The notes beneath the pieces are model-generated. The model worked only from the letters and a program-made list of their open reading frames with translations, did not search any database and was not told the origin of the DNA. Positions 1 to 64,000 of a stretch of 64,000 nucleotides of DNA are shown piece after piece. The position numbers and the translations under genes are program-made. This DNA comes from an uncultured bacterium. GTDB taxonomy: Bacteria; Fidelibacterota; Marinisomatia; Marinisomatales; Marinisomataceae. Location of the stretch: assembly GCA_943788675.1 (NCBI GenBank), contig CALSRE010000001.1, positions 659,573-723,572 of the forward strand, written 5' to 3'. How positions within the stretch are numbered: position 1 is the stretch's first letter; the number at the start of each line of letters is the position of its first letter.

Positions 1-299
1 AAAAATCAAAAATAGTTAGAGAATTTCATTTGCAAAAGAAAGTGCAAAAACACTATGCATTAAGAAAAGAATTAAGAGCAATTATTAAAAATCCTAATAT
101 TTCTGACGAAGAGAAAGATAAAGCAATTATAAAGCTTCAAAAATTGCCAAGATCATCAAGTGCATCAAGATTGACAAATCGTTGCGCTGTTTCAGGAAGA
201 CCTAAGGGATATATGAGAAAATTTGGTTTATCAAGAATAACATTTAGAGAATTAGCACTTAAGGGTGAATTGCCTGGCGTGACTAAGGCAAGTTGGTAG
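1..299 (+). CDS. rpsN: 30S ribosomal protein S14, 5' truncated by window edge (frame open from nt 3)
   Basis: [20 protein letters not shown] motif; ORF extends in frame upstream of the listed TTG at 30. Confidence 0.95.
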
Positions 300-308
300 G
301 AGTAATTT

Positions 309-707
309 ATGTCGATGACAGATCCAATAGCAGATTTTTGTACAAGAATTAGAAACGGATATGCCGCTAAAAAAAGATGGGTTGATGTACCTTCATCTAA
401 TTTAAAGAAAAGGTTATCAGTAGTTCTTAAAGAAGAAGGCTATATTGATAATTTTGTTTTTGTAGATAAAGAAGATAGTAAAGAGGATATTAGAGTTTAC
501 TTAAGATATAACGAAAACTCACCCGCTATAACTACTATCGAAAAAATCAGTAAACCAGGAAAAAGAGTTTATGTTTCTTGTTCAGATATCCCAAGAGTAT
601 TAAATGGTTTAGGGATTAGCGTAATTTCTACACCTAGAGGGGTATTGAGTAATAAAGTCGCTAGAGAATTAAAAGTCGGAGGAGAGTTGCTTTGCAACGT
701 TTGGTAG
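309..707 (+). CDS. rpsH: 30S ribosomal protein S8
   Basis: S8 sequence and STPRGVLSNKVAR motif; SD GGAG upstream; operon order. Confidence 0.96.
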   Translation: MSMTDPIADFCTRIRNGYAAKKRWVDVPSSNLKKRLSVVLKEEGYIDNFVFVDKEDSKEDIRVYLRYNENSPAITTIEKISKPGKRVYVSCSDIPRVLNGLGISVISTPRGVLSNKVARELKVGGELLCNVW

Positions 708-708
708 A

Positions 709-1251
709 ATGTCAAGAATAGGAAATAAAATAATTAATATACCGGAGGGAGTTTCTTTTGACACTAAAGATAACCATCTTACAGTGAAAGGTCCCAATGG
801 AAGTTTAGCTGTCAATATTTGTGACGAAGTTTCATTAAAAATTGAAGACAGTACAATTAATTTGACTAGAAAGTCTGAAGATAAAGTTTCTAGGTCTATG
901 CATGGAACAACCAGACAATTAGTTTCAAACGCTATTGAAGGTGTTACAAGCGGTTTTTCAAAAAATTTAGAGATAATTGGAGTGGGTTATAATGTTAAGC
1001 CTCAAGGTAAAAGACTTGTATTTCAGCTTGGCTTTTCTCATGATATTGTATTTGACCTTCCAGAAGGAATTGAAGCAGTAGCTCAAAAGAATTCATTGGA
1101 AATTAAAGGCGCTGATAAACAATTAGTTGGTCAAGTTGCTGCTAAGATTAGGTCGCTTAGAAAACCTGAGCCTTACAAAGGTAAAGGGATTAGATATAAG
1201 GATGAGTATGTCCGTTCAAAACAAGGTAAAACAGTTGGGGGTGGAGACTAG
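709..1251 (+). CDS. rplF: 50S ribosomal protein L6
   Basis: MSRIGNKII; EPYKGKGIRYKDE motif. Confidence 0.97.
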   Translation: MSRIGNKIINIPEGVSFDTKDNHLTVKGPNGSLAVNICDEVSLKIEDSTINLTRKSEDKVSRSMHGTTRQLVSNAIEGVTSGFSKNLEIIGVGYNVKPQGKRLVFQLGFSHDIVFDLPEGIEAVAQKNSLEIKGADKQLVGQVAAKIRSLRKPEPYKGKGIRYKDEYVRSKQGKTVGGGD

Positions 1252-1611
1252 ATGAAAGCTTTAAAACTTAAAAGAGAGCAATACTTAAGAAGAAGAAAAA
1301 GATCAAAAAAAGCATTTCCTGTAAAAGGGGAGATGAGGCTTTGTATCTTTAAAAGTACTAATCATATCGAGGCGCAAATCATTGACGATTTTAATCAAAA
1401 AACAGTTTTCTCAGCATCTTCAAAAGAGAAGGAGTTTTTAAAGAAAAAACTGAATAAAGTCGAAGTTGCGGCAGAAGTTGGTAAATCTTTATCCAAAAGA
1501 GTAAAAGGTAAAAAAATAGAGAAAATTTATTTCGACAGAAATGGTTTTAGATATCACGGAAGAGTTAAATCTTTAGCTGATGCAGCTAGAGAAGGTGGCT
1601 TAAAATTTTAA
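1252..1611 (+). CDS. rplR: 50S ribosomal protein L18
   Basis: YFDRNGFRYHGRVKSLADAAREGGL motif. Confidence 0.96.
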   Translation: MKALKLKREQYLRRRKRSKKAFPVKGEMRLCIFKSTNHIEAQIIDDFNQKTVFSASSKEKEFLKKKLNKVEVAAEVGKSLSKRVKGKKIEKIYFDRNGFRYHGRVKSLADAAREGGLKF

Positions 1612-1625
1612 TAAGTGGAGCTTAA

Positions 1626-2132
1626 ATGAGTATGATAAATTATTCCGAACTTGATTTAAAAGAAGAATCAGTTATTCGAATCAATAGAGTTGCAAAAGTA
1701 AATTCTAGAGGTAAGAGATTTAGTTTTGCTACAATAGTAGTTATCGGAGATGGAAAGCAGTATGTTGGTATTGGTTCTGGTAAGGCTAATGAAGTTATTG
1801 TTTCAATAACCAAAGCTAAAGAGGATGCTAGACAAAATCTTGTTAAGGTTCCAGTACACAACTATACTATACCCCACGAGATTATTGGAAAGCATGGCGC
1901 TAGTAGAGTTTTGCTTAAACCTGCTCCTTATGGTACAGGTATCATTGCTGGATCAGCTGTTCGTTTAATAATGGAGCAAGTTGGAATTAATAATATTTAT
2001 TCTAAGGTCTTAGGATCAAATAACAAAATGAATGTTGCAAAAGCAGTTATGAATGCTTTAACTAGCTTGCAAGATGTTAGAGTAGTTGCTAAGAAAAGAG
2101 GTAAAACTCCAAAAACATTATTTGAGATTTAA
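1626..2132 (+). CDS. rpsE: 30S ribosomal protein S5
   Basis: GKRFSFATIVVIGDG; operon position. Confidence 0.96.
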   Translation: MSMINYSELDLKEESVIRINRVAKVNSRGKRFSFATIVVIGDGKQYVGIGSGKANEVIVSITKAKEDARQNLVKVPVHNYTIPHEIIGKHGASRVLLKPAPYGTGIIAGSAVRLIMEQVGINNIYSKVLGSNNKMNVAKAVMNALTSLQDVRVVAKKRGKTPKTLFEI

Positions 2133-2136
2133 TACT

Positions 2137-2322
2137 ATGGCAAAAAAACAATTAAAAATTACACAGATTAAAAGTAGAATTGGTTACTCTAGGAAAGCTA
2201 AAGCTACTCTAGATGCTCTAGGATTAAGAAAAATGAACAAGTCAGTTATTTTAGATGCGAATGATGCAATTGTAGGCATGATTAAAAAAATTGATTATTT
2301 AGTTAAGGTAGAAGAAGTATGA
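2137..2322 (+). CDS. rpmD: 50S ribosomal protein L30
   Basis: MAKKQLKITQIKSRIG; start refined from listed 2086 to ATG 2137. Confidence 0.93.
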   Translation: MAKKQLKITQIKSRIGYSRKAKATLDALGLRKMNKSVILDANDAIVGMIKKIDYLVKVEEV

Positions 2323-2750
2323 AATTAGTTAAACCAACAAGCGCTTTAAAAAAATCAAAAAGAGTAGGTAGAGGGCATGGTTCAGGCTTAGGTACTACTG
2401 CAGGTAGAGGTCACAAAGGTGCCGGTCAAAGAAGCGGTCATAAGCATCGTCATTGGTTTGAGGGCGGTCAAATGCCATTGCATAGAAGAGTTCCTACTAG
2501 AGGATTTAATAATTTTAATTTTGCTAAGTCTTTTGAGATTGTCAATCTTTCTCAGATTGCTAAATTAAAGGTCAAAAATATCGATTCAGAAGTGATGTCA
2601 AAAAATGGTTTAATTTCATCAAGTCTTGTTCCTGTTAAAGTTTTAGGAAATGGTACTCTTGATAAAGCAATGAATATAACTGCATCGTCATTTAGCGATT
2701 CAGCTATTAAAAAAATTGAAGAGTCTGGAGGAAAGGCTACTATTCAGTGA
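2319..2750 (+). CDS. rplO: 50S ribosomal protein L15
   Basis: RVGRGHGSGLGTTAGRGHKGAGQRSG. Confidence 0.97.
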   Translation: MKLVKPTSALKKSKRVGRGHGSGLGTTAGRGHKGAGQRSGHKHRHWFEGGQMPLHRRVPTRGFNNFNFAKSFEIVNLSQIAKLKVKNIDSEVMSKNGLISSSLVPVKVLGNGTLDKAMNITASSFSDSAIKKIEESGGKATIQ

Positions 2751-4051
2751 TTGATAAAATTAGAAATATTTTTGCAATTCCTGAATTAAGGAGAAAGATT
2801 TTATTTACACTTGGAATTTTGGTCATTGTAAGACTTGGTTCACAAGTTCCTATTCCTGGTATAAATCCAGATGCACTTCGTCAAACTATGGAGTCTTTAA
2901 ATGACACTTTTTTCGGTCTTTTCAATCTCTTTACGGGAGGAGCTTTTGGTCAGGCAGCTATTTTTGGTTTAGGAATTATGCCTTACATTTCTGTTTCAAT
3001 CGTTATTCAAATTCTTCAAACTACCCTTCCATATTTCCAAAGGTTGGCCATGGAGGGAGAAAGTGGAAGAGCTAAGATTACCCAAATAACAAGATACGGT
3101 ACTGTTGTTTTAGCGTTTGTACAGTCTATATTTATATCACTTCTGCTTGAAAGTTATGGAATTGTGCTAGATCCAGGCTTCTTATTTAGATTTACTGCTG
3201 TGGTTAGTATAACTACTGGTACAATGTTATTACTTTGGCTTGGTGAAAAAATTACAGAGCATGGAATTGGCAATGGGATATCATTGATTATCATGGTTGG
3301 TATTATTGCAGGGTTTCCAAATGTTGTAATATCCGAGATTTCTTACTTTCAACAGGGAGTCAGAGGTATCTTATCTGAATTATTTTTAATGCTTTTATTC
3401 TTCTTTTTAGTAATGATGATTATACTTATTCAGCAAGGTGTAAGAAAAGTTCCTGTTCAGTATGCTAGAAGAATTGTAGGTCGTAAAGTTTATGGTGGAC
3501 AAAATACATTTCTTCCGCTTAAAATTAATACAGCAGGAGTTATCCCAATCATTTTTGCTCAATCGATAATTTTGATTCCTGGTACTATTGCAACCTTTTT
3601 TGGACAAGATGCAACTCAATCCGGTTTTATATCTCTATTTGCAATGGACCATTGGTTTTCTAATACTTTATTTGCATTGTTAATTATTTTCTTCACATTC
3701 TTTTATACTGCACTTCAATTTGATCCTAATCAAGTATCTTCCACTTTAAAGCAACAAGGTGGATTCATTCCCGGTGTAAAGCCTGGAAAGAAAACAGCAG
3801 AATTTATTGAAAATATTCTAACTCGAGTTACCTTGCCTGGAGCATGTTTTCTTGGATTTATAGCTCTAATGCCATATTTCTTGCAGCAGTTTGCAGGATT
3901 AGATTATGCGTATGCATCTTTTTTTGGTGGAACAAGTTTATTGATTGTAGTAGGTGTAGGTCTTGATACATTGAGCCAGATAGAATCTCATCTTTTATCA
4001 AGGCATTATGACGGTTTTTTAACTAAAGGTAAAGTAAGAAGTAGAAGATAA
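2747..4051 (+). CDS. secY: Preprotein translocase subunit SecY (GTG start)
   Basis: RLGSQVPIPGIN; multiple TM segments; operon context. Confidence 0.97.
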   Translation: MIDKIRNIFAIPELRRKILFTLGILVIVRLGSQVPIPGINPDALRQTMESLNDTFFGLFNLFTGGAFGQAAIFGLGIMPYISVSIVIQILQTTLPYFQRLAMEGESGRAKITQITRYGTVVLAFVQSIFISLLLESYGIVLDPGFLFRFTAVVSITTGTMLLLWLGEKITEHGIGNGISLIIMVGIIAGFPNVVISEISYFQQGVRGILSELFLMLLFFFLVMMIILIQQGVRKVPVQYARRIVGRKVYGGQNTFLPLKINTAGVIPIIFAQSIILIPGTIATFFGQDATQSGFISLFAMDHWFSNTLFALLIIFFTFFYTALQFDPNQVSSTLKQQGGFIPGVKPGKKTAEFIENILTRVTLPGACFLGFIALMPYFLQQFAGLDYAYASFFGGTSLLIVVGVGLDTLSQIESHLLSRHYDGFLTKGKVRSRR

Positions 4052-4800
4052 TGGTTGATATAAATAATCATATTGAAGTATCTGCAATGTCCGAAAGCTG
4101 TCAAATTCTTTCCGACACATTAAATCTAATGGAAAAAAATATTATACCTGGTCAATCAGTTTTAGAGCTAGATAAAATAGCCGAAAACTATATTCTTTCA
4201 TGTGATGCAAAGCCCGCATTTAAAGGTTACAATGGATTTCCAGCTACATTAACTGTTTCCATTGATGATGAAATTGTTCATGGCATACCAAAGGATGTTT
4301 TATTAAAAGAAGGTCAAATTGTTAGCATAGATTGTGGAGTTATTAAAAATGAATTTTATAGCGATTCTGCAAGAACGATTGCTGTTGGCAAAATTTCAGA
4401 TGATAAAGCTAAGTTAGTAGATGTGACCAAGAAAGCGCTTCAAATTGGTATTGAAAAAGCAGTAATTGGTAATAAAGTATTTGATATAAGTGATTCAATT
4501 CAAAAATATGTCGAATCAGAAGGTTACTCTGTAGTCAGAGAGCTTGTTGGGCACGGGATAGGAAAACAGCTCCACATTCAGCCTCAGATTCCTAATTTTT
4601 CAGATCCAATTACAACAGATCTTAATACAGAATTAAAAGAAGGAATGTGTTTAGCTATAGAGCCAATGGTTAATATGGGCTCTAGGCACATAAAAACAGA
4701 TAGCGATGGATGGACGATTAGGACTAAAGATGGTTCTGCAAGTGCGCACTTTGAACATTCAATTCTTATTACTAAGTTGCAACCCAGAATTTTAACGTAA
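4051..4800 (+). CDS. map: Type I methionine aminopeptidase
   Basis: [32 protein letters not shown] metal ligands; follows secY. Confidence 0.95.
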
Positions 4801-4807
4801 TTATATT

Positions 4808-5032
4808 ATGGCAAAACAAGAATCGATAGAAGTAGAAGGAGTTATTAAGGAAGTTTTACCAGGAGCTAGATTTAGAGTGATGATTAATCTTGGCGGAAAA
4901 GAGCATGAAGTTTTGGCTCATGTAAGCGGTAAAATGAGAATGCATTTTATAAAAATGCTTCCAGGAGATAAAGTTGATTTACAGCTTTCTCCATATGATT
5001 TAAGTAGAGGAAGAATAACATTTAGGCAATAA
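4808..5032 (+). CDS. infA: Translation initiation factor IF-1
   Basis: [16 protein letters not shown]; ending [10 protein letters not shown]. Confidence 0.97.
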
Positions 5033-5034
5033 TT

Positions 5035-5151
5035 ATGAAAGTAAAAGCTTCAGTAAAAAAAAGAACAAGAGATTGCATTATTGTACGAAGAAAAGGTCGT
5101 ATTTATGTTATCAATAAGAAGAACCCTAGACATAAGCAGAGGCAAGGATAA
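5035..5151 (+). CDS. rpmJ: 50S ribosomal protein L36 (38 aa; zinc ligands mostly lost)
   Basis: Translated by hand: [38 protein letters not shown]; absent from ORF track because short. Confidence 0.96.
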
Positions 5152-5531
5152 TGGCTAGAATAGCAGGTGTTGATATACCAAAAGACAAGAAAGTGGCATA
5201 TTCATTAAGATATGTACACGGAATAGGATTAAAAACTGCTTTAAGTATATGTGAGCAAGCAAAAGTTGATCCAGATGTTCGCGTTACTGATTTAACGTCA
5301 AAACAAGAAGACGAGATAAGAAAAGTCATTGTTGAGCTTAAGCTTCTTATTGAAGGTGAATTGAGAAGTGAAAATTTAAAAAATGTTAAAAGATTGCAAG
5401 ATATAGGTAGTTATAGAGGTGTTAGACATAGAAAATCTTTACCATCAAGAGGTCAAAGAACTAAAACAAACTCTAGAACTAGAAGAGGAAAGAAAAGAAT
5501 TTCAATTTCACTAGGTAAAAAGGCAGTATAG
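5151..5531 (+). CDS. rpsM: 30S ribosomal protein S13
   Basis: [37 protein letters not shown]. Confidence 0.97.
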
Positions 5532-5532
5532 T

Positions 5533-5919
5533 ATGGCAACCCAGACAAGATCTAATAAGAAAAAGAAAAAAATCAATCCTAATGGGATTGTTCATATTAA
5601 AGCAACATTCAATAATACAAACATTACTGTTTCAGATGAATTTGGTAATGTTGTTGCATGGGCAACTGCTGGAAAAGCAGGATTTAAGGGTTCTAGAAAG
5701 AACACTGCATATGCTGCAACAGTAGCATCTGAAAAAGTTGCTAGCGAAGTAGTAAGTATGGGAATGACAACTGTAGCTGTAAAAGTTAAAGGTCCTGGAG
5801 CAGGAAGAGAATCTGCAATCAGAGCCTTATCAACCGCCGGCTTGCAGGTTACATCAATTTCTGATGTAACGCCATTACCTCATAATGGATGCAGACCTAA
5901 AAAACAAAGAAGAGTATAA
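5533..5919 (+). CDS. rpsK: 30S ribosomal protein S11
   Basis: [40 protein letters not shown]. Confidence 0.97.
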
Positions 5920-5922
5920 AAT

Positions 5923-6537
5923 ATGGCAAAATTAAGTACACCAAAAGGTAAGTTAGTTAGAAAGCTTGGAGTGAATATTTTCGGTAACCCAAAATTTGAT
6001 AGATTGTTATCAAAAAAAGGTTATAGACCTGGTCAGCATGGTAAAGCTGGTAAAAGATTTTCAACTTATTCAGTACAGTTAAATGAAAAACAAAAAATTA
6101 AATTCACTTACGGTATGTTAGAAAAACAGTTTAGAAATTATTTTAAGAAAGCCTCTCAAATGAAAGGTGAAACCGGTTTAAACCTATTAGTAATGTTAGA
6201 ATCAAGACTAGACAATGTTGTTTATAAGCTTGGTTTTGCTCCAACAAGACCATCTGCTAGACAGTTAGTAAGTCACGGACATTTTTTGGTTAATAATCGT
6301 AAGGTTAATATTGCTTCATACAGATTGAAACCTGGAGATTTAATAACAGTAAGAGACAAAAGTAAAAAACTTGATCTTATTTTAAACTCCATCAAAATGG
6401 TGAAGGGTGATTTAAATATTTCATGGCTGTCAGTTGACAAAGCTAAGATGGAAGGTACTTTTATTAGTCTTCCAGAAAGAGATGAGATTGATTTAACTAT
6501 GAACGAACAATTAGTTGTTGAATACTATTCAAGATAA
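5923..6537 (+). CDS. rpsD: 30S ribosomal protein S4
   Basis: S4 domain ARQLVSHGHFLVNNRKVNIASYRL; operon position. Confidence 0.96.
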   Translation: MAKLSTPKGKLVRKLGVNIFGNPKFDRLLSKKGYRPGQHGKAGKRFSTYSVQLNEKQKIKFTYGMLEKQFRNYFKKASQMKGETGLNLLVMLESRLDNVVYKLGFAPTRPSARQLVSHGHFLVNNRKVNIASYRLKPGDLITVRDKSKKLDLILNSIKMVKGDLNISWLSVDKAKMEGTFISLPERDEIDLTMNEQLVVEYYSR

Positions 6538-6547
6538 AGGAAGAAAC

Positions 6548-7513
6548 ATGAGCAATGATTTAAAATTTAAAATTTCGCATAAAGTTACAGATAAAAATGC
6601 TAGCAACTTTACTATTAAACCCCTAGACAGAGGGTATGGTATTACTCTTGGTAACTCTTTAAGAAGAGCTCTACTTACTGCTGTGCCTGGAGCTGCGATA
6701 ACAAATGTAAAAATTGAAGGTGCTCATCATGAGTTTTCTACAATTGATGGCGTAACAGAGGATGTTGCAGATGTAATTATGAATCTTAAAGGTGTTAGAT
6801 TTCATTTGTTTGAAAGTTCTGTTGAGCCAATTTTCCTAAAGGTTAAAGGGCCTAAAGCTTTTACTGCCGCTGACATACAAGCAGTAAGTGATAATTTTAC
6901 TATCTTAAACCCTGAGCATCACATAACTGATATTGCAAAAGGAACCACTTTAGAGGTTGAATTAAGGTTAGGTATAGGAAAGGGATACAAATCTAGTGAG
7001 GAGAACAAGTTAAATAACTCTCCTGTTGGAATGATTCCTATTGATAGTATCTTTAATCCAGTTACTAAAGTTTCTTTTAACGTATCTCCGTTACCAGGAG
7101 CTAAAGAAGACACTGAAATGTTGTCGTTGAATGTAACTACAGACGGATCTATTTCTCCAATAGATGCAGTCAGCTACTGTTCATCTGTACTTTCAGAGCA
7201 TTATAATATTATTAATTCGATTAGCAATCCTTCTATTCTAGAGATTGATAAGCCAGTAAGTGAAGAAATTCTTCAGATTCGTAAACTCTTAGAATCATCT
7301 ATCGATGAAATGGAACTTTCTGTAAGAAGTCATAATTGTTTAGAAGCTGCAGGAATTACATTAATTGGAGAGCTTGTTGATAAAGATGAAGCTGAAATGT
7401 TAGAATATAAAAATTTTGGTAGAAAATCTTTGAACGAGCTTATAGAAAAACTTGAAACCATGGGCTTAAAATTTGGCATGGACACGAGCCCTTACACTGA
7501 AGATGAAGCATAA
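6548..7513 (+). CDS. rpoA: RNA polymerase alpha subunit
   Basis: RGYGITLGNSLRRALLTAVPGAAITNVKIEG; start refined from 6515 to ATG 6548 with upstream AAAGGAAG. Confidence 0.97.
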   Translation: MSNDLKFKISHKVTDKNASNFTIKPLDRGYGITLGNSLRRALLTAVPGAAITNVKIEGAHHEFSTIDGVTEDVADVIMNLKGVRFHLFESSVEPIFLKVKGPKAFTAADIQAVSDNFTILNPEHHITDIAKGTTLEVELRLGIGKGYKSSEENKLNNSPVGMIPIDSIFNPVTKVSFNVSPLPGAKEDTEMLSLNVTTDGSISPIDAVSYCSSVLSEHYNIINSISNPSILEIDKPVSEEILQIRKLLESSIDEMELSVRSHNCLEAAGITLIGELVDKDEAEMLEYKNFGRKSLNELIEKLETMGLKFGMDTSPYTEDEA

Positions 7514-7938
7514 TGAGAAAAAGAATATCAGCACGAAAATTTGGTAGATCAGCAGCGCATAGAAAAGCGTTAATGTCAAACTTGGCTAGTTCTTTAATTG
7601 AACATAAAAGAATAAAGACTACTCATGAAAAAGCTTTAGAGCTCAGAAAATTTATAGAGCCAATGATTACTAAAGCAAAAAATCACACTGTTCATAACAG
7701 AAGAGAAGTGTTAAAGAAGATTCATAACAACGCAGCTGTTAAGACGCTTTTTGATGTTATAGCTCCTAGTTATGCAGATAGACCTGGCGGTTATACTCGC
7801 ATATTAAAGCTTGGTACAAGACCGAATGATTCCGCAAAAGTTTCACTTATTGAATTTATTGATAAGTTTAACTTTGAAAACGATGATGTTGTCGATAAGA
7901 CTGAAGAAGTTGAAGCTGTTGAAGAATCAAAAGAATAG
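7513..7938 (+). CDS. rplQ: 50S ribosomal protein L17
   Basis: KFGRSAAHRKALMSNLASSLIEHKRIKTT. Confidence 0.97.
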   Translation: MRKRISARKFGRSAAHRKALMSNLASSLIEHKRIKTTHEKALELRKFIEPMITKAKNHTVHNRREVLKKIHNNAAVKTLFDVIAPSYADRPGGYTRILKLGTRPNDSAKVSLIEFIDKFNFENDDVVDKTEEVEAVEESKE

Positions 7939-7940
7939 TT

Positions 7941-8378
7941 CTAGAGATTTTTTATAATTTTAGTTAAAAACCTGCAGTCTGTTTCATCAAAATTATCCAA
8001 TTTATTTGAGTCTATGTCTAATACAAAATTAGTTGAATGGATTTTGAATGGAACACATATTTCTGATTTACTGTTTGGGTCACAAATTATATGTCCAGGA
8101 AATTTTTTAACATCAGGAATATTTAGAATTTCATTTTCTTTTATCGCTGCACCGCATACGCCCTCAAAATTAATTGGACTACATGGTATTTTAAGCGCTT
8201 TATAATCTCCAATAAAAAGTTGATTATCTTTTTTAAAATAAAATCCGCAAAATATCCAGTTTTCAAAAGAATCAAAGAGCATAGTGCTTATTGTTTTTAA
8301 CTTATTTTTTGAAGGTACATTATTAATACTTTTAATGCATTTTGTATAAATTTCTTCTTTATTTTCAATTAATTGCAT
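7941..8378 (-). CDS. GAF-domain free methionine-(R)-sulfoxide reductase-like protein (fRMsr/MsrC)
   Basis: EGVCGAAIKENEILNIPDVKKFPGHIICDPNSKSEICVPF matches the fRMsr signature; three Cys of the family retained (IPCSPI, VCGA, IICD). Confidence 0.82.
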   Translation of the reverse strand: MQLIENKEEIYTKCIKSINNVPSKNKLKTISTMLFDSFENWIFCGFYFKKDNQLFIGDYKALKIPCSPINFEGVCGAAIKENEILNIPDVKKFPGHIICDPNSKSEICVPFKIHSTNFVLDIDSNKLDNFDETDCRFLTKIIKNL

Positions 8379-8393
8379 AATTAGTAATAATGT

Positions 8394-9293
8394 ATGAAAA
8401 ATTTTAAAAAACCAATAATAATTTCTGGAATGCCCAGAACGGGGACTACGCCTTTAGGGCGTATACTGTCCTCTTCAGATGATTTATCAATGATATATGA
8501 GCCATTTAATGCGAAACAAGGCGTAACAAGTATTGAGTTTAATTACCCATATCCTGGTAATAATATATCAGAAAATCGTTTTAATAAGATATTTAATGAC
8601 CTTATACATCTAAAATCCAAATTTAAAACAGGTATATTGTCAACTGATTCGATTCTTAAAAAAATATTTAAATATTTTATTGGAAATGAAAGTTCAATTT
8701 CATTTCATCGGGTGCGATTATTTAAAGATGATAATCGTCTACTAATAAAAGATCCTTTTTTAATTTTTTCATCATCGGAGTTAAGTAAAAATTATAAAGT
8801 CATTTTTTGTGAGAGACCTTTAAAACCTTTAGCATCCAGTTTTAAAAGAATGAATTGGAATTTTACGGAATACGACAAACTATCAAAATTTTTTTCTGAA
8901 AGTGAATTAAAGGCAAGAATGCTTAAACCGTCAAAAAAAATATCTTCCGAAGTTATCGGAGCTATACAATTTTATGAATTAGTAGATTTATATAAGTCTA
9001 AAATTAATGCTAATAAAAATATATATTATTTTTCACAAAATAAGCTAGTAGAAGATCCTATAGTTGAAGTAAAAGCCTTATTTGAATGGCTCGAATTAGA
9101 ATTTTCAGAAACTGTTAAAAAAACTATTACAGAGTTAAAAAATGACAAAAATCTTAATAAAAATCTTCCAAAAAAAAATATCCAACATGATATGTCGTAT
9201 AATAAAAAATTTTCAAATAAATACTTTACAGAAGTTTTAACTTTATATGAGATTGAATTGATAGAAAATTTTTGTAGCGGAGGAGAGATTTGA
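8394..9293 (+). CDS. Sulfotransferase-family protein
   Basis: N-terminal PAPS-loop-like IIISGMPRTGTTPLGRIL; VIFCERPLKPLASSFKR. Confidence 0.7.
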   Translation: MKNFKKPIIISGMPRTGTTPLGRILSSSDDLSMIYEPFNAKQGVTSIEFNYPYPGNNISENRFNKIFNDLIHLKSKFKTGILSTDSILKKIFKYFIGNESSISFHRVRLFKDDNRLLIKDPFLIFSSSELSKNYKVIFCERPLKPLASSFKRMNWNFTEYDKLSKFFSESELKARMLKPSKKISSEVIGAIQFYELVDLYKSKINANKNIYYFSQNKLVEDPIVEVKALFEWLELEFSETVKKTITELKNDKNLNKNLPKKNIQHDMSYNKKFSNKYFTEVLTLYEIELIENFCSGGEI

Positions 9294-9348
9294 ACTCCCG
9301 ACCTTCGGATTATGATTCCGCTGCTCTAACCAACTGAGCTACTCCGCC
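9275..9348 (-). tRNA. tRNA-Met(CAT)
   Basis: Cloverleaf by eye on minus strand; loop ATCATAA; acceptor GGCGGAG/CTCCGCT; CCA not encoded. tRNA-Ile2 with modified C34 not strictly excluded. Confidence 0.9.
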
Positions 9349-9470
9349 ATAAACGGCTAAAGTTATATCACAATGTTTTAAATGTCTAAATTATTTTAAT
9401 TTTTAGAAAAAAGTTTTTTAAAAAGTACTTTGCTTTTTTTTTATGTTTTGGTAATCTTGTCCGTTGATGA

Positions 9471-10835
<1,365 letters not shown>

Positions 10836-10858
10836 ATTAATTAGTATCTTATGCCGTT

Positions 10859-12061
10859 ATGATGCGTAAGATTTCATCGATAGACTTTAAATCGTCAAAC
10901 ACTACTTCTGGTAAGACCGTTCTAATTAGAGTTGATTATAACGTACCTGTAGAAAACGATATCGTTGTTGACGAATTTAGAATTTTAAAATCTTTACCTA
11001 CTATCCAGTATTGTTTAGAGCAAGGATCAAAAGTTGTTTTAATGTCTCATATGGGTAGGCCTATGGGTAAAAAAAACAAAAATCTTTCTTTAATGCCTGC
11101 AGGTGAAAAGCTTGCTGAATTGCTAGAAATGCCAATTAAATTTTCAGATGATTGTATTTCTGAAGATGCAATTGATGTATCAAAAAATTTGAAAGATGGA
11201 GAAATTCATTTGTTAGAAAATCTAAGATTTTACAATGAAGAAACTCAAAATGACCCATACTTTGCATCTCAGTTAGCAAAACATGGTTCTATTTATATCA
11301 ATGATGCTTTTGGAACTGCCCATCGAAAACATGCATCCAATGCAAGTATTGCTAGTCATTTTGCTACAAAAGGAATGGGAATTTTAATTGAAAAAGAAGT
11401 AAAGTTTTTATCTGAAAATTTATCAAATCCAATAAAGCCTCTAACGTTGATTATAGGTGGAGCTAAAATTGATACTAAAATAGCTGTCATTGAAAACTTT
11501 TTAGGCCATGCTGATAATATTATTATTGGAGGAGCAATGGCAAATACATTTATGGCTTGTATGGGTAGAGAGGTAGGCTTATCATTGATAGAGAAAGAAA
11601 AAGTTGATACAGCTTCAATGTTAATCAATAAAGCTAACAGAAAAAAAACTAAGATAGTTTTACCCGTTGATTTTACTGGAGAATTAAAAGAATTTGGATC
11701 AGGAGATATTTGCTCTGCTGATGCTAACAATATACCAAGTGATATGATTTGCGAAGATATAGGAAAGAAATCAATTAATCTTTTTACAAAAATAATATCA
11801 GATTCAGAAACAGTTCTTTGGAATGGAACAGTAGGAGTAGCTGAAAATCCTAATTTTTCGGTAGGAACAAATAGAATAGTTGATGCTATCATTGAAAACG
11901 AATTAACTTCAATTGTTGGAGGCGGAGATACGGTAGCAGCAATCAGAAATTACAATGAAGAATTTGTAGACCAATTTTCGCATGTTTCAACAGGAGGAGG
12001 TTCATGCTTAGAAATGTTATCAGGAAGTAAGCTTCCAGCATTGGAGATGTTAAAAAAATAA
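10859..12061 (+). CDS. pgk: Phosphoglycerate kinase
   Basis: VLIRVDYNVP; LLENLRFY; VGGGDTVAAI; STGGGSCLEML. Confidence 0.97.
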   Translation: MMRKISSIDFKSSNTTSGKTVLIRVDYNVPVENDIVVDEFRILKSLPTIQYCLEQGSKVVLMSHMGRPMGKKNKNLSLMPAGEKLAELLEMPIKFSDDCISEDAIDVSKNLKDGEIHLLENLRFYNEETQNDPYFASQLAKHGSIYINDAFGTAHRKHASNASIASHFATKGMGILIEKEVKFLSENLSNPIKPLTLIIGGAKIDTKIAVIENFLGHADNIIIGGAMANTFMACMGREVGLSLIEKEKVDTASMLINKANRKKTKIVLPVDFTGELKEFGSGDICSADANNIPSDMICEDIGKKSINLFTKIISDSETVLWNGTVGVAENPNFSVGTNRIVDAIIENELTSIVGGGDTVAAIRNYNEEFVDQFSHVSTGGGSCLEMLSGSKLPALEMLKK

Positions 12062-12798
12062 TGAATAAAATTTTTGCAGCAAATTGGAAAATGTATTTAA
12101 ACGAACAAGAGTCTCTTGATTTCGTATCAAAAATCTTATCAAATAAGCATTTATTTTTATCTAATAAAGTAATGATTTTTCCCAGTCATACTGCTATAAG
12201 TTCTGTAAAAAGCGCTCTTCAAAATTTGTCAAACATTCAGGTTGGAATGCAAGATTGCGATATAGAAATGAGTGGCGCAGTGACTGGTTCAAATTCAATT
12301 AATTCTATATTTGTTGATTCATGTATTGTTGGCCACTCTGAAAGAAGAACTATTTTTAAAGAAGATGAAAAAATGATCAAGCAAAAATTAGAAAATTCTC
12401 TTAAAACTGTTAAATCTACAATTCTATGCATTGGAGAAACTTTAGAAGAAAAAAAGCAAGATGAAACTTTCAAGATTCTTGATAAACAATTGTCAATCCT
12501 TCCGAGTACATTAAATGGAAAAAAGCTTATTATAGCATATGAACCAGTTTGGGCAATTGGAACTGGTTTGGTTGCTTCCAATGATTACATTAAAGAAGTT
12601 CTTTCCTATATAAATAATGCTATAAAAAGTTTATATTCCGATGAAATATTGAGCAATATAAATTTATTTTATGGTGGCTCAGTAAATGAAAGTTCTGTTG
12701 AAAGCTTATCTACCATACCTTTGTTAGATGGTTTTTTAGTAGGTAGCGCTAGTGCAGATTTTAAAAAATTTGAAAATATTTTAAAGAAAATGAGGTAA
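12061..12798 (+). CDS. tpiA: Triosephosphate isomerase
   Basis: AANWKMYL; VGHSERR; AYEPVWAIGTG; YGGSVN. Confidence 0.97.
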   Translation: MNKIFAANWKMYLNEQESLDFVSKILSNKHLFLSNKVMIFPSHTAISSVKSALQNLSNIQVGMQDCDIEMSGAVTGSNSINSIFVDSCIVGHSERRTIFKEDEKMIKQKLENSLKTVKSTILCIGETLEEKKQDETFKILDKQLSILPSTLNGKKLIIAYEPVWAIGTGLVASNDYIKEVLSYINNAIKSLYSDEILSNINLFYGGSVNESSVESLSTIPLLDGFLVGSASADFKKFENILKKMR

Positions 12799-12799
12799 T

Positions 12800-13150
12800 A
12801 TGATTCAATTTTTAATAACGATACATACGATAATTAGTATTTTGTTGATAATAGTTGTTCTTATGCAATCAGGGCAAGGTGGTTTGAATTCAATGATGAG
12901 CGGAACAGCCAATTCAATGATGGGTTCAACAGGGGCCAATGATTTTATCACAAAATTAACTACAGGTCTTGGAATTGCTTTCATTGGACTAGCAATGCTT
13001 ATTGGCGCTTTAAGCGGAGAACCTAGCACTGCGTCTGAATCTATTTTACAGAAAGATGCAGATTCAAGACAAGTCGATGAGATGATACCACAAGAATTTT
13101 CTCTCCCTTCTTCAGATGAGTTAATTCCAGAAGAATCCTCTACAAATTAA
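12800..13150 (+). CDS. secG: Preprotein translocase subunit SecG
   Basis: Two-TM protein with VLMQSGQGGLNSMMSG; follows tpiA. Confidence 0.9.
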   Translation: MIQFLITIHTIISILLIIVVLMQSGQGGLNSMMSGTANSMMGSTGANDFITKLTTGLGIAFIGLAMLIGALSGEPSTASESILQKDADSRQVDEMIPQEFSLPSSDELIPEESSTN

Positions 13151-13155
13151 TTCTT

Positions 13156-13239
13156 GCCGAAGTGGTGGAATTGGTAGACACGCTAGCTTGAGGGGCTAGT
13201 GGAGGAAACTCTGTGTGGGTTCAAGTCCCGCCTTCGGCA
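13156..13239 (+). tRNA. tRNA-Leu(GAG)
   Basis: GCCGAAG/CTTCGGC acceptor, long variable arm, loop CTTGAGG. Confidence 0.93.
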
Positions 13240-13313
13240 CAAAATATTTATTTAACATTTTTTTTAAAAGATTAATAGATTAAGCGATACTTAAAAAAAC
13301 ATAAGGCGAGAAA

Positions 13314-14519
13314 ATGAAAAACTTTATTTTAATACTTGTAACTATGTCTGCAATATATGCTCAGACATCAGCTGTTGATTTGTATAAACAATCTCAAAAA
13401 GCACTTTCTTCTGGAAATATTGAACTTGCTGGAGAAAAAATTAGAGCCGCTATTGAAGCAGACAAATCTAACGATTCATTCAGGAAAGAGTTTGATAGGT
13501 TAAATGGTCTAAGAAATAAAATGATCAATTCTAATAGATCAGTTAAAGATGGAAGGTTTGATGATGCCATCCAAGGATTTTCTGACGTTTTAGTAAGTGT
13601 ACCCAATTCTGCTGAAGCTTTATATGGAACCGGAAAAGCTTATGAAGGGAAAAAAGAGTATTTAACTTCTGTTGATTATTACAAAAAATCTCTTCGTATT
13701 GATTCTAATTATACTAAGTCTAAAAAGTCAATTTCTAACGTAGCAAAAAAATTATATAACAGTGCAAATCAAGATTATAAGAATGGAAATTTAGAAATGG
13801 CTCTAACAAAATATGAGCAAGTATTAATGATTAATTCCAGATTATATCAAGCATATTTTCAAATGGGAGTTTTGCAGAAAAAAATGGGTAATCTTACTAT
13901 GTCAATAGATAGCTATTTAAAAGCTTTAGATATCAAAAAAACATTTGATAAAGGATGGTATAACTTAGGATTAGCCTATAAAGAAAATGGCGATGTAGAG
14001 AATGCAAAAAAATCTTTCGAAGAAACTGTTAGATTGAATACAAAATATTTCAAAGCTCACAAAAGCTTAGGAGATCTTTTTATTGACTTAGAAGACTTTG
14101 ATAGTGCTATTTCTAGTTTTAAGAAAGCAGTTGAAGTGAAGTCTAATTATTCTGCTGCCTATCATGGATTAGGTATCACTTATGCAAAAATAGGAAATTA
14201 CGAAAAGTCAGCCGAATCACTATCCAAAGCTGTTGAGCTGTCTCCAAAAGAGTTTCTATCATGGTTTCACTTAGCGGAAGCTCATAATAAGTTAAATGAC
14301 TGCGAAGCAGCTAAAAATGCAGCTCTTGAATCAATTGATTTAAAGAAAAATTTTGGTGGTGGTTGGTTTGAATTAGGGATTGCCGAATATTGTGGTGGAA
14401 AAGGAAATAAAAATACCTCAATAAACCATTTTGAAAAAGCTAGAAATGATCGTGAGTGGAGAAAGATGGCTGAGTATGAAATTGATCGTGTTAGAAATCC
14501 GGAAAAATACGAACAATGA
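13314..14519 (+). CDS. Secreted tetratricopeptide repeat protein
   Basis: Signal peptide MKNFILILVTMSAIYAQ and repeated TPR units (AYFQMGVLQKKMGNLTMSIDSYLKAL...). Confidence 0.85.
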   Translation: MKNFILILVTMSAIYAQTSAVDLYKQSQKALSSGNIELAGEKIRAAIEADKSNDSFRKEFDRLNGLRNKMINSNRSVKDGRFDDAIQGFSDVLVSVPNSAEALYGTGKAYEGKKEYLTSVDYYKKSLRIDSNYTKSKKSISNVAKKLYNSANQDYKNGNLEMALTKYEQVLMINSRLYQAYFQMGVLQKKMGNLTMSIDSYLKALDIKKTFDKGWYNLGLAYKENGDVENAKKSFEETVRLNTKYFKAHKSLGDLFIDLEDFDSAISSFKKAVEVKSNYSAAYHGLGITYAKIGNYEKSAESLSKAVELSPKEFLSWFHLAEAHNKLNDCEAAKNAALESIDLKKNFGGGWFELGIAEYCGGKGNKNTSINHFEKARNDREWRKMAEYEIDRVRNPEKYEQ

Positions 14520-15199
14520 TCAAAGCTGTTATTTTTGATTTAGATAATACTCTCCTAGATTTTATTAAGATGAAAAGAGAGGCGGTGCAAAATGCATTGC
14601 TTTCAATGAAAGAAGCTGGTTTAGAGCTTGATATAGATAAGTCTTATAAAGAAGTAATGTCTATTTATGAAACTGAAGGATGGGAGCATCAACTAGTTTT
14701 CAATAAATTTTTAAATGATAAAATTGGTTATGTAGATAATAAGTATCTTGCTGCAGCAATTGTTGCATACAGAAGAGGAAAAGAAGCCAATTTAAAAGCG
14801 TACCCAAATGTACATAGAACTCTTAATCATTTAATGAAAAACGGTATAAAGCTTGCAATTGTTTCTGATGCTCCAAGCAGAGAGGCATGGATGAGAATTT
14901 ATTATTTAAACCTCCATCATATGTTTGATGCTGTAGTTACTTTTGATGATTCAAAAGAGCGAAAACCTTCTCCAAAACCTTTTAATTTAGTTTTAAAAAA
15001 ACTAGCTCTATCAAAAGAAGATGTTGTTATGATTGGCGATTGGCCTGAAAGAGACGTTGCAGGAGCTAATAGTCTTGGGATTAAGACAATCTTTGCTAGA
15101 TATGGCGATACTTTCGGAGTAAAAAATTCTGGTGCAAATTGGGATATTGATGATATATCTGAAATTATTAAAATAGTTGAAAGTGAAAATGGAAAATAA
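14516..15199 (+). CDS. HAD-superfamily hydrolase
   Basis: IFDLDNTLLDF; IVSDAP; KPSPKPFNLVL; VMIGDWPERDVAGANSLGIKTIF. Confidence 0.9.
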   Translation: MIKAVIFDLDNTLLDFIKMKREAVQNALLSMKEAGLELDIDKSYKEVMSIYETEGWEHQLVFNKFLNDKIGYVDNKYLAAAIVAYRRGKEANLKAYPNVHRTLNHLMKNGIKLAIVSDAPSREAWMRIYYLNLHHMFDAVVTFDDSKERKPSPKPFNLVLKKLALSKEDVVMIGDWPERDVAGANSLGIKTIFARYGDTFGVKNSGANWDIDDISEIIKIVESENGK

Positions 15200-15545
15200 G
15201 TTTTCTATAGGAGTAGATATTGTATCTATTGAAAGAATAAGAGATATACTAACTTCATCCAGAAGAAACAGATTTCTATCAAAAATATTTTCATCTAGAG
15301 AAATTGATGATGCATCATCAAGACATAGTGAAGCACAATTTTTTGCTGGAAGGTTTGCCGCTAAAGAAGCTTTCAAAAAAGCAAGTTCAAATGAAAACTT
15401 TTTACCCTCAATTAGTTTTAAGTCAATTGAAATATTTAATCATAATAGTGGAAAGCCTGGAATTAAAGCTCCAAATTGTCAAAATATTGAATTATCTATT
15501 TCACATGATGGGAACTATGCAATTGCTTTCTGTGTTTCAAGCTAA
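15189..15545 (+). CDS. acpS: Holo-[acyl-carrier-protein] synthase
   Basis: GVDIVSIERI; FAGRFAAKEAFKKA; ELSISHDGNYAIAF; start refined to ATG 15189. Confidence 0.93.
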   Translation: MENKFSIGVDIVSIERIRDILTSSRRNRFLSKIFSSREIDDASSRHSEAQFFAGRFAAKEAFKKASSNENFLPSISFKSIEIFNHNSGKPGIKAPNCQNIELSISHDGNYAIAFCVSS

Positions 15546-16804
15546 TGGATTATTTTGAAATAAATGGAAGAAAACAACTTCAGGGAGAAGTTGAAATCAG
15601 CGGGGCTAAAAACGCAGTTTTACCTTTAATGGCTGCTGCAATGCTTAATAACAAAAAGTTGCAGATTGTAAATGTTCCTTATTTATCTGATTCTACTACC
15701 ATGGCTAAGCTATTAGAAAGTATGGGAGCTAAGGTAGCTTTTGATAGTCATAATTCTATTACAGTCGATTCATCAAGCTTAGATAGTCCTTTTGCTTCTT
15801 ATGATCTAGTAAAAACAATGAGAGCATCTTTTTATGTTTTAGGTCCCTTGATTGCAAAATTTGGATATGCTAAAGTTTCATTACCTGGAGGATGTGCTTG
15901 GGGTCCAAGACCAGTAGATTTTCACTTAGAAGGTTTGAAAGCTCTTGGTGTTGATATTAAAATAGAAAATGGCTACGTAATTGCTAGCACTAAAGAAATG
16001 TTAGGTAGCAAAATACACTTTCCTAAAATCTCTGTTGGCGCAACTGGTAATGTTGTTATGGCCGCTGTTCTTGCTAATGGAGTTACAACGCTTTCAAATG
16101 CTGCTGCTGAGCCTGAAATTCAACAGCTTTGCAATATGTTGAATAGTATGGGAGCTAAAATCGAAGGCATAGGTTCAAATACTCTAATAATTGAAGGAGT
16201 CGAATCGTTAGACTCAATAAATAAGATTTCAGTTATCCCAGATAGAATAGAAGCTGGCACATTTATGATTGCAGCAGCTGCAGTTGGTGGAAAGGTAAAA
16301 ATTAAAAAAATTATCCCCGAGCACTTAGATAGTGTAATTAATTATTTGAAAAAAGCTAAAATTCAGTTAGATATTGGTTCAGATTACATTTATATAGAAT
16401 CAGATGGGCTAAGTATTGCTTCAACAGATATGGAAACAAACGAATATCCTGGATTTCCAACCGATCTTCAGGCTCAATGGATGATGTTGATGTGTTTAGC
16501 AGATGGAGTTTCAACTATTAAAGAAAATATTTATTATGATAGATTTACTCATATAATGGAATTAAACAGGCTTAACTGTGATATAAAATTGGAAAATTTG
16601 ATTGCAAAAATTCAAGGAAATCAAAATCTGGTGGGAGCAGATGTGATGTCAACAGATATTAGAGCATCTGCAGCCTTAATTATTGCTGCATTATGCGCTA
16701 AAGGAAAAACAAAGATTAGTAGAATTTATCATATAGACAGAGGTTATGACAAAATAGAGGAAAAATTATCTAACCTCGGAGCTGAAATTATTAGAAAAAA
16801 ATAA
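15545..16804 (+). CDS. murA: UDP-N-acetylglucosamine 1-carboxyvinyltransferase
   Basis: ISGAKNAVLPLMAAAML; SLPGGCAWGPRPVDFHLEGL with catalytic Cys. Confidence 0.97.
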   Translation: MDYFEINGRKQLQGEVEISGAKNAVLPLMAAAMLNNKKLQIVNVPYLSDSTTMAKLLESMGAKVAFDSHNSITVDSSSLDSPFASYDLVKTMRASFYVLGPLIAKFGYAKVSLPGGCAWGPRPVDFHLEGLKALGVDIKIENGYVIASTKEMLGSKIHFPKISVGATGNVVMAAVLANGVTTLSNAAAEPEIQQLCNMLNSMGAKIEGIGSNTLIIEGVESLDSINKISVIPDRIEAGTFMIAAAAVGGKVKIKKIIPEHLDSVINYLKKAKIQLDIGSDYIYIESDGLSIASTDMETNEYPGFPTDLQAQWMMLMCLADGVSTIKENIYYDRFTHIMELNRLNCDIKLENLIAKIQGNQNLVGADVMSTDIRASAALIIAALCAKGKTKISRIYHIDRGYDKIEEKLSNLGAEIIRKK

Positions 16805-16854
16805 TCGAATTATTGTTGTTTTTGATATAATTCTTTATAGATTTATGCACAGAC

Positions 16855-18204
16855 ATGAGAATTGTTATTATAGGTGCTGGGGAAGTAGGCTTTCATGTAG
16901 CCAAGTCTCTAAGTGAGCTCGATTATGATATATCAGTGATTGATATTGATCATGCTAAATGCGCTAGAGCTAACGAGCATTTAGACGTTATTGTTACTCA
17001 AGGTAACGGTTCAGATGAGAAAATTTTAAAAGATATTAATGTCGCTGAAGCTGACTATGTATTCTGTTTAACAAATTCTGATGAAACCAATCTAATCTCC
17101 TCATTGCAGTGCCATAATTTAGGAGCAAAGAAAATTATTGCCCGCTTAAGAGATTTGGATTACTCAAGAAATGGAAATGCTTTGCCACCTGAAAAATTTG
17201 GTGTAGATATTGTTATTCACCCTGAAGATGAAGTTGCGAAAGAAATTATTAGGCTTGTAAAGCATCCTTATGCTGATAAGTTTTATGAATTTGAAGGCGG
17301 TAAAGCAGTTTTATTTTCAAAGAAAATTAATCATAGATCTAAATTATCTGGAATGACTGTTGAAGAATTCCACAACATGAATACTGATTTTAAAAGTTTA
17401 ATAGTTGCTGTAATTCGTGGCGAAAAGATGACAATTCCAACATCCACTTTTAAGTTTGAACCTGATGACTATGTTTTCTTTTTTGTAAGATCTAAAAATT
17501 TGAATCAATTGCTTAGCGAGTTAGGCATAGAAAATTCTGATTCTAAAAGAGTGATGATCGCTGGAGCTAGCAAGATTGGAAGAAGAATTGCTTCTTTGCT
17601 AGAGGATGATATGTCTGTAAGATTGATTGAAAAATCAAAAGAGAAAGCTGTCCAGATTGCTAATAATCTAGATAAAACAATTGTTTTAAATTCTGATGCG
17701 ACAGATGTAGAATTCTTAAAAGGTGAAAATATTTCTGATGTAGATTCATTTGTTGCTGTAACAGAAGATCAGCAGCTTAATTTGTTAGCTGGAATTTTAT
17801 CTAAACAGTTAAAAGCTAAACATTCAATTATTCATGTAACAAATCCTGATTATGTACGAAATATGTCTGACTTAGGCATTGGATCAATTGTTAGTAAAAA
17901 CACAGTAAGTGTTAATGCGGTGATTAAGTCTATAAGAATTGATCAAAAAGAGCATGTTATACAACTTTTTAGCTCGTTAGATATGGAAGCTATAGAGTTA
18001 GTTGCAGAGAAGGATTCTAAAGCTGCTAGGTTGCCTCTTTCTAATCTTAATTTACCACATGGATGTATTATTGCCTTAGTAAATCACAATGGCCATATTA
18101 AAATTCCCGCAGGTGATTTTCAAATAAGCGAGAACGATACTGTGTTAATTTTTTGTATTAATTCTAAAATTAGGGAAGTTCGTAAAATTTTTAACAACGA
18201 ATAA
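16855..18204 (+). CDS. trkA: Trk potassium uptake NAD-binding protein TrkA
   Basis: Two RCK/TrkA-N halves (IVIIGAGEVGFHVAKSL ... RVMIAGASKIGRRIASLLE); adjacent trkH. Confidence 0.95.
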   Translation: MRIVIIGAGEVGFHVAKSLSELDYDISVIDIDHAKCARANEHLDVIVTQGNGSDEKILKDINVAEADYVFCLTNSDETNLISSLQCHNLGAKKIIARLRDLDYSRNGNALPPEKFGVDIVIHPEDEVAKEIIRLVKHPYADKFYEFEGGKAVLFSKKINHRSKLSGMTVEEFHNMNTDFKSLIVAVIRGEKMTIPTSTFKFEPDDYVFFFVRSKNLNQLLSELGIENSDSKRVMIAGASKIGRRIASLLEDDMSVRLIEKSKEKAVQIANNLDKTIVLNSDATDVEFLKGENISDVDSFVAVTEDQQLNLLAGILSKQLKAKHSIIHVTNPDYVRNMSDLGIGSIVSKNTVSVNAVIKSIRIDQKEHVIQLFSSLDMEAIELVAEKDSKAARLPLSNLNLPHGCIIALVNHNGHIKIPAGDFQISENDTVLIFCINSKIREVRKIFNNE

Positions 18205-19628
18205 TGAGCCTTAAGCCAACATTTAGGCTATTATCCATATTAATAGCAATTCTATCAATTTTTTTATTAATCCCTGCAACAGTTGAGTATTTTGAAACAG
18301 AAAATTTATATTTATTTAAAATTTCTATAGTATCAATTTTATCCTCTATCCCTGTTTGGTTTTTTTCAAGAAAAGCAAAGTCCTTTTCCAATAAGGATGT
18401 ATTTTTAGTTATTGTGTTATGTTGGATTGCCGCTTCTTTTTTTGGTTCAATTCCATTTTATTTGTCAGGTAGTTTTGATGGATATTCAAATGCACTTTTT
18501 GAAGCTGTTTCAGGTGTAACTACAACCGGAGCGACTATCATTGAAGATATTGAAAGTATGCCTAAAAGTATTCTTTTTTGGAGATCATTTCTTCAATGGT
18601 TTGGTGGGCTTGGTATTGTCATTTTTACAATTGCTTTATTGCCATTGCTTGGAGTGTCAGGTGAGAAAATTTTTAATCTTGAATACCCAGGTCCCTCTTC
18701 CGAAAAAATTACTCCTAGGATTAAAGATACTGCAAGACTGTTAATTAAATTTTATGTCGGTTTTACTCTGGCATTATTTATGTTATTATCATATAACATG
18801 TCTTTTTTTGATGCTATTTGCCACGCAATGACAACAATGCCATCTGGTGGTTTTTCAACCTTTAATGATAGCATTAATGGGCAATCCGACTACATAAAAT
18901 CTATTATTTTATTATTCATGCTTATTACGGGTACAAATTTTGCACTTCATTTTAGAGCAGTTAATTTAGGTTTAAGATCTTATCAGAGAGACAGAGAATT
19001 TCAGTACTATATTTTAGTGTGCATATTTTTTTCAGGTCTTATATTTTCATTGGGATTTTTTAATAGCGAAGAAAATTCTCCTTTAGATATAGCTTTTCAA
19101 ACTGTTTCAATAGTCACCACAACAGGGTATACATCAACTAATTACAGCAGCTGGTCTCCGTTTATTTCTCAATATCTATTGTTTATTTTAATGTTTACTG
19201 GAGCAATGGGTGGCTCAACAAGTGGAGGAATTAAATTAATAAGAATTGTTGCCTTAGTGAAATACGTAAGAGTAGAGCTTAAGAGAGCATTGCATGAAAA
19301 AGCGATTATTCCAGTAAGGATTGGTAAAAAAGTTCTATCAGATGAATTGATCAGGAAAACATTGGCCTTTTTCCTTTTTTATGTACTATTCTTTTTTCTC
19401 GCATCTATTATCTTTGTAATGCTTGGCGATAATTTAGAGTCATCTATTGGAGCTGCAGCTTCTGCAATGGGAAATATTGGCCCCTCAATAGGTGAATATG
19501 GAGCTATGGACACCTATAGCAACATGCATACTGCTGGAAAGTATTTAATGATGTTTGGTATGATTTTAGGGCGTTTAGAGATTTTTGCAGTACTTGTCCT
19601 ATTTACCAAAACATTCTGGAGATCATAG
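18204..19628 (+). CDS. trkH: Trk potassium uptake membrane protein TrkH
   Basis: GVTTTGATI; TTTGYTSTNY; GGSTSGGIKLIR selectivity-filter-like repeats. Confidence 0.95.
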   Translation: MSLKPTFRLLSILIAILSIFLLIPATVEYFETENLYLFKISIVSILSSIPVWFFSRKAKSFSNKDVFLVIVLCWIAASFFGSIPFYLSGSFDGYSNALFEAVSGVTTTGATIIEDIESMPKSILFWRSFLQWFGGLGIVIFTIALLPLLGVSGEKIFNLEYPGPSSEKITPRIKDTARLLIKFYVGFTLALFMLLSYNMSFFDAICHAMTTMPSGGFSTFNDSINGQSDYIKSIILLFMLITGTNFALHFRAVNLGLRSYQRDREFQYYILVCIFFSGLIFSLGFFNSEENSPLDIAFQTVSIVTTTGYTSTNYSSWSPFISQYLLFILMFTGAMGGSTSGGIKLIRIVALVKYVRVELKRALHEKAIIPVRIGKKVLSDELIRKTLAFFLFYVLFFFLASIIFVMLGDNLESSIGAAASAMGNIGPSIGEYGAMDTYSNMHTAGKYLMMFGMILGRLEIFAVLVLFTKTFWRS

Positions 19629-21408
19629 TATTAGCATACAGTCCAAAATTTTAGGCCTTCCTAAACAGCCAGGTATATATCAATTTAAAGATGTAAATGG
19701 TAAAATTATTTATATCGGCAAAGCTAAAAATTTAAAAAATCGCGTTAAATCGTATTTTCTCAAAAAATCATATCGAACTCCAAAAGAACAATCTTTGTTA
19801 AAAAAAATTGAAGATTTTGAATGGATAGTTTGTCAGGATGAAGCAGATGCATTTATTACTGAGGCAACACTCATTAAAAAATTTAAGCCAAGATATAATG
19901 TTCAATTGAAAGATGACAAGTCTTTTCCTTATTTAAAAATAACCAGAGAACAATTTCCTAAAGTTTTCATTACTAGAAAGATTTATAATGATAAAGCTAA
20001 ATATTTTGGTCCTTATACGGATGTAAAGTCAATGAGAAGATTAGTTGATGTTTTATATAAAGCGTTCCCAATTAGAAATTGCTATATAAAATTAGATGAA
20101 ATTGATGAAAAAACTAATCAACCGATGGTGTTGAAAAATGGACTAGGAATACGCACTATCACGGAGTATGAATATCAAGAAATGGTTATAGATATGATAG
20201 CTTTTTTAAAAGGTGATACGAATGGGGTAGAAAAAAAACTCACTTCTCAAATGGACTATTATACTTCAGAACTTATGTATGAAGATTCTGCAAGAATAAG
20301 AGATCAATTAAAAGCAATTAATTCCTTTAAAACCGGACAACGAAAACTAGAAGCAGACTTTTCTAATCGCGATGTAATTGGTTTTCAAAATAAAGATAAG
20401 CACTTTGTTGTTGTAATTTTACGAATTAGAGAGGGAAGGATATTAAGCAGAGAAAAAATTTCCTTAGACTCAGATGAAACACTTGATAAAATCTTAAGAA
20501 CTATTGTCATTAATTTTTATATGAATGCAGCATATATCCCAAATAAAATATACTTTCCTGAATTGCCAGAAGAAGCTTACGAGCTTGAATCTTGGTTGTC
20601 TGAAAAAGCAAAGAGAAAAGTAGCATTTCATGTTCCTCAAAGAGCAGTAAAATTACAAGAATTAAAGCTTGCTAATCGAAACGCAAAACTTCTTTTGAAT
20701 GAATGGTTATTAAATATTGAAAAGCGCAAAGATTACATTCCAAAATTATTAAATGAATTAAAAGATATTTTAAATCTTAACAAGCCACCAAGACTAATTG
20801 AAGCATTTGATATATCTCATTTAGGAGGAACGGACACTGTAGCTTCTATGGTGGTATTTAAAGATGGAAGACCTTTAAAAAGCGCCTATAGAAAATACAA
20901 TATCAATGTTAATAAAATCGATGATTTTGAATCTATGAGAGAGGTAGTTTTCAGAAGATATAAACGACAGCTAGAGGAAGAAAATATATTACCTGATCTT
21001 ATTCTCATTGATGGTGGAAAAGGGCAATTATCGGCTGCTTTAGAATCTTTAAATGAACTAAAAGTTAATTTACCAATTGTAGCATTAGCTAAACGTTTGG
21101 AGGAATTATTTTTACCTGGAGAAAGTGAGTCGTTGCGAGTTGCGAAAAATTCCCCTGCCTTAAATATTTTGAAACAATTAAGAGATGAGGCTCATAGGTT
21201 TGCTATCACATTTCAAAGACAAAAAAGAACTAAAGGTATTGCTAAATCAAAATTTGAAGATATTCCTGGAGTTGGAAAGAAAACCGTTGAAAAAATATAC
21301 AAGAGATTCCAAAATACTAATAATATGAAAGATTTATCAGATAAAGCATTATCTTACAAGCTTGGTGTTAGTCAAAAGATTGCAAAAGAAATTAAAAAAA
21401 TAGTTTAA
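19585..21408 (+). CDS. uvrC: Excinuclease ABC subunit C (start uncertain)
   Basis: LPKQPGIYQFKDVNGKIIYIGKAKNLKNRVKSYF; LIDGGKGQL; C-terminal HhH IPGVGKKT. Confidence 0.96.
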   Translation: MQYLSYLPKHSGDHSISIQSKILGLPKQPGIYQFKDVNGKIIYIGKAKNLKNRVKSYFLKKSYRTPKEQSLLKKIEDFEWIVCQDEADAFITEATLIKKFKPRYNVQLKDDKSFPYLKITREQFPKVFITRKIYNDKAKYFGPYTDVKSMRRLVDVLYKAFPIRNCYIKLDEIDEKTNQPMVLKNGLGIRTITEYEYQEMVIDMIAFLKGDTNGVEKKLTSQMDYYTSELMYEDSARIRDQLKAINSFKTGQRKLEADFSNRDVIGFQNKDKHFVVVILRIREGRILSREKISLDSDETLDKILRTIVINFYMNAAYIPNKIYFPELPEEAYELESWLSEKAKRKVAFHVPQRAVKLQELKLANRNAKLLLNEWLLNIEKRKDYIPKLLNELKDILNLNKPPRLIEAFDISHLGGTDTVASMVVFKDGRPLKSAYRKYNINVNKIDDFESMREVVFRRYKRQLEEENILPDLILIDGGKGQLSAALESLNELKVNLPIVALAKRLEELFLPGESESLRVAKNSPALNILKQLRDEAHRFAITFQRQKRTKGIAKSKFEDIPGVGKKTVEKIYKRFQNTNNMKDLSDKALSYKLGVSQKIAKEIKKIV

Positions 21409-21420
21409 TGAGAAAAAATC

Positions 21421-22377
21421 TTAAATAAGATCGTTTTTTTTCATCCAATCGTCAGAAAGAAACTTTCTCATATAATTTCTAATACTGTCAGGAAGTATCA
21501 CTAGGCAATTTTGCCCTTTTTTAAGCGATTTTGCTGCTTGTAAGGCTGCAAACATAGCAGAGCCACATGAACCCCCAATTAATAATCCTTCTTCGCGAAT
21601 AAGAGCTCTTGCAGTGTTGAAGGCTTCTTTGTCATTCACTTTAATAAAATCATCTATATATTTTTTATCACATGTCTTAGGAACAAAATCATAACCAATT
21701 CCCTCAACTTTATAAGGTTTTCCTTTGTATTCATCTTCTCCGCCAAGGATTGAACCGTAAGGATCTGCTCCAATAATTTGAATACCTGGAATTTCTTCTT
21801 TTAGCCTTTTTCCAACACCAGTGGCTGTTCCACCCGTACCAACACCCATAACAACCATGTGTAAATCAGTACCAAAATCATCTAAAATTTCTTGAGCAGT
21901 TTCGAGGTAATGTGCATCTGGATTACAGGAATTATTCCATTGATCTAAAATATGACTATTTGGAATTTCTTTATTAAGTCTTGCTGCAACACCGAAGTTA
22001 CTTTCAGGATCAGTTGAAGCAGCTTCATTAGGAGTTCGTACGATTTTTGCACCAAGAGCGTTAATTGTTAATTCTTTTTCCATACTCATTTTTTCTGGCA
22101 TACAAATTATTAACTTATATCCTCTAACTGAAGCAGCTAGAGCTAGTCCAATACCTGTATTCCCTGAAGTAGCTTCGATAAGAGTATCTCCAGGCTTGAT
22201 ACGACCTTCTTTTTCTGCTTCATCAATCATTCGAAAGGATGATCTGTCTTTTACAGACCCTCCAGGATTGACCATTTCGATTTTAGCATAAAGATTACAT
22301 TCTAGCTCTTTACCTATAGAATTTATTTTTACAACCGGGGTAGAGCCTATAGTTTCGAGAATATTATTATATATCAT
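21421..22377 (-). CDS. PLP-dependent cysteine synthase / cystathionine beta-synthase catalytic core
   Basis: [31 protein letters not shown]-like tail [26 protein letters not shown] and [19 protein letters not shown]. Confidence 0.9.
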
Positions 22378-22390
22378 GTATAGATATTAA

Positions 22391-22422
22391 AAAAAAAGGG
22401 GCGAAAAGCCCCTCTTTTTTTA
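22391..22422. terminator. Bidirectional Rho-independent terminator-like hairpin
   Basis: aaaaaaaggggcgaaaagcccctcttttttt: GC stem with A-tract and T-tract. Confidence 0.8.
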
Positions 22423-22434
22423 AAACAGAAAGAA

Positions 22435-22845
22435 TTACTTGATAGTAATTTTTCTTCCAAGTGATGATTTTGCTTTAGGAAGAAGAACTTTTAATACTCC
22501 GTTATCAATATTTGCAGAAATTTTATTAGTTTCTACATTATTTGGAACACTGAAGGTTCTTTCCATTTTACCATATTCATATGCATCATATTTATCAGAC
22601 TTTCTTTGTCCTGAGATTTTTAAACGATTGCTATCGAATGTTACTTCAATATCGTCTTTTGACATTCCAGGAATATCCATAGTCAAATAATATTCTTTTT
22701 CATTTTCATTGTAATAATTTGAAACAGAATTCATATTCATTGATGAAAATCGAGGATCGATTGATAAATCACTGAAGAACTGATCAATAATATTATCAAA
22801 TGTATCTATTTCATTGTTTAATGGTTTCCATTTTATTAAACTCAT
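22435..22845 (-). CDS. Small heat shock protein, Hsp20 family
   Basis: alpha-crystallin domain YYLTMDIPGMSKDDIEVTFDSNRLKISGQRK; ISANIDNGVLKVLLPK. Confidence 0.95.
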   Translation of the reverse strand: MSLIKWKPLNNEIDTFDNIIDQFFSDLSIDPRFSSMNMNSVSNYYNENEKEYYLTMDIPGMSKDDIEVTFDSNRLKISGQRKSDKYDAYEYGKMERTFSVPNNVETNKISANIDNGVLKVLLPKAKSSLGRKITIK

Positions 22846-22996
22846 TTTATTCTCCGTTCAATAGTTAATATTTACACTATTATACTTGCAAACGAAGTAC
22901 CAATTAGAAAAGATATGCAGGTTTGGCATAATTTAATTTTAAGTATTGCCATTTTTTCAAATTGTAATAAAATTGTATGAATTTTTGACATAAAAA

Positions 22997-24433
22997 ATGA
23001 ATTTTAAAAAAATATTATCACAAGCAAATAGTAAAGCAGAATGGGTAGGGTTACGCTTCGTTGAAGAAAAACAAAATATTCTTTCAACTAAGAAGTTTTC
23101 GCTAGACAATGTGCAGCGTAATGCAACTAGAGGAGTGATGATAGATGTGATGGTTAATGGTCAGTTTTCTTATTATGCTTCTCCTTTTCTTGATGAAAAA
23201 CATATTCTTGATTGTATAGATATAGCTGTTAATAACGCTGAATTAGCATCAAAATTTTCCGTTTTTAAATTTGATCATGATGCAGTTAGAAAAGGATATG
23301 AAGGTACTTATAAAACTAATCTTAAATCACCTTTAAGCAATTTATCAGTAAATGATATTAAAGATTTAGCTTTTCTTGGCTCAAAAAATATGATGAATTT
23401 TGATAAAAGAATAATTCATGCTGCTACAACTGTAGAGTTGATTGAAAGAAATACTCAAATTGTTAGTACAAATGGAGCTGACATTGATCAAAAAATGGAT
23501 ATAGTGTTAGTGGAGCTATCTTCAACTGCTCAAGACAAAAATGATTCACAAACTAGAAGTAATCATGGAATGAGAGGTCATTGTTTTCAGGCAGGGGCAG
23601 AATTTATTGAAGATTATAAAATCGAAGAAGAGGCAAGGCAAATATCCTCTCAAGCTATAGAATTATTGGAAGCAGAGCAATGCCCAGCCGAAGTATGCGA
23701 TTTAGTGTTAGCTCCTGATCAAATGATGCTTCAAATTCATGAGAGCGTAGGACATCCTTTAGAGCTTGACAGAATTTTAGGAGATGAAAGAAATTTTGCT
23801 GGATCCAGCTTTGTAAATCTTGAAGATTTTGGATCACTGCAATACGGTTCTGAATTAATGAATATCGTGTTTGATCCAACCGTGGATAATCAATTGGCCT
23901 CGTATAACTATGATGACGGAGGAATGCCTGCAACCAAAGAGCATCTTATCAAGGATGGTGTTCTTGTAAGGGGATTAGGCGGTATTGAAAGTCAAATTCG
24001 TTCAGGTGTTGATGGTGTATCAAATTTGAGAGCTTCATCTTGGAACAGAATTCCAATTGATCGAATGGCAAATATTAATTTAGAACCAGGTGTCTCTACA
24101 AGAGACGAAATTATAGGAAGTGTAGAGCGCGGAGTGTATATGGAAAGCAATCGTTCATGGTCCATTGATGATTACAGAAATAAATTCCAATTTGGTTGTG
24201 AGTATGCAAAATTAATTGAAAATGGTGAATTAACTAAGGTGATTAAAAATCCAAATTATCGAGGAATAACTAATCCATTTTGGAGAAGTCTTTCTATGAC
24301 TGGTAATCAGGATACTTATGAAGTGTTTGGAACTCCAAATTGCGGAAAAGGTGAGCCTAATCAAGTTGAAAGAGTTGGCCATGCTTCCCCGTTGTGCAAG
24401 TTTGATAAAGTACAAGTTTTTGGAGGAGCATAA
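22997..24433 (+). CDS. tldD: TldD-family metalloprotease
   Basis: HESVGHPLELDRILGDERNFAGSSF (HExxxH); adjacent to TldE-like gene. Confidence 0.9.
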   Translation: MNFKKILSQANSKAEWVGLRFVEEKQNILSTKKFSLDNVQRNATRGVMIDVMVNGQFSYYASPFLDEKHILDCIDIAVNNAELASKFSVFKFDHDAVRKGYEGTYKTNLKSPLSNLSVNDIKDLAFLGSKNMMNFDKRIIHAATTVELIERNTQIVSTNGADIDQKMDIVLVELSSTAQDKNDSQTRSNHGMRGHCFQAGAEFIEDYKIEEEARQISSQAIELLEAEQCPAEVCDLVLAPDQMMLQIHESVGHPLELDRILGDERNFAGSSFVNLEDFGSLQYGSELMNIVFDPTVDNQLASYNYDDGGMPATKEHLIKDGVLVRGLGGIESQIRSGVDGVSNLRASSWNRIPIDRMANINLEPGVSTRDEIIGSVERGVYMESNRSWSIDDYRNKFQFGCEYAKLIENGELTKVIKNPNYRGITNPFWRSLSMTGNQDTYEVFGTPNCGKGEPNQVERVGHASPLCKFDKVQVFGGA

Positions 24434-25773
24434 TGAAAAAAGAGATTTTTCAAAATATTTGCTCTCAAGTTTTTAGTTCTTTGCAAGATAATGAGCAATT
24501 AACTATTTATTTAGAGGGAGAAAATTCCCAATATTTTCGATTTAACGACTCAAAGTTACGACAAAGCGGAATCATTGAAGATTATGCTGTAACTATATCA
24601 CTTTTTTCTGGCAAGAAATCATTACAATCTGCAACTACAGTATCTTCAGATATTCAAAGCTCTGTTGGTAACTTAAAAAATGAAATTCAAGCCTTGAGAG
24701 ATCCTTTATCGCTTATTCCGGAGAATGAATTTACTAGTTTTCCCGATAATTTTGATTCAATAGAAATAATTAAATCAGGAAAACTTCCTGCAAGAAGTGA
24801 AATATTGGAAGCGTTAATGGAGATTATTACCAAAGATTATTTAACAGGCGTTTGGACATCTGGAAAGATTTTTAGAGCATGTTCTACTTCGGAGGGTACA
24901 AATCATTGGTTTGAAAAAGATTCTTTTATATTTGACTTTTCATTAATTGATGAAAAAGAAAATATGGTAAAAGTCTTATTTCCAGGTAATGCTTGGGATA
25001 AAGAAAAATTTACCACTGCATTCCAAGAAGCATCAGATAAATTAAAATTGATGAATAAACCAAAAATGGAATTAAAGCCAGGTAAATATAGAGTATGGTT
25101 TGAACCGAATGCCGTAGCAGATTTCGTTGATATGTTTAACTGGAATGGGGTAAGCGAATCCGCATTTAGAAACGGATCAAGTTGTTTATTAAAAATGAGA
25201 AATTCTAATCAAAAATTATCGCACCTATTTTCTTTGAAAGAGTCTTTTTCGTCAAAAGCCACAGCGCCTTTTAATTCACGAGGTGAAGTGTCAGAAGATG
25301 TTAAAATTATCGATAAAGGCGAGCTTAATAATGCCCTAGTAAACTCTAAAACAGCTTTAGAGTATGGAATAATATCTAATTTTGCTGAAGAAGCGAATTC
25401 TTGGGGAATGGGAGAGTATATGAGATCTCCTCTTATGGAAGCAGGAGACATTGAAAAAAATGACTGTTTAGCAAGGCTAGGAACAGGTATTTTTATATCT
25501 AACATTCATTATCTCAACTGGAGTGACACGCTTGGAGGAAGAATAACTGGTTTGACAAGATATGCTTGCTATTGGGTTGAAGATGGCAAGATGGTTGCAC
25601 CAATTAAAACAATGAGATTTGATGATTCATTTTATAATTTTTTTGGCAGTAATTTAGATGGTGTTGGAAAAGAGATTTTGGCCAGGCCAGTAATTGAAAC
25701 TTATGATGGTAGAAACCCTGGAGAAACTACATGTCCAGGTATATTAGTTAATGATTTTGAATTAACTCTCTAA
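24433..25773 (+). CDS. TldE/PmbA-family protein
   Basis: TldE-like architecture downstream of tldD; C-terminal TCPGILVNDFELTL. Confidence 0.85.
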   Translation: MKKEIFQNICSQVFSSLQDNEQLTIYLEGENSQYFRFNDSKLRQSGIIEDYAVTISLFSGKKSLQSATTVSSDIQSSVGNLKNEIQALRDPLSLIPENEFTSFPDNFDSIEIIKSGKLPARSEILEALMEIITKDYLTGVWTSGKIFRACSTSEGTNHWFEKDSFIFDFSLIDEKENMVKVLFPGNAWDKEKFTTAFQEASDKLKLMNKPKMELKPGKYRVWFEPNAVADFVDMFNWNGVSESAFRNGSSCLLKMRNSNQKLSHLFSLKESFSSKATAPFNSRGEVSEDVKIIDKGELNNALVNSKTALEYGIISNFAEEANSWGMGEYMRSPLMEAGDIEKNDCLARLGTGIFISNIHYLNWSDTLGGRITGLTRYACYWVEDGKMVAPIKTMRFDDSFYNFFGSNLDGVGKEILARPVIETYDGRNPGETTCPGILVNDFELTL

Positions 25774-25803
25774 ATCTCTATATTTCGACGCTATTTTAAA
25801 ATT

Positions 25804-25877
25804 GGCGTCGTACCCAAGTGGTTTAAGGGACCGGTTTGCAAAACCGTTATTCGTCGGTTCGAATCCGACCGACGCCT
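25804..25877 (+). tRNA. tRNA-Cys(GCA)
   Basis: GGCGTCG/CGACGCC acceptor, loop TTGCAAA, discriminator U typical of Cys. Confidence 0.93.
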
Positions 25878-25890
25878 CGTTAAATGTGTT

Positions 25891-25976
25891 GCCCGGGTGG
25901 TGAAATTGGTAGACACAAGGGACTTAAAATCCCTCGGAGATTAAACTCCGTGCCGGTTCGAGTCCGGCCCCGGGCA
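25891..25976 (+). tRNA. tRNA-Leu(TAA)
   Basis: GCCCGGG/CCCGGGC acceptor, long variable arm, anticodon TAA. Confidence 0.94.
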
Positions 25977-25984
25977 CTAATCTT

Positions 25985-26737
25985 ATGAATCATTTTATTT
26001 TCTTTCATGGAGTTGGCATACGTTCTCATTTCTGGGATACTATAATTCCAAAACTTGAAAAAAAATCACTGGAATATTCTCTTATTGATTTAGACTTTAC
26101 TTCCTTAGATAATGCTCTCGAATCATCTATTAGTTCTGTTAAAGAAATAATGAATAAATATCCTGAAAGAAACATTATTTTAGTAGGGCATAGCCTTGGT
26201 GGATTGTTTGCAATTTTTGTTGCCCAACAGCTGGGAGATGCAATACATAAGCTTATTATTGTAAACACAGGTCTTGCTCCAAAAAGAGTGGCTTTGAAGG
26301 CTATGCAGCAAATGCAAATAAATCGCTTATCAAAGTTTTTTAAGAAAATGGGTATGAGAATGCTTTTTAGTGGTCAGCTGCCTAAATGGTTAACAAGATC
26401 CCTTTTTTTTACAAGCGATACTTCTGAGGAAGTTCAATTGGAGCTCTCAAAGCATAAAGTAAGAGAGAGTCGCTCGTTTTTAATGGAACACTTTAATTCT
26501 AAAAAAATGTGGAATGCACATTTAAATCGTATTCATTTTAGCGGACCTGATAACGTACTTTCAATATTTGGTAGCAAAGATAAAACCACTCCAAAAAGAG
26601 CTTTTATGTACCTGGTAAAAAAGCTAAATGCATCACATAACATTTACCATGGTAGTGGCCATAATGATATAATAACAGCTGAAAAATATAATGATAAATT
26701 TGTAGAAGATATTATATTATTTGCTGATAATATTTAA
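25985..26737 (+). CDS. Alpha/beta hydrolase
   Basis: FFHGVGIRSHFWD; nucleophile elbow LVGHSLGG; terminal GSGHND His. Confidence 0.85.
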   Translation: MNHFIFFHGVGIRSHFWDTIIPKLEKKSLEYSLIDLDFTSLDNALESSISSVKEIMNKYPERNIILVGHSLGGLFAIFVAQQLGDAIHKLIIVNTGLAPKRVALKAMQQMQINRLSKFFKKMGMRMLFSGQLPKWLTRSLFFTSDTSEEVQLELSKHKVRESRSFLMEHFNSKKMWNAHLNRIHFSGPDNVLSIFGSKDKTTPKRAFMYLVKKLNASHNIYHGSGHNDIITAEKYNDKFVEDIILFADNI

Positions 26738-26839
26738 TATAAAGAATAGACTTAAAGTATTACTTTATGTATAAATTTGAACATAACTTAAATCATATAA
26801 TTCTTGGATAGCTATAATCAATTTGGTAAAATTGAAGTA

Positions 26840-27250
26840 ATGAGACCCTTCCATTTAGCTTTTCCTGTAACAGACTTATCCGCTGCAAAATCTTTTTATG
26901 TAGATGTATTGAATTGTAAAGTTGGAAGGTCATCGGATCATTGGATTGATTTTGATATGTTTGGTCATCAGGTTGTAGCGCACTTAGTAGAGCAAGCTGA
27001 ACATCCTTCAACCAATTGTGTAGATGGAGATGATGTGCCAGCATCTCATTTTGGAGTAATTCTAACAATGGATCAATGGAACATTCTCAAAGAAAATTTA
27101 ATAGCTTATAAAATTAAATTTATTATTGAACCAAAGATTAGATTTGTAGGCGAACCGGGGGAGCAGGCAACAATGTTTTTCCTTGACCCTTCGGGAAATG
27201 CATTAGAATTTAAAGCCTTTAAAGATGATTCAAGTATTTTTGCTAAATAA
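26840..27250 (+). CDS. VOC/glyoxalase-family protein
   Basis: RPFHLAFPVTDLSAAKSFYVDVLNC; FFLDPSGNALEFKAF; start refined to ATG 26840. Confidence 0.9.
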   Translation: MRPFHLAFPVTDLSAAKSFYVDVLNCKVGRSSDHWIDFDMFGHQVVAHLVEQAEHPSTNCVDGDDVPASHFGVILTMDQWNILKENLIAYKIKFIIEPKIRFVGEPGEQATMFFLDPSGNALEFKAFKDDSSIFAK

Positions 27251-27261
27251 GGAATATATAG

Positions 27262-27960
27262 ATGGATAAAACTGCAATTGAACATTGGTCTCCAGTAATA
27301 GGAGGACAGTTTTGGTGGTTGGGAGTAATATTCGCATTGATTTTTGTACCACTTATGATTTTTGTGGGCGGTAAATTAACTTCAAAACAGCGAGATATAG
27401 CTATCTATGGAATGGGTATTTATCAACTTGGAAACAAAATTCTTTCTCAAGTTGGCTATCTGCTATCAGATAATTATATTTTGGCTTCAAACTTGCCTCT
27501 TCATTTGTGTGGTTTATCGGGAATTTTAGCAGGTATAGTTGTTTTTTATCGAAAGCAAATGCTCTTTGAGTTTTTATATTTTTTTGGTTTAGTGGGTTTT
27601 ATTCACTCGGTTTTAACTCCAGAATTCACAGGTGGTACTTCTACTTGGAAAATTTTTGATTATTACGTTGGACATTCAATGTTGATTATTGTTCCAGTTT
27701 GGTTGATGAAATATTATGACTTTAGATTGAGACCTAATTCATGGTGGACAAGTTTCGTATATTTGCAATTAATCGTCGTTATTGTCATGCAAATAAATAA
27801 CATTATTGGAAACGGAGCTAATTATATGTATTTGGCAAAAGCTCCAATAGCAAATAGTCCATTAGTTTTACAAGATCCGTATCATATTATAGGATTTGAG
27901 ATTTTTGCCTTAATTCATTTTTACGTGTTAGATGTTATAGCAAGGCGGATATTTAATTAA
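27262..27960 (+). CDS. TIGR02206/YwaF-like integral membrane protein
   Basis: Multiple TM segments; NLPLHLCGLSGILAGIVVFY motif. Confidence 0.75.
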   Translation: MDKTAIEHWSPVIGGQFWWLGVIFALIFVPLMIFVGGKLTSKQRDIAIYGMGIYQLGNKILSQVGYLLSDNYILASNLPLHLCGLSGILAGIVVFYRKQMLFEFLYFFGLVGFIHSVLTPEFTGGTSTWKIFDYYVGHSMLIIVPVWLMKYYDFRLRPNSWWTSFVYLQLIVVIVMQINNIIGNGANYMYLAKAPIANSPLVLQDPYHIIGFEIFALIHFYVLDVIARRIFN

Positions 27961-28967
27961 TGACACTCTTATTAGCATATTTCTTTTTGGCATTAGTTTT
28001 ATCGTTTTTATGCTCACTTCTTGAAGCTGTTTTATTGTCAACTCCTGGTTCTTATGCATCCATCCTATCTAAGCAAAATGGGCAGGACGGTGCACGCCTT
28101 GAACGTTTTAAAGAAAATATTAATCGTCCTTTAGCAGCGATATTAACCCTCAATACCTTTGCACATACTTTAGGAGCTGCTGGCGTAGGAGCTCAAACCT
28201 TAGAGCTTTACGGAGAGGGGTCAGTTGCCCTGGCTTCTGGAATTCTCACTTTGTTAATCCTTATTTTTTCTGAAATCATTCCCAAAACAATTGGTAGCGT
28301 ATATTGGAGAAGTTTAATTGGTACAACAACAAAGATTATTGAAGTGTTAATCTTTTTTACTTACCCATTAGTATTGTTAGCTGAATTTATTTCAAACTTT
28401 GCAAATGGTGAGGCTACTGTAACAAGAGAAGAAGTAATCGCTATGGCTGAAATGGGAGAAGATGAAGGCGTGCTTGAAGAGCAAGAAACTGATATTATAG
28501 AAAACACCCTAAAATTAAAAGATGTAAAAGCAAAAGACATTATGACACCTCGATCAGTGATATTCGCTTTAAATAGTGATTTAACGGTAGGACAAGTGCT
28601 TGAGGAGCATGATACCCTAGATTTTACTAGAATACCTATTTACAGTACGGATTTGGACGCAATTGATGGTATGGTAAATCGTTATGAGATTATTAATAGA
28701 AAAGCAGATGATCAATTCAGTACAAGAATGCACGAGATTTCACAAGAAGTTCCAATGATAAATGAAAACGATTCCATTGATAAAGTTTTAGAGCTATTTA
28801 TTAAAAACCGAGATCATATGGCATTGGTAAATAACGACTCAAAAGTCTTAACAGGATTAATTACTCTAGAGGATGCTATTGAAACTATTTTAGGACAAGA
28901 AATTGTCGATGAGCACGATTCGGTGGTAGATATGAGAGATTTAGCTGAGTCTAAAGAGAATAAATAA
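27960..28967 (+). CDS. CNNM/CorC-type (DUF21 + CBS pair) transporter family protein
   Basis: SEIIPKTIGSVYW; KDIMTPRSVIFAL; LEDAIETILGQEIVDEHD. Confidence 0.9.
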   Translation: MTLLLAYFFLALVLSFLCSLLEAVLLSTPGSYASILSKQNGQDGARLERFKENINRPLAAILTLNTFAHTLGAAGVGAQTLELYGEGSVALASGILTLLILIFSEIIPKTIGSVYWRSLIGTTTKIIEVLIFFTYPLVLLAEFISNFANGEATVTREEVIAMAEMGEDEGVLEEQETDIIENTLKLKDVKAKDIMTPRSVIFALNSDLTVGQVLEEHDTLDFTRIPIYSTDLDAIDGMVNRYEIINRKADDQFSTRMHEISQEVPMINENDSIDKVLELFIKNRDHMALVNNDSKVLTGLITLEDAIETILGQEIVDEHDSVVDMRDLAESKENK

Positions 28968-29022
28968 ATAATTAATTAAATATTTGAGTTTTTAAAATCC
29001 TACATTAACTTCTTCACCAGTT

Positions 29023-29397
29023 ATGGCTAAAAAACAAACATTCGAATCAAAGCTAAGTAAAAAAGGTAGCAACTTTAAATATGTTAAACATATCAAGTCT
29101 GTTGTATCAGAAGATTCCGGTTTTATCAAATTTTTAGATAATATGGTTAGACTAGAAGAAAATGAAAATATCGATCAGGCCTTAAAGCGTATGGACGAAG
29201 AGTCAAAACAAGTTTTATCATTTGGTGAATCTATTGAAGAAGCTCCTGCTGAAGAAGTAAAAGAAGATGCTCCAGTAGAAGAATCAAAAGAAGAAGCTCC
29301 TGCTGAAGAAGTAAAAGAAGATGCTCCAGTAGAAGAAGCTGAACCGGCAACTGAAGACCAATCAGCTGAAGAAGCTGACGTATCCTCCGATAAATAA
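29023..29397 (+). CDS. Hypothetical acidic protein with tandem C-terminal repeats
   Basis: EEAPAEEVKEDAPVEESK x2; ATG start; good ORF. Confidence 0.75.
   Translation: MAKKQTFESKLSKKGSNFKYVKHIKSVVSEDSGFIKFLDNMVRLEENENIDQALKRMDEESKQVLSFGESIEEAPAEEVKEDAPVEESKEEAPAEEVKEDAPVEEAEPATEDQSAEEADVSSDK
29236..29343 (+). repeat. 54-bp (18-aa) near-perfect tandem duplication within acidic protein gene
   Basis: gaagaagctcctgctgaagaagtaaaagaagatgctccagtagaagaa repeated at 29236 and 29290. Confidence 0.95.
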
Positions 29398-29399
29398 TT

Positions 29400-29484
29400 G
29401 GAGAGGTGGCCGAGTGGCTTAAGGCGCACGCTTGGAAAGCGTGTAGAACGCAAGTTCACGCAGGTTCGAATCCTGTCCTCTCCG
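29400..29484 (+). tRNA. tRNA-Ser(GGA)
   Basis: GGAGAGG/CCTCTCC acceptor, long variable arm, loop TTGGAAA. Confidence 0.94.
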
Positions 29485-29495
29485 CAAAAAAATAA

Positions 29496-29864
<369 letters not shown>

Positions 29865-29865
<1 letters not shown>

Positions 29866-30320
29866 TGAATTCCATCAAAAAAATAAAAACAACCAACAAT
29901 CTAGAATTTTTTACAGTCTCTGTTGATTCAAAAAAAGAAATCCCTTTTATTGATACAATGGTGTCAGCAGGGTTTCCGTCACCGGCAGATGATTATCTAG
30001 ATTTACCTATTGATCTTAATGAATACTTAGTGGAAAATAGCGCAGCTACTTTTTATATAAGAGTAACTGGAAATTCGATGACAGATGAAGGGATTGATGA
30101 TGGAGATTTATTGATTGTAGATCGATCAAAAACCGCAAAGAATGATGATATTGTTATTGGTGTTTTGAATGGCGAGTTTACTGTCAAAAAAATTCAAAAA
30201 ACAAAAACTAAATTATTCTTAGTTGCAGCTAATAAAGATTATAAAAAAATTGAAATTAGCGAAGAGATGGATTTTTCAGTGTGGGGAGTTGTAACATATG
30301 TTGTCCACAAAACAAGATAA
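29865..30320 (+). CDS. umuD: UmuD-like S24 peptidase, error-prone polymerase V accessory
   Basis: GFPSPADDYLDLPIDLNEYLV; VTGNSMTDEGIDDGDLLIVDRS; followed by umuC. Confidence 0.93.
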
Positions 30321-31575
30321 GTATATTGCAATAATTGACTGCAATAATTTTTATGCTTCATGTGAAAGAGTTTTCAACCCCAAATTAAACAAGAAACCCG
30401 TTATTGTTTTATCTAACAACGATGGGTGTGTTATTGCACGCTCACAGGAGGTCAAAGATTTAGGTATCCCTATGGGAATCCCAGTTTTTAAAATTAGACA
30501 TCTTGTTGAGATTCATAGCATCCAGATTTTTTCATCCAATTTTTCACTATATGGAGATATGTCTAATAGAATAATGAGTATTATTCGTTCTGAAAATGCA
30601 GATATGGAAGTGTATTCCATTGATGAAGCATTCGTAACTATCAATCCTCGTTATAAAGATCCTATGAAATATGCCGTTGAATTAAGAAATAAGATTTATC
30701 AATGGACCGGAATTCCGGTATCAATCGGAATAGGAAAAACTAAGACTTTGGCTAAAGTAGCAAACCATTTATCTAAAAGAGGCGTAGGAAAGGACAACGT
30801 CTGTTTGGTTGATAGTAAAAACGATCAAGACTTATTACAGAAAGTCAAAGTGCGCGATATTTGGGGAATAGGAAAGAGAAAGCAAAAATTTCTGAAGATT
30901 AATGGTATTTATAATGCTTATGATTTGAAACAAGCTAATCCTGAGTGGATTCAAAAACATATGACCATTATTAGTAGGCACACAGTAGATGAGTTGAATG
31001 GTAGAAAAAAGATAGAGTTAGAGCGTGAATTTGTCACTAAAAAGAGTATTTCAACCTCTAGATCGTTTCCTAGAATGATTTCCGACCTTAATACTTTAAG
31101 AAACGCTATTTCTTCACATGCTTCCAGATCTGCTGAAAAGCTTCGATCACAAAATAGCTATGTAAATTTGATTGGAGTATATTTGTTTACTAATCATTTT
31201 CGCGCTGATTTGCCTCAATATCGCCGCTATATCAACGTTCAGTTACCTGTTGCTCTAAATGATACCAGCGGCATTATTAACGCTGCTTTAGAGGGGTTGT
31301 ATGCGATTTATAAAAGCGGATATGAGTATAAGAAATGTGGAGTAGTCTTAAATGATTTAGTACAAGCAAATGAAGTACAGCAATCATTGTTTTACGATCG
31401 AAGAGATAAGGATGAACGTATTAGTGCATCTATTGATCAAATTAACCAAGCTTTTGGATCAGATACGATTAGATATGCAGTTCAAGGAGAAAGTGAGTCT
31501 TGGTCGATTAAAAGAGAACAACTCTCACCGAGCTATACAACAAATTGGAACGATTTTTTAACATTGAAGGTCTAG
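30298..31575 (+). CDS. umuC: DNA polymerase V catalytic subunit UmuC (Y-family)
   Basis: IDCNNFYASCERVFNPKL; VYSIDEAFV; VSIGIGKTKTLAKVANHLSKR. Confidence 0.96.
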   Translation: MLSTKQDKYIAIIDCNNFYASCERVFNPKLNKKPVIVLSNNDGCVIARSQEVKDLGIPMGIPVFKIRHLVEIHSIQIFSSNFSLYGDMSNRIMSIIRSENADMEVYSIDEAFVTINPRYKDPMKYAVELRNKIYQWTGIPVSIGIGKTKTLAKVANHLSKRGVGKDNVCLVDSKNDQDLLQKVKVRDIWGIGKRKQKFLKINGIYNAYDLKQANPEWIQKHMTIISRHTVDELNGRKKIELEREFVTKKSISTSRSFPRMISDLNTLRNAISSHASRSAEKLRSQNSYVNLIGVYLFTNHFRADLPQYRRYINVQLPVALNDTSGIINAALEGLYAIYKSGYEYKKCGVVLNDLVQANEVQQSLFYDRRDKDERISASIDQINQAFGSDTIRYAVQGESESWSIKREQLSPSYTTNWNDFLTLKV

Positions 31576-31628
31576 TAAAAAATTACCAATTTAAAGAAGA
31601 GCTAAAAGCTAGCTAGGTCAATAATAAA

Positions 31629-32102
31629 ATGAGATTAATAATGAAAAAATTTATATTATTACTAATATTATTCAATATTTTTACTTTCGCTCAAGAGTCT
31701 TCAACTGGTAATATTCTAGAAGATCATGACAAGGCTGTAGAAAGTATTCTATCAGATGAAATCAAAAAACAAAAAAAGATAATTAACAAAGCCTTGGCTA
31801 AACAAAGCAATGATGTATTATTTAATCAAGCAACATATTCTTTTTTAGGTTTTATTGGCACAATTATACTTGAAGGAAATAATGCAAGTAATCCTGCAAA
31901 CTACATTCCAATAATCTTAGGACATGCGTTAGTACCAGTTCTTGAAATGAAGGAAATCAATGAAAGCAATGAACCTGAATCATTAAAAAAAATGCGTAAA
32001 AGCAGAGTAAGGGTAAACAGTATGCTAGGATCAATCCCCATAGGAAAGTGGGTTATTGTCTCGCTTAGAATGCCAAAAGCTTTCCTTGATAGAATTTTCT
32101 AA
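31629..32102 (+). CDS. Secreted hypothetical protein
   Basis: Signal peptide KKFILLLILFNIFTFAQ; no recognised domain. Confidence 0.65.
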   Translation: MRLIMKKFILLLILFNIFTFAQESSTGNILEDHDKAVESILSDEIKKQKKIINKALAKQSNDVLFNQATYSFLGFIGTIILEGNNASNPANYIPIILGHALVPVLEMKEINESNEPESLKKMRKSRVRVNSMLGSIPIGKWVIVSLRMPKAFLDRIF

Positions 32103-32620
32103 TGAAAAAGGTTGTTATAGCATCAAAAAATCCGGTTAAAATAAATGCTACAGAGAAAGCTTTTGAAGATGTGTTTACAGATGGTTTTGAGTTTGAGGGA
32201 ATATCAACAGATTCTTTAGTATCTGATCAGCCTCTATCAGATAAAGAAACTTTACAAGGTGCAACAAATCGTCTTAAGAATGTTCAGCATGCAGAAGCTG
32301 ATTATTATGTTTCAATTGAAGGTGGAATAGATTTGCTTGACAATAATTATGAGGCATTTGCTTGGGTGGTCATTTCAGATAACAACAAAATCAGTAAGGC
32401 AAAAACTGCTACATTTCCATTGCCATTGAAAATCTCTGATCTTATAAAGCAGGGATATGAGCTTGGAGAAGCGGATGATATAGTCTTTAATCGCTCAAAC
32501 TCTAAACAAAAAAATGGTGCAGTTGGAATACTTACTGATAACCTCATTAATAGAACCAATTACTATAAACATGCAATTATTTTAGCGTTAATTCCTTTTA
32601 CAAATTCTAAACTCTACTAA
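32102..32620 (+). CDS. Inosine/xanthosine triphosphatase family (YjjX/DUF84)
   Basis: VVIASKNPVKINATEKAF; YVSIEGGIDLLDNNYEAFAW; QKNGAVGILTDNLINR. Confidence 0.9.
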   Translation: MKKVVIASKNPVKINATEKAFEDVFTDGFEFEGISTDSLVSDQPLSDKETLQGATNRLKNVQHAEADYYVSIEGGIDLLDNNYEAFAWVVISDNNKISKAKTATFPLPLKISDLIKQGYELGEADDIVFNRSNSKQKNGAVGILTDNLINRTNYYKHAIILALIPFTNSKLY

Positions 32621-32638
32621 AATTTATTATATTCACGC

Positions 32639-32824
32639 ATGTTTAAAGCATTACACGAACTTAGAAAGAACACAAGAGAGTCTGGTATTAAGAGTGCGAT
32701 AAAGATGATGTTTAAAAAATATGGGTGGAAACTAGGGTTTGCTATTTTTATGTATTATCTAATAAGAGACATTACGTTATATATCCTGATTCCATACTTA
32801 ATACTTAAAGGTTTCTTTAATTAA
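32639..32824 (+). CDS. Small membrane-associated hypothetical protein
   Basis: 61-aa ORF with one hydrophobic segment; fits between neighbours. Confidence 0.55.
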   Translation: MFKALHELRKNTRESGIKSAIKMMFKKYGWKLGFAIFMYYLIRDITLYILIPYLILKGFFN

Positions 32825-33531
32825 TCTAAAACCACTAATTCAGGTTTTGTTTTAATAGAAAAGTCAATTTTTATTTCATCTTTAATAATCTTGTCCATAG
32901 CTGTTGATTTAGTGGTTTCAACTTTATTCCAAAAAGATTCGGGGTCATAAATATGTACTTCAGATCTGTATTGAATGCCAAAATCGTTCCTATCAAATAT
33001 CAATGTTCCATCAGCTGTTTTAATTGGAGACTTTAAATCAACGACTGTATTAAACCTTACTCTGCTTGATTGCGATTTAATAGTTAAGTAAGCATCAATT
33101 TGTATCAAAAAATTTTCATTACTAAGTTTTTCTAATATTTTACTTGATTTAATTTCAATCTTTGCTGTATCATATTTTTCTACATTAAAAAAATCAGGAC
33201 TTTTTAGATGATTAATTAAGTTTTGCTTCCACTCATTTTTAATATCATCATTCGTAATTGTTTTCATGTCTATAATAACTGTACCTGAAATTTTATAATC
33301 TTTAGATATATTTATTTTTCCCCTCTTAATCTTAATTTTACCAAAATGGTCCTTAGTGCTATATTTTAAACCACCTAACCATTCAACATCGCTTTCGTTT
33401 AAATCAATAAGTAAACTAGCATTATTGCGTTTAATAAATTTTATGTCTTCCTTTTCAGTCGTTAATTCTTGACAAAAAACAGTTGATATAAACATTATTA
33501 ATAAAATTTTTCTACACATTATATTCCTCAT
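32821..33531 (-). CDS. YceI-family periplasmic protein
   Basis: Signal peptide; VEWLGGLKYSTKDHFGKIKIKRGKINIS; SPDFFNVEKYDTAKIEIKS. Confidence 0.82.
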   Translation of the reverse strand: MRNIMCRKILLIMFISTVFCQELTTEKEDIKFIKRNNASLLIDLNESDVEWLGGLKYSTKDHFGKIKIKRGKINISKDYKISGTVIIDMKTITNDDIKNEWKQNLINHLKSPDFFNVEKYDTAKIEIKSSKILEKLSNENFLIQIDAYLTIKSQSSRVRFNTVVDLKSPIKTADGTLIFDRNDFGIQYRSEVHIYDPESFWNKVETTKSTAMDKIIKDEIKIDFSIKTKPELVVLD

Positions 33532-33633
33532 ATATATTTTTTCAATGTTTAAAATTAATATTTTAAAATTTTAAGGACAAGTAGACATCTTAATTTTACT
33601 ATGTTATATTATGTTCATAATAAATAATTTTTT

Positions 33634-33719
33634 GGAGGCATGGCAGAGCGGTTGAATGCACTGGTCTTGAAAACCAGCAAGGGTGTAAGCCCTTCAGGGT
33701 TCGAATCCTCTTGCCTCCG
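33634..33719 (+). tRNA. tRNA-Ser(TGA)
   Basis: GGAGGCA/TGCCTCC acceptor, long variable arm, loop CTTGAAA. Confidence 0.94.
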
Positions 33720-33721
33720 CA

Positions 33722-35134
33722 ATGAATACTCCTCGTGTTAGATTCGCACCAAGTCCAACCGGTTATTTGCATATTGGTGGAGCAAGAACTGCTCTTTTTA
33801 ATTGGCTATTTGCTAGGCAACATAAGGGACAGTTTATGTTAAGGATTGAGGACACTGATCTAGAACGATCCAAAGAAGAATATGTTGATCAAATTACCGA
33901 TGCTTTATCTTGGCTAGGACTTAACTGGGATGAAGATATTGTACTTCAATCAAACAACAAGTCAAGACATGAAGAAATGGTAGCAAAAATGCTTGATAAT
34001 GGAACAGCTTATCGTTGTTTTTTTCAAAAAGAAGAACTTGATGATTTGCGATTAGCATCTGAACAAAAGAAAGAAGTGTTTCGTGTACCGGAAACGTATA
34101 GAGATTTATCAGATGATGAAGTTCAGGAATTGCTCAATCAAGGCAAATCATTTACGGTCAGATTAAAAGTTCCAGAAGGTGAAACAGAATTTACTGATTT
34201 AGTATATGGTACAATCAAGGTTCAAAATAAAGATTTAGATGACTTTATCATTGCTAGATCAGATGGATCTCCCACCTATAATTTTGTGGTAGCTATCGAT
34301 GATTCAGATATGAATATTTCTCATGTTGTTAGAGGAGATGATCATTTAGCAAATACTCCAAAACAAATCCTTGTATATAGAGCCTTGGGACTAAATGAAC
34401 CTATTTTTGCTCATTTGCCAATGATTTTAGGTTCAGATAAAAAAAGATTAAGCAAAAGGCATGCCGCAACCAATGTACAAGAGTACAAGAATAAAGGATT
34501 TACTGCCACAGCAATATTAAATTATTTGTCGTTACTAGGATGGAATCCTGATTCCGATAAAGAAATTTTTAATCAAGAAGGGTTGATAGAAAGTTTTCAA
34601 TTTGATCAAGTACAAAAAAAATCAGCCGTCTTTGATGAAAAGAAACTATTGTGGATCTCCCAACAACATTTAACTAAGATGAGCGTTAGAGATGCGATGA
34701 ATGAAATATATAAGCTGAATCCTGATTGGGGAGATGGTCTTGATTGGAATTATTTAAAAGAGATAGTAAAGCTGATTAAAGATAGGTCAAAAACAATTAC
34801 AGAAATTGCTGATATGTCAGGACTATTTTTTCAAGAGTTGCTTAAATATGATAAAGATTTAATATCTAAAATCTTTAGCGATGAAGCAATTGCTATTCTA
34901 ACAGACTTTAAAAGCGCTTTAGAAGGTTGCGATACATGGAATAGATCTGAAATTGAACTTATTTTTGACAATTTAATGGCACAGCATGTTGTGCAGATTG
35001 GAAAAGTAATGAAGCCTATAAGGGTTGCGCTTACAGGTATTACTTTTGGTCCTGGTATTTTTGATTTAATACTTTTATTAGGAAAAGATATTTGTTTAAA
35101 ACGTGTTCGTAATCTTTTGTCGATATTGGACTAA
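33722..35134 (+). CDS. gltX: Glutamyl-tRNA synthetase
   Basis: VRFAPSPTGYLHIGGARTALFNWLFAR; KRLSKRHAATNVQEYK. Confidence 0.97.
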   Translation: MNTPRVRFAPSPTGYLHIGGARTALFNWLFARQHKGQFMLRIEDTDLERSKEEYVDQITDALSWLGLNWDEDIVLQSNNKSRHEEMVAKMLDNGTAYRCFFQKEELDDLRLASEQKKEVFRVPETYRDLSDDEVQELLNQGKSFTVRLKVPEGETEFTDLVYGTIKVQNKDLDDFIIARSDGSPTYNFVVAIDDSDMNISHVVRGDDHLANTPKQILVYRALGLNEPIFAHLPMILGSDKKRLSKRHAATNVQEYKNKGFTATAILNYLSLLGWNPDSDKEIFNQEGLIESFQFDQVQKKSAVFDEKKLLWISQQHLTKMSVRDAMNEIYKLNPDWGDGLDWNYLKEIVKLIKDRSKTITEIADMSGLFFQELLKYDKDLISKIFSDEAIAILTDFKSALEGCDTWNRSEIELIFDNLMAQHVVQIGKVMKPIRVALTGITFGPGIFDLILLLGKDICLKRVRNLLSILD

Positions 35135-35193
35135 AAATTTATCAGGTTGAAGCTCTGGCTTTTGATTAATAACTTACTAACTATTTTACATAT

Positions 35194-35267
35194 GCGCCCG
35201 TAGCTCAATTGGATAGAGCGTCTGGCTACGGACCAGAAGGTTGTGGGTTCAAGTCCTTCCGGGCGTA
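35194..35267 (+). tRNA. tRNA-Arg(ACG)
   Basis: GCGCCCG/CGGGCGT acceptor, loop CTACGGA. Confidence 0.95.
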
Positions 35268-35270
35268 CAA

Positions 35271-35768
35271 ATGTCTAGTCAACATCTAAATCAGCCCAAT
35301 CATGAAGATTGGATGAGAAAAGCTTTAAGTTTAGCGACAAAAGCAATGCTTGAAGATGAAGTGCCAATCGGCGCTGTAGTTGTTTATAAAGGCAAAATAG
35401 TTGGGCAAGGATATAATCAGTGTAATTCATTGAACGATTCAACTGCACACGCAGAAATGCTTGCTATCACTGCAGCATCAAATACTATTGGAGATTGGAG
35501 GCTTAATGACTGTACAATGTATGTTACCAAAGAGCCTTGCTCGATGTGCGCCGGTGCAATCGTTAATAGTAGAATAGAATTCTTATATTTTGGATGTTAT
35601 GATGAAGATTTTGGTGCATGCGGATCCAAATTTGAAATTTGCGGAAATGTGAGTTTAAATACACCGGCAGTAGTGAGAGGAAATCTTTTATCTGGTGAAT
35701 CTTTAGCGCTAATAAGAGAATATTTCTTTAGAAAAAGAAAGAAAAAGAAAGAGTCATTTACAGAATAA
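35271..35768 (+). CDS. tadA: tRNA-specific adenosine deaminase TadA
   Basis: EVPIGAVVVYKGKIVGQGYNQ; HAEMLAI; TKEPCSMCAGAIVNSRI; start refined to ATG 35271. Confidence 0.95.
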   Translation: MSSQHLNQPNHEDWMRKALSLATKAMLEDEVPIGAVVVYKGKIVGQGYNQCNSLNDSTAHAEMLAITAASNTIGDWRLNDCTMYVTKEPCSMCAGAIVNSRIEFLYFGCYDEDFGACGSKFEICGNVSLNTPAVVRGNLLSGESLALIREYFFRKRKKKKESFTE

Positions 35769-36504
35769 ATGGAAAGATTGCTTTTCGGTTGCTAGGATAA
35801 TTATCAAAAGTTCTTTTATACCATTTATGTCCAGCTATTGCTCTTGGAACTAGGTTAGCCATAGTCCAAATCATAAAAGAAAATCCAGCCAAAGACCAAG
35901 TCATTAAGGCAAAGGCAACCCATTCTAATATTTCTCCAAAATAATTTGGAAAAGAGACGTATTTATAAATAAAACCGTTAGGAATTTTATACTCACCTGA
36001 CGTTGATCTTAGCGAAAGCAAAATATTGTCAGATTTGATATTAATTATAGCTCCTATGATAAATAAGCACGCTCCAACAATAAAATTCCAGTTTAGCATA
36101 TAGTCAACAGAGTAAGATTGAATAGAGCCTAAGAAAGTACCATTAACGAATCCATTTCCAATATTGAATAAGAATGCAAGGATTGCGATTAATAATGGCA
36201 TTTTAGCAGGATTATTTTGTCTTAAAGGGTAAATTAGGCTACGATTAAAGTAATGCGCGACCCAGAATGTGATAAATATAGTGCTTGTAATACTTTTTTC
36301 GATATCGCCATTGCAATAAAAATATAACAAAGTTAATGGAGAAATAATTTCCATAACTATCCAACCAATTTTGCTTGGAATCATTGGTCCCCAATTTTCT
36401 TGTGCAAATTTTCCATATGGAGCAGGTATTTTCAAGAGGGTGATAAAGGCTATTAGTCCAATACCAAGCCAAGCAAGAACGAGTAATTCAAAATTTTGTA
36501 TCAT
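35758..36504 (-). CDS. Steroid 5-alpha-reductase C-terminal-family (SRD5A-like) membrane protein
   Basis: HYFNRSLIYPLR; GEYKIPNGFIYKYVSFPNYFGEILEWVAFALMTWS; ANLVPRAIAGHKWYKRTFDNYPSNRKAIFPFIL. Confidence 0.9.
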   Translation of the reverse strand: MIQNFELLVLAWLGIGLIAFITLLKIPAPYGKFAQENWGPMIPSKIGWIVMEIISPLTLLYFYCNGDIEKSITSTIFITFWVAHYFNRSLIYPLRQNNPAKMPLLIAILAFLFNIGNGFVNGTFLGSIQSYSVDYMLNWNFIVGACLFIIGAIINIKSDNILLSLRSTSGEYKIPNGFIYKYVSFPNYFGEILEWVAFALMTWSLAGFSFMIWTMANLVPRAIAGHKWYKRTFDNYPSNRKAIFPFIL

Positions 36505-36549
36505 CGATTATAATTTATGAGTAATATTTAATTCTTTCAAATAGCAGTT

Positions 36550-37386
36550 ATGAAAAAAAATATAATAATAACCGGTGCGACCGATGGTATAGGATTAGCA
36601 GCAGCCAAGGTTATTGCATCAAAAAATTATCAAATAGGTTTGGTAGGGCGTAATCCAGAAAAAGGAAAAAAAGCCATAGAAACTATACAGTCCAAAACAG
36701 GAAATGAAAATTTAGATTTTTTTCAATGCGATTTAAGCTCAGTTAAGAATATCAAGAAATTATCAGATGAGATCAAAAGTAAATATTCAAAAATTGATGT
36801 TTTGTTGAATAATGCTGGTGGAGCTAACAAAACTAAAGTGATTACCAGCGAAGGTCTTGAAAAAACATTCGCTACAAATCAAATGAACTATTATGTATTG
36901 TCCACTGAACTCTTGAACATCATTTCAGAATCTAATGATGGAAGAATCGTTAATGTAGCTTCTAATGCGCATATTGGAGCAGAGATAGATTATGAGAATG
37001 TTAACGCAGAAAAGAGTTTTTCAGCATGGACATCATATTGCGTCTCAAAGCTAATGAATATTATGATGACATATAAAATGGCTGCAATGCAGGATAAAGT
37101 TTCGGTGAATGTATTACATCCGGGATTTGTTGATACAAATATTGCTGGAAATGAAGGAAGCTTAATAAAATATATTGTCAAATTTGGCGCAAAACTTTTT
37201 GCAAGATCTGTTGAGAGTGGTGCCGACTCTAGTATTTATCTTTCAACTTCTGACGACGTTAAGGGTGTATCAGGAAAGTATTTCTTTAAATGTAGAGAAA
37301 TTCAGTCCTCTAAAGCTTCTTATGTCAAGGAAGATTGGGATAAAGTATGGAGTTTGTGTCAAAAATTTAAAGAAGATATTTTATGA
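36550..37386 (+). CDS. Short-chain dehydrogenase/reductase
   Basis: IITGATDGIGLAAAK; NNAGG; SYCVSKLMN (YxxxK-like). Confidence 0.88.
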   Translation: MKKNIIITGATDGIGLAAAKVIASKNYQIGLVGRNPEKGKKAIETIQSKTGNENLDFFQCDLSSVKNIKKLSDEIKSKYSKIDVLLNNAGGANKTKVITSEGLEKTFATNQMNYYVLSTELLNIISESNDGRIVNVASNAHIGAEIDYENVNAEKSFSAWTSYCVSKLMNIMMTYKMAAMQDKVSVNVLHPGFVDTNIAGNEGSLIKYIVKFGAKLFARSVESGADSSIYLSTSDDVKGVSGKYFFKCREIQSSKASYVKEDWDKVWSLCQKFKEDIL

Positions 37387-37823
37387 GAAATAAAGTACTT
37401 CAAAGAAAGGATTTTGATTTTTTCACATCTGCAAAAACTAGATGGAGAGATGTTGATACTCTGGGACACATTAATCATACTGTATATTTAAGTATCCTTG
37501 AAACTAAGCATAAGGATTTTATTGATCATCTTTACGGTCAAACTACATATGATTTTGGGTTAAAAAGCACCTCAGCGGGACTTTTAGCTTCGATGGATGT
37601 AACGTACATAAAACAAGTACACCATCCTGTAAAGCTTGAAATAGGGTGTCGAATTACAAGAGTTGGAAGTAAAAGTTATGATGTGCATCAATGCATTTTT
37701 GTTGAGGGAGAAGACGACCCTTCCTTTCAGACGATTCACACTTTTGTGATGTTCAATTTTGTTGAGCAAAAATCGATTCCAGTGCATCAAGTTATTATAG
37801 ACAATTTAAGGGAGTTAGAATGA
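37383..37823 (+). CDS. Acyl-CoA thioesterase, 4HBT/hot-dog fold
   Basis: KTRWRDVDTLGHINHTVYLSILE motif. Confidence 0.88.
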   Translation: MRNKVLQRKDFDFFTSAKTRWRDVDTLGHINHTVYLSILETKHKDFIDHLYGQTTYDFGLKSTSAGLLASMDVTYIKQVHHPVKLEIGCRITRVGSKSYDVHQCIFVEGEDDPSFQTIHTFVMFNFVEQKSIPVHQVIIDNLRELE

Positions 37824-38584
37824 TTACGTTATTATCGCCGTCAAAAAAGTTAAATTTCAAACATCAAGATGCTGTTTCAGCTTTTACGCAATGTGATTTT
37901 ATTGAAAGTGCGCAAGAGCTTGTAAATCAGGCCAAGAATTTGACATCGCAAGATTTAAAAGATTTAATGAAAATCAGCGACTCCTTGGCAGATTTAAATA
38001 AAGAACGTTTTGATAACTGGTCTTTACCATTTAATCAAGACAATGCAAAGCAAGCAATACTTGCATTTGATGGTGGCGTATATTCTGGATTAGAAGCTCA
38101 TACATTTAATCAGAAAGATCTAGAGTTTGCACAAGATCATTTACGAATCCTTTCAGGATTGTATGGAGTATTAAAACCCTTAGATTTAATTCAACCATAC
38201 CGACTTGAAATGGGAACAAAATTTGAAAACGCAAAAGGAAAGAATTTGTATGACTTCTGGAGTAACGAAGTGACTAATAGTCTTAATAAAAATATGAAAA
38301 AACACGATAACAAAACCATTATAAACTGTTCTTCAAATGAATATTTTAATGTTATCAATCAAAAGAATCTTGAAGGAAACATACTAAATACAGTATTTAA
38401 AGAATACCGAGATGGTCAGCTTAAATTTATTTCGTTTAATGCTAAAAAAGCTCGTGGTTTACTTGCAAAATTTGTAATTAACAATAAAATAACAAGTAAT
38501 AGTGATTTGAAAGATTTTAATATAGAGAATTATAAATTTGATTCAATTCTTTCTAATGAATCAACTTTCGTTTACACAAGATAG
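37820..38584 (+). CDS. yaaA: YaaA-family (peroxide stress) protein
   Basis: LLSPSKKLNF; FDGGVYSGLEA; LSGLYGVLKPLDLIQPYRLEMGTKF; KKARGLLAKF. Confidence 0.93.
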   Translation: MITLLSPSKKLNFKHQDAVSAFTQCDFIESAQELVNQAKNLTSQDLKDLMKISDSLADLNKERFDNWSLPFNQDNAKQAILAFDGGVYSGLEAHTFNQKDLEFAQDHLRILSGLYGVLKPLDLIQPYRLEMGTKFENAKGKNLYDFWSNEVTNSLNKNMKKHDNKTIINCSSNEYFNVINQKNLEGNILNTVFKEYRDGQLKFISFNAKKARGLLAKFVINNKITSNSDLKDFNIENYKFDSILSNESTFVYTR

Positions 38585-38598
38585 AAAAAGGAGATAAA

Positions 38599-40074
38599 AT
38601 GAAAAGAATAATTATATTTTTATCATTAATAGCTGTTGGATGCCAATCTAATTCTGGTGAAATGCCAAGACAAGCTGGTCAAGCTTCAAGCGAATTAATG
38701 AACGGATTGGAAGCAATGCATCATGTACGATTTGAAGAAGCAAGAGAGCTTTTTAAAGAAGGAATTAAAAAAGATCCTAACTGCGCTTCTTGTTATTTAA
38801 ATCTAGGAAATGCAGAGCAAGATAGAGTTTTGAGAAGAGGGTATTTTGAAACAGCTTTAGAAATATCTAAAAAAGGACACCCTGAAACCAAATTGATGCA
38901 ATCAGCAGTTGATTGGATAAATGGTGAAGGCGGAAGATTTGATGCATACCCTGATTTATATAAAAAATATAAAGGTGATAATTTTCTAGCTGCGGGAGCG
39001 TACAGATTTCAAGCATCTAACGAGTTTCCTGATTATGGTGTTGGACTGTTAGAAGAAGCGGCATCCAGACTGAACAAGGGTCATTTATATAATTTATTAG
39101 CTTACTCATATATTAGAAATTATAACGCACCAGGAAATGAAGAAGATGATGAAATGTATGAAAAAGCATTAAGATATATTGAAAAATATATTGAGTTAAA
39201 TCCCAATGAAGCAAATGCTTACGATTCGTTAGCTGAGTTTTACCTAAATAAAGGTGATTTTGATGCTGCATTGGAAAACTATCAATTAGCTTTTGAAGTA
39301 GATCCAGAATTTGAATGGGCTACTAGAAATCTTGCAGTTGCAAAACATCAGAAAAAAATGGCAAGTGAAGATGCTTTAATAATGGCATGGTCGAGCGATT
39401 CAGAGGATGCTAAAAATTTATTTAATAATGGAATGTGGCAGCTTTATAATCTTGAATGGGAGCAAGCTAATGATTCATTTACTTCGGCAATAGATATTGA
39501 TGATAGTTTTGCTCTTGCTTATGCAATGCGCGCTAGAGTCAACTTCTTTCTTCAAAACCAAGGTAAGGTAGAAGAAAACTTGGATATTGCTGTCAGCATG
39601 TCATTAAATGCTTCTGAGGAAGAAAAGAACATGATTATGGCATTAGCTAAAGATACTGAGGACGGTACAAATACTTTTAATAGAGTGGTGGAACGATTAG
39701 TGAAAAAATATCCTGATAGTTCATTTTTAAGATTTGAAACAATATTTGCTACTATAAATGATATAGGGCCTGATGCTGTATTAAGAAATGGTAAAGATTT
39801 GTATCGAATGAATCCGAAATTTACTCCAGCATTAAATATTATGGGTTATGCATATCTTCAAAAAGAAGAGTATGATAATGCGAAAGAGTCATTTCAGGAA
39901 CAAGTAAGAAGGCAAGCGGGAAAAGCAAACCCATATGATTCTTTAGGTGACTACTACTTATCTGTGGAAGACAATGATATGGCCTTAAGGTATTTTGAAC
40001 AGTCAGCTAAGATGGGCTTGAAAGCAAGCGAATCAAAAGTTGATAGTCTTAAATCCATAGTTGCCGAAAAATAA
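38599..40074 (+). CDS. TPR-repeat lipoprotein
   Basis: Lipobox-like AVGC and multiple TPR units. Confidence 0.85.
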   Translation: MKRIIIFLSLIAVGCQSNSGEMPRQAGQASSELMNGLEAMHHVRFEEARELFKEGIKKDPNCASCYLNLGNAEQDRVLRRGYFETALEISKKGHPETKLMQSAVDWINGEGGRFDAYPDLYKKYKGDNFLAAGAYRFQASNEFPDYGVGLLEEAASRLNKGHLYNLLAYSYIRNYNAPGNEEDDEMYEKALRYIEKYIELNPNEANAYDSLAEFYLNKGDFDAALENYQLAFEVDPEFEWATRNLAVAKHQKKMASEDALIMAWSSDSEDAKNLFNNGMWQLYNLEWEQANDSFTSAIDIDDSFALAYAMRARVNFFLQNQGKVEENLDIAVSMSLNASEEEKNMIMALAKDTEDGTNTFNRVVERLVKKYPDSSFLRFETIFATINDIGPDAVLRNGKDLYRMNPKFTPALNIMGYAYLQKEEYDNAKESFQEQVRRQAGKANPYDSLGDYYLSVEDNDMALRYFEQSAKMGLKASESKVDSLKSIVAEK

Positions 40075-40096
40075 AAGTAGATACAATATATTGCTA

Positions 40097-40136
40097 AAAA
40101 AAGAGCGTAGAGTTTTTTATATTTCTACGCTCTTTT
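40097..40136. terminator. Rho-independent terminator-like hairpin
   Basis: aaaagagcgtaga...tctacgctctttt. Confidence 0.75.
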
Positions 40137-40174
40137 AATATCTTTAGTTAAATTGTTTTTAAAAAGGAATCAAG

Positions 40175-41728
40175 TTGTCAGAAAATTATCAAGTTTTAGC
40201 TCTTAAATGGCGGCCAAAGCACTTTAACGATGTTGTTGGTCAAGACCATATTACAGCAACTTTACAAAAAGCATTCGAAAAAAATCGCCTAGCTCAAGCA
40301 TTCTTATTTGCTGGTCCAAGAGGTGTTGGAAAAACCACAATGGCAAGGCTTGTTGCAATGTCTTTGAATGGTTCAGATAAACCTACTACAGAATATGATA
40401 TAAGCTCAGATTCTATTAAGGATATTATTGAAGGAAGATCTATGGATGTTATCGAAATAGACGGTGCGTCAAACAGAGGTATAGATGAAATAAGGGAACT
40501 AAGAGAAAATATCAAGTTTATGCCAGTTTCAGGTTCTTATAAAGTCATTATTATTGATGAGGTTCATATGTTAACCGTTCAAGCTTTTAATGCATTACTT
40601 AAAACACTTGAAGAGCCACCTAGGCATGTAAAATTTATACTTGCTACTACTGATGTTCATAAAGTTCCTCAAACCATTATATCAAGATGTCAAAGATTTG
40701 ATTTTCTTCCTCTAACCAGTAAAATAATTTCAGAACAATTAGCTTTCATTGCTAAAGAAGAGTCTCAAAAAATTGAGCCTCAATCACTTTCCTTGATTGC
40801 ATCAAAATCGGAAGGAAGCATGAGAGATGCTTTAAGTTACTTAGATCAAGTGTTAGTGTTAGGGGATAATGTTCCTTATCAAACAGTTCAAGATCTTTTG
40901 GGTGTTGTTCCTAATGAGGTGTTATTTAGCTTGTCAGATGCTTTACATGAAAGGGACGGAAATAAGCTAATTGATAACCTTGAAATGATTAGAAATAAAG
41001 GATATATAGTTGAAGACTTGCTGAAAGATTTAATTATTCATTTTAGAAACCTTTCAGTTATAAAGTTTAAAAATGGATTGAAATTAATTGGATTAGAGTC
41101 TGAATTAGCTAAAAAATACAGCGAATCAAATTATAGTTGGTCAGACAAAGATATTATCAGATTATCAAACAACTTATCAAGCCTGTATGGTACTATAAAA
41201 CAATATTCTGATCAGTATTTATTGCTTGAAATGCAATTGATTAAATTGCTTCAATTTGATTCAAGTATTGATATTGAAAAATTTTTGAAAGAAGATAATA
41301 AAAATACTCAGCAGACTAAGACAGTGGAAACTGCTAAAAAGCCTTTAAAAAAAACTGAAAAAGTAATACCTGAGCTTAAAAAAACAGAAAATATTCAAAG
41401 CGAAGATTTGAAAAGCAATTGGGAAACAATTCTTCAGACTATTTCAAAACAAAGAGGCTCTATTGGCGCACAGCTATCTGGGTGCATTTTAGGCGAGATT
41501 GAAAACAACAAAATTGAATTGATTTCATATGATAATTCGGAGTTTAACCAAAAACTGTTGAATGATAGCTTGCCATTATTGAAATCTGTAATTGATGAAA
41601 AATTTAATTCAAGCGTTGAAATAAAGTTAATAATCGATACTAAAGTTGAAAAAATTGAAAATGATGAAGATAACCAAGTAAATGAAAATGATATTGTAAA
41701 CCTATTTGAAGGAAAGGATATGTTATAA
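40175..41728 (+). CDS. dnaX: DNA polymerase III gamma/tau subunit (TTG start), lacking the usual C4 zinc module
   Basis: ALKWRPKHFNDVVGQDHI; GPRGVGKTTMAR; IIIDEVHMLT; ISRCQRFDF. Confidence 0.95.
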   Translation: MSENYQVLALKWRPKHFNDVVGQDHITATLQKAFEKNRLAQAFLFAGPRGVGKTTMARLVAMSLNGSDKPTTEYDISSDSIKDIIEGRSMDVIEIDGASNRGIDEIRELRENIKFMPVSGSYKVIIIDEVHMLTVQAFNALLKTLEEPPRHVKFILATTDVHKVPQTIISRCQRFDFLPLTSKIISEQLAFIAKEESQKIEPQSLSLIASKSEGSMRDALSYLDQVLVLGDNVPYQTVQDLLGVVPNEVLFSLSDALHERDGNKLIDNLEMIRNKGYIVEDLLKDLIIHFRNLSVIKFKNGLKLIGLESELAKKYSESNYSWSDKDIIRLSNNLSSLYGTIKQYSDQYLLLEMQLIKLLQFDSSIDIEKFLKEDNKNTQQTKTVETAKKPLKKTEKVIPELKKTENIQSEDLKSNWETILQTISKQRGSIGAQLSGCILGEIENNKIELISYDNSEFNQKLLNDSLPLLKSVIDEKFNSSVEIKLIIDTKVEKIENDEDNQVNENDIVNLFEGKDML

Positions 41729-42042
41729 TGTTTGGAAATATGAAAGAAATGCTAAAGCAGGCTCAAAATATGAAGTCTCAAATGAAAAAGATAAAAAAAG
41801 AACTTGAAACAATTGAAGTAGAAGGTATCTCTGCTAATGGAGCATGTCGCGTTACAATGACAGCAGATATGAAAACAAAAGAAGTTAGGATTGATGAAAC
41901 TCTTTTAAGTAGTGAGGCTCATGTTATAGAGAATGCTATTAAAGTAGCTGTAAATGATGCCTTGGAAGATGCGAAAGACACTTCAGCTAAAAAACTTAAA
42001 GCAGTAACCGGCGGATTAACTGATGGATTACCAGGTTTTTAA
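41728..42042 (+). CDS. ybaB: YbaB/EbfC nucleoid-associated protein
   Basis: MFGNMKEMLKQAQNMKSQMKKI; between dnaX and recR. Confidence 0.95.
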   Translation: MFGNMKEMLKQAQNMKSQMKKIKKELETIEVEGISANGACRVTMTADMKTKEVRIDETLLSSEAHVIENAIKVAVNDALEDAKDTSAKKLKAVTGGLTDGLPGF

Positions 42043-42641
42043 TGGCTAATGCACCAAAATATATTGAAGAGTTAGTAGAGGCGTTTACCAAGTTTCCTGG
42101 AATAGGAAGAAAGGGCGCTGAAAGAATTGCTTACTTTATTGTTAAATCAGAGAAATCTTTTAGTAAAAACCTAATTGAAGCAATGACTGATGTTAATGAA
42201 AAGCTTGAAATTGACCCAACCAGTGGAATGGTTTTTTTAAAAGGAGAAGAGTCTACGTTCAGCGATGAAAACAGAAATTCAGAATTTTTGTGCATTGTTG
42301 AGAATATGGAAGATGCTATTAAAATTGAGAATACAAATAGTTTTGATGGGCTTTATCATGTGCTCGGTGGATCAATATCTCCATTAGACGGCATTGGACC
42401 ATCAGATCTTTCTTTTGATAAGCTTTTAGAAAGAATCAACCCAGAATTGAAAGAAATCATTATTGCGACTAACCCAAGTACTTCTGGAAATGCAACAGCT
42501 TTATATCTTGAAAAAATCCTTAAAGACAAAAAGTTAAAAATTTCACGTCTTGCAGTTGGATTGCCAGTTGGTAGTAATTTAGAATATATTGACGATAAAA
42601 CCATATCAACGGCTATCGCTGGAAGGGTCAAATTAAATTGA
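42042..42641 (+). CDS. recR: Recombination protein RecR, lacking C4 zinc finger
   Basis: FPGIGRKGAERIAY; FLCIVENMEDA; LYHVLGGSISPLDGIGP; NPSTSGNATALYL. Confidence 0.95.
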   Translation: MANAPKYIEELVEAFTKFPGIGRKGAERIAYFIVKSEKSFSKNLIEAMTDVNEKLEIDPTSGMVFLKGEESTFSDENRNSEFLCIVENMEDAIKIENTNSFDGLYHVLGGSISPLDGIGPSDLSFDKLLERINPELKEIIIATNPSTSGNATALYLEKILKDKKLKISRLAVGLPVGSNLEYIDDKTISTAIAGRVKLN

Positions 42642-43143
42642 AGCTCTTTCTTAATTTTTTAACTTACTCTAGAATAGTATTAACTCCATTAATTATTTAT
42701 CTAATTCTTAATGATAGTTTTTTACTTGCCGGTCTTATTTTTGGATATTGCAGTATAAGTGATGTTGCAGACGGTAAAATTGCCAGGAAATTTAAATTAG
42801 TTTCGGAGCATGGAAATTATATGGATCCTTTAGCTGACAAAATACTAATGATTGGAACATTGTCTGCTCTGCTCTTTTTAAAATATTATTCCATTATGGG
42901 CATTTTCTGTTATTGTCGGAAGAGATGTTGTTATAACATTTTATAGAAACTATTTATTAGCAAAAAATAAACCCTTACAAACCTCACAATACGGAAAGTT
43001 TAAAACAGTATTTCAACATATTATGGTCTTAATAATTCTTATTTTCTAGTCCAGCGCAAAGCTTAATAGAAATTATAGTAGCTATAAACGCATTTTATGC
43101 CGTTTCAACTGGAATACATTACTTTGTTAAAAATGGATTTTAG
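42638..43143 (+). CDS. pgsA: CDP-diacylglycerol-glycerol-3-phosphate 3-phosphatidyltransferase, disrupted by two apparent frameshifts
   Basis: CDP-alcohol motif DVADGKIARKFKLVSEHGNYMDPLADK; continuation WAFSVIVGRDVVITFYRNYLLAK... then PAQSLIEIIVAINAFYAVSTGIHYF in other frames. Confidence 0.88.
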
Positions 43144-43652
43144 TAAAGGTTTCAATATTCAACTAGCAACTCTGTTTGGGTTAGGTAGATTACCTGGCGG
43201 TGGTACATGGGCATCATTGTTAGTACTGCTAATTGCTTTGTATGAACAAAATGTTGAAACAGCATCATTTCCTAGCTTTTTTTACCCTAATAATTGGGCC
43301 TAGAGCATATAAAAAATTGACTGATGAATCAAAATCTGAAGATCCTAAAGAGTTTGTGTTAGATGAGGTTGTTGGAATGGGAATAGCCCTAGCTGGTGTA
43401 TACATATTATATAATGTTTTCGGTGAATTTGATTTCAATATTGTATTTCTTTCTGACATTGACGCACTTTTTATTTTAACATTTATCATCTTCCGTTTTT
43501 TTGATATATCCAAAATTGGACCTGTTGATTGGGTAGAAAATAATCAGAATGAAAAACCTTATAATAGGGTTATTGGAGATGATATCATGGCTTCGTTTTT
43601 AACTATATTTGTGATAGTAATAGTTCTAAGTATTAATTTATGGGTGTTATAA
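43133..43652 (+). CDS. pgpA: Phosphatidylglycerophosphatase A, one apparent frameshift
   Basis: GRLPGGGTWASLLVLL ... EFVLDEVVGMG ... FRFFDISKIGPVDWVE ... VIGDDIMAS. Confidence 0.88.
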
Positions 43653-44932
43653 AAATAGGAATTATAACAATTGGTAATGAGCTTTTGAGCGGTTTTACAT
43701 TAGATCGTAACGCGGCATGGATAGGGCAACAATTATTAGCAGCAGGTATGAAGGTTGATGTTCATCATACAATCTCAGATGATTTCGCTGATATTTATGA
43801 CACTCTTGAATATCAATGGAATGAATGGGAGTGTGATCATATTATTGTCACTGGAGGTTTAGGTCCAACCGTAGATGACATTACAGTTTCAGCATTTATT
43901 GCATACTTTGATGATACAGAAAAATTTGATAGAGATTATTGGGATAAATTATCAGAAAGATTTAAAAAATTAAATTTCAAAATGCCAAATCTTAATAAGA
44001 ATCAGGCTTTTAAAGTAAAAAAAGGAAATATGATTCCCAATAAAGTTGGTTCTGCTTAGAGGATTGCACTATACAAAAGAGCATGCATCTTTCTTTAAAG
44101 CGATTAAATCAATGGTTAAAAAAACACCAAAAGAAACAAATTTCTATGCCTTGCCAGGCGTTCCAAAAGAAATGAAGTCAATGTTTTCTAATTATGTACT
44201 TCCTGAAATAGAAAAAAACCAATAGAAATAAAGTAATTTGCAAAAGCATAAGAACAACTGGAGTTCCAGAATCTATTCTACAAGAAAAAATCACTGATTT
44301 GATTGAAAAAAATGAGAATAAATGCGATATAGCTTTTTTGCCTCACAGAATGCTTGGAGTTGATATAAGGCTTACTTCAAAGGATGATAAGCTGTTAGAT
44401 GTTTTGTTAGATCAAATTGTGGGAAGAGTTGGGAAGTATGTTTATGGTTTTGATAGCGATAAACTAGAAGAGGTTATTGCCAATTTATTTATTAAACACA
44501 ATCTTACAATTAGTACTGCAGAGTCTTGCACTGCCGGAATGCTCGCTGCAAGATTAACAGATGTAGCTGGAAGTTCCACTTATTTCAAGGGAGGAGCAGT
44601 ATGTTATAGTAATGAGTTAAAAATTAATGATGTTGGAATCAAAAAGGATTTAATTGATCGTTATGGAGCTGTTAGTGGAGGAAGTTGCCGGTGCATTAGC
44701 TAAAAATATTGCTCAAAAAAATAATACAGATATTGGAATTGGTATTACAGGAATTGCAGGACCCGATGGCGGAACAGAAAAAAAACCTGTTGGTTTAGTA
44801 TTTGTTGGAATATTTTATCCAAATAATTTATATATTAAGAAGTATAATTTAACACCCAACAGAAGCACCAATCGCGAGCTTACTGTTATATTGTGTCTTA
44901 ATGAAGTACGAAAAATTTTACAAAATTCATAA
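43640..44932 (+). CDS. cinA: CinA-like (competence/damage-inducible; NMN deamidase C-terminal), three apparent frameshifts
   Basis: IGIITIGNELLSG; VTGGLGPTVDD; STAESCTAGMLAARLTDVAGSS; GITGIAGPDGGTEKKPVG. Confidence 0.9.
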
Positions 44933-44953
44933 AAAGTTAAAGGATAGTCACAG

Positions 44954-45948
44954 ATGGCAACAAAAAAAGTAGATAAGGCGTTAGAAGCAGTTCAATTAGA
45001 TATTAAATAAAGAGTACGGAGAAGGTTCGATTATGAGATTAGGTGGTACTGCCACACTTGATGTTGAAGCAATCTCTACTGGATGTTTATCATTAGATAT
45101 GGCTCTTGGGGTAGGCGGTGTACCAAAAGGTAGAATTGTTGAAGTTTTTGGACCTGAATCATCAGGAAAAACAACATTAGCACTACATATTGTTGCTGAA
45201 TGTCAAAAAAAATGGCGGAAAGGCTGCATTTATTGATGCAGAGAACGCGCTAGATCCAGAGTATGCAAAGAATTTAGGTTGTAATGCAGATGATCTTTTA
45301 GTTTCGCAACCAGATTCAGGTGAGCAAGCATTAGATATTTTGCAAAAACTTTTGGAAACAGCAGCATTGGATGTTATTGTAATTGATTCAGTTGCAGCTT
45401 TAGTTCCAAAGCAGGAATTGGATGGTCAGATTGGAGATGTAACAGTTGGATTGCAAGCAAGATTAATGTCTCAAGCGCTAAGAAAGTTGTCCGGACCAAT
45501 TAACAAGTCAAGAACTTGTGTTGTATTCATCAATCAAATTAGAGAAAAAATTGGTGTTATGTTTGGAAGTCCAGAAACAACACCAGGTGGTAGAGCTTTA
45601 AAATTTTACTCTTCTGTTAGATTGGATATCAGAAGAATTGCAGCTATTAAAGAAGGTACAGATATGACTGGAAATCGTACTAGAGTTAAAGTTGTTAAGA
45701 ACAAGGTTGCTTCTCCATTCAAAATGACTGAATTTGATATTATGTATGGAAAAGGAATATCGTATGCAGGAGACTTACTTGACCTAGCGCTTCAGGGCGG
45801 AGTAGTTGAAAAAATGGGATCATGGTTTTCTTACAAAGGAGACAAGATTGCCCAAGGACGCGAAAAAGTTAAAACACTGCTTGATACAGATGATAAATTA
45901 ATGAAAAGCGTACTCTCTGATGTCAAAACTTATTTAGAATTAGCTTAA
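44954..45948 (+). CDS. recA: Recombinase RecA, two apparent frameshifts
   Basis: [57 protein letters not shown]. Confidence 0.96.
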
Positions 45949-45949
45949 A

Positions 45950-47134
45950 ATTAAAAGCTTAAAAATAGGCGACCAGATTGAAGTAGAAATTGGCCCCATA
46001 GCTCATGGTGGACATTTTATATCACGTCATAATGGACAAGTTGTCTTTGTCAGACATGCAATAACTGGTGAAAAAGCAGTTGTAAAAATTACATCCATTT
46101 CATCAAAATTAGCGCATGGCGATGCTATAAAAATCTTAAAAGAATCTAGCAATAGAATTAAACCTGCTTGCAACTATGCTACGCCTGATGGATGTGGAGG
46201 TTGTGATTTTCAGCATATTGAAATATCAGCTCAGCAAAAATTAAAATTAGAAGTTATCAAAGACCAATTTATGCGTATTGCAAAGATTAAGGTAGATCCT
46301 AAAATAGTCAGCTCTAAACCTAGTGATGGTTTGCGCTGGCGTACTCGTTTTGACTTTGCGGTATCAGAAAATGGTAAGGTTGGTTTGTATTCATCAAAAA
46401 CTAAAAAAGTTGTTGAAATTGATAAATGTTCAATTGCGCTCAACAAAATTAATAATTCAGATATTTTTAGTAAAAAATGGAACGGAAGTGATCGTGTTAG
46501 GGTTGCGGTTTCTAGTTCTGATCAGTTAAATATATCTAGAGGAAAAAAGACTATAGCTGGTCCAAAAAAAATCCGTGAAGTTGTTGGAAGTAATTTTTAT
46601 GATATTTCCCCTCAATCATTCTGGCAAAGCCATACGCAGGCACCATCAATATTAAGTGATTTAGTCGTTGATTTTATGAAACTAAAGCCTGGTGACATAG
46701 TATGCGACCTTTATGGTGGAGTTGGACTGTTTACTATGCCTATTTCAAAAAAAATTGGTAATGATGGCCATGTTCACTTAGTTGAGCTTAGTAGTCATTC
46801 CGTGCGCGATGCATATAAAATATTCAAAGACTATACTAATGTTTCTATTCATCGTGGTAGTGTAGATAGAAAACTTCCAAAGATTAATAATATAGATATT
46901 ATTGTTTTAGATCCGCCTAGAACTGGAGCTGGCAAGGAAGTAATAAATCAAATTATTTCTAAGAAGCCAAGAGCGGTTGTATATATTTCATGCGATCCGG
47001 CATCTCTTGCTAGAGATGCAAAGTATCTGAAAGATTCTGATTATGAGTTAGATAAAATTAATGCTATTGATTTATTTCCAATGACGCATCATATTGAATC
47101 TATTGTTAGGTTTATTCCAAAGAAAAAGAATTAA
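45950..47134 (+). CDS. 23S rRNA (uracil-5-)-methyltransferase, RlmD/RumA-TrmA family; non-canonical start inferred
   Basis: TRAM-like IGDQIEVEIGPIAHGGHFISR; Fe-S CNYATPDGCGGC; DLYGGVGLFTMP; DPPRTGAGKEV; ISCDPASLARD. Confidence 0.85.
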   Translation: MKSLKIGDQIEVEIGPIAHGGHFISRHNGQVVFVRHAITGEKAVVKITSISSKLAHGDAIKILKESSNRIKPACNYATPDGCGGCDFQHIEISAQQKLKLEVIKDQFMRIAKIKVDPKIVSSKPSDGLRWRTRFDFAVSENGKVGLYSSKTKKVVEIDKCSIALNKINNSDIFSKKWNGSDRVRVAVSSSDQLNISRGKKTIAGPKKIREVVGSNFYDISPQSFWQSHTQAPSILSDLVVDFMKLKPGDIVCDLYGGVGLFTMPISKKIGNDGHVHLVELSSHSVRDAYKIFKDYTNVSIHRGSVDRKLPKINNIDIIVLDPPRTGAGKEVINQIISKKPRAVVYISCDPASLARDAKYLKDSDYELDKINAIDLFPMTHHIESIVRFIPKKKN

Positions 47135-48705
47135 TATTTTTCAAAATATTCGTTAGATAAGTTTTTTAACTTACTACTTAACAAAATAATAGCGAGAAGA
47201 TTTGGAAAAGTCATAAATCCTAAGGCAGCATCTCCAAAAATCCATACTGGTTCAAGTAGTAAGGTAGAGCCTACAAATACCATAAACACATAAACATATC
47301 TGTAATATTTAATAGCATCAGAGCCAAATAGATAATCGGTAGCTCTTTCACCGTAAAAAGACCAACTAATTGCTGTTGATATAGCAAATAAAACAACCGC
47401 AAGCGTTACAATTTTATCTCCAAATGGAACCCCTTGAGCGAATGCATGACTTGTTAAAACACTACTGTTCATCCACATATCTTCAGAAATTGAAGGATCA
47501 ATTCTTGTTGCATAAAATTCTGTTAAATGCCATGAATCGGTAACCATAATTACTAATCCGGTAAGCGTACAAATGATGATTGTATCTATATATGGCTCTA
47601 AGAGTGCTACAACACCTTCTCTAACAGAATATTTAGTTTTAGCCGTTGAATGGGCTATAGCTGCAGACCCTTGACCAGCTTCACTTGAAAACAACCCTCG
47701 TTTAACTCCCATCATCATTGTATTTAAAAAAGCAATTACAGCACCGGCGCCAATACCAGACATTTGCGCAGGTGGGTTAAATGCCATTGAGAAAATTGTA
47801 TTAAAAGATGAACCTACTTTTTCAAAGTTGTTTAAAACAATAAACAAAGCAGTGAAAACATAAATTGTTGCCATAATAGGAACAAGATACCCGGTAACAT
47901 TACCAATACGTTTTATACCACCAAGAATAACAGAACCAACTATAAAAGCAAGAATAATACCTAAAATAATCTGAAGTAACGAAGGTTCAAGAATGCCAGG
48001 AATTATAACAGATTTAGCCATAATTGGATGAGTTGAACCTAAAACTGGTAAGAATTGACTATATAGCTGATCGGTTAGTGTAAAAGACTGGATGGCATTT
48101 CCAGTAAAGAAAGAGCAAATAACAGCAAATGCAGCAAATGTAACTGCTAGCCATCTCCATTGAGGTCCAAGACCGTTTTCAATGGTGTACATAGGGCCAC
48201 CAGCTGTATTTCCAAACTTGTCTGTTTCTCTGTATTGAAGCGCAAGTGTACATTCAGAGTATTTAAGGGCGGTACCAAAAAATGCTGTTATCCACATCCA
48301 AAATAGAGCACCAGGTCCACCATAATAAATTGCAATTGCAACACCTGCAATGTTTCCTATACCAACAGTAGCAGCAAGGGCGGTTGATAAAGCTTTAAAA
48401 TGGTTTAAGTCACCTTCATCTTCAACATCATCATAATCTCCACGAGTAACCCTTATTCCATGCAAAACATGTTTTAGTTGAGGGAAGCCTAATTTAAATG
48501 TCATATATACTCCAGTACCTAGCAATGCAATTACCATAAGAGGAATGCTTGCTAAAGGAAAAGAGTTTTTAAATTCATCCGAAAGAAGATTGCTGGGAAA
48601 AGACCATACTTTATCGTAGAACTCAACTCCAATACCTGGAGAGAGAAGCAAAATACCAATGATTGCAAATACTAAAAGTGTATACTTTTGTTTTGACATG
48701 AACAC
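47131..48705 (-). CDS. AGCS-family sodium:alanine/glycine symporter
   Basis: ATVGIGNIAGVAIAIYYGGPGALFWMW; GLFSSEAGQGSAAIAHSTAKT. Confidence 0.95.
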   Translation of the reverse strand: MFMSKQKYTLLVFAIIGILLLSPGIGVEFYDKVWSFPSNLLSDEFKNSFPLASIPLMVIALLGTGVYMTFKLGFPQLKHVLHGIRVTRGDYDDVEDEGDLNHFKALSTALAATVGIGNIAGVAIAIYYGGPGALFWMWITAFFGTALKYSECTLALQYRETDKFGNTAGGPMYTIENGLGPQWRWLAVTFAAFAVICSFFTGNAIQSFTLTDQLYSQFLPVLGSTHPIMAKSVIIPGILEPSLLQIILGIILAFIVGSVILGGIKRIGNVTGYLVPIMATIYVFTALFIVLNNFEKVGSSFNTIFSMAFNPPAQMSGIGAGAVIAFLNTMMMGVKRGLFSSEAGQGSAAIAHSTAKTKYSVREGVVALLEPYIDTIIICTLTGLVIMVTDSWHLTEFYATRIDPSISEDMWMNSSVLTSHAFAQGVPFGDKIVTLAVVLFAISTAISWSFYGERATDYLFGSDAIKYYRYVYVFMVFVGSTLLLEPVWIFGDAALGFMTFPNLLAIILLSSKLKNLSNEYFEKY

Positions 48706-48760
48706 ATATTAATTAATTTTTTAAAAGATGTACATTGATTTTTTATTATTAATTTAAAAA

Positions 48761-49327
48761 ATGATAATTGCAGGTGTAGATGAAGTGGGAAGAGGTTGTT
48801 TAGCCGGACCTGTCGTTGCTGCTGCAGTAATTATAGACAAACCTATTAATGCTCTTAATGATTCAAAAAAATTATCTAAAAAAAAGAGAGAAAAGTTATT
48901 TTTTGAAATAATGAACAATTCTCTATCTGTGGGGATTGGAATCAAATGGAACGATCATATTGATTCTTATAATATTAAGATTTCAACTGAAGCTGCAATG
49001 ATAGATGCTATTAAAGCTTTAAATGTAAAACCAGATAAAGTCCTAGTTGATGGTTTTCCTTTACAAATCGATATTGTTAATGAAGGAATTATTAAGGGCG
49101 ATCAAAAGTTTGAAGAAATTATGGCTGCATCAATAATTGCAAAAGTAACAAGAGATGAATTAATGCGCTCGTTTCACTATATTTACCCTGAGTATGACTT
49201 TATATCAAATAGTGGATATGGAACAAAAAAACATTTAATTGCGTTAGAGAAGCACTCTTATACACCAATACATAGAAAGACATTTAAGCCAATATCAACA
49301 ATAATAAGAAATGAACAAAATAATTAA
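48761..49327 (+). CDS. rnhB: Ribonuclease HII
   Basis: IAGVDEVGRGCLAGPVVAAAVI; LNDSKKLSKKKRE; SIIAKVTRDELM. Confidence 0.97.
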   Translation: MIIAGVDEVGRGCLAGPVVAAAVIIDKPINALNDSKKLSKKKREKLFFEIMNNSLSVGIGIKWNDHIDSYNIKISTEAAMIDAIKALNVKPDKVLVDGFPLQIDIVNEGIIKGDQKFEEIMAASIIAKVTRDELMRSFHYIYPEYDFISNSGYGTKKHLIALEKHSYTPIHRKTFKPISTIIRNEQNN

Positions 49328-50282
49328 AGAATTTAAATCGCTCTTGTATCTAATTATTATTGTACTTTTTTTGAAAGAAACAGTAGTTGAGCTTTATATT
49401 GTTCCGACCAGCAGTATGGAAAGAAATATTTTAAGAGGTGATATGTTGGTAGGAAGTAGATATATCTATGGGATGAAAGTTCCTCAAAAAATTTGGGTAC
49501 CTTTTACGGCAATTAGTATTCCAACATTTCTCCCAGATTACCGTTTTCCTGCTTTTAAAAGCGTCGAAAGAGGAGACGTTGTAGTTTTTGAATATCCAAG
49601 AGATAATGTTTATAAGTACGTAAAAAGATGTATTGGTTTACCTGGCGACACTATTGAGATTGAAAATAGAGTTATTTTCGTAAATAATCAGGAGTATGAA
49701 TTGCCTAATGGAGGTCAATTTCTTTCAAATGAACCTTTGTCAAAGTCATATGTTGATGATAACATGTTCCTTAATAATGGTAATAAGGATAACATGAAAA
49801 AATTTACTATTCCAAAGAAAGGTGATTCATTTGTGATTGATGAAAATATGAACTGGGAATTGATTATTCCCTTATTGCTTTTTGAGGGTAATAAAGTTGA
49901 GCTTGTTTTCAATGATCAAAAGTTAACATTTACAAACGAAGATCCTTATGATTTATTTAGAAGAACTGGAGACAGAAATGTTTTTAATAATTATGCTCCA
50001 AATCCAAATGCAACATTAATAAATCCTTGGTCTGGTCTAAAAAAAGAGTTTATGAAATATCTAGTAATTAATGATACATCAATTGAAAATATTGATAGTT
50101 ATAAACTTCAACAAGATTACTTTTGGATGATGGGAGACAATAGGGATAACAGCGAGGATTCAAGATTTTGGGGATTTGTTCCAATGAGTCATATTCTTGG
50201 ACAACCAGTTATAACCTGGCTTTCAATTGATCTGGATAGCTATCTTCCTAGGCTAACAAGAATTGGAAATATTCCTAAATAA
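49311..50282 (+). CDS. lepB: Signal peptidase I (with insertion)
   Basis: IVPTSSMERNILRGD; VKRCIGLPGDTIEI; MMGDNRDNSEDSRFWGFV. Confidence 0.94.
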   Translation: MNKIIKEFKSLLYLIIIVLFLKETVVELYIVPTSSMERNILRGDMLVGSRYIYGMKVPQKIWVPFTAISIPTFLPDYRFPAFKSVERGDVVVFEYPRDNVYKYVKRCIGLPGDTIEIENRVIFVNNQEYELPNGGQFLSNEPLSKSYVDDNMFLNNGNKDNMKKFTIPKKGDSFVIDENMNWELIIPLLLFEGNKVELVFNDQKLTFTNEDPYDLFRRTGDRNVFNNYAPNPNATLINPWSGLKKEFMKYLVINDTSIENIDSYKLQQDYFWMMGDNRDNSEDSRFWGFVPMSHILGQPVITWLSIDLDSYLPRLTRIGNIPK

Positions 50283-50357
50283 AAAAAATGTTTTCATATT
50301 GATTTTCATTCACTAGTTTTAGTGAACTTAAGAAAAAACAATTGAGGTATTATAAAT

Positions 50358-50834
50358 ATGTTATCTAGTACAGAAAAAATTTTAAGTGTTATAGTTCTTG
50401 TCTTAACATTGGCTGTAGGGTTTTCTTTAATGCAGTACAATTCAGCAATGGATGAAATGTCAGTGTTGAGAGGTGAACAAGTTGAGCACGTTGATATGGT
50501 TAACAAAGAATTTAAACAGCGAGTAAAAGCTGTTGAATTAGAAAATATAGGCCAAGGTAAAGAAATTAAAAGAGGGCAAGATATGATTCTTGCAAATACA
50601 AAATTAATCTATACTAAAGCTGATTCTTTAGGAAGTTTGATTGACGATTTAGCCTATGAAATCAAAAGAGTTGATAGAGATCTTTCAAAGAAAATTAAAA
50701 ATGTTCAAAAAGACCTTGAAGGTTTAGAAGATAATTTTGATTCAGAAAAACGCAGAACTAGAAGAGATTTGTCGGATATCAAAAAACAGTTAAAGAAGCT
50801 TAACGATTCAGTGTTTCCTCCTGAAGAAGAATAA
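50358..50834 (+). CDS. Membrane-anchored coiled-coil hypothetical protein
   Basis: N-terminal TM ILSVIVLVLTLAVGFSL then charged heptad-rich region. Confidence 0.75.
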   Translation: MLSSTEKILSVIVLVLTLAVGFSLMQYNSAMDEMSVLRGEQVEHVDMVNKEFKQRVKAVELENIGQGKEIKRGQDMILANTKLIYTKADSLGSLIDDLAYEIKRVDRDLSKKIKNVQKDLEGLEDNFDSEKRRTRRDLSDIKKQLKKLNDSVFPPEEE

Positions 50835-50852
50835 ATTTTTTATTCAATAATT

Positions 50853-50882
50853 AAAAAAGGGCTATGTTAGCCCTTTTTTTTA
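50853..50882. terminator. Rho-independent terminator-like hairpin
   Basis: aaaaaagggctatgttagcccttttttt. Confidence 0.8.
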
Positions 50883-50891
50883 ATGAGAGAG

Positions 50892-50975
50892 TACCGAGAG
50901 TCGGGCTCGAACCGACATGAGATTGCTCTCACTGGTGTTTGAGACCAGCGCGTCTACCTATTCCGCCATCCCGGC
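50892..50975 (-). tRNA. tRNA-Leu(CAA)
   Basis: Minus strand GCCGGGA/TCTCGGT acceptor, loop CTCAAAC, long variable arm. Confidence 0.92.
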
Positions 50976-51061
50976 AAAGATGTTGACAAATTTCAGATAA
51001 AGTATGTAGTTTGTCAATAACTAACATTATATATTGATCGTATAGACAAAAGGAGATAGAT

Positions 51062-52933
51062 GTGTCATTTAAAACTGTACCAGGAATGTTTCAATCTCTC
51101 ATCAAAGAGAGACCAAATCTTAAAACTTTTTTTACCAAAGAAGATAATAAATGGCAAGGAGTTGAGCTGTTAGAATTGCAAAAGTTGGTTGAAGACTTTG
51201 CAAACGGATTAAAAAATTTAGGTATTAATGAACACGATAAAGTAGCAATAATTGGTGCAAATTCTCGCAAGTGGGCTATTTCTGACTATGCAATTGCACA
51301 CATTAGAGCTGTTTCGGTACCAGTTTATCCAACATTGATACCTGCTCAATCTCAATATGTTGTAGAGCATTCGGAAAGTAAGATTGCAATCGTGCAAGAT
51401 GCTATACAATTAGACAAAGTTTATTCATTGATTAATGACGCAAATTCTAATCTAAGCACTATTATTGTGATGGATGACGAATATAACGGCAATAAGGATC
51501 ATGTAGTTAAGTTTTCAGAAGTATTTAACATGAATAGTGAAGTGCATGATATAAGAGAGATTTCAAAATCTGTAAAACCAGAAGACTTGTTGACATTGAT
51601 TTATACAAGCGGTACTACAGGAAACCCTAAAGGAGTTATGCTTAGTCATGCGAATATTTGTAACAACCTTCTTTCAATTGATGGAATTATTAAAGCAGCA
51701 ATGGAGCTCAATCCTGAATTGAAACCTGCAGATGGTATTGAAAGGTTTGTCTCATTTCTACCAATTAGTCATAGTTTTGAAAGAGTCGGTGGTCATTATT
51801 CAATTTTCAGTCAAGGGACTTCTATATATTATGCAGAGATGAACTTTACTCCTGAAATATTATTTGAAAATATTAGAGAGGTTCGCCCAACTTTTTTAAC
51901 TGCAGTGCCAAGAATTTTTGAAAAAATTCATGCAAAAATCATGGACACTGTTTCAGATATGTCCGGTGTTAAGAAATCACTTGCTGAATGGTCTATTGCA
52001 GTTGGAATGCAAACTGTACCCTATCGTCAAGCAAGCCAAAAACTTCCATTTATGTTGGGTTTGAAATATAATATTGCTGACAAATTAGTATTAAATAAGT
52101 TTAGAGCAGCCTTAGGTGGTAAAGTAAGAGCATGTTCTTCTGGTGGTTCAGCATTATCAAAGGAGGTTGGCTCTTTTTTCTGTGGAATCGGTATCTCAAT
52201 TATTGAAGGATACGGTTTAACCGAAACTAGTCCGGTAATGACAATAGGACATCCTGATTTCTTCAAGTTTGGCACTGTTGGAAAAGCAATTCCAGGTGTT
52301 GAAGTAAAAATAGCATCAGATGGAGAAATTATTTGCAGAGGACATAATGTTATGCAAGGATATTACAAGAATGAAGAAGCAACTAATGAAGCAATTGTTG
52401 ATGGGTGGTTTCATTCTGGAGATATCGGTGAATTTGATGAAGATGGTTTATTGAGAATAACTGATAGAAAAAAGAGTTTAATAGTAACTTCGGGTGGAAA
52501 AAATGTTGCTCCTCAACCAATGGAAGTTTCATTAACATCTAATAAGTATATTGAGCAATGCAATGTTGTTGGAGACGATAGAAATTTTATCTCAGCATTG
52601 ATCGTACCTAATAAGGAAAATCTCATGGCATGGGCTGAAAAAGAAGGGTTGTCAAGCTTAGACTACAAATCGCTATGTGCTCATGAACAAACTTATGATA
52701 TGTTTGACGCAATTGTTAAATATACTATGAAAAATTTCTCTCGCTATGAATCTATAAGAAAGTTTGCACTCATTGCAGATGAATGGACAGTTGATAAAGG
52801 TGAATTAACGCCAAAAATGTCTATCAAAAGAAAAGTTGTGATTGAAAAACATAAAGATGAGATAGAGGCAATTTACAATTCTCCAAACATACCAGTCAAA
52901 ACGCCAGATGATGAACTTCAACTTGGTGGGTAA
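51062..52933 (+). CDS. Long-chain fatty-acid-CoA ligase (AMP-binding)
   Basis: LIYTSGTTGNPKGVMLSH; GYGLTETSPVMT; WFHSGDIGEFDEDGLLRITDRKKSLIVTSGGKNVAPQ. Confidence 0.95.
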   Translation: MSFKTVPGMFQSLIKERPNLKTFFTKEDNKWQGVELLELQKLVEDFANGLKNLGINEHDKVAIIGANSRKWAISDYAIAHIRAVSVPVYPTLIPAQSQYVVEHSESKIAIVQDAIQLDKVYSLINDANSNLSTIIVMDDEYNGNKDHVVKFSEVFNMNSEVHDIREISKSVKPEDLLTLIYTSGTTGNPKGVMLSHANICNNLLSIDGIIKAAMELNPELKPADGIERFVSFLPISHSFERVGGHYSIFSQGTSIYYAEMNFTPEILFENIREVRPTFLTAVPRIFEKIHAKIMDTVSDMSGVKKSLAEWSIAVGMQTVPYRQASQKLPFMLGLKYNIADKLVLNKFRAALGGKVRACSSGGSALSKEVGSFFCGIGISIIEGYGLTETSPVMTIGHPDFFKFGTVGKAIPGVEVKIASDGEIICRGHNVMQGYYKNEEATNEAIVDGWFHSGDIGEFDEDGLLRITDRKKSLIVTSGGKNVAPQPMEVSLTSNKYIEQCNVVGDDRNFISALIVPNKENLMAWAEKEGLSSLDYKSLCAHEQTYDMFDAIVKYTMKNFSRYESIRKFALIADEWTVDKGELTPKMSIKRKVVIEKHKDEIEAIYNSPNIPVKTPDDELQLGG

Positions 52934-53837
52934 ATTAGTATCAATATTAATTTCTTCAATTGTACTTTTTAGTTTTGTAGATAAAGATGCTTCACCTTAT
53001 GTGATTGTTTTAGGAGTTGCACAAGATGGCGGAGCGCCGCACGCAGCATGTATCAAAGAGTGCTGCTCACTTAAATGGAATAATCCAAATTTACATAATC
53101 GTGTTTCTAGTATTGGTATCGTAGATCCAAAAACAAAAGAAGTTTGGATGATAGACGCTACTCCAGATTTTACAAATCAATTACATTCGCTTTCAAATAA
53201 TCAGCAATATTCTCTCAAAGGGATTTTCCTAACTCATGCACACATAGGTCACTATACAGGGCTAATTCATCTTGGAAGAGAAGTTATGGGTGCTAAAAAA
53301 GTAGTAGTTAATGCAATGCCAAAAATGAAGAGTTTTCTTGAAAATAATGGACCATGGAGCCAGCTAGTCAACTTAGAAAACATTGCTATTAATATGCTTA
53401 ATAATAACGAAGTGCAAAAGTTAAATGAAAATATATCAATCACTCCTTTTTTAGTTCCTCATAGAGACGAGTTTTCAGAAACAGTTGGATATAAAATAGA
53501 AGGACCTTCAAAATCTTTGGTTTTTATACCTGATATTGACAAGTGGGATAAATGGAAAAAAGATATTGTAGCTATTGTAGAAAAAAATGATTTTAGTTTA
53601 CTAGATGGAACTTTTTATGATATAAATGAACTGCCTGGTAGAGATATGGAAAAAATACCTCACCCTTTCATAGTGGAAACAATGCATCTTTTTAACAATT
53701 CAAATGATAAAAAATCGATTTTTTTTATTCATTTAAATCATACTAACCCTGCCTTAAATAATGACTCATTTGAGCATAATCATATTAAAAATAACGGATT
53801 TAATGTCGCCTTTAGAAATCAAATTTTTAATCTTTAA
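52908..53837 (+). CDS. PqqB-like MBL-fold metallohydrolase with N-terminal signal/anchor
   Basis: VLGVAQDGGAPHAAC; IDATPDFTNQL; LTHAHIGHYTGL; HRDEFSETVGYKI; LLDGTFYD; FIHLNHTNPALN. Confidence 0.82.
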   Translation: MMNFNLVGKLVSILISSIVLFSFVDKDASPYVIVLGVAQDGGAPHAACIKECCSLKWNNPNLHNRVSSIGIVDPKTKEVWMIDATPDFTNQLHSLSNNQQYSLKGIFLTHAHIGHYTGLIHLGREVMGAKKVVVNAMPKMKSFLENNGPWSQLVNLENIAINMLNNNEVQKLNENISITPFLVPHRDEFSETVGYKIEGPSKSLVFIPDIDKWDKWKKDIVAIVEKNDFSLLDGTFYDINELPGRDMEKIPHPFIVETMHLFNNSNDKKSIFFIHLNHTNPALNNDSFEHNHIKNNGFNVAFRNQIFNL

Positions 53838-53912
53838 ATCTTAAAAATACATTACGATTTTAATAAATATTACCTAATCTTAAATTATTAATGAAAAAAA
53901 GCGAGGTTTTAT

Positions 53913-54662
53913 ATGAAAAAAATGTTAATGATAGCTATTCTTTGCTCTTTCGCCTTTAGTCAGGCATATCATATACAAAGTTATATAGGTATAAAAGATG
54001 GAGTTAGAGTAGCAGATTATGAGAAAGCTATGATCCAGCATAATAAAGCGCATGTAGGCTTAGGTGCGGTAAATACTTTTTCAGTAGTTAATGGTCCAAA
54101 TGCAGGAAAGTATGTTAGAGTTGCTGCAGCAGAATGGCCAACTCCCCTAAATATGGTAGATAGTGTTTATGATGCTATGAGCAATCATGAACCAGTAGCA
54201 TATGATAAATGGGGTAATATGATTGTGCAGTCAGGTGGTATGGAGTTTTGGACACTTAGACCAGACTTAAGTAGAAATATGCCAACAGTAGAAGGTTCTG
54301 ATATAAATGGTCAGCAACCTAACTTTATAACCATCTACTATTATGGTGTTCAACAAGGTGGAAGTAAAAATGCTGAAGAAGTTTTTACAGCCTTTAATGA
54401 AGTTGCAAAACAAACTGATAGTACACGTCCATGGGTTGCAATGACGAAAACATTAGGTGGTAATGTATCAGTATATTCATACTCAACACCACACATGACA
54501 ATGTCTGAAGTGTTAGCGCCTGCGCAAGCAGAATTTGGACAGGTATTATCTAAATTGTATGAATTGGATTCAGATTTAGATTCAAAAGTGAGAAATGGAT
54601 GGTCATGGATTTGGAGTGAAACTTGGAGATTTAGACCAGAGTTAAGCACTTCATCTAATTAA
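53913..54662 (+). CDS. Secreted hypothetical protein with two similar halves
   Basis: Signal peptide MKKMLMIAILCSFAFSQA; halves end EFWTLRPDLS and ETWRFRPELS. Confidence 0.75.
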   Translation: MKKMLMIAILCSFAFSQAYHIQSYIGIKDGVRVADYEKAMIQHNKAHVGLGAVNTFSVVNGPNAGKYVRVAAAEWPTPLNMVDSVYDAMSNHEPVAYDKWGNMIVQSGGMEFWTLRPDLSRNMPTVEGSDINGQQPNFITIYYYGVQQGGSKNAEEVFTAFNEVAKQTDSTRPWVAMTKTLGGNVSVYSYSTPHMTMSEVLAPAQAEFGQVLSKLYELDSDLDSKVRNGWSWIWSETWRFRPELSTSSN

Positions 54663-54686
54663 AGATATCAAGCAATACATTCTATT

Positions 54687-54722
54687 AAAGAGCCTATTAA
54701 TTATTGTTAATAGGCTCTTTTT
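54687..54722. terminator. Rho-independent terminator-like hairpin
   Basis: aaagagcctattaa-ttattg-ttaataggctctttttct. Confidence 0.85.
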
Positions 54723-54738
54723 CTATTAACATTCACAT

Positions 54739-55776
54739 ATGTACAATAAAAAATCTAAAATTGAGTTAGAAAAGAATTTAGAAAAAGAAAACTTTGAACG
54801 AATTACTTGTTCTTTTTACAAGTATTTTTCAATTACAAATCCAAATGAATTAAGAGATTTTTTATACAAAAACTTAGAAGAATTGAATGTTTTAGGTAGA
54901 GTTTATATAGCATCTGAAGGAATAAACGCTCAAATAAGTATTCCTGATTATCAAATGGAATCATTTAAAGAATATATTCAATCCATTGATGGATTAAGTA
55001 ATTTACAATTTAAGCATGCTGTTGAGGAAGGAAGATCATTTATTAAGCTAAAAATATTGGTGCGAGATGAAATTGTTGCATATAAAATTCCTGAAAATTC
55101 TTATGATATGAATCAAATAGGAACACATTTAAAGCCTATAGACTTTCATAAATCAATTAAAAAAGATGGTTCTGTAGTAGTTGATATGAGAAATTATTAT
55201 GAAAGCGAAGTTGGAAAATTTAAGAATGCAATCATACCTGACGCCCATTACTCTAAAGAGTTATTGCCAACTGTTGCAAAGCTGTTAGAAAAAGAAAAAG
55301 ATAAGAAAGTTCATTTGTATTGTACGGGTGGAATTCGATGTGAAAAAGCTAGTTCTTACTTAATCAAAAAAGGCTTCAAAGAGGTTTATCAATTAGAGGG
55401 TGGGGTTATTCAATATGCTCACGATATTAAAAATTCTAATCTGAAATCAGAATTTATAGGTAAAAATTTTGTCTTTGATGATAGGATGGGAGAAAGAGTT
55501 ACCAATGATATTATATCATTTTGCCATCAATGTAAGGAGCCTTCCGATTATCATATAAATTGCAATAATGACGCATGTCATCTACTCTTTATTCAATGTG
55601 ATAACTGCAATGATAAGTTTAAAGGTTGTTGTTCGAAGGACTGTATGGATTTTGCTAACTTAGATACAGATACACAAAAAAAGTTAAGAAAAGATGAAAA
55701 TAAAAAGGTTTCAAGTGCTAAATTATCTACTAAATTTAGACCTAAACTGTACAAACTATTTAATTATTGGAAATAA
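54739..55776 (+). CDS. trhO: Rhodanese-domain tRNA uridine hydroxylase TrhO (UPF0176) family
   Basis: ASEGINAQISIP; VDMRNYYESEVGKFKNA; YCTGGIRCEKASSYL; Cys-rich C-terminus CHQCKEP...CCSKDC. Confidence 0.9.
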   Translation: MYNKKSKIELEKNLEKENFERITCSFYKYFSITNPNELRDFLYKNLEELNVLGRVYIASEGINAQISIPDYQMESFKEYIQSIDGLSNLQFKHAVEEGRSFIKLKILVRDEIVAYKIPENSYDMNQIGTHLKPIDFHKSIKKDGSVVVDMRNYYESEVGKFKNAIIPDAHYSKELLPTVAKLLEKEKDKKVHLYCTGGIRCEKASSYLIKKGFKEVYQLEGGVIQYAHDIKNSNLKSEFIGKNFVFDDRMGERVTNDIISFCHQCKEPSDYHINCNNDACHLLFIQCDNCNDKFKGCCSKDCMDFANLDTDTQKKLRKDENKKVSSAKLSTKFRPKLYKLFNYWK

Positions 55777-55782
55777 CATACT

Positions 55783-56418
55783 ATGAAAGATAAAATACAA
55801 AGTTTTCTGCTTACGCCAATTAAAGTAAGTAATAAAAAAAGTTCAGATTATACCTTAATTGAAAAGATAGCTCTAAACCCAATTTTTTTAACTGTTTTAG
55901 TTTATTTTGCTATATTTCAAGCATATTCTTTTTTTGAAGCACCAAAATCTTCTCAGTCAGATTCAAAATTAGGAAATGCAATGGTTTATTTTGAAAGAGG
56001 AGATTTTGATAATGCGCTTTTAACGCTGGACGAGATAGTGTTAAATTATCCAAACACTAAAGCTTCATACCAAGCAAAATTTTATATTGGTAGAACTGCT
56101 TTTATTCAGGGTGATAATAAAGTTGCTCTTGAAAATCTTAAAAGCTCCGTATCAAAGCTTGATATGGATATATTAAAAAAAGAGTCCTACATGATGATTG
56201 CATTTTTAGAAAAGAATTATAAAATATATGATTCTGCATTAAAATATACAATTTCAGAAGACGAAAAAATATATATCAATATTTTAAAAGCAAAAATGTT
56301 GGGTGAAAGCGGAGACGCAGAACGAGCAAAGATACTGTTAGATTCAATTGATGCATATGATACGATTTACAATGAACTTTTTGAGGAAGTATACGGGTTC
56401 ATCTTAAGTATTAACTAA
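55783..56418 (+). CDS. TPR-like/YfgM-like membrane-anchored protein
   Basis: N-terminal TM and TPR-like YFERGDFDNALLTLDEIVLNYPNTKASYQAKFYIG. Confidence 0.7.
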   Translation: MKDKIQSFLLTPIKVSNKKSSDYTLIEKIALNPIFLTVLVYFAIFQAYSFFEAPKSSQSDSKLGNAMVYFERGDFDNALLTLDEIVLNYPNTKASYQAKFYIGRTAFIQGDNKVALENLKSSVSKLDMDILKKESYMMIAFLEKNYKIYDSALKYTISEDEKIYINILKAKMLGESGDAERAKILLDSIDAYDTIYNELFEEVYGFILSIN

Positions 56419-56462
56419 GATACTTGTTAATACGACTATATATAGATATATTCCGTTGTATT

Positions 56463-56484
56463 AAATGGGCTACGGCCCATTTTT
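56463..56484. terminator. Terminator-like hairpin upstream of nusA
   Basis: aaatgggctacggcccatttttg. Confidence 0.65.
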
Positions 56485-56512
56485 GTTATAATTAAAAAAT
56501 TGAAGGATTGTC

Positions 56513-57957
56513 ATGATTAACAGAGATTTAATTGAAATTTTTATAGAATTAGCAAGAGAAAAAAATATAGAGCGTTCAGAGCTAGGAACAATTATAGAAC
56601 AATTATTTTTGTTCATAATTGAAAAAGAAACTGGAGAAGCTGATAATTGCAGTGTCATCGTTAATTTGGATAAAGGTGAAATAGAAATTTATGTAGAAAA
56701 GACTATTGTTGAGGAAGTAGATGATGATCATTTTGATATCACCCTAGAAAGAGCAGTAGAATTAGAGCCAGACCTTGCTGGTGAATTAAAACTGGGAGAT
56801 ACCTTTGTTGAAGTTATTGATCCTGCTCGATTTGGTAGAAGATTAGTTGCAAATGCAAGACAGTTTTTAAACAAGAGGACTCGTGAAGTGCAGCAGCAAT
56901 ATATTTATGAGGACTATGTCCAGAGAATCGGAGAGGTTATTATTGGTACTGTTCACCAGGTTCACAGAGAGAATACTTTTGTAAACATTGAGCAAACAGA
57001 GCTAAGAATGCCAAGAAATGAGCAAATATTCTCTGAGCGTTTCAGAAGAGGAGATACTATCAGAGCGCTTGTAAAAGCAGTTGAGGTCACTCCTAAAGGA
57101 CCCGACATACTAATTTCAAGAAGCGATGATTTGTTTCTTTACAAATTGTTTGAAATGGAAGTGCCTGAAATTGAAGATGGGATAATTGAAATAAAGGGTA
57201 TTGCCAGAAAACCTGGAGAAAGAAGTAAAATTATTGTTCATTCAGTAGATAAAAGAATAGATGCTGTTGGTGCATGCGTAGGTATGCGAGGTAGTAGAAT
57301 TCAATCTGTTGTAAGAGAATTAAACAATGAAAAAATTGATATTGTAAACTATACTGACAAATCAGAAGTTTTCATAACAAGAGCTTTATCTCCTGCAAAA
57401 CCAATGGATTTATATATAGATGATGATAGAAAATATTGTGTTGCGATATTTGAAGAAGGCGGACTTGAAAATGCAGTTGGAAGAAGCGGAGTTAATATAA
57501 ACCTTGCTTCAAAATTAACTGGTTACACAATTGATGCCTATACTAAAGCTGAATATGATGAAGTTCTTATTAATCAAAAAACTACTTTAGAATCCTTAGA
57601 GGGTGTTGAAAAATCTGTAAGCGATAAATTAGTTGAAGTAGCAAGTATTGCATCGGTTGCAGATTATTTAAATGCTAAAAAGTATATTTTATCAGATGAA
57701 GTTGAACTTTCAGCTGAAGATATCGGCGCAGTTAGCGGTGCGGTAAATAACTTTATTAATAAGACTCATAATAAAGAGTCAGAAGCGGAAGTTGAGGCAG
57801 CAGATAGTGTTTCAGATGAAGTTTCAATAGAGACAGTAGAAGAAAGGTTTCATCGGACGAGGATGTGAAAAAACAACCTGAAGAAGATTTAACAACAGAC
57901 AAAGATAATGAAGATTCTTCTGAAAAAGTTTCTGATGAAGGTAAAGAGGAAGTATAG
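56513..57957 (+). CDS. nusA: Transcription termination/antitermination protein NusA (apparent frameshift near 57843; listed ORF stops at 57868)
   Basis: S1 and KH domains; VDKRIDAVGACVGMRGSRIQSVVRELNNEKIDIV; downstream infB. Confidence 0.93.
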
Positions 57958-57960
57958 TTA

Positions 57961-60300
57961 ATGGCCGATTCTATTAGAATATTTCAGCTCGCTAAAGAGC
58001 TCAATATATCACACACTGATATTTTAGATTTCTTAAAATCTAAAGATATTTCAGTATCGAGTCATATGTCTCCAATCGACGGAAAAACTCAGCAAATTGT
58101 ATACACAGAGTTTGCTAAAGATCGACAATCAGCTGAACGAGATAGAAAAGAGCAGGTCAGAAAAGAAATTCATGATTCAAAAGTAGTTATGAAGACTAAG
58201 TCAGTTAAGAAGTTCCAAATTCTTTCTGTTCAAGAGCAGCGTGAAGCTGAAAAGAAGAAAGCTGATTTAAAAAATGATACATCATCTAAAACAAGCGAAA
58301 AGAAAGAGAAAGATCCTGTAGAGGCAAAACCAAAGAAAAAATTACGTAAAATTTCATTAAGAGAACCTGAGAAGGTTGAAACAAAAAAAGCTAAAAAGCA
58401 TAAAGATGAAATAAAAAAAGATAATTCTGCAGTTAAGAGATTAAAGAAAACATTGGCCTCAATTGACTCTGGACCAAAGAAAAAATCATATAAAAAACTT
58501 AAAAAAGATTCAAAAGCTGTAGACAGCGATCAAGTTAGAGCTGTGGAGTTAGCAGAGTATGCTACTATTGATGAAATTGCTAAGGTTTTAGATGTAGGTA
58601 CCAGTGAAGTTATCGGAAAGTGTCTACAAATGGGTATTCTTGCAACGGTAAATCAACGATTAGAATGGGATGTAATTGAGCTTATTGCTGGTGAGTATGA
58701 TGTCGAGTTAAAAAAATATGAAGAAGTAGTTGATGACTTATTTGTAACTGCTCACTCCGATGAAGAGTTGACAAATGCTATTGAAAGAGCTCCAGTTGTA
58801 ACTATTATGGGTCATGTAGATCACGGTAAAACATCTATATTGGATTATATTAGAGAAACTAAAGTGGCTGCTGGTGAATCTGGCGGTATTACACAGAGAG
58901 TTGGAGCATATCAGGTTATGCATAATGAAAATAAAATCACTTTCTTAGATACTCCTGGACACGAAGCTTTTACGGCGATGAGAGCTAGAGGAGCACAATC
59001 AACCGATATTGTAATTCTGGTTGTTGCAGCAGACGACAGCGTTATGCCTCAAACAATAGAAGCTATCAATCATGCAAAAGCAGCTGAAGTTCCGATTGTA
59101 GTTGCCATCAATAAAATCGATAAACAAGGAGCAAATCCTGATATTGTTAAAAGAGAATTATCTGAAAAAAATGTTTTAGTTGAAGAGTGGGGTGGTAAAA
59201 TACAATCCGTTAACACGTCGGCAATCACCGGTGAAGGAATAGATGCCTTAATGGAAGCAATTTTACTTGAAGCAGAAGTGTTAGACTTAAAGGCGAACGA
59301 AGAGATCGATTGTAAGGGAATTGTGATAGACTCGAAGTTAGATAAAGGTTTAGGACCAGTTGCAACTGTATTAATTCAAAAAGGAACTTTAAAAATAGGT
59401 ACTCCTTTTATTTGCAATAATCATCCTGGAAAAGTCAGAGCAATTATGAACGAAAGAAATGAAAGGATTAAAGAGGCAAAACCTTCCGATCCTGTTCAAA
59501 TCTTAGGTTTTGATCAAGTGCCTCAAGCTGGAGATATTTTTGCAGAGGTTGAAAATGAATCCGATTTAAAGAAGATTGCTAATGAACGTCAAAGAATTAA
59601 AAGAGAAATTGATTTACAAATGGTTCAAAAGACATCTTTAGATAGTATTTCAGCTCAGATTAAAGAGGGTGATATTAATAATTTGAATATTATTATTAAA
59701 GCTGACGCAGACGGGTCCATTGAAGCCTTAATTCAAAGTATAGAAAAAATAAATAATGATGAGGTCGGTGTTGATATCGTCCATAAAGGCGTCGGTAATG
59801 TTACAGAATCTGATGTACTACTCGCTCAAGCTTCTCAAGCAATAATTATCGGTTTTGGTGTTCAGGTACCATCCAATACAAAATTATTAGCTAGTCAAAA
59901 TAATGTTGAAATTAGAGCTTATAGTATTATTTATCAAATCGTAGAAGACGTGAAAATGGCTGTTGAAGGATTATTAAAACCTGACATGGTAGAAGAAGTT
60001 ATTGGTGTGGCAGTAGTGAAAGAATCATTCAAGATTCCAAAAATTGGATTTATTGCTGGTTCGCAAGTAGAATCTGGTAAAATTACCCGCGATAGCTTTG
60101 TGAGATTAATAAGAGAAGAAGAGGAGTTGGTTTCTAAGGGCTCTATAACGTCTCTAAAGCGATTTAAAGATGATGTTGCATCGGTTGACTCAGGTATGGA
60201 GTGTGGTATCTCTGTAGAAGGAGTTAAGAAGTATTTTGAAGGTGACAGAATTGTTGCATATAAAATAAACGAAATAAAGAGAACATTAGCAGACAGTTGA
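57961..60300 (+). CDS. infB: Translation initiation factor IF-2
   Basis: [47 protein letters not shown]. Confidence 0.98.
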
Positions 60301-60644
60301 ATAATAAACCATTTTCTAGATCAGAAAGAGTATCACAACAAGTTTTAAAAACCATTAATCATATCTTAACTCGAGAGATGGACTTAAGAAAGTACGGCTT
60401 TATAACATTTTCATCAGTTAAAATGACTGCAGATTTAAAGCATGCAAACTTGTATTACAGCATCATTAACCCTACAAAAAAAATCGAGATAATCAATAAA
60501 GAGTTAAATTTGCTAGTTCCTGTTTTTAGAAAATATTTATCAGTAACATTAAATTTAAGATCAACGCCCACATTAAAATTCTTTTATGATGATTCATTCG
60601 AACAGTTTGAAAAAATTGACAAGCTTATAAAAGAGATAGATTAA
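60297..60644 (+). CDS. rbfA: Ribosome-binding factor A (TTG start)
   Basis: RSERVSQQVLKTINHILTRE; operon position. Confidence 0.92.
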   Translation: MNNKPFSRSERVSQQVLKTINHILTREMDLRKYGFITFSSVKMTADLKHANLYYSIINPTKKIEIINKELNLLVPVFRKYLSVTLNLRSTPTLKFFYDDSFEQFEKIDKLIKEID

Positions 60645-60645
60645 A

Positions 60646-61287
60646 ATGATATACAATATTTATAAGCCAAAAGACTTTTCCTCCTTTTCTATAGTAAAAA
60701 AAATAAAATATATTACTAAAGAAAAAGTTGGTCACTCAGGCACACTGGATCCATTTGCTGACGGAGTTCTTGTCTTAGGTGTCGGAAAATCAACTAAGAA
60801 ATTATCAAGCATCATTCAATATGATAAGACATATGAAGGTGTCATAAGGCTTGGTATACAAACCGATTCTATGGATTTAACCGGAACAGTTGTTGCTGAG
60901 GAGAAAATTCCTGTAATTACATCTACTATGTTAGATCAATGTGCTAATTCATTTGTTGGAGAGTTACTGCAAAGAACTCCTATGTTCTCAGCGAGAAAAA
61001 TTGACGGAGTTCGTCTTTATAAGCTTGCAAGAAAAAATATATCTATTAAAACCAATCCAAAACTTGTTACTATAAAAAACTTAAAGATTGAAGTTATTGA
61101 TGATAATAATCTTAAAGTAATTGTAGAGTGCTCTTCAGGGACCTATATCAGGGTGTTAGCAGAGGATATTGCAAAATATCTAGGAACTGTAGGACACTTA
61201 ATAAGTTTGACAAGGTTGAGCGTTGGAGAATATAATTTGTCTGAATCATTGACTGTTGAAAGTTTTGAGGAAAAATGGAAGTCATAA
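60646..61287 (+). CDS. truB: tRNA pseudouridine-55 synthase
   Basis: KVGHSGTLDPFADGVLVLGVGKSTK; CSSGTYIRVLAEDIA. Confidence 0.96.
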   Translation: MIYNIYKPKDFSSFSIVKKIKYITKEKVGHSGTLDPFADGVLVLGVGKSTKKLSSIIQYDKTYEGVIRLGIQTDSMDLTGTVVAEEKIPVITSTMLDQCANSFVGELLQRTPMFSARKIDGVRLYKLARKNISIKTNPKLVTIKNLKIEVIDDNNLKVIVECSSGTYIRVLAEDIAKYLGTVGHLISLTRLSVGEYNLSESLTVESFEEKWKS

Positions 61288-62225
61288 CATCTTTAGATAA
61301 AATGAAAGAGCTTTCAAGCTCTGTTATTACCGTAGGAAACTATGATGGTATTCATAAAGGTCATCAAGACGTACTTTCTTTTATAGTCGATGAAGGTAAA
61401 AAAAGAAATGTTCCATCTTGCTTGATAACATTTGATCCTAATCCTTTTTACGTACTGTCGGATGATTCTTCTCCGGTAAATCTACAGAGTTTAGAGGAAA
61501 AACTGTCAACTTTAAATGCTATTGGAATCGATAAAGTATTAGTAATACCTTTTACAAAAGAATTTTCATTGATGACAGCAACAGATTTTGCTAACAAAAT
61601 TCTAAAAGGACTATTTCATCCTCAACTTATATCCGTTGGTATAAACCATTTTTTTGGACATAATAAGGAAGGTGACTTTGAATTTTTGAAATCATTTTGT
61701 AGTAAAAATGATATCGAATTGCATACTCCAGCAATGAGAGAGCATAATGGAAAAACAATATCAAGTAGTATAATAAGAACATTAGTTAATGATGGAAATT
61801 CTGATAAGGTATATGATTTATTGGGTAAGTTTTATGGATTTGAAGCGTTGATAGTTTCAGGTTCAAATCGTGGAAAAAAGATGAATTATCCTACCGCAAA
61901 TTTTATCCCAACATTTCAAAATCAACTCCCACCAAGTACTGGAGTATACCTTTCAAGAGTTTTTTTAGACGGAGAAACTTATTTTGGGATGACAAATGCA
62001 GGTGTTAGACCCACATTTAATGAAAAAAAATTTGTTATGGAAGTTCACATTTTATCTGATAAATTCGGCAATCTATACGATAAGAATTTTTATATCGAAT
62101 TTTTAGATAAAATTCGAGATGAAATAAAGTTTGATAATAAAGAGTTGTTAATCAAACAAATTGAAAAAGATAAAAAAGTATGTATCAAACTGGTAGATGC
62201 TTTTAAGGAGAAATATGAAATATAG
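61275..62225 (+). CDS. ribF: Bifunctional riboflavin kinase/FAD synthetase
   Basis: TVGNYDGIHKGHQDVL; ISSSIIRTLVNDG; GSNRGKKMNYPTANF; GMTNAGVRPTFNE. Confidence 0.95.
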   Translation: MEVITSLDKMKELSSSVITVGNYDGIHKGHQDVLSFIVDEGKKRNVPSCLITFDPNPFYVLSDDSSPVNLQSLEEKLSTLNAIGIDKVLVIPFTKEFSLMTATDFANKILKGLFHPQLISVGINHFFGHNKEGDFEFLKSFCSKNDIELHTPAMREHNGKTISSSIIRTLVNDGNSDKVYDLLGKFYGFEALIVSGSNRGKKMNYPTANFIPTFQNQLPPSTGVYLSRVFLDGETYFGMTNAGVRPTFNEKKFVMEVHILSDKFGNLYDKNFYIEFLDKIRDEIKFDNKELLIKQIEKDKKVCIKLVDAFKEKYEI

Positions 62226-62484
62226 TAAAGAAACAAGTACACTTCTTCAAGACGCAGGTCTTGATGCAAAAGATGTCGGTAGTAGCGAAGCTCAAATTAC
62301 GCTTTTAACTGATCGAATTAGATCTTTGACAGAACATGTCAAAATGCACAAGAAAGATGTTCATTCAAAACATGGTTTAGTTAAGTTAGTGTCTCAGCGA
62401 AAGAAGCTATTGAAATATTTAAGAAAAACTAAACTAGATAGTTTCGATGAATTAATTAAAAAGCTATCGATAAGAGGAAGATAA
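62215..62484 (+). CDS. rpsO: 30S ribosomal protein S15
   Basis: VGSSEAQITLLTDRIRSLTEHVKMHKKDVHSKHGL; start refined to ATG 62215. Confidence 0.97.
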   Translation: MKYSKETSTLLQDAGLDAKDVGSSEAQITLLTDRIRSLTEHVKMHKKDVHSKHGLVKLVSQRKKLLKYLRKTKLDSFDELIKKLSIRGR

Positions 62485-62492
62485 AGAAGAAA

Positions 62493-64000
62493 ATGATAAA
62501 AGTAGAAAAGAATATAGCGGGAAGACCGCTTCGAATAGAATCAGGACAAATAGCAAGACAGGCAGGCGGATCCGTATTTATTACATATGGAGAAACAGCA
62601 ATCCTTGCAACAGTATGTTGTTCAGCTGAACCAAGAGAAGGAATTGACTTTCTTCCAATGCAGGTTGAATATAGAGAAAAACATTATGCGGGTGGAAAAA
62701 TTCCCGGAGGTTTCTTTAAAAGAGAGGCGAAACCAACAGATGCTGAAGTTTTAACTTCACGTCTAACTGATCGACCAATTAGACCTCTAATTCCTAAAAA
62801 TTATAGAAACGAATTGCAAATTATGTTAACAACAATGTCTTATGACGGTATAAATACACCAGATGTGGTAGCAGCTATTGGCGCTTCCGCGGCGTTGATG
62901 TTATCACCAGTTCCATTTGATGGACCAATTGCGTCTGTAAAAGTTGGTTTAATTGATGGAGAGTATATTTTAAATCCAACCAACGAGCAGATGGAATCAT
63001 CAGATTTAGATCTAATGGTTACTGGTAAAAAAGATAAAATATGTATGATTGAAGGTGGATCTAATTTTGTTCCAGAAAAAACAATCTTAGAAGCCTTAGA
63101 TGTTGCGATGGACGGTATTAATGATATTGTAGATCTTCAGATGGAATTTTCTGAACATTTTGATAATTCTTATGAGATAGTTAACACTGCAGTTATAACT
63201 GAAGAAGTCACTAACTCTTTAGAAGAGCTTTATTCAGATAAAATTCAAAAATTGCTTGATATGGATTCAAAGCAAGCAATGGATGATGCATTTAATGAAA
63301 TTGCTAAAGAAGCTTCAGAATCTTATAAAGAAGATGAGCAATTATATCCTGAAGTTAAAGGTCATATAAAAGCGATGTTTAAAGATGCAGTCAGAAAAAG
63401 CATTTTAGATAAGAAAGTTCGAGTAGATGGCAGAGGATTAGCAGATGTTAGACAAATTAGTATTGTTCCATCTTTATTGCCTCGCGTTCATGGATCTGCC
63501 TTGTTTACTAGAGGAGAGACACAAGCTATCGCAGCTTTAACTTTGGGTTCTAGTAGAGATGAGCAAATTATAGACTCGATGGCTAGTGATTATAAAAAAT
63601 CATTCTTATTACACTACAATTTCCCTCCATATTGTGTGGGAGAGACTGGTAGAATAGGTTTTACCAATAGAAGAGAAATCGGTCATGGTCACTTAGCTGA
63701 AAGATCGCTAAAGCCAATCCTTCCTTCATCGGAAGAATTTCCTTATACAGTACGTATTGTATCAGAAATCACCGAATCAAATGGTTCGTCTTCAATGGCA
63801 TCGGTTTGTGGTGGCTCATTGGCAATGATGAACGCAGGAGTGCCTATTAAAGAGCATGTAGCAGGTATTGCTATGGGTTTAATCATGGATGGCGATAACT
63901 ACGCTGTTTTAAGTGATATTTTAGGTACAGAGGACTTCTTAGGGGATATGGACTTTAAGGTCGCTGGTACGAAAGACGGAATCAGTGCAATACAATTAGA
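62493..64000 (+). CDS. pnp: Polynucleotide phosphorylase, 3' truncated by window
   Basis: Hand translation MIKVEKNIAGRPLRIESGQIARQAGGSVFITYGETAILATVCCS; canonical position after rpsO; open to window end. Confidence 0.97.
   Translation, partial: MIKVEKNIAGRPLRIESGQIARQAGGSVFITYGETAILATVCCSAEPREGIDFLPMQVEYREKHYAGGKIPGGFFKREAKPTDAEVLTSRLTDRPIRPLIPKNYRNELQIMLTTMSYDGINTPDVVAAIGASAALMLSPVPFDGPIASVKVGLIDGEYILNPTNEQMESSDLDLMVTGKKDKICMIEGGSNFVPEKTILEALDVAMDGINDIVDLQMEFSEHFDNSYEIVNTAVITEEVTNSLEELYSDKIQKLLDMDSKQAMDDAFNEIAKEASESYKEDEQLYPEVKGHIKAMFKDAVRKSILDKKVRVDGRGLADVRQISIVPSLLPRVHGSALFTRGETQAIAALTLGSSRDEQIIDSMASDYKKSFLLHYNFPPYCVGETGRIGFTNRREIGHGHLAERSLKPILPSSEEFPYTVRIVSEITESNGSSSMASVCGGSLAMMNAGVPIKEHVAGIAMGLIMDGDNYAVLSDILGTEDFLGDMDFKVAGTKDGISAIQL

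Follow-up and report, generated by a model that had tools for sequence, protein, structure and literature searches.

What does it mean that the gene for a tRNA-editing enzyme begins 3 nt behind the gene for its own substrate? TadA edits A34 of tRNA-Arg(ACG), and the two genes stand side by side in a 64,000-nt stretch (hereafter, the window) of a 1.02-Mb, two-contig genome of Marinimicrobia (SAR406, Fidelibacterota), a group formerly designated Candidatus Marinimicrobia (SAR406) and now Fidelibacterota (PMC11652737). The first-pass annotation had read the arrangement as an enzyme and its substrate sharing one transcript, with tadA translation possibly depending on tRNA 3' cleavage. We therefore consider whether the junction is real, how far it is conserved, what kind of transcript it implies, and whether coupling between the substrate and the enzyme is needed to explain it.

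The tRNA-Arg(ACG)-tadA junction and its conservation

The tRNA-Arg gene with anticodon ACG occupies 35194..35267 of the window on the + strand, with discriminator A at 35267, and was recovered both by Rfam (RF00005, 35194-35267, 62.8 bits) and by ARAGORN, whose boundaries (35194-35268) count one encoded C past the discriminator. Its 74 nt are identical in most members of the genus. A 3-nt spacer, CAA (35268..35270, + strand), the first base of which is the encoded C74, separates the tRNA from the tadA ATG at 35271, so that the junction reads ...CGGGCGT-A(35267)-CAA-ATG(35271); ARAGORN, Rfam, and the sequence itself thus bear out the reported 3-nt distance. The ORF at 35271..35768 (+ strand, 165 aa) is predicted to encode TadA, the tRNA adenosine(34) deaminase. 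Its top NCBIfam match was NF008113 (TadA) at 147.4 bits, 2.6 bits short of the cut-off of 150, the second-ranking family scored only 42.7 bits, and phmmer matched it to E. coli TadA (1z3a) with an E value of 3.9e-35. The zinc-site motifs HAE and PCxxC are present as TAHAE and PCSMC, aligned to 1z3a, and the expected substrate, tRNA-Arg(ACG), was found in the window by ARAGORN. The idea that tadA shuns CGN codons to escape its own product was rejected: the gene in the window has 0 of 7, where the average over 50 window genes is 24%, and relatives have up to 5.

A survey of related genomes, which the first-pass annotation had suggested, found the adjacency throughout the genus, whose members live in the ocean and have small genomes. 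Examining 23 other genomes of the genus, we detected tadA in 18, with TadA identities of 55-93%; the five genomes that yielded none are draft assemblies, 72-95% complete. The tRNA-Arg(ACG) gene lay directly upstream of tadA on the same strand in all 18, as well as in the named contigs L032-L047, and the junction is kept across about twenty species, which disposes of the concern that the adjacency might be unique to one assembly. Among 20 distinct genus junctions, the spacer measured 3 nt in 17, 5 nt in two, and 7 nt in one. The 3-nt variants in relatives are CAA, CTA, CTT, CAC, and CTC, the 5-nt spacer is CTAAA and is followed by a GTG start, and the 7-nt spacer is CATCTCA; the tadA start codon in the genus is either ATG or GTG. 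Because all 20 junctions end tRNA-Arg(ACG) 3-7 nt before the tadA start, the adjacency is real and beyond chance. In one incomplete assembly (L132 on G001:C1, 64%), tadA seems to carry a frameshift near residue 123, and its junction with the tRNA is unbroken.

The junction remained constant while its upstream neighbor changed. In the window, gltX (glutamate--tRNA ligase; 33722..35134, + strand; TIGR00464, 538.5 bits) precedes tRNA-Arg, and the distance between the two ranges from 29 to 99 nt in genus loci where gltX adjoins; about seven loci carry three further genes in between. The gltX-tRNA-Arg spacer of the window (35135-35193) keeps the last nine codons and the stop of a lipoprotein gene, a 3' relic at 35140..35169 (+ strand) that reads YQVEALAFD*. 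In four relatives (L033, L045, L047, and L129), the corresponding bases form the end of a lipoprotein ORF of ~290 aa just upstream of the tRNA, and three other loci (L035, L040, and L042) show the same spacing. In relatives the lipoprotein gene is intact and, together with two others, occupies the interval from gltX to tRNA-Arg. Read against these relatives, the spacer marks a deletion of three genes. A conserved block that precedes the tRNA (CAGGTTGAAG...TTTTGATTAA) was considered as a promoter and rejected, being the remnant YQVEALAFD* of the lipoprotein gene; its conservation is therefore by itself no promoter evidence, although the promoter for the tRNA and tadA could lie partly within the relic.

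Start codon, transcript, and tRNA 3' ends

The position of the start codon behind the tRNA was upheld by the frame of tadA relative to the tRNA, for which offsets 0, 1, and 2 all occur among species of the genus; translation therefore starts past the tRNA, and a conserved start inside it is excluded. Two other start codons, a TTG in the T-arm of the tRNA and the internal ATG of HEDWM, are in frame in the window genome, but a start at either is scarcely credible. The shifting frame means that species do not share a start within the tRNA, and the HExWM motif, kept throughout the genus, aligns to an internal part of E. coli TadA. Since the window also offers no in-frame start codon between the first tadA ATG and HExWM, initiation at internal Met15, the downstream ATG (in DWMRKA) that the first-pass annotation had named as a possible start of its own, is unlikely, and both candidates were rejected.

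No Shine-Dalgarno site fits between tRNA-Arg and tadA, nor at the other junctions where just 2-7 nt lie between the acceptor stem and the start codon. More broadly, the 16S rRNA keeps CCTCC, yet a Shine-Dalgarno-like motif was seen before only 18 of 64 window genes. When the joint transcript was folded in silico, the cloverleaf stayed intact and the first two dozen nt past the tRNA were unpaired, so by this computation the tRNA would fold independently of the tadA mRNA. Many bacteria initiate transcription at the start codon and thereby produce leaderless mRNAs (PMC4681348), which gives some footing to the notion that tadA has a leaderless promoter of its own inside the tRNA gene. We consider this very improbable: the -10 element would fall in the invariant, GC-rich T-arm and acceptor, and the spacer length varies between 3 and 7 nt. 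Moreover, a scan for sigma-70-type sites found none in the T-arm or acceptor, and fewer in the 1-kb region than in shuffled sequences. With a 3-nt gap in which neither a separate promoter nor a ribosome-binding site fits, a transcript shared by the tRNA and tadA is the natural reading of the sequence.

Such a transcript would probably be divided. As a ribosome would hardly initiate 3 nt past an acceptor stem, the simplest reading is cleavage at the tRNA 3' end, and the geometry makes it plausible that tadA translation depends on this step. RNase Z is the textbook enzyme for the 3' cut on tRNAs that lack an encoded CCA. Our search for canonical RNase Z (TIGR02651) found none in the window genome or in seven other genus genomes, all at least 92% complete. 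The best match in the window genome, a weak one at 52908-53837, was rejected as PqqB-like, and a Lactamase_B_2 scan gave no better candidate. A near-canonical RNase Z was seen in a distant member of the phylum (G075). RNase E/G is present (459 bits) and could cut just behind the tRNA.

The tRNA genes themselves carry a further regularity. C74 is encoded in all 263 distinct Marinimicrobia tRNA genes examined (166 from the genus and 97 others; relatives L142-L276), as at 35268, 33720, and 25878 in the window, and the full CCA in only 11 of the 263, which amounts to a partial CCA template. Universal C74 is not a chance outcome, because the genome is 33% GC, and it suggests that the tRNA 3' end may be set at or after C74, with CA added later. 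A survey of CCA templating (PMC5143459) makes no mention of C74 or Marinimicrobia. Together, the apparent lack of canonical RNase Z and the universal C74 raise the question of how this phylum makes its tRNA 3' ends. One answer would be that RNase E/G cuts inside tadA and that exonuclease trimming proceeds back to C74, so that each transcript yields either tRNA or TadA. The presence of RNase E/G where canonical RNase Z was not found agrees with this scheme, and a C74 encoded in every tRNA gene examined would fit trimming by an exonuclease that halts at C. However, gltX, prs, and tadA, with their spacers of 2-7 nt, would then all need uncut readthrough RNA for their translation, and initiation at a start codon touching an acceptor stem is sterically unlikely; accordingly, we rate mutually exclusive products as improbable.

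Other tRNA-ORF abutments and linkage across the phylum

The layout at tadA did not hold up as a special property of this gene, since six further tRNAs of the same genome abut unrelated ORFs. Searching tRNA neighborhoods for ORFs of at least 80 aa that start 2-10 nt behind the discriminator, we found that 7 of the 34 tRNA genes abut an ORF: Ser(UGA)-gltX at 2 nt, Arg(ACG)-tadA at 3 nt, Gln-prs at 7 nt, Leu(UAA)-hydrolase-like at 8 nt, Lys(CUU)-SDR at 9 nt, and both Asp-saccharopine-dehydrogenase-like and Phe-ORF at 10 nt (names other than gltX and tadA were given by inspection of the N-terminus). Only one of the seven pairs is cognate. Two of the other cases also lie on the + strand of the window. 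The gltX ATG is 2 nt past the discriminator of tRNA-Ser(UGA) (33634..33719; ARAGORN, Rfam), a gap that recurred in 5/5 surveyed genomes and in every readable named-contig locus. The third abutting case, tRNA-Leu(UAA) (25891..25976; ARAGORN, Rfam), stands 8 nt before an ORF of 250 aa (25985..26737) that resembles an alpha/beta hydrolase by inspection only; this gap is also 8 nt in G019 and G009 and 22-24 nt in G021 and G023. Elsewhere in the genus, the gaps are 6-12 nt for Gln-prs and 9-10 nt for Lys(CUU)-SDR, a Leu(UAG)-ORF gap of 3 nt occurs in three genomes, and Asp, Phe, and Leu(UAA) show gaps of 6-10 nt in part of the genus. Abutting tRNAs numbered 34 of 153 in five genus genomes versus 2 of 34 in a 2.1-Mb relative (G031), a modest difference (Fisher P 0.03) that is descriptive, the genus genomes being related to one another. 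Short intergenic regions have been reported as a mark of streamlining in epipelagic Marinimicrobia (PMC6143742). In G019, an ORF of 301 aa begins 3 nt past tRNA-Met(CAU); at the corresponding tRNA-Met of the window genome (L006), that start is kept with no long ORF after it, and the gene looks broken.

Outside the genus, the phylum survey covered 199 genomes, with counts made by hand from two coordinate tables and 20 neighborhoods checked. The tRNA-Arg(ACG) gene lay ~80-110 nt upstream of tadA on the same strand in six non-genus genomes from two families, f18 (G142 and G147) and f19 (G061, G067, G076, and G080), and 2-17 kb upstream on the same strand in about 24 more, while a few showed the opposite orientation (G064, G066, G069, and G129). 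Of the named contigs from Marinimicrobia outside the genus, one (L054) carries the pair. Outside the genus, tRNA-Gln(CTG) and tRNA-Glu(CTC) sit near tRNA-Arg. Across Marinimicrobia (L202-L221), tadA is usually followed by tRNA-Ser(CGA) within about 30-500 nt; this tRNA was not found among the 34 of the window genome. In G061, a terminator-like hairpin with a T run (fold z -3.3) separates tRNA-Arg from tadA, a structure not listed by the pattern scan, which allows only short loops; co-transcription is therefore not general. Beyond the phylum, tRNA-Arg(ACG) was upstream of tadA in 0 of 55 loci with flanks of up to 4 kb (L053 and L055-L111 minus L059, L062, and L093). Because the two genes stand 80-110 nt or 2-17 kb apart elsewhere in the phylum, the junction appears to be an old linkage compacted in this genus, and spacings of 80 nt to 17 kb in other Marinimicrobia families mean that coupling is not generally required.

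Streamlining, coupling, and known tRNA-mRNA units

We favor, with moderate confidence, an explanation by streamlining, in which tRNA-Arg(ACG) and tadA form a dicistronic unit, the tRNA serves as a 5' processing signal, and the cognate pairing is a by-product of old linkage. The unit would have become fixed in a streamlined Marinimicrobia genus as the old chromosomal linkage was compacted until 3-7 nt were left between the two genes. The primary transcript would run through the tRNA into tadA, and endonucleolytic cleavage at or just past the tRNA 3' end would release tadA mRNA whose leader measures only 0-7 nt. This near-leaderless mRNA would then be translated without Shine-Dalgarno pairing. 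The same layout at gltX, prs, and other unrelated genes would make it a general solution of compact genomes, and the coincidence of enzyme and substrate at tadA would bring at most a mild benefit of co-expression.

Alternatively, the position of tadA after its substrate tRNA may be maintained by selection because it ties editing capacity to tRNA-Arg(ACG) output. Editing in E. coli falls when tRNA-Arg2 is in excess, so TadA can be limiting (PMC13170351), which lends this proposal some appeal, as do the survival of the tRNA-tadA junction through upstream rearrangements in the genus and the linkage of the pair across the phylum, down to 80-110 nt in two other families. Nevertheless, shared descent would also lead one to expect a conserved 3-nt junction inside a single genus, one cognate pair among seven abutments does not single out tadA, and the genes lie kilobases apart in most of the phylum, with the hairpin of G061 between them in one of the close pairs and no tRNA-Arg(ACG) within the upstream flanks, up to 4 kb, of the loci beyond the phylum. 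We thus regard selected coupling as unlikely, though worth weighing. Genome compaction explains the layout at least as well as deliberate coupling, and substrate-enzyme coupling is possible without being needed to explain what the sequence contains. Quite unlikely in our estimation is the most far-reaching combination, in which tRNAs act as mRNA 5' processing signals without canonical RNase Z and TadA synthesis depends on the maturation of its own substrate, thereby controlling the tRNA-Arg(ACG)/TadA ratio. Overall, the arrangement is real, conserved, and mechanistically interesting, and most likely a product of streamlining with a possible regulatory bonus.

A close parallel is the tRNA punctuation of animal mitochondria, where no more than a few nt separate mRNA start codons from a tRNA, the excision of tRNAs makes the mRNA 5' end, and mRNAs are leaderless or nearly so. 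Here, too, conserved start codons follow tRNA 3' ends by about 10 nt or less, as expected of tRNA-punctuated mRNAs; in contrast to mitochondria, this is a free-living bacterial lineage, only a fraction of the tRNAs is involved, and tRNA cleavage as the source of the mRNA 5' end is a prediction. In bacteria, the thrU-tyrU-glyT-thrT-tufB operon of E. coli likewise joins tRNAs and a protein gene in one transcript, as would the unit proposed here, but the leader of its tufB is an ordinary one that includes a Shine-Dalgarno site. The genus keeps a tufB-like unit as well, tRNA-Thr-tuf, with a gap of 40-51 nt. The dicistronic tRNA-sRNA transcripts of Nanoarchaeum equitans (PMC3491384) resemble our case in that tRNA 3' processing creates the downstream 5' end in a reduced genome; however, the downstream RNA is a C/D sRNA rather than an mRNA, and RNase Z is present. 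In Streptomyces and Mycobacterium, leaderless mRNAs are likewise translated with leaders of <10 nt and no Shine-Dalgarno site (PMC4681348, PMC4633059), yet their 5' ends arise from transcription initiation and not from tRNA processing. Within the part of the literature covered, we found no described tRNA-Arg(ACG)-tadA unit and no bacterial tRNA-punctuated leaderless mRNAs.

If the tRNA is the cutting signal, genome streamlining would have given this genus a bacterial equivalent of the tRNA punctuation of mitochondria, and core genes such as gltX, prs, and tadA would be translated from almost no leader. The tadA case also provides a naturally occurring setting in which to test whether sharing a transcript benefits an editing enzyme and its substrate, a question kept current by the demonstration that TadA is limiting in E. 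coli (PMC13170351).
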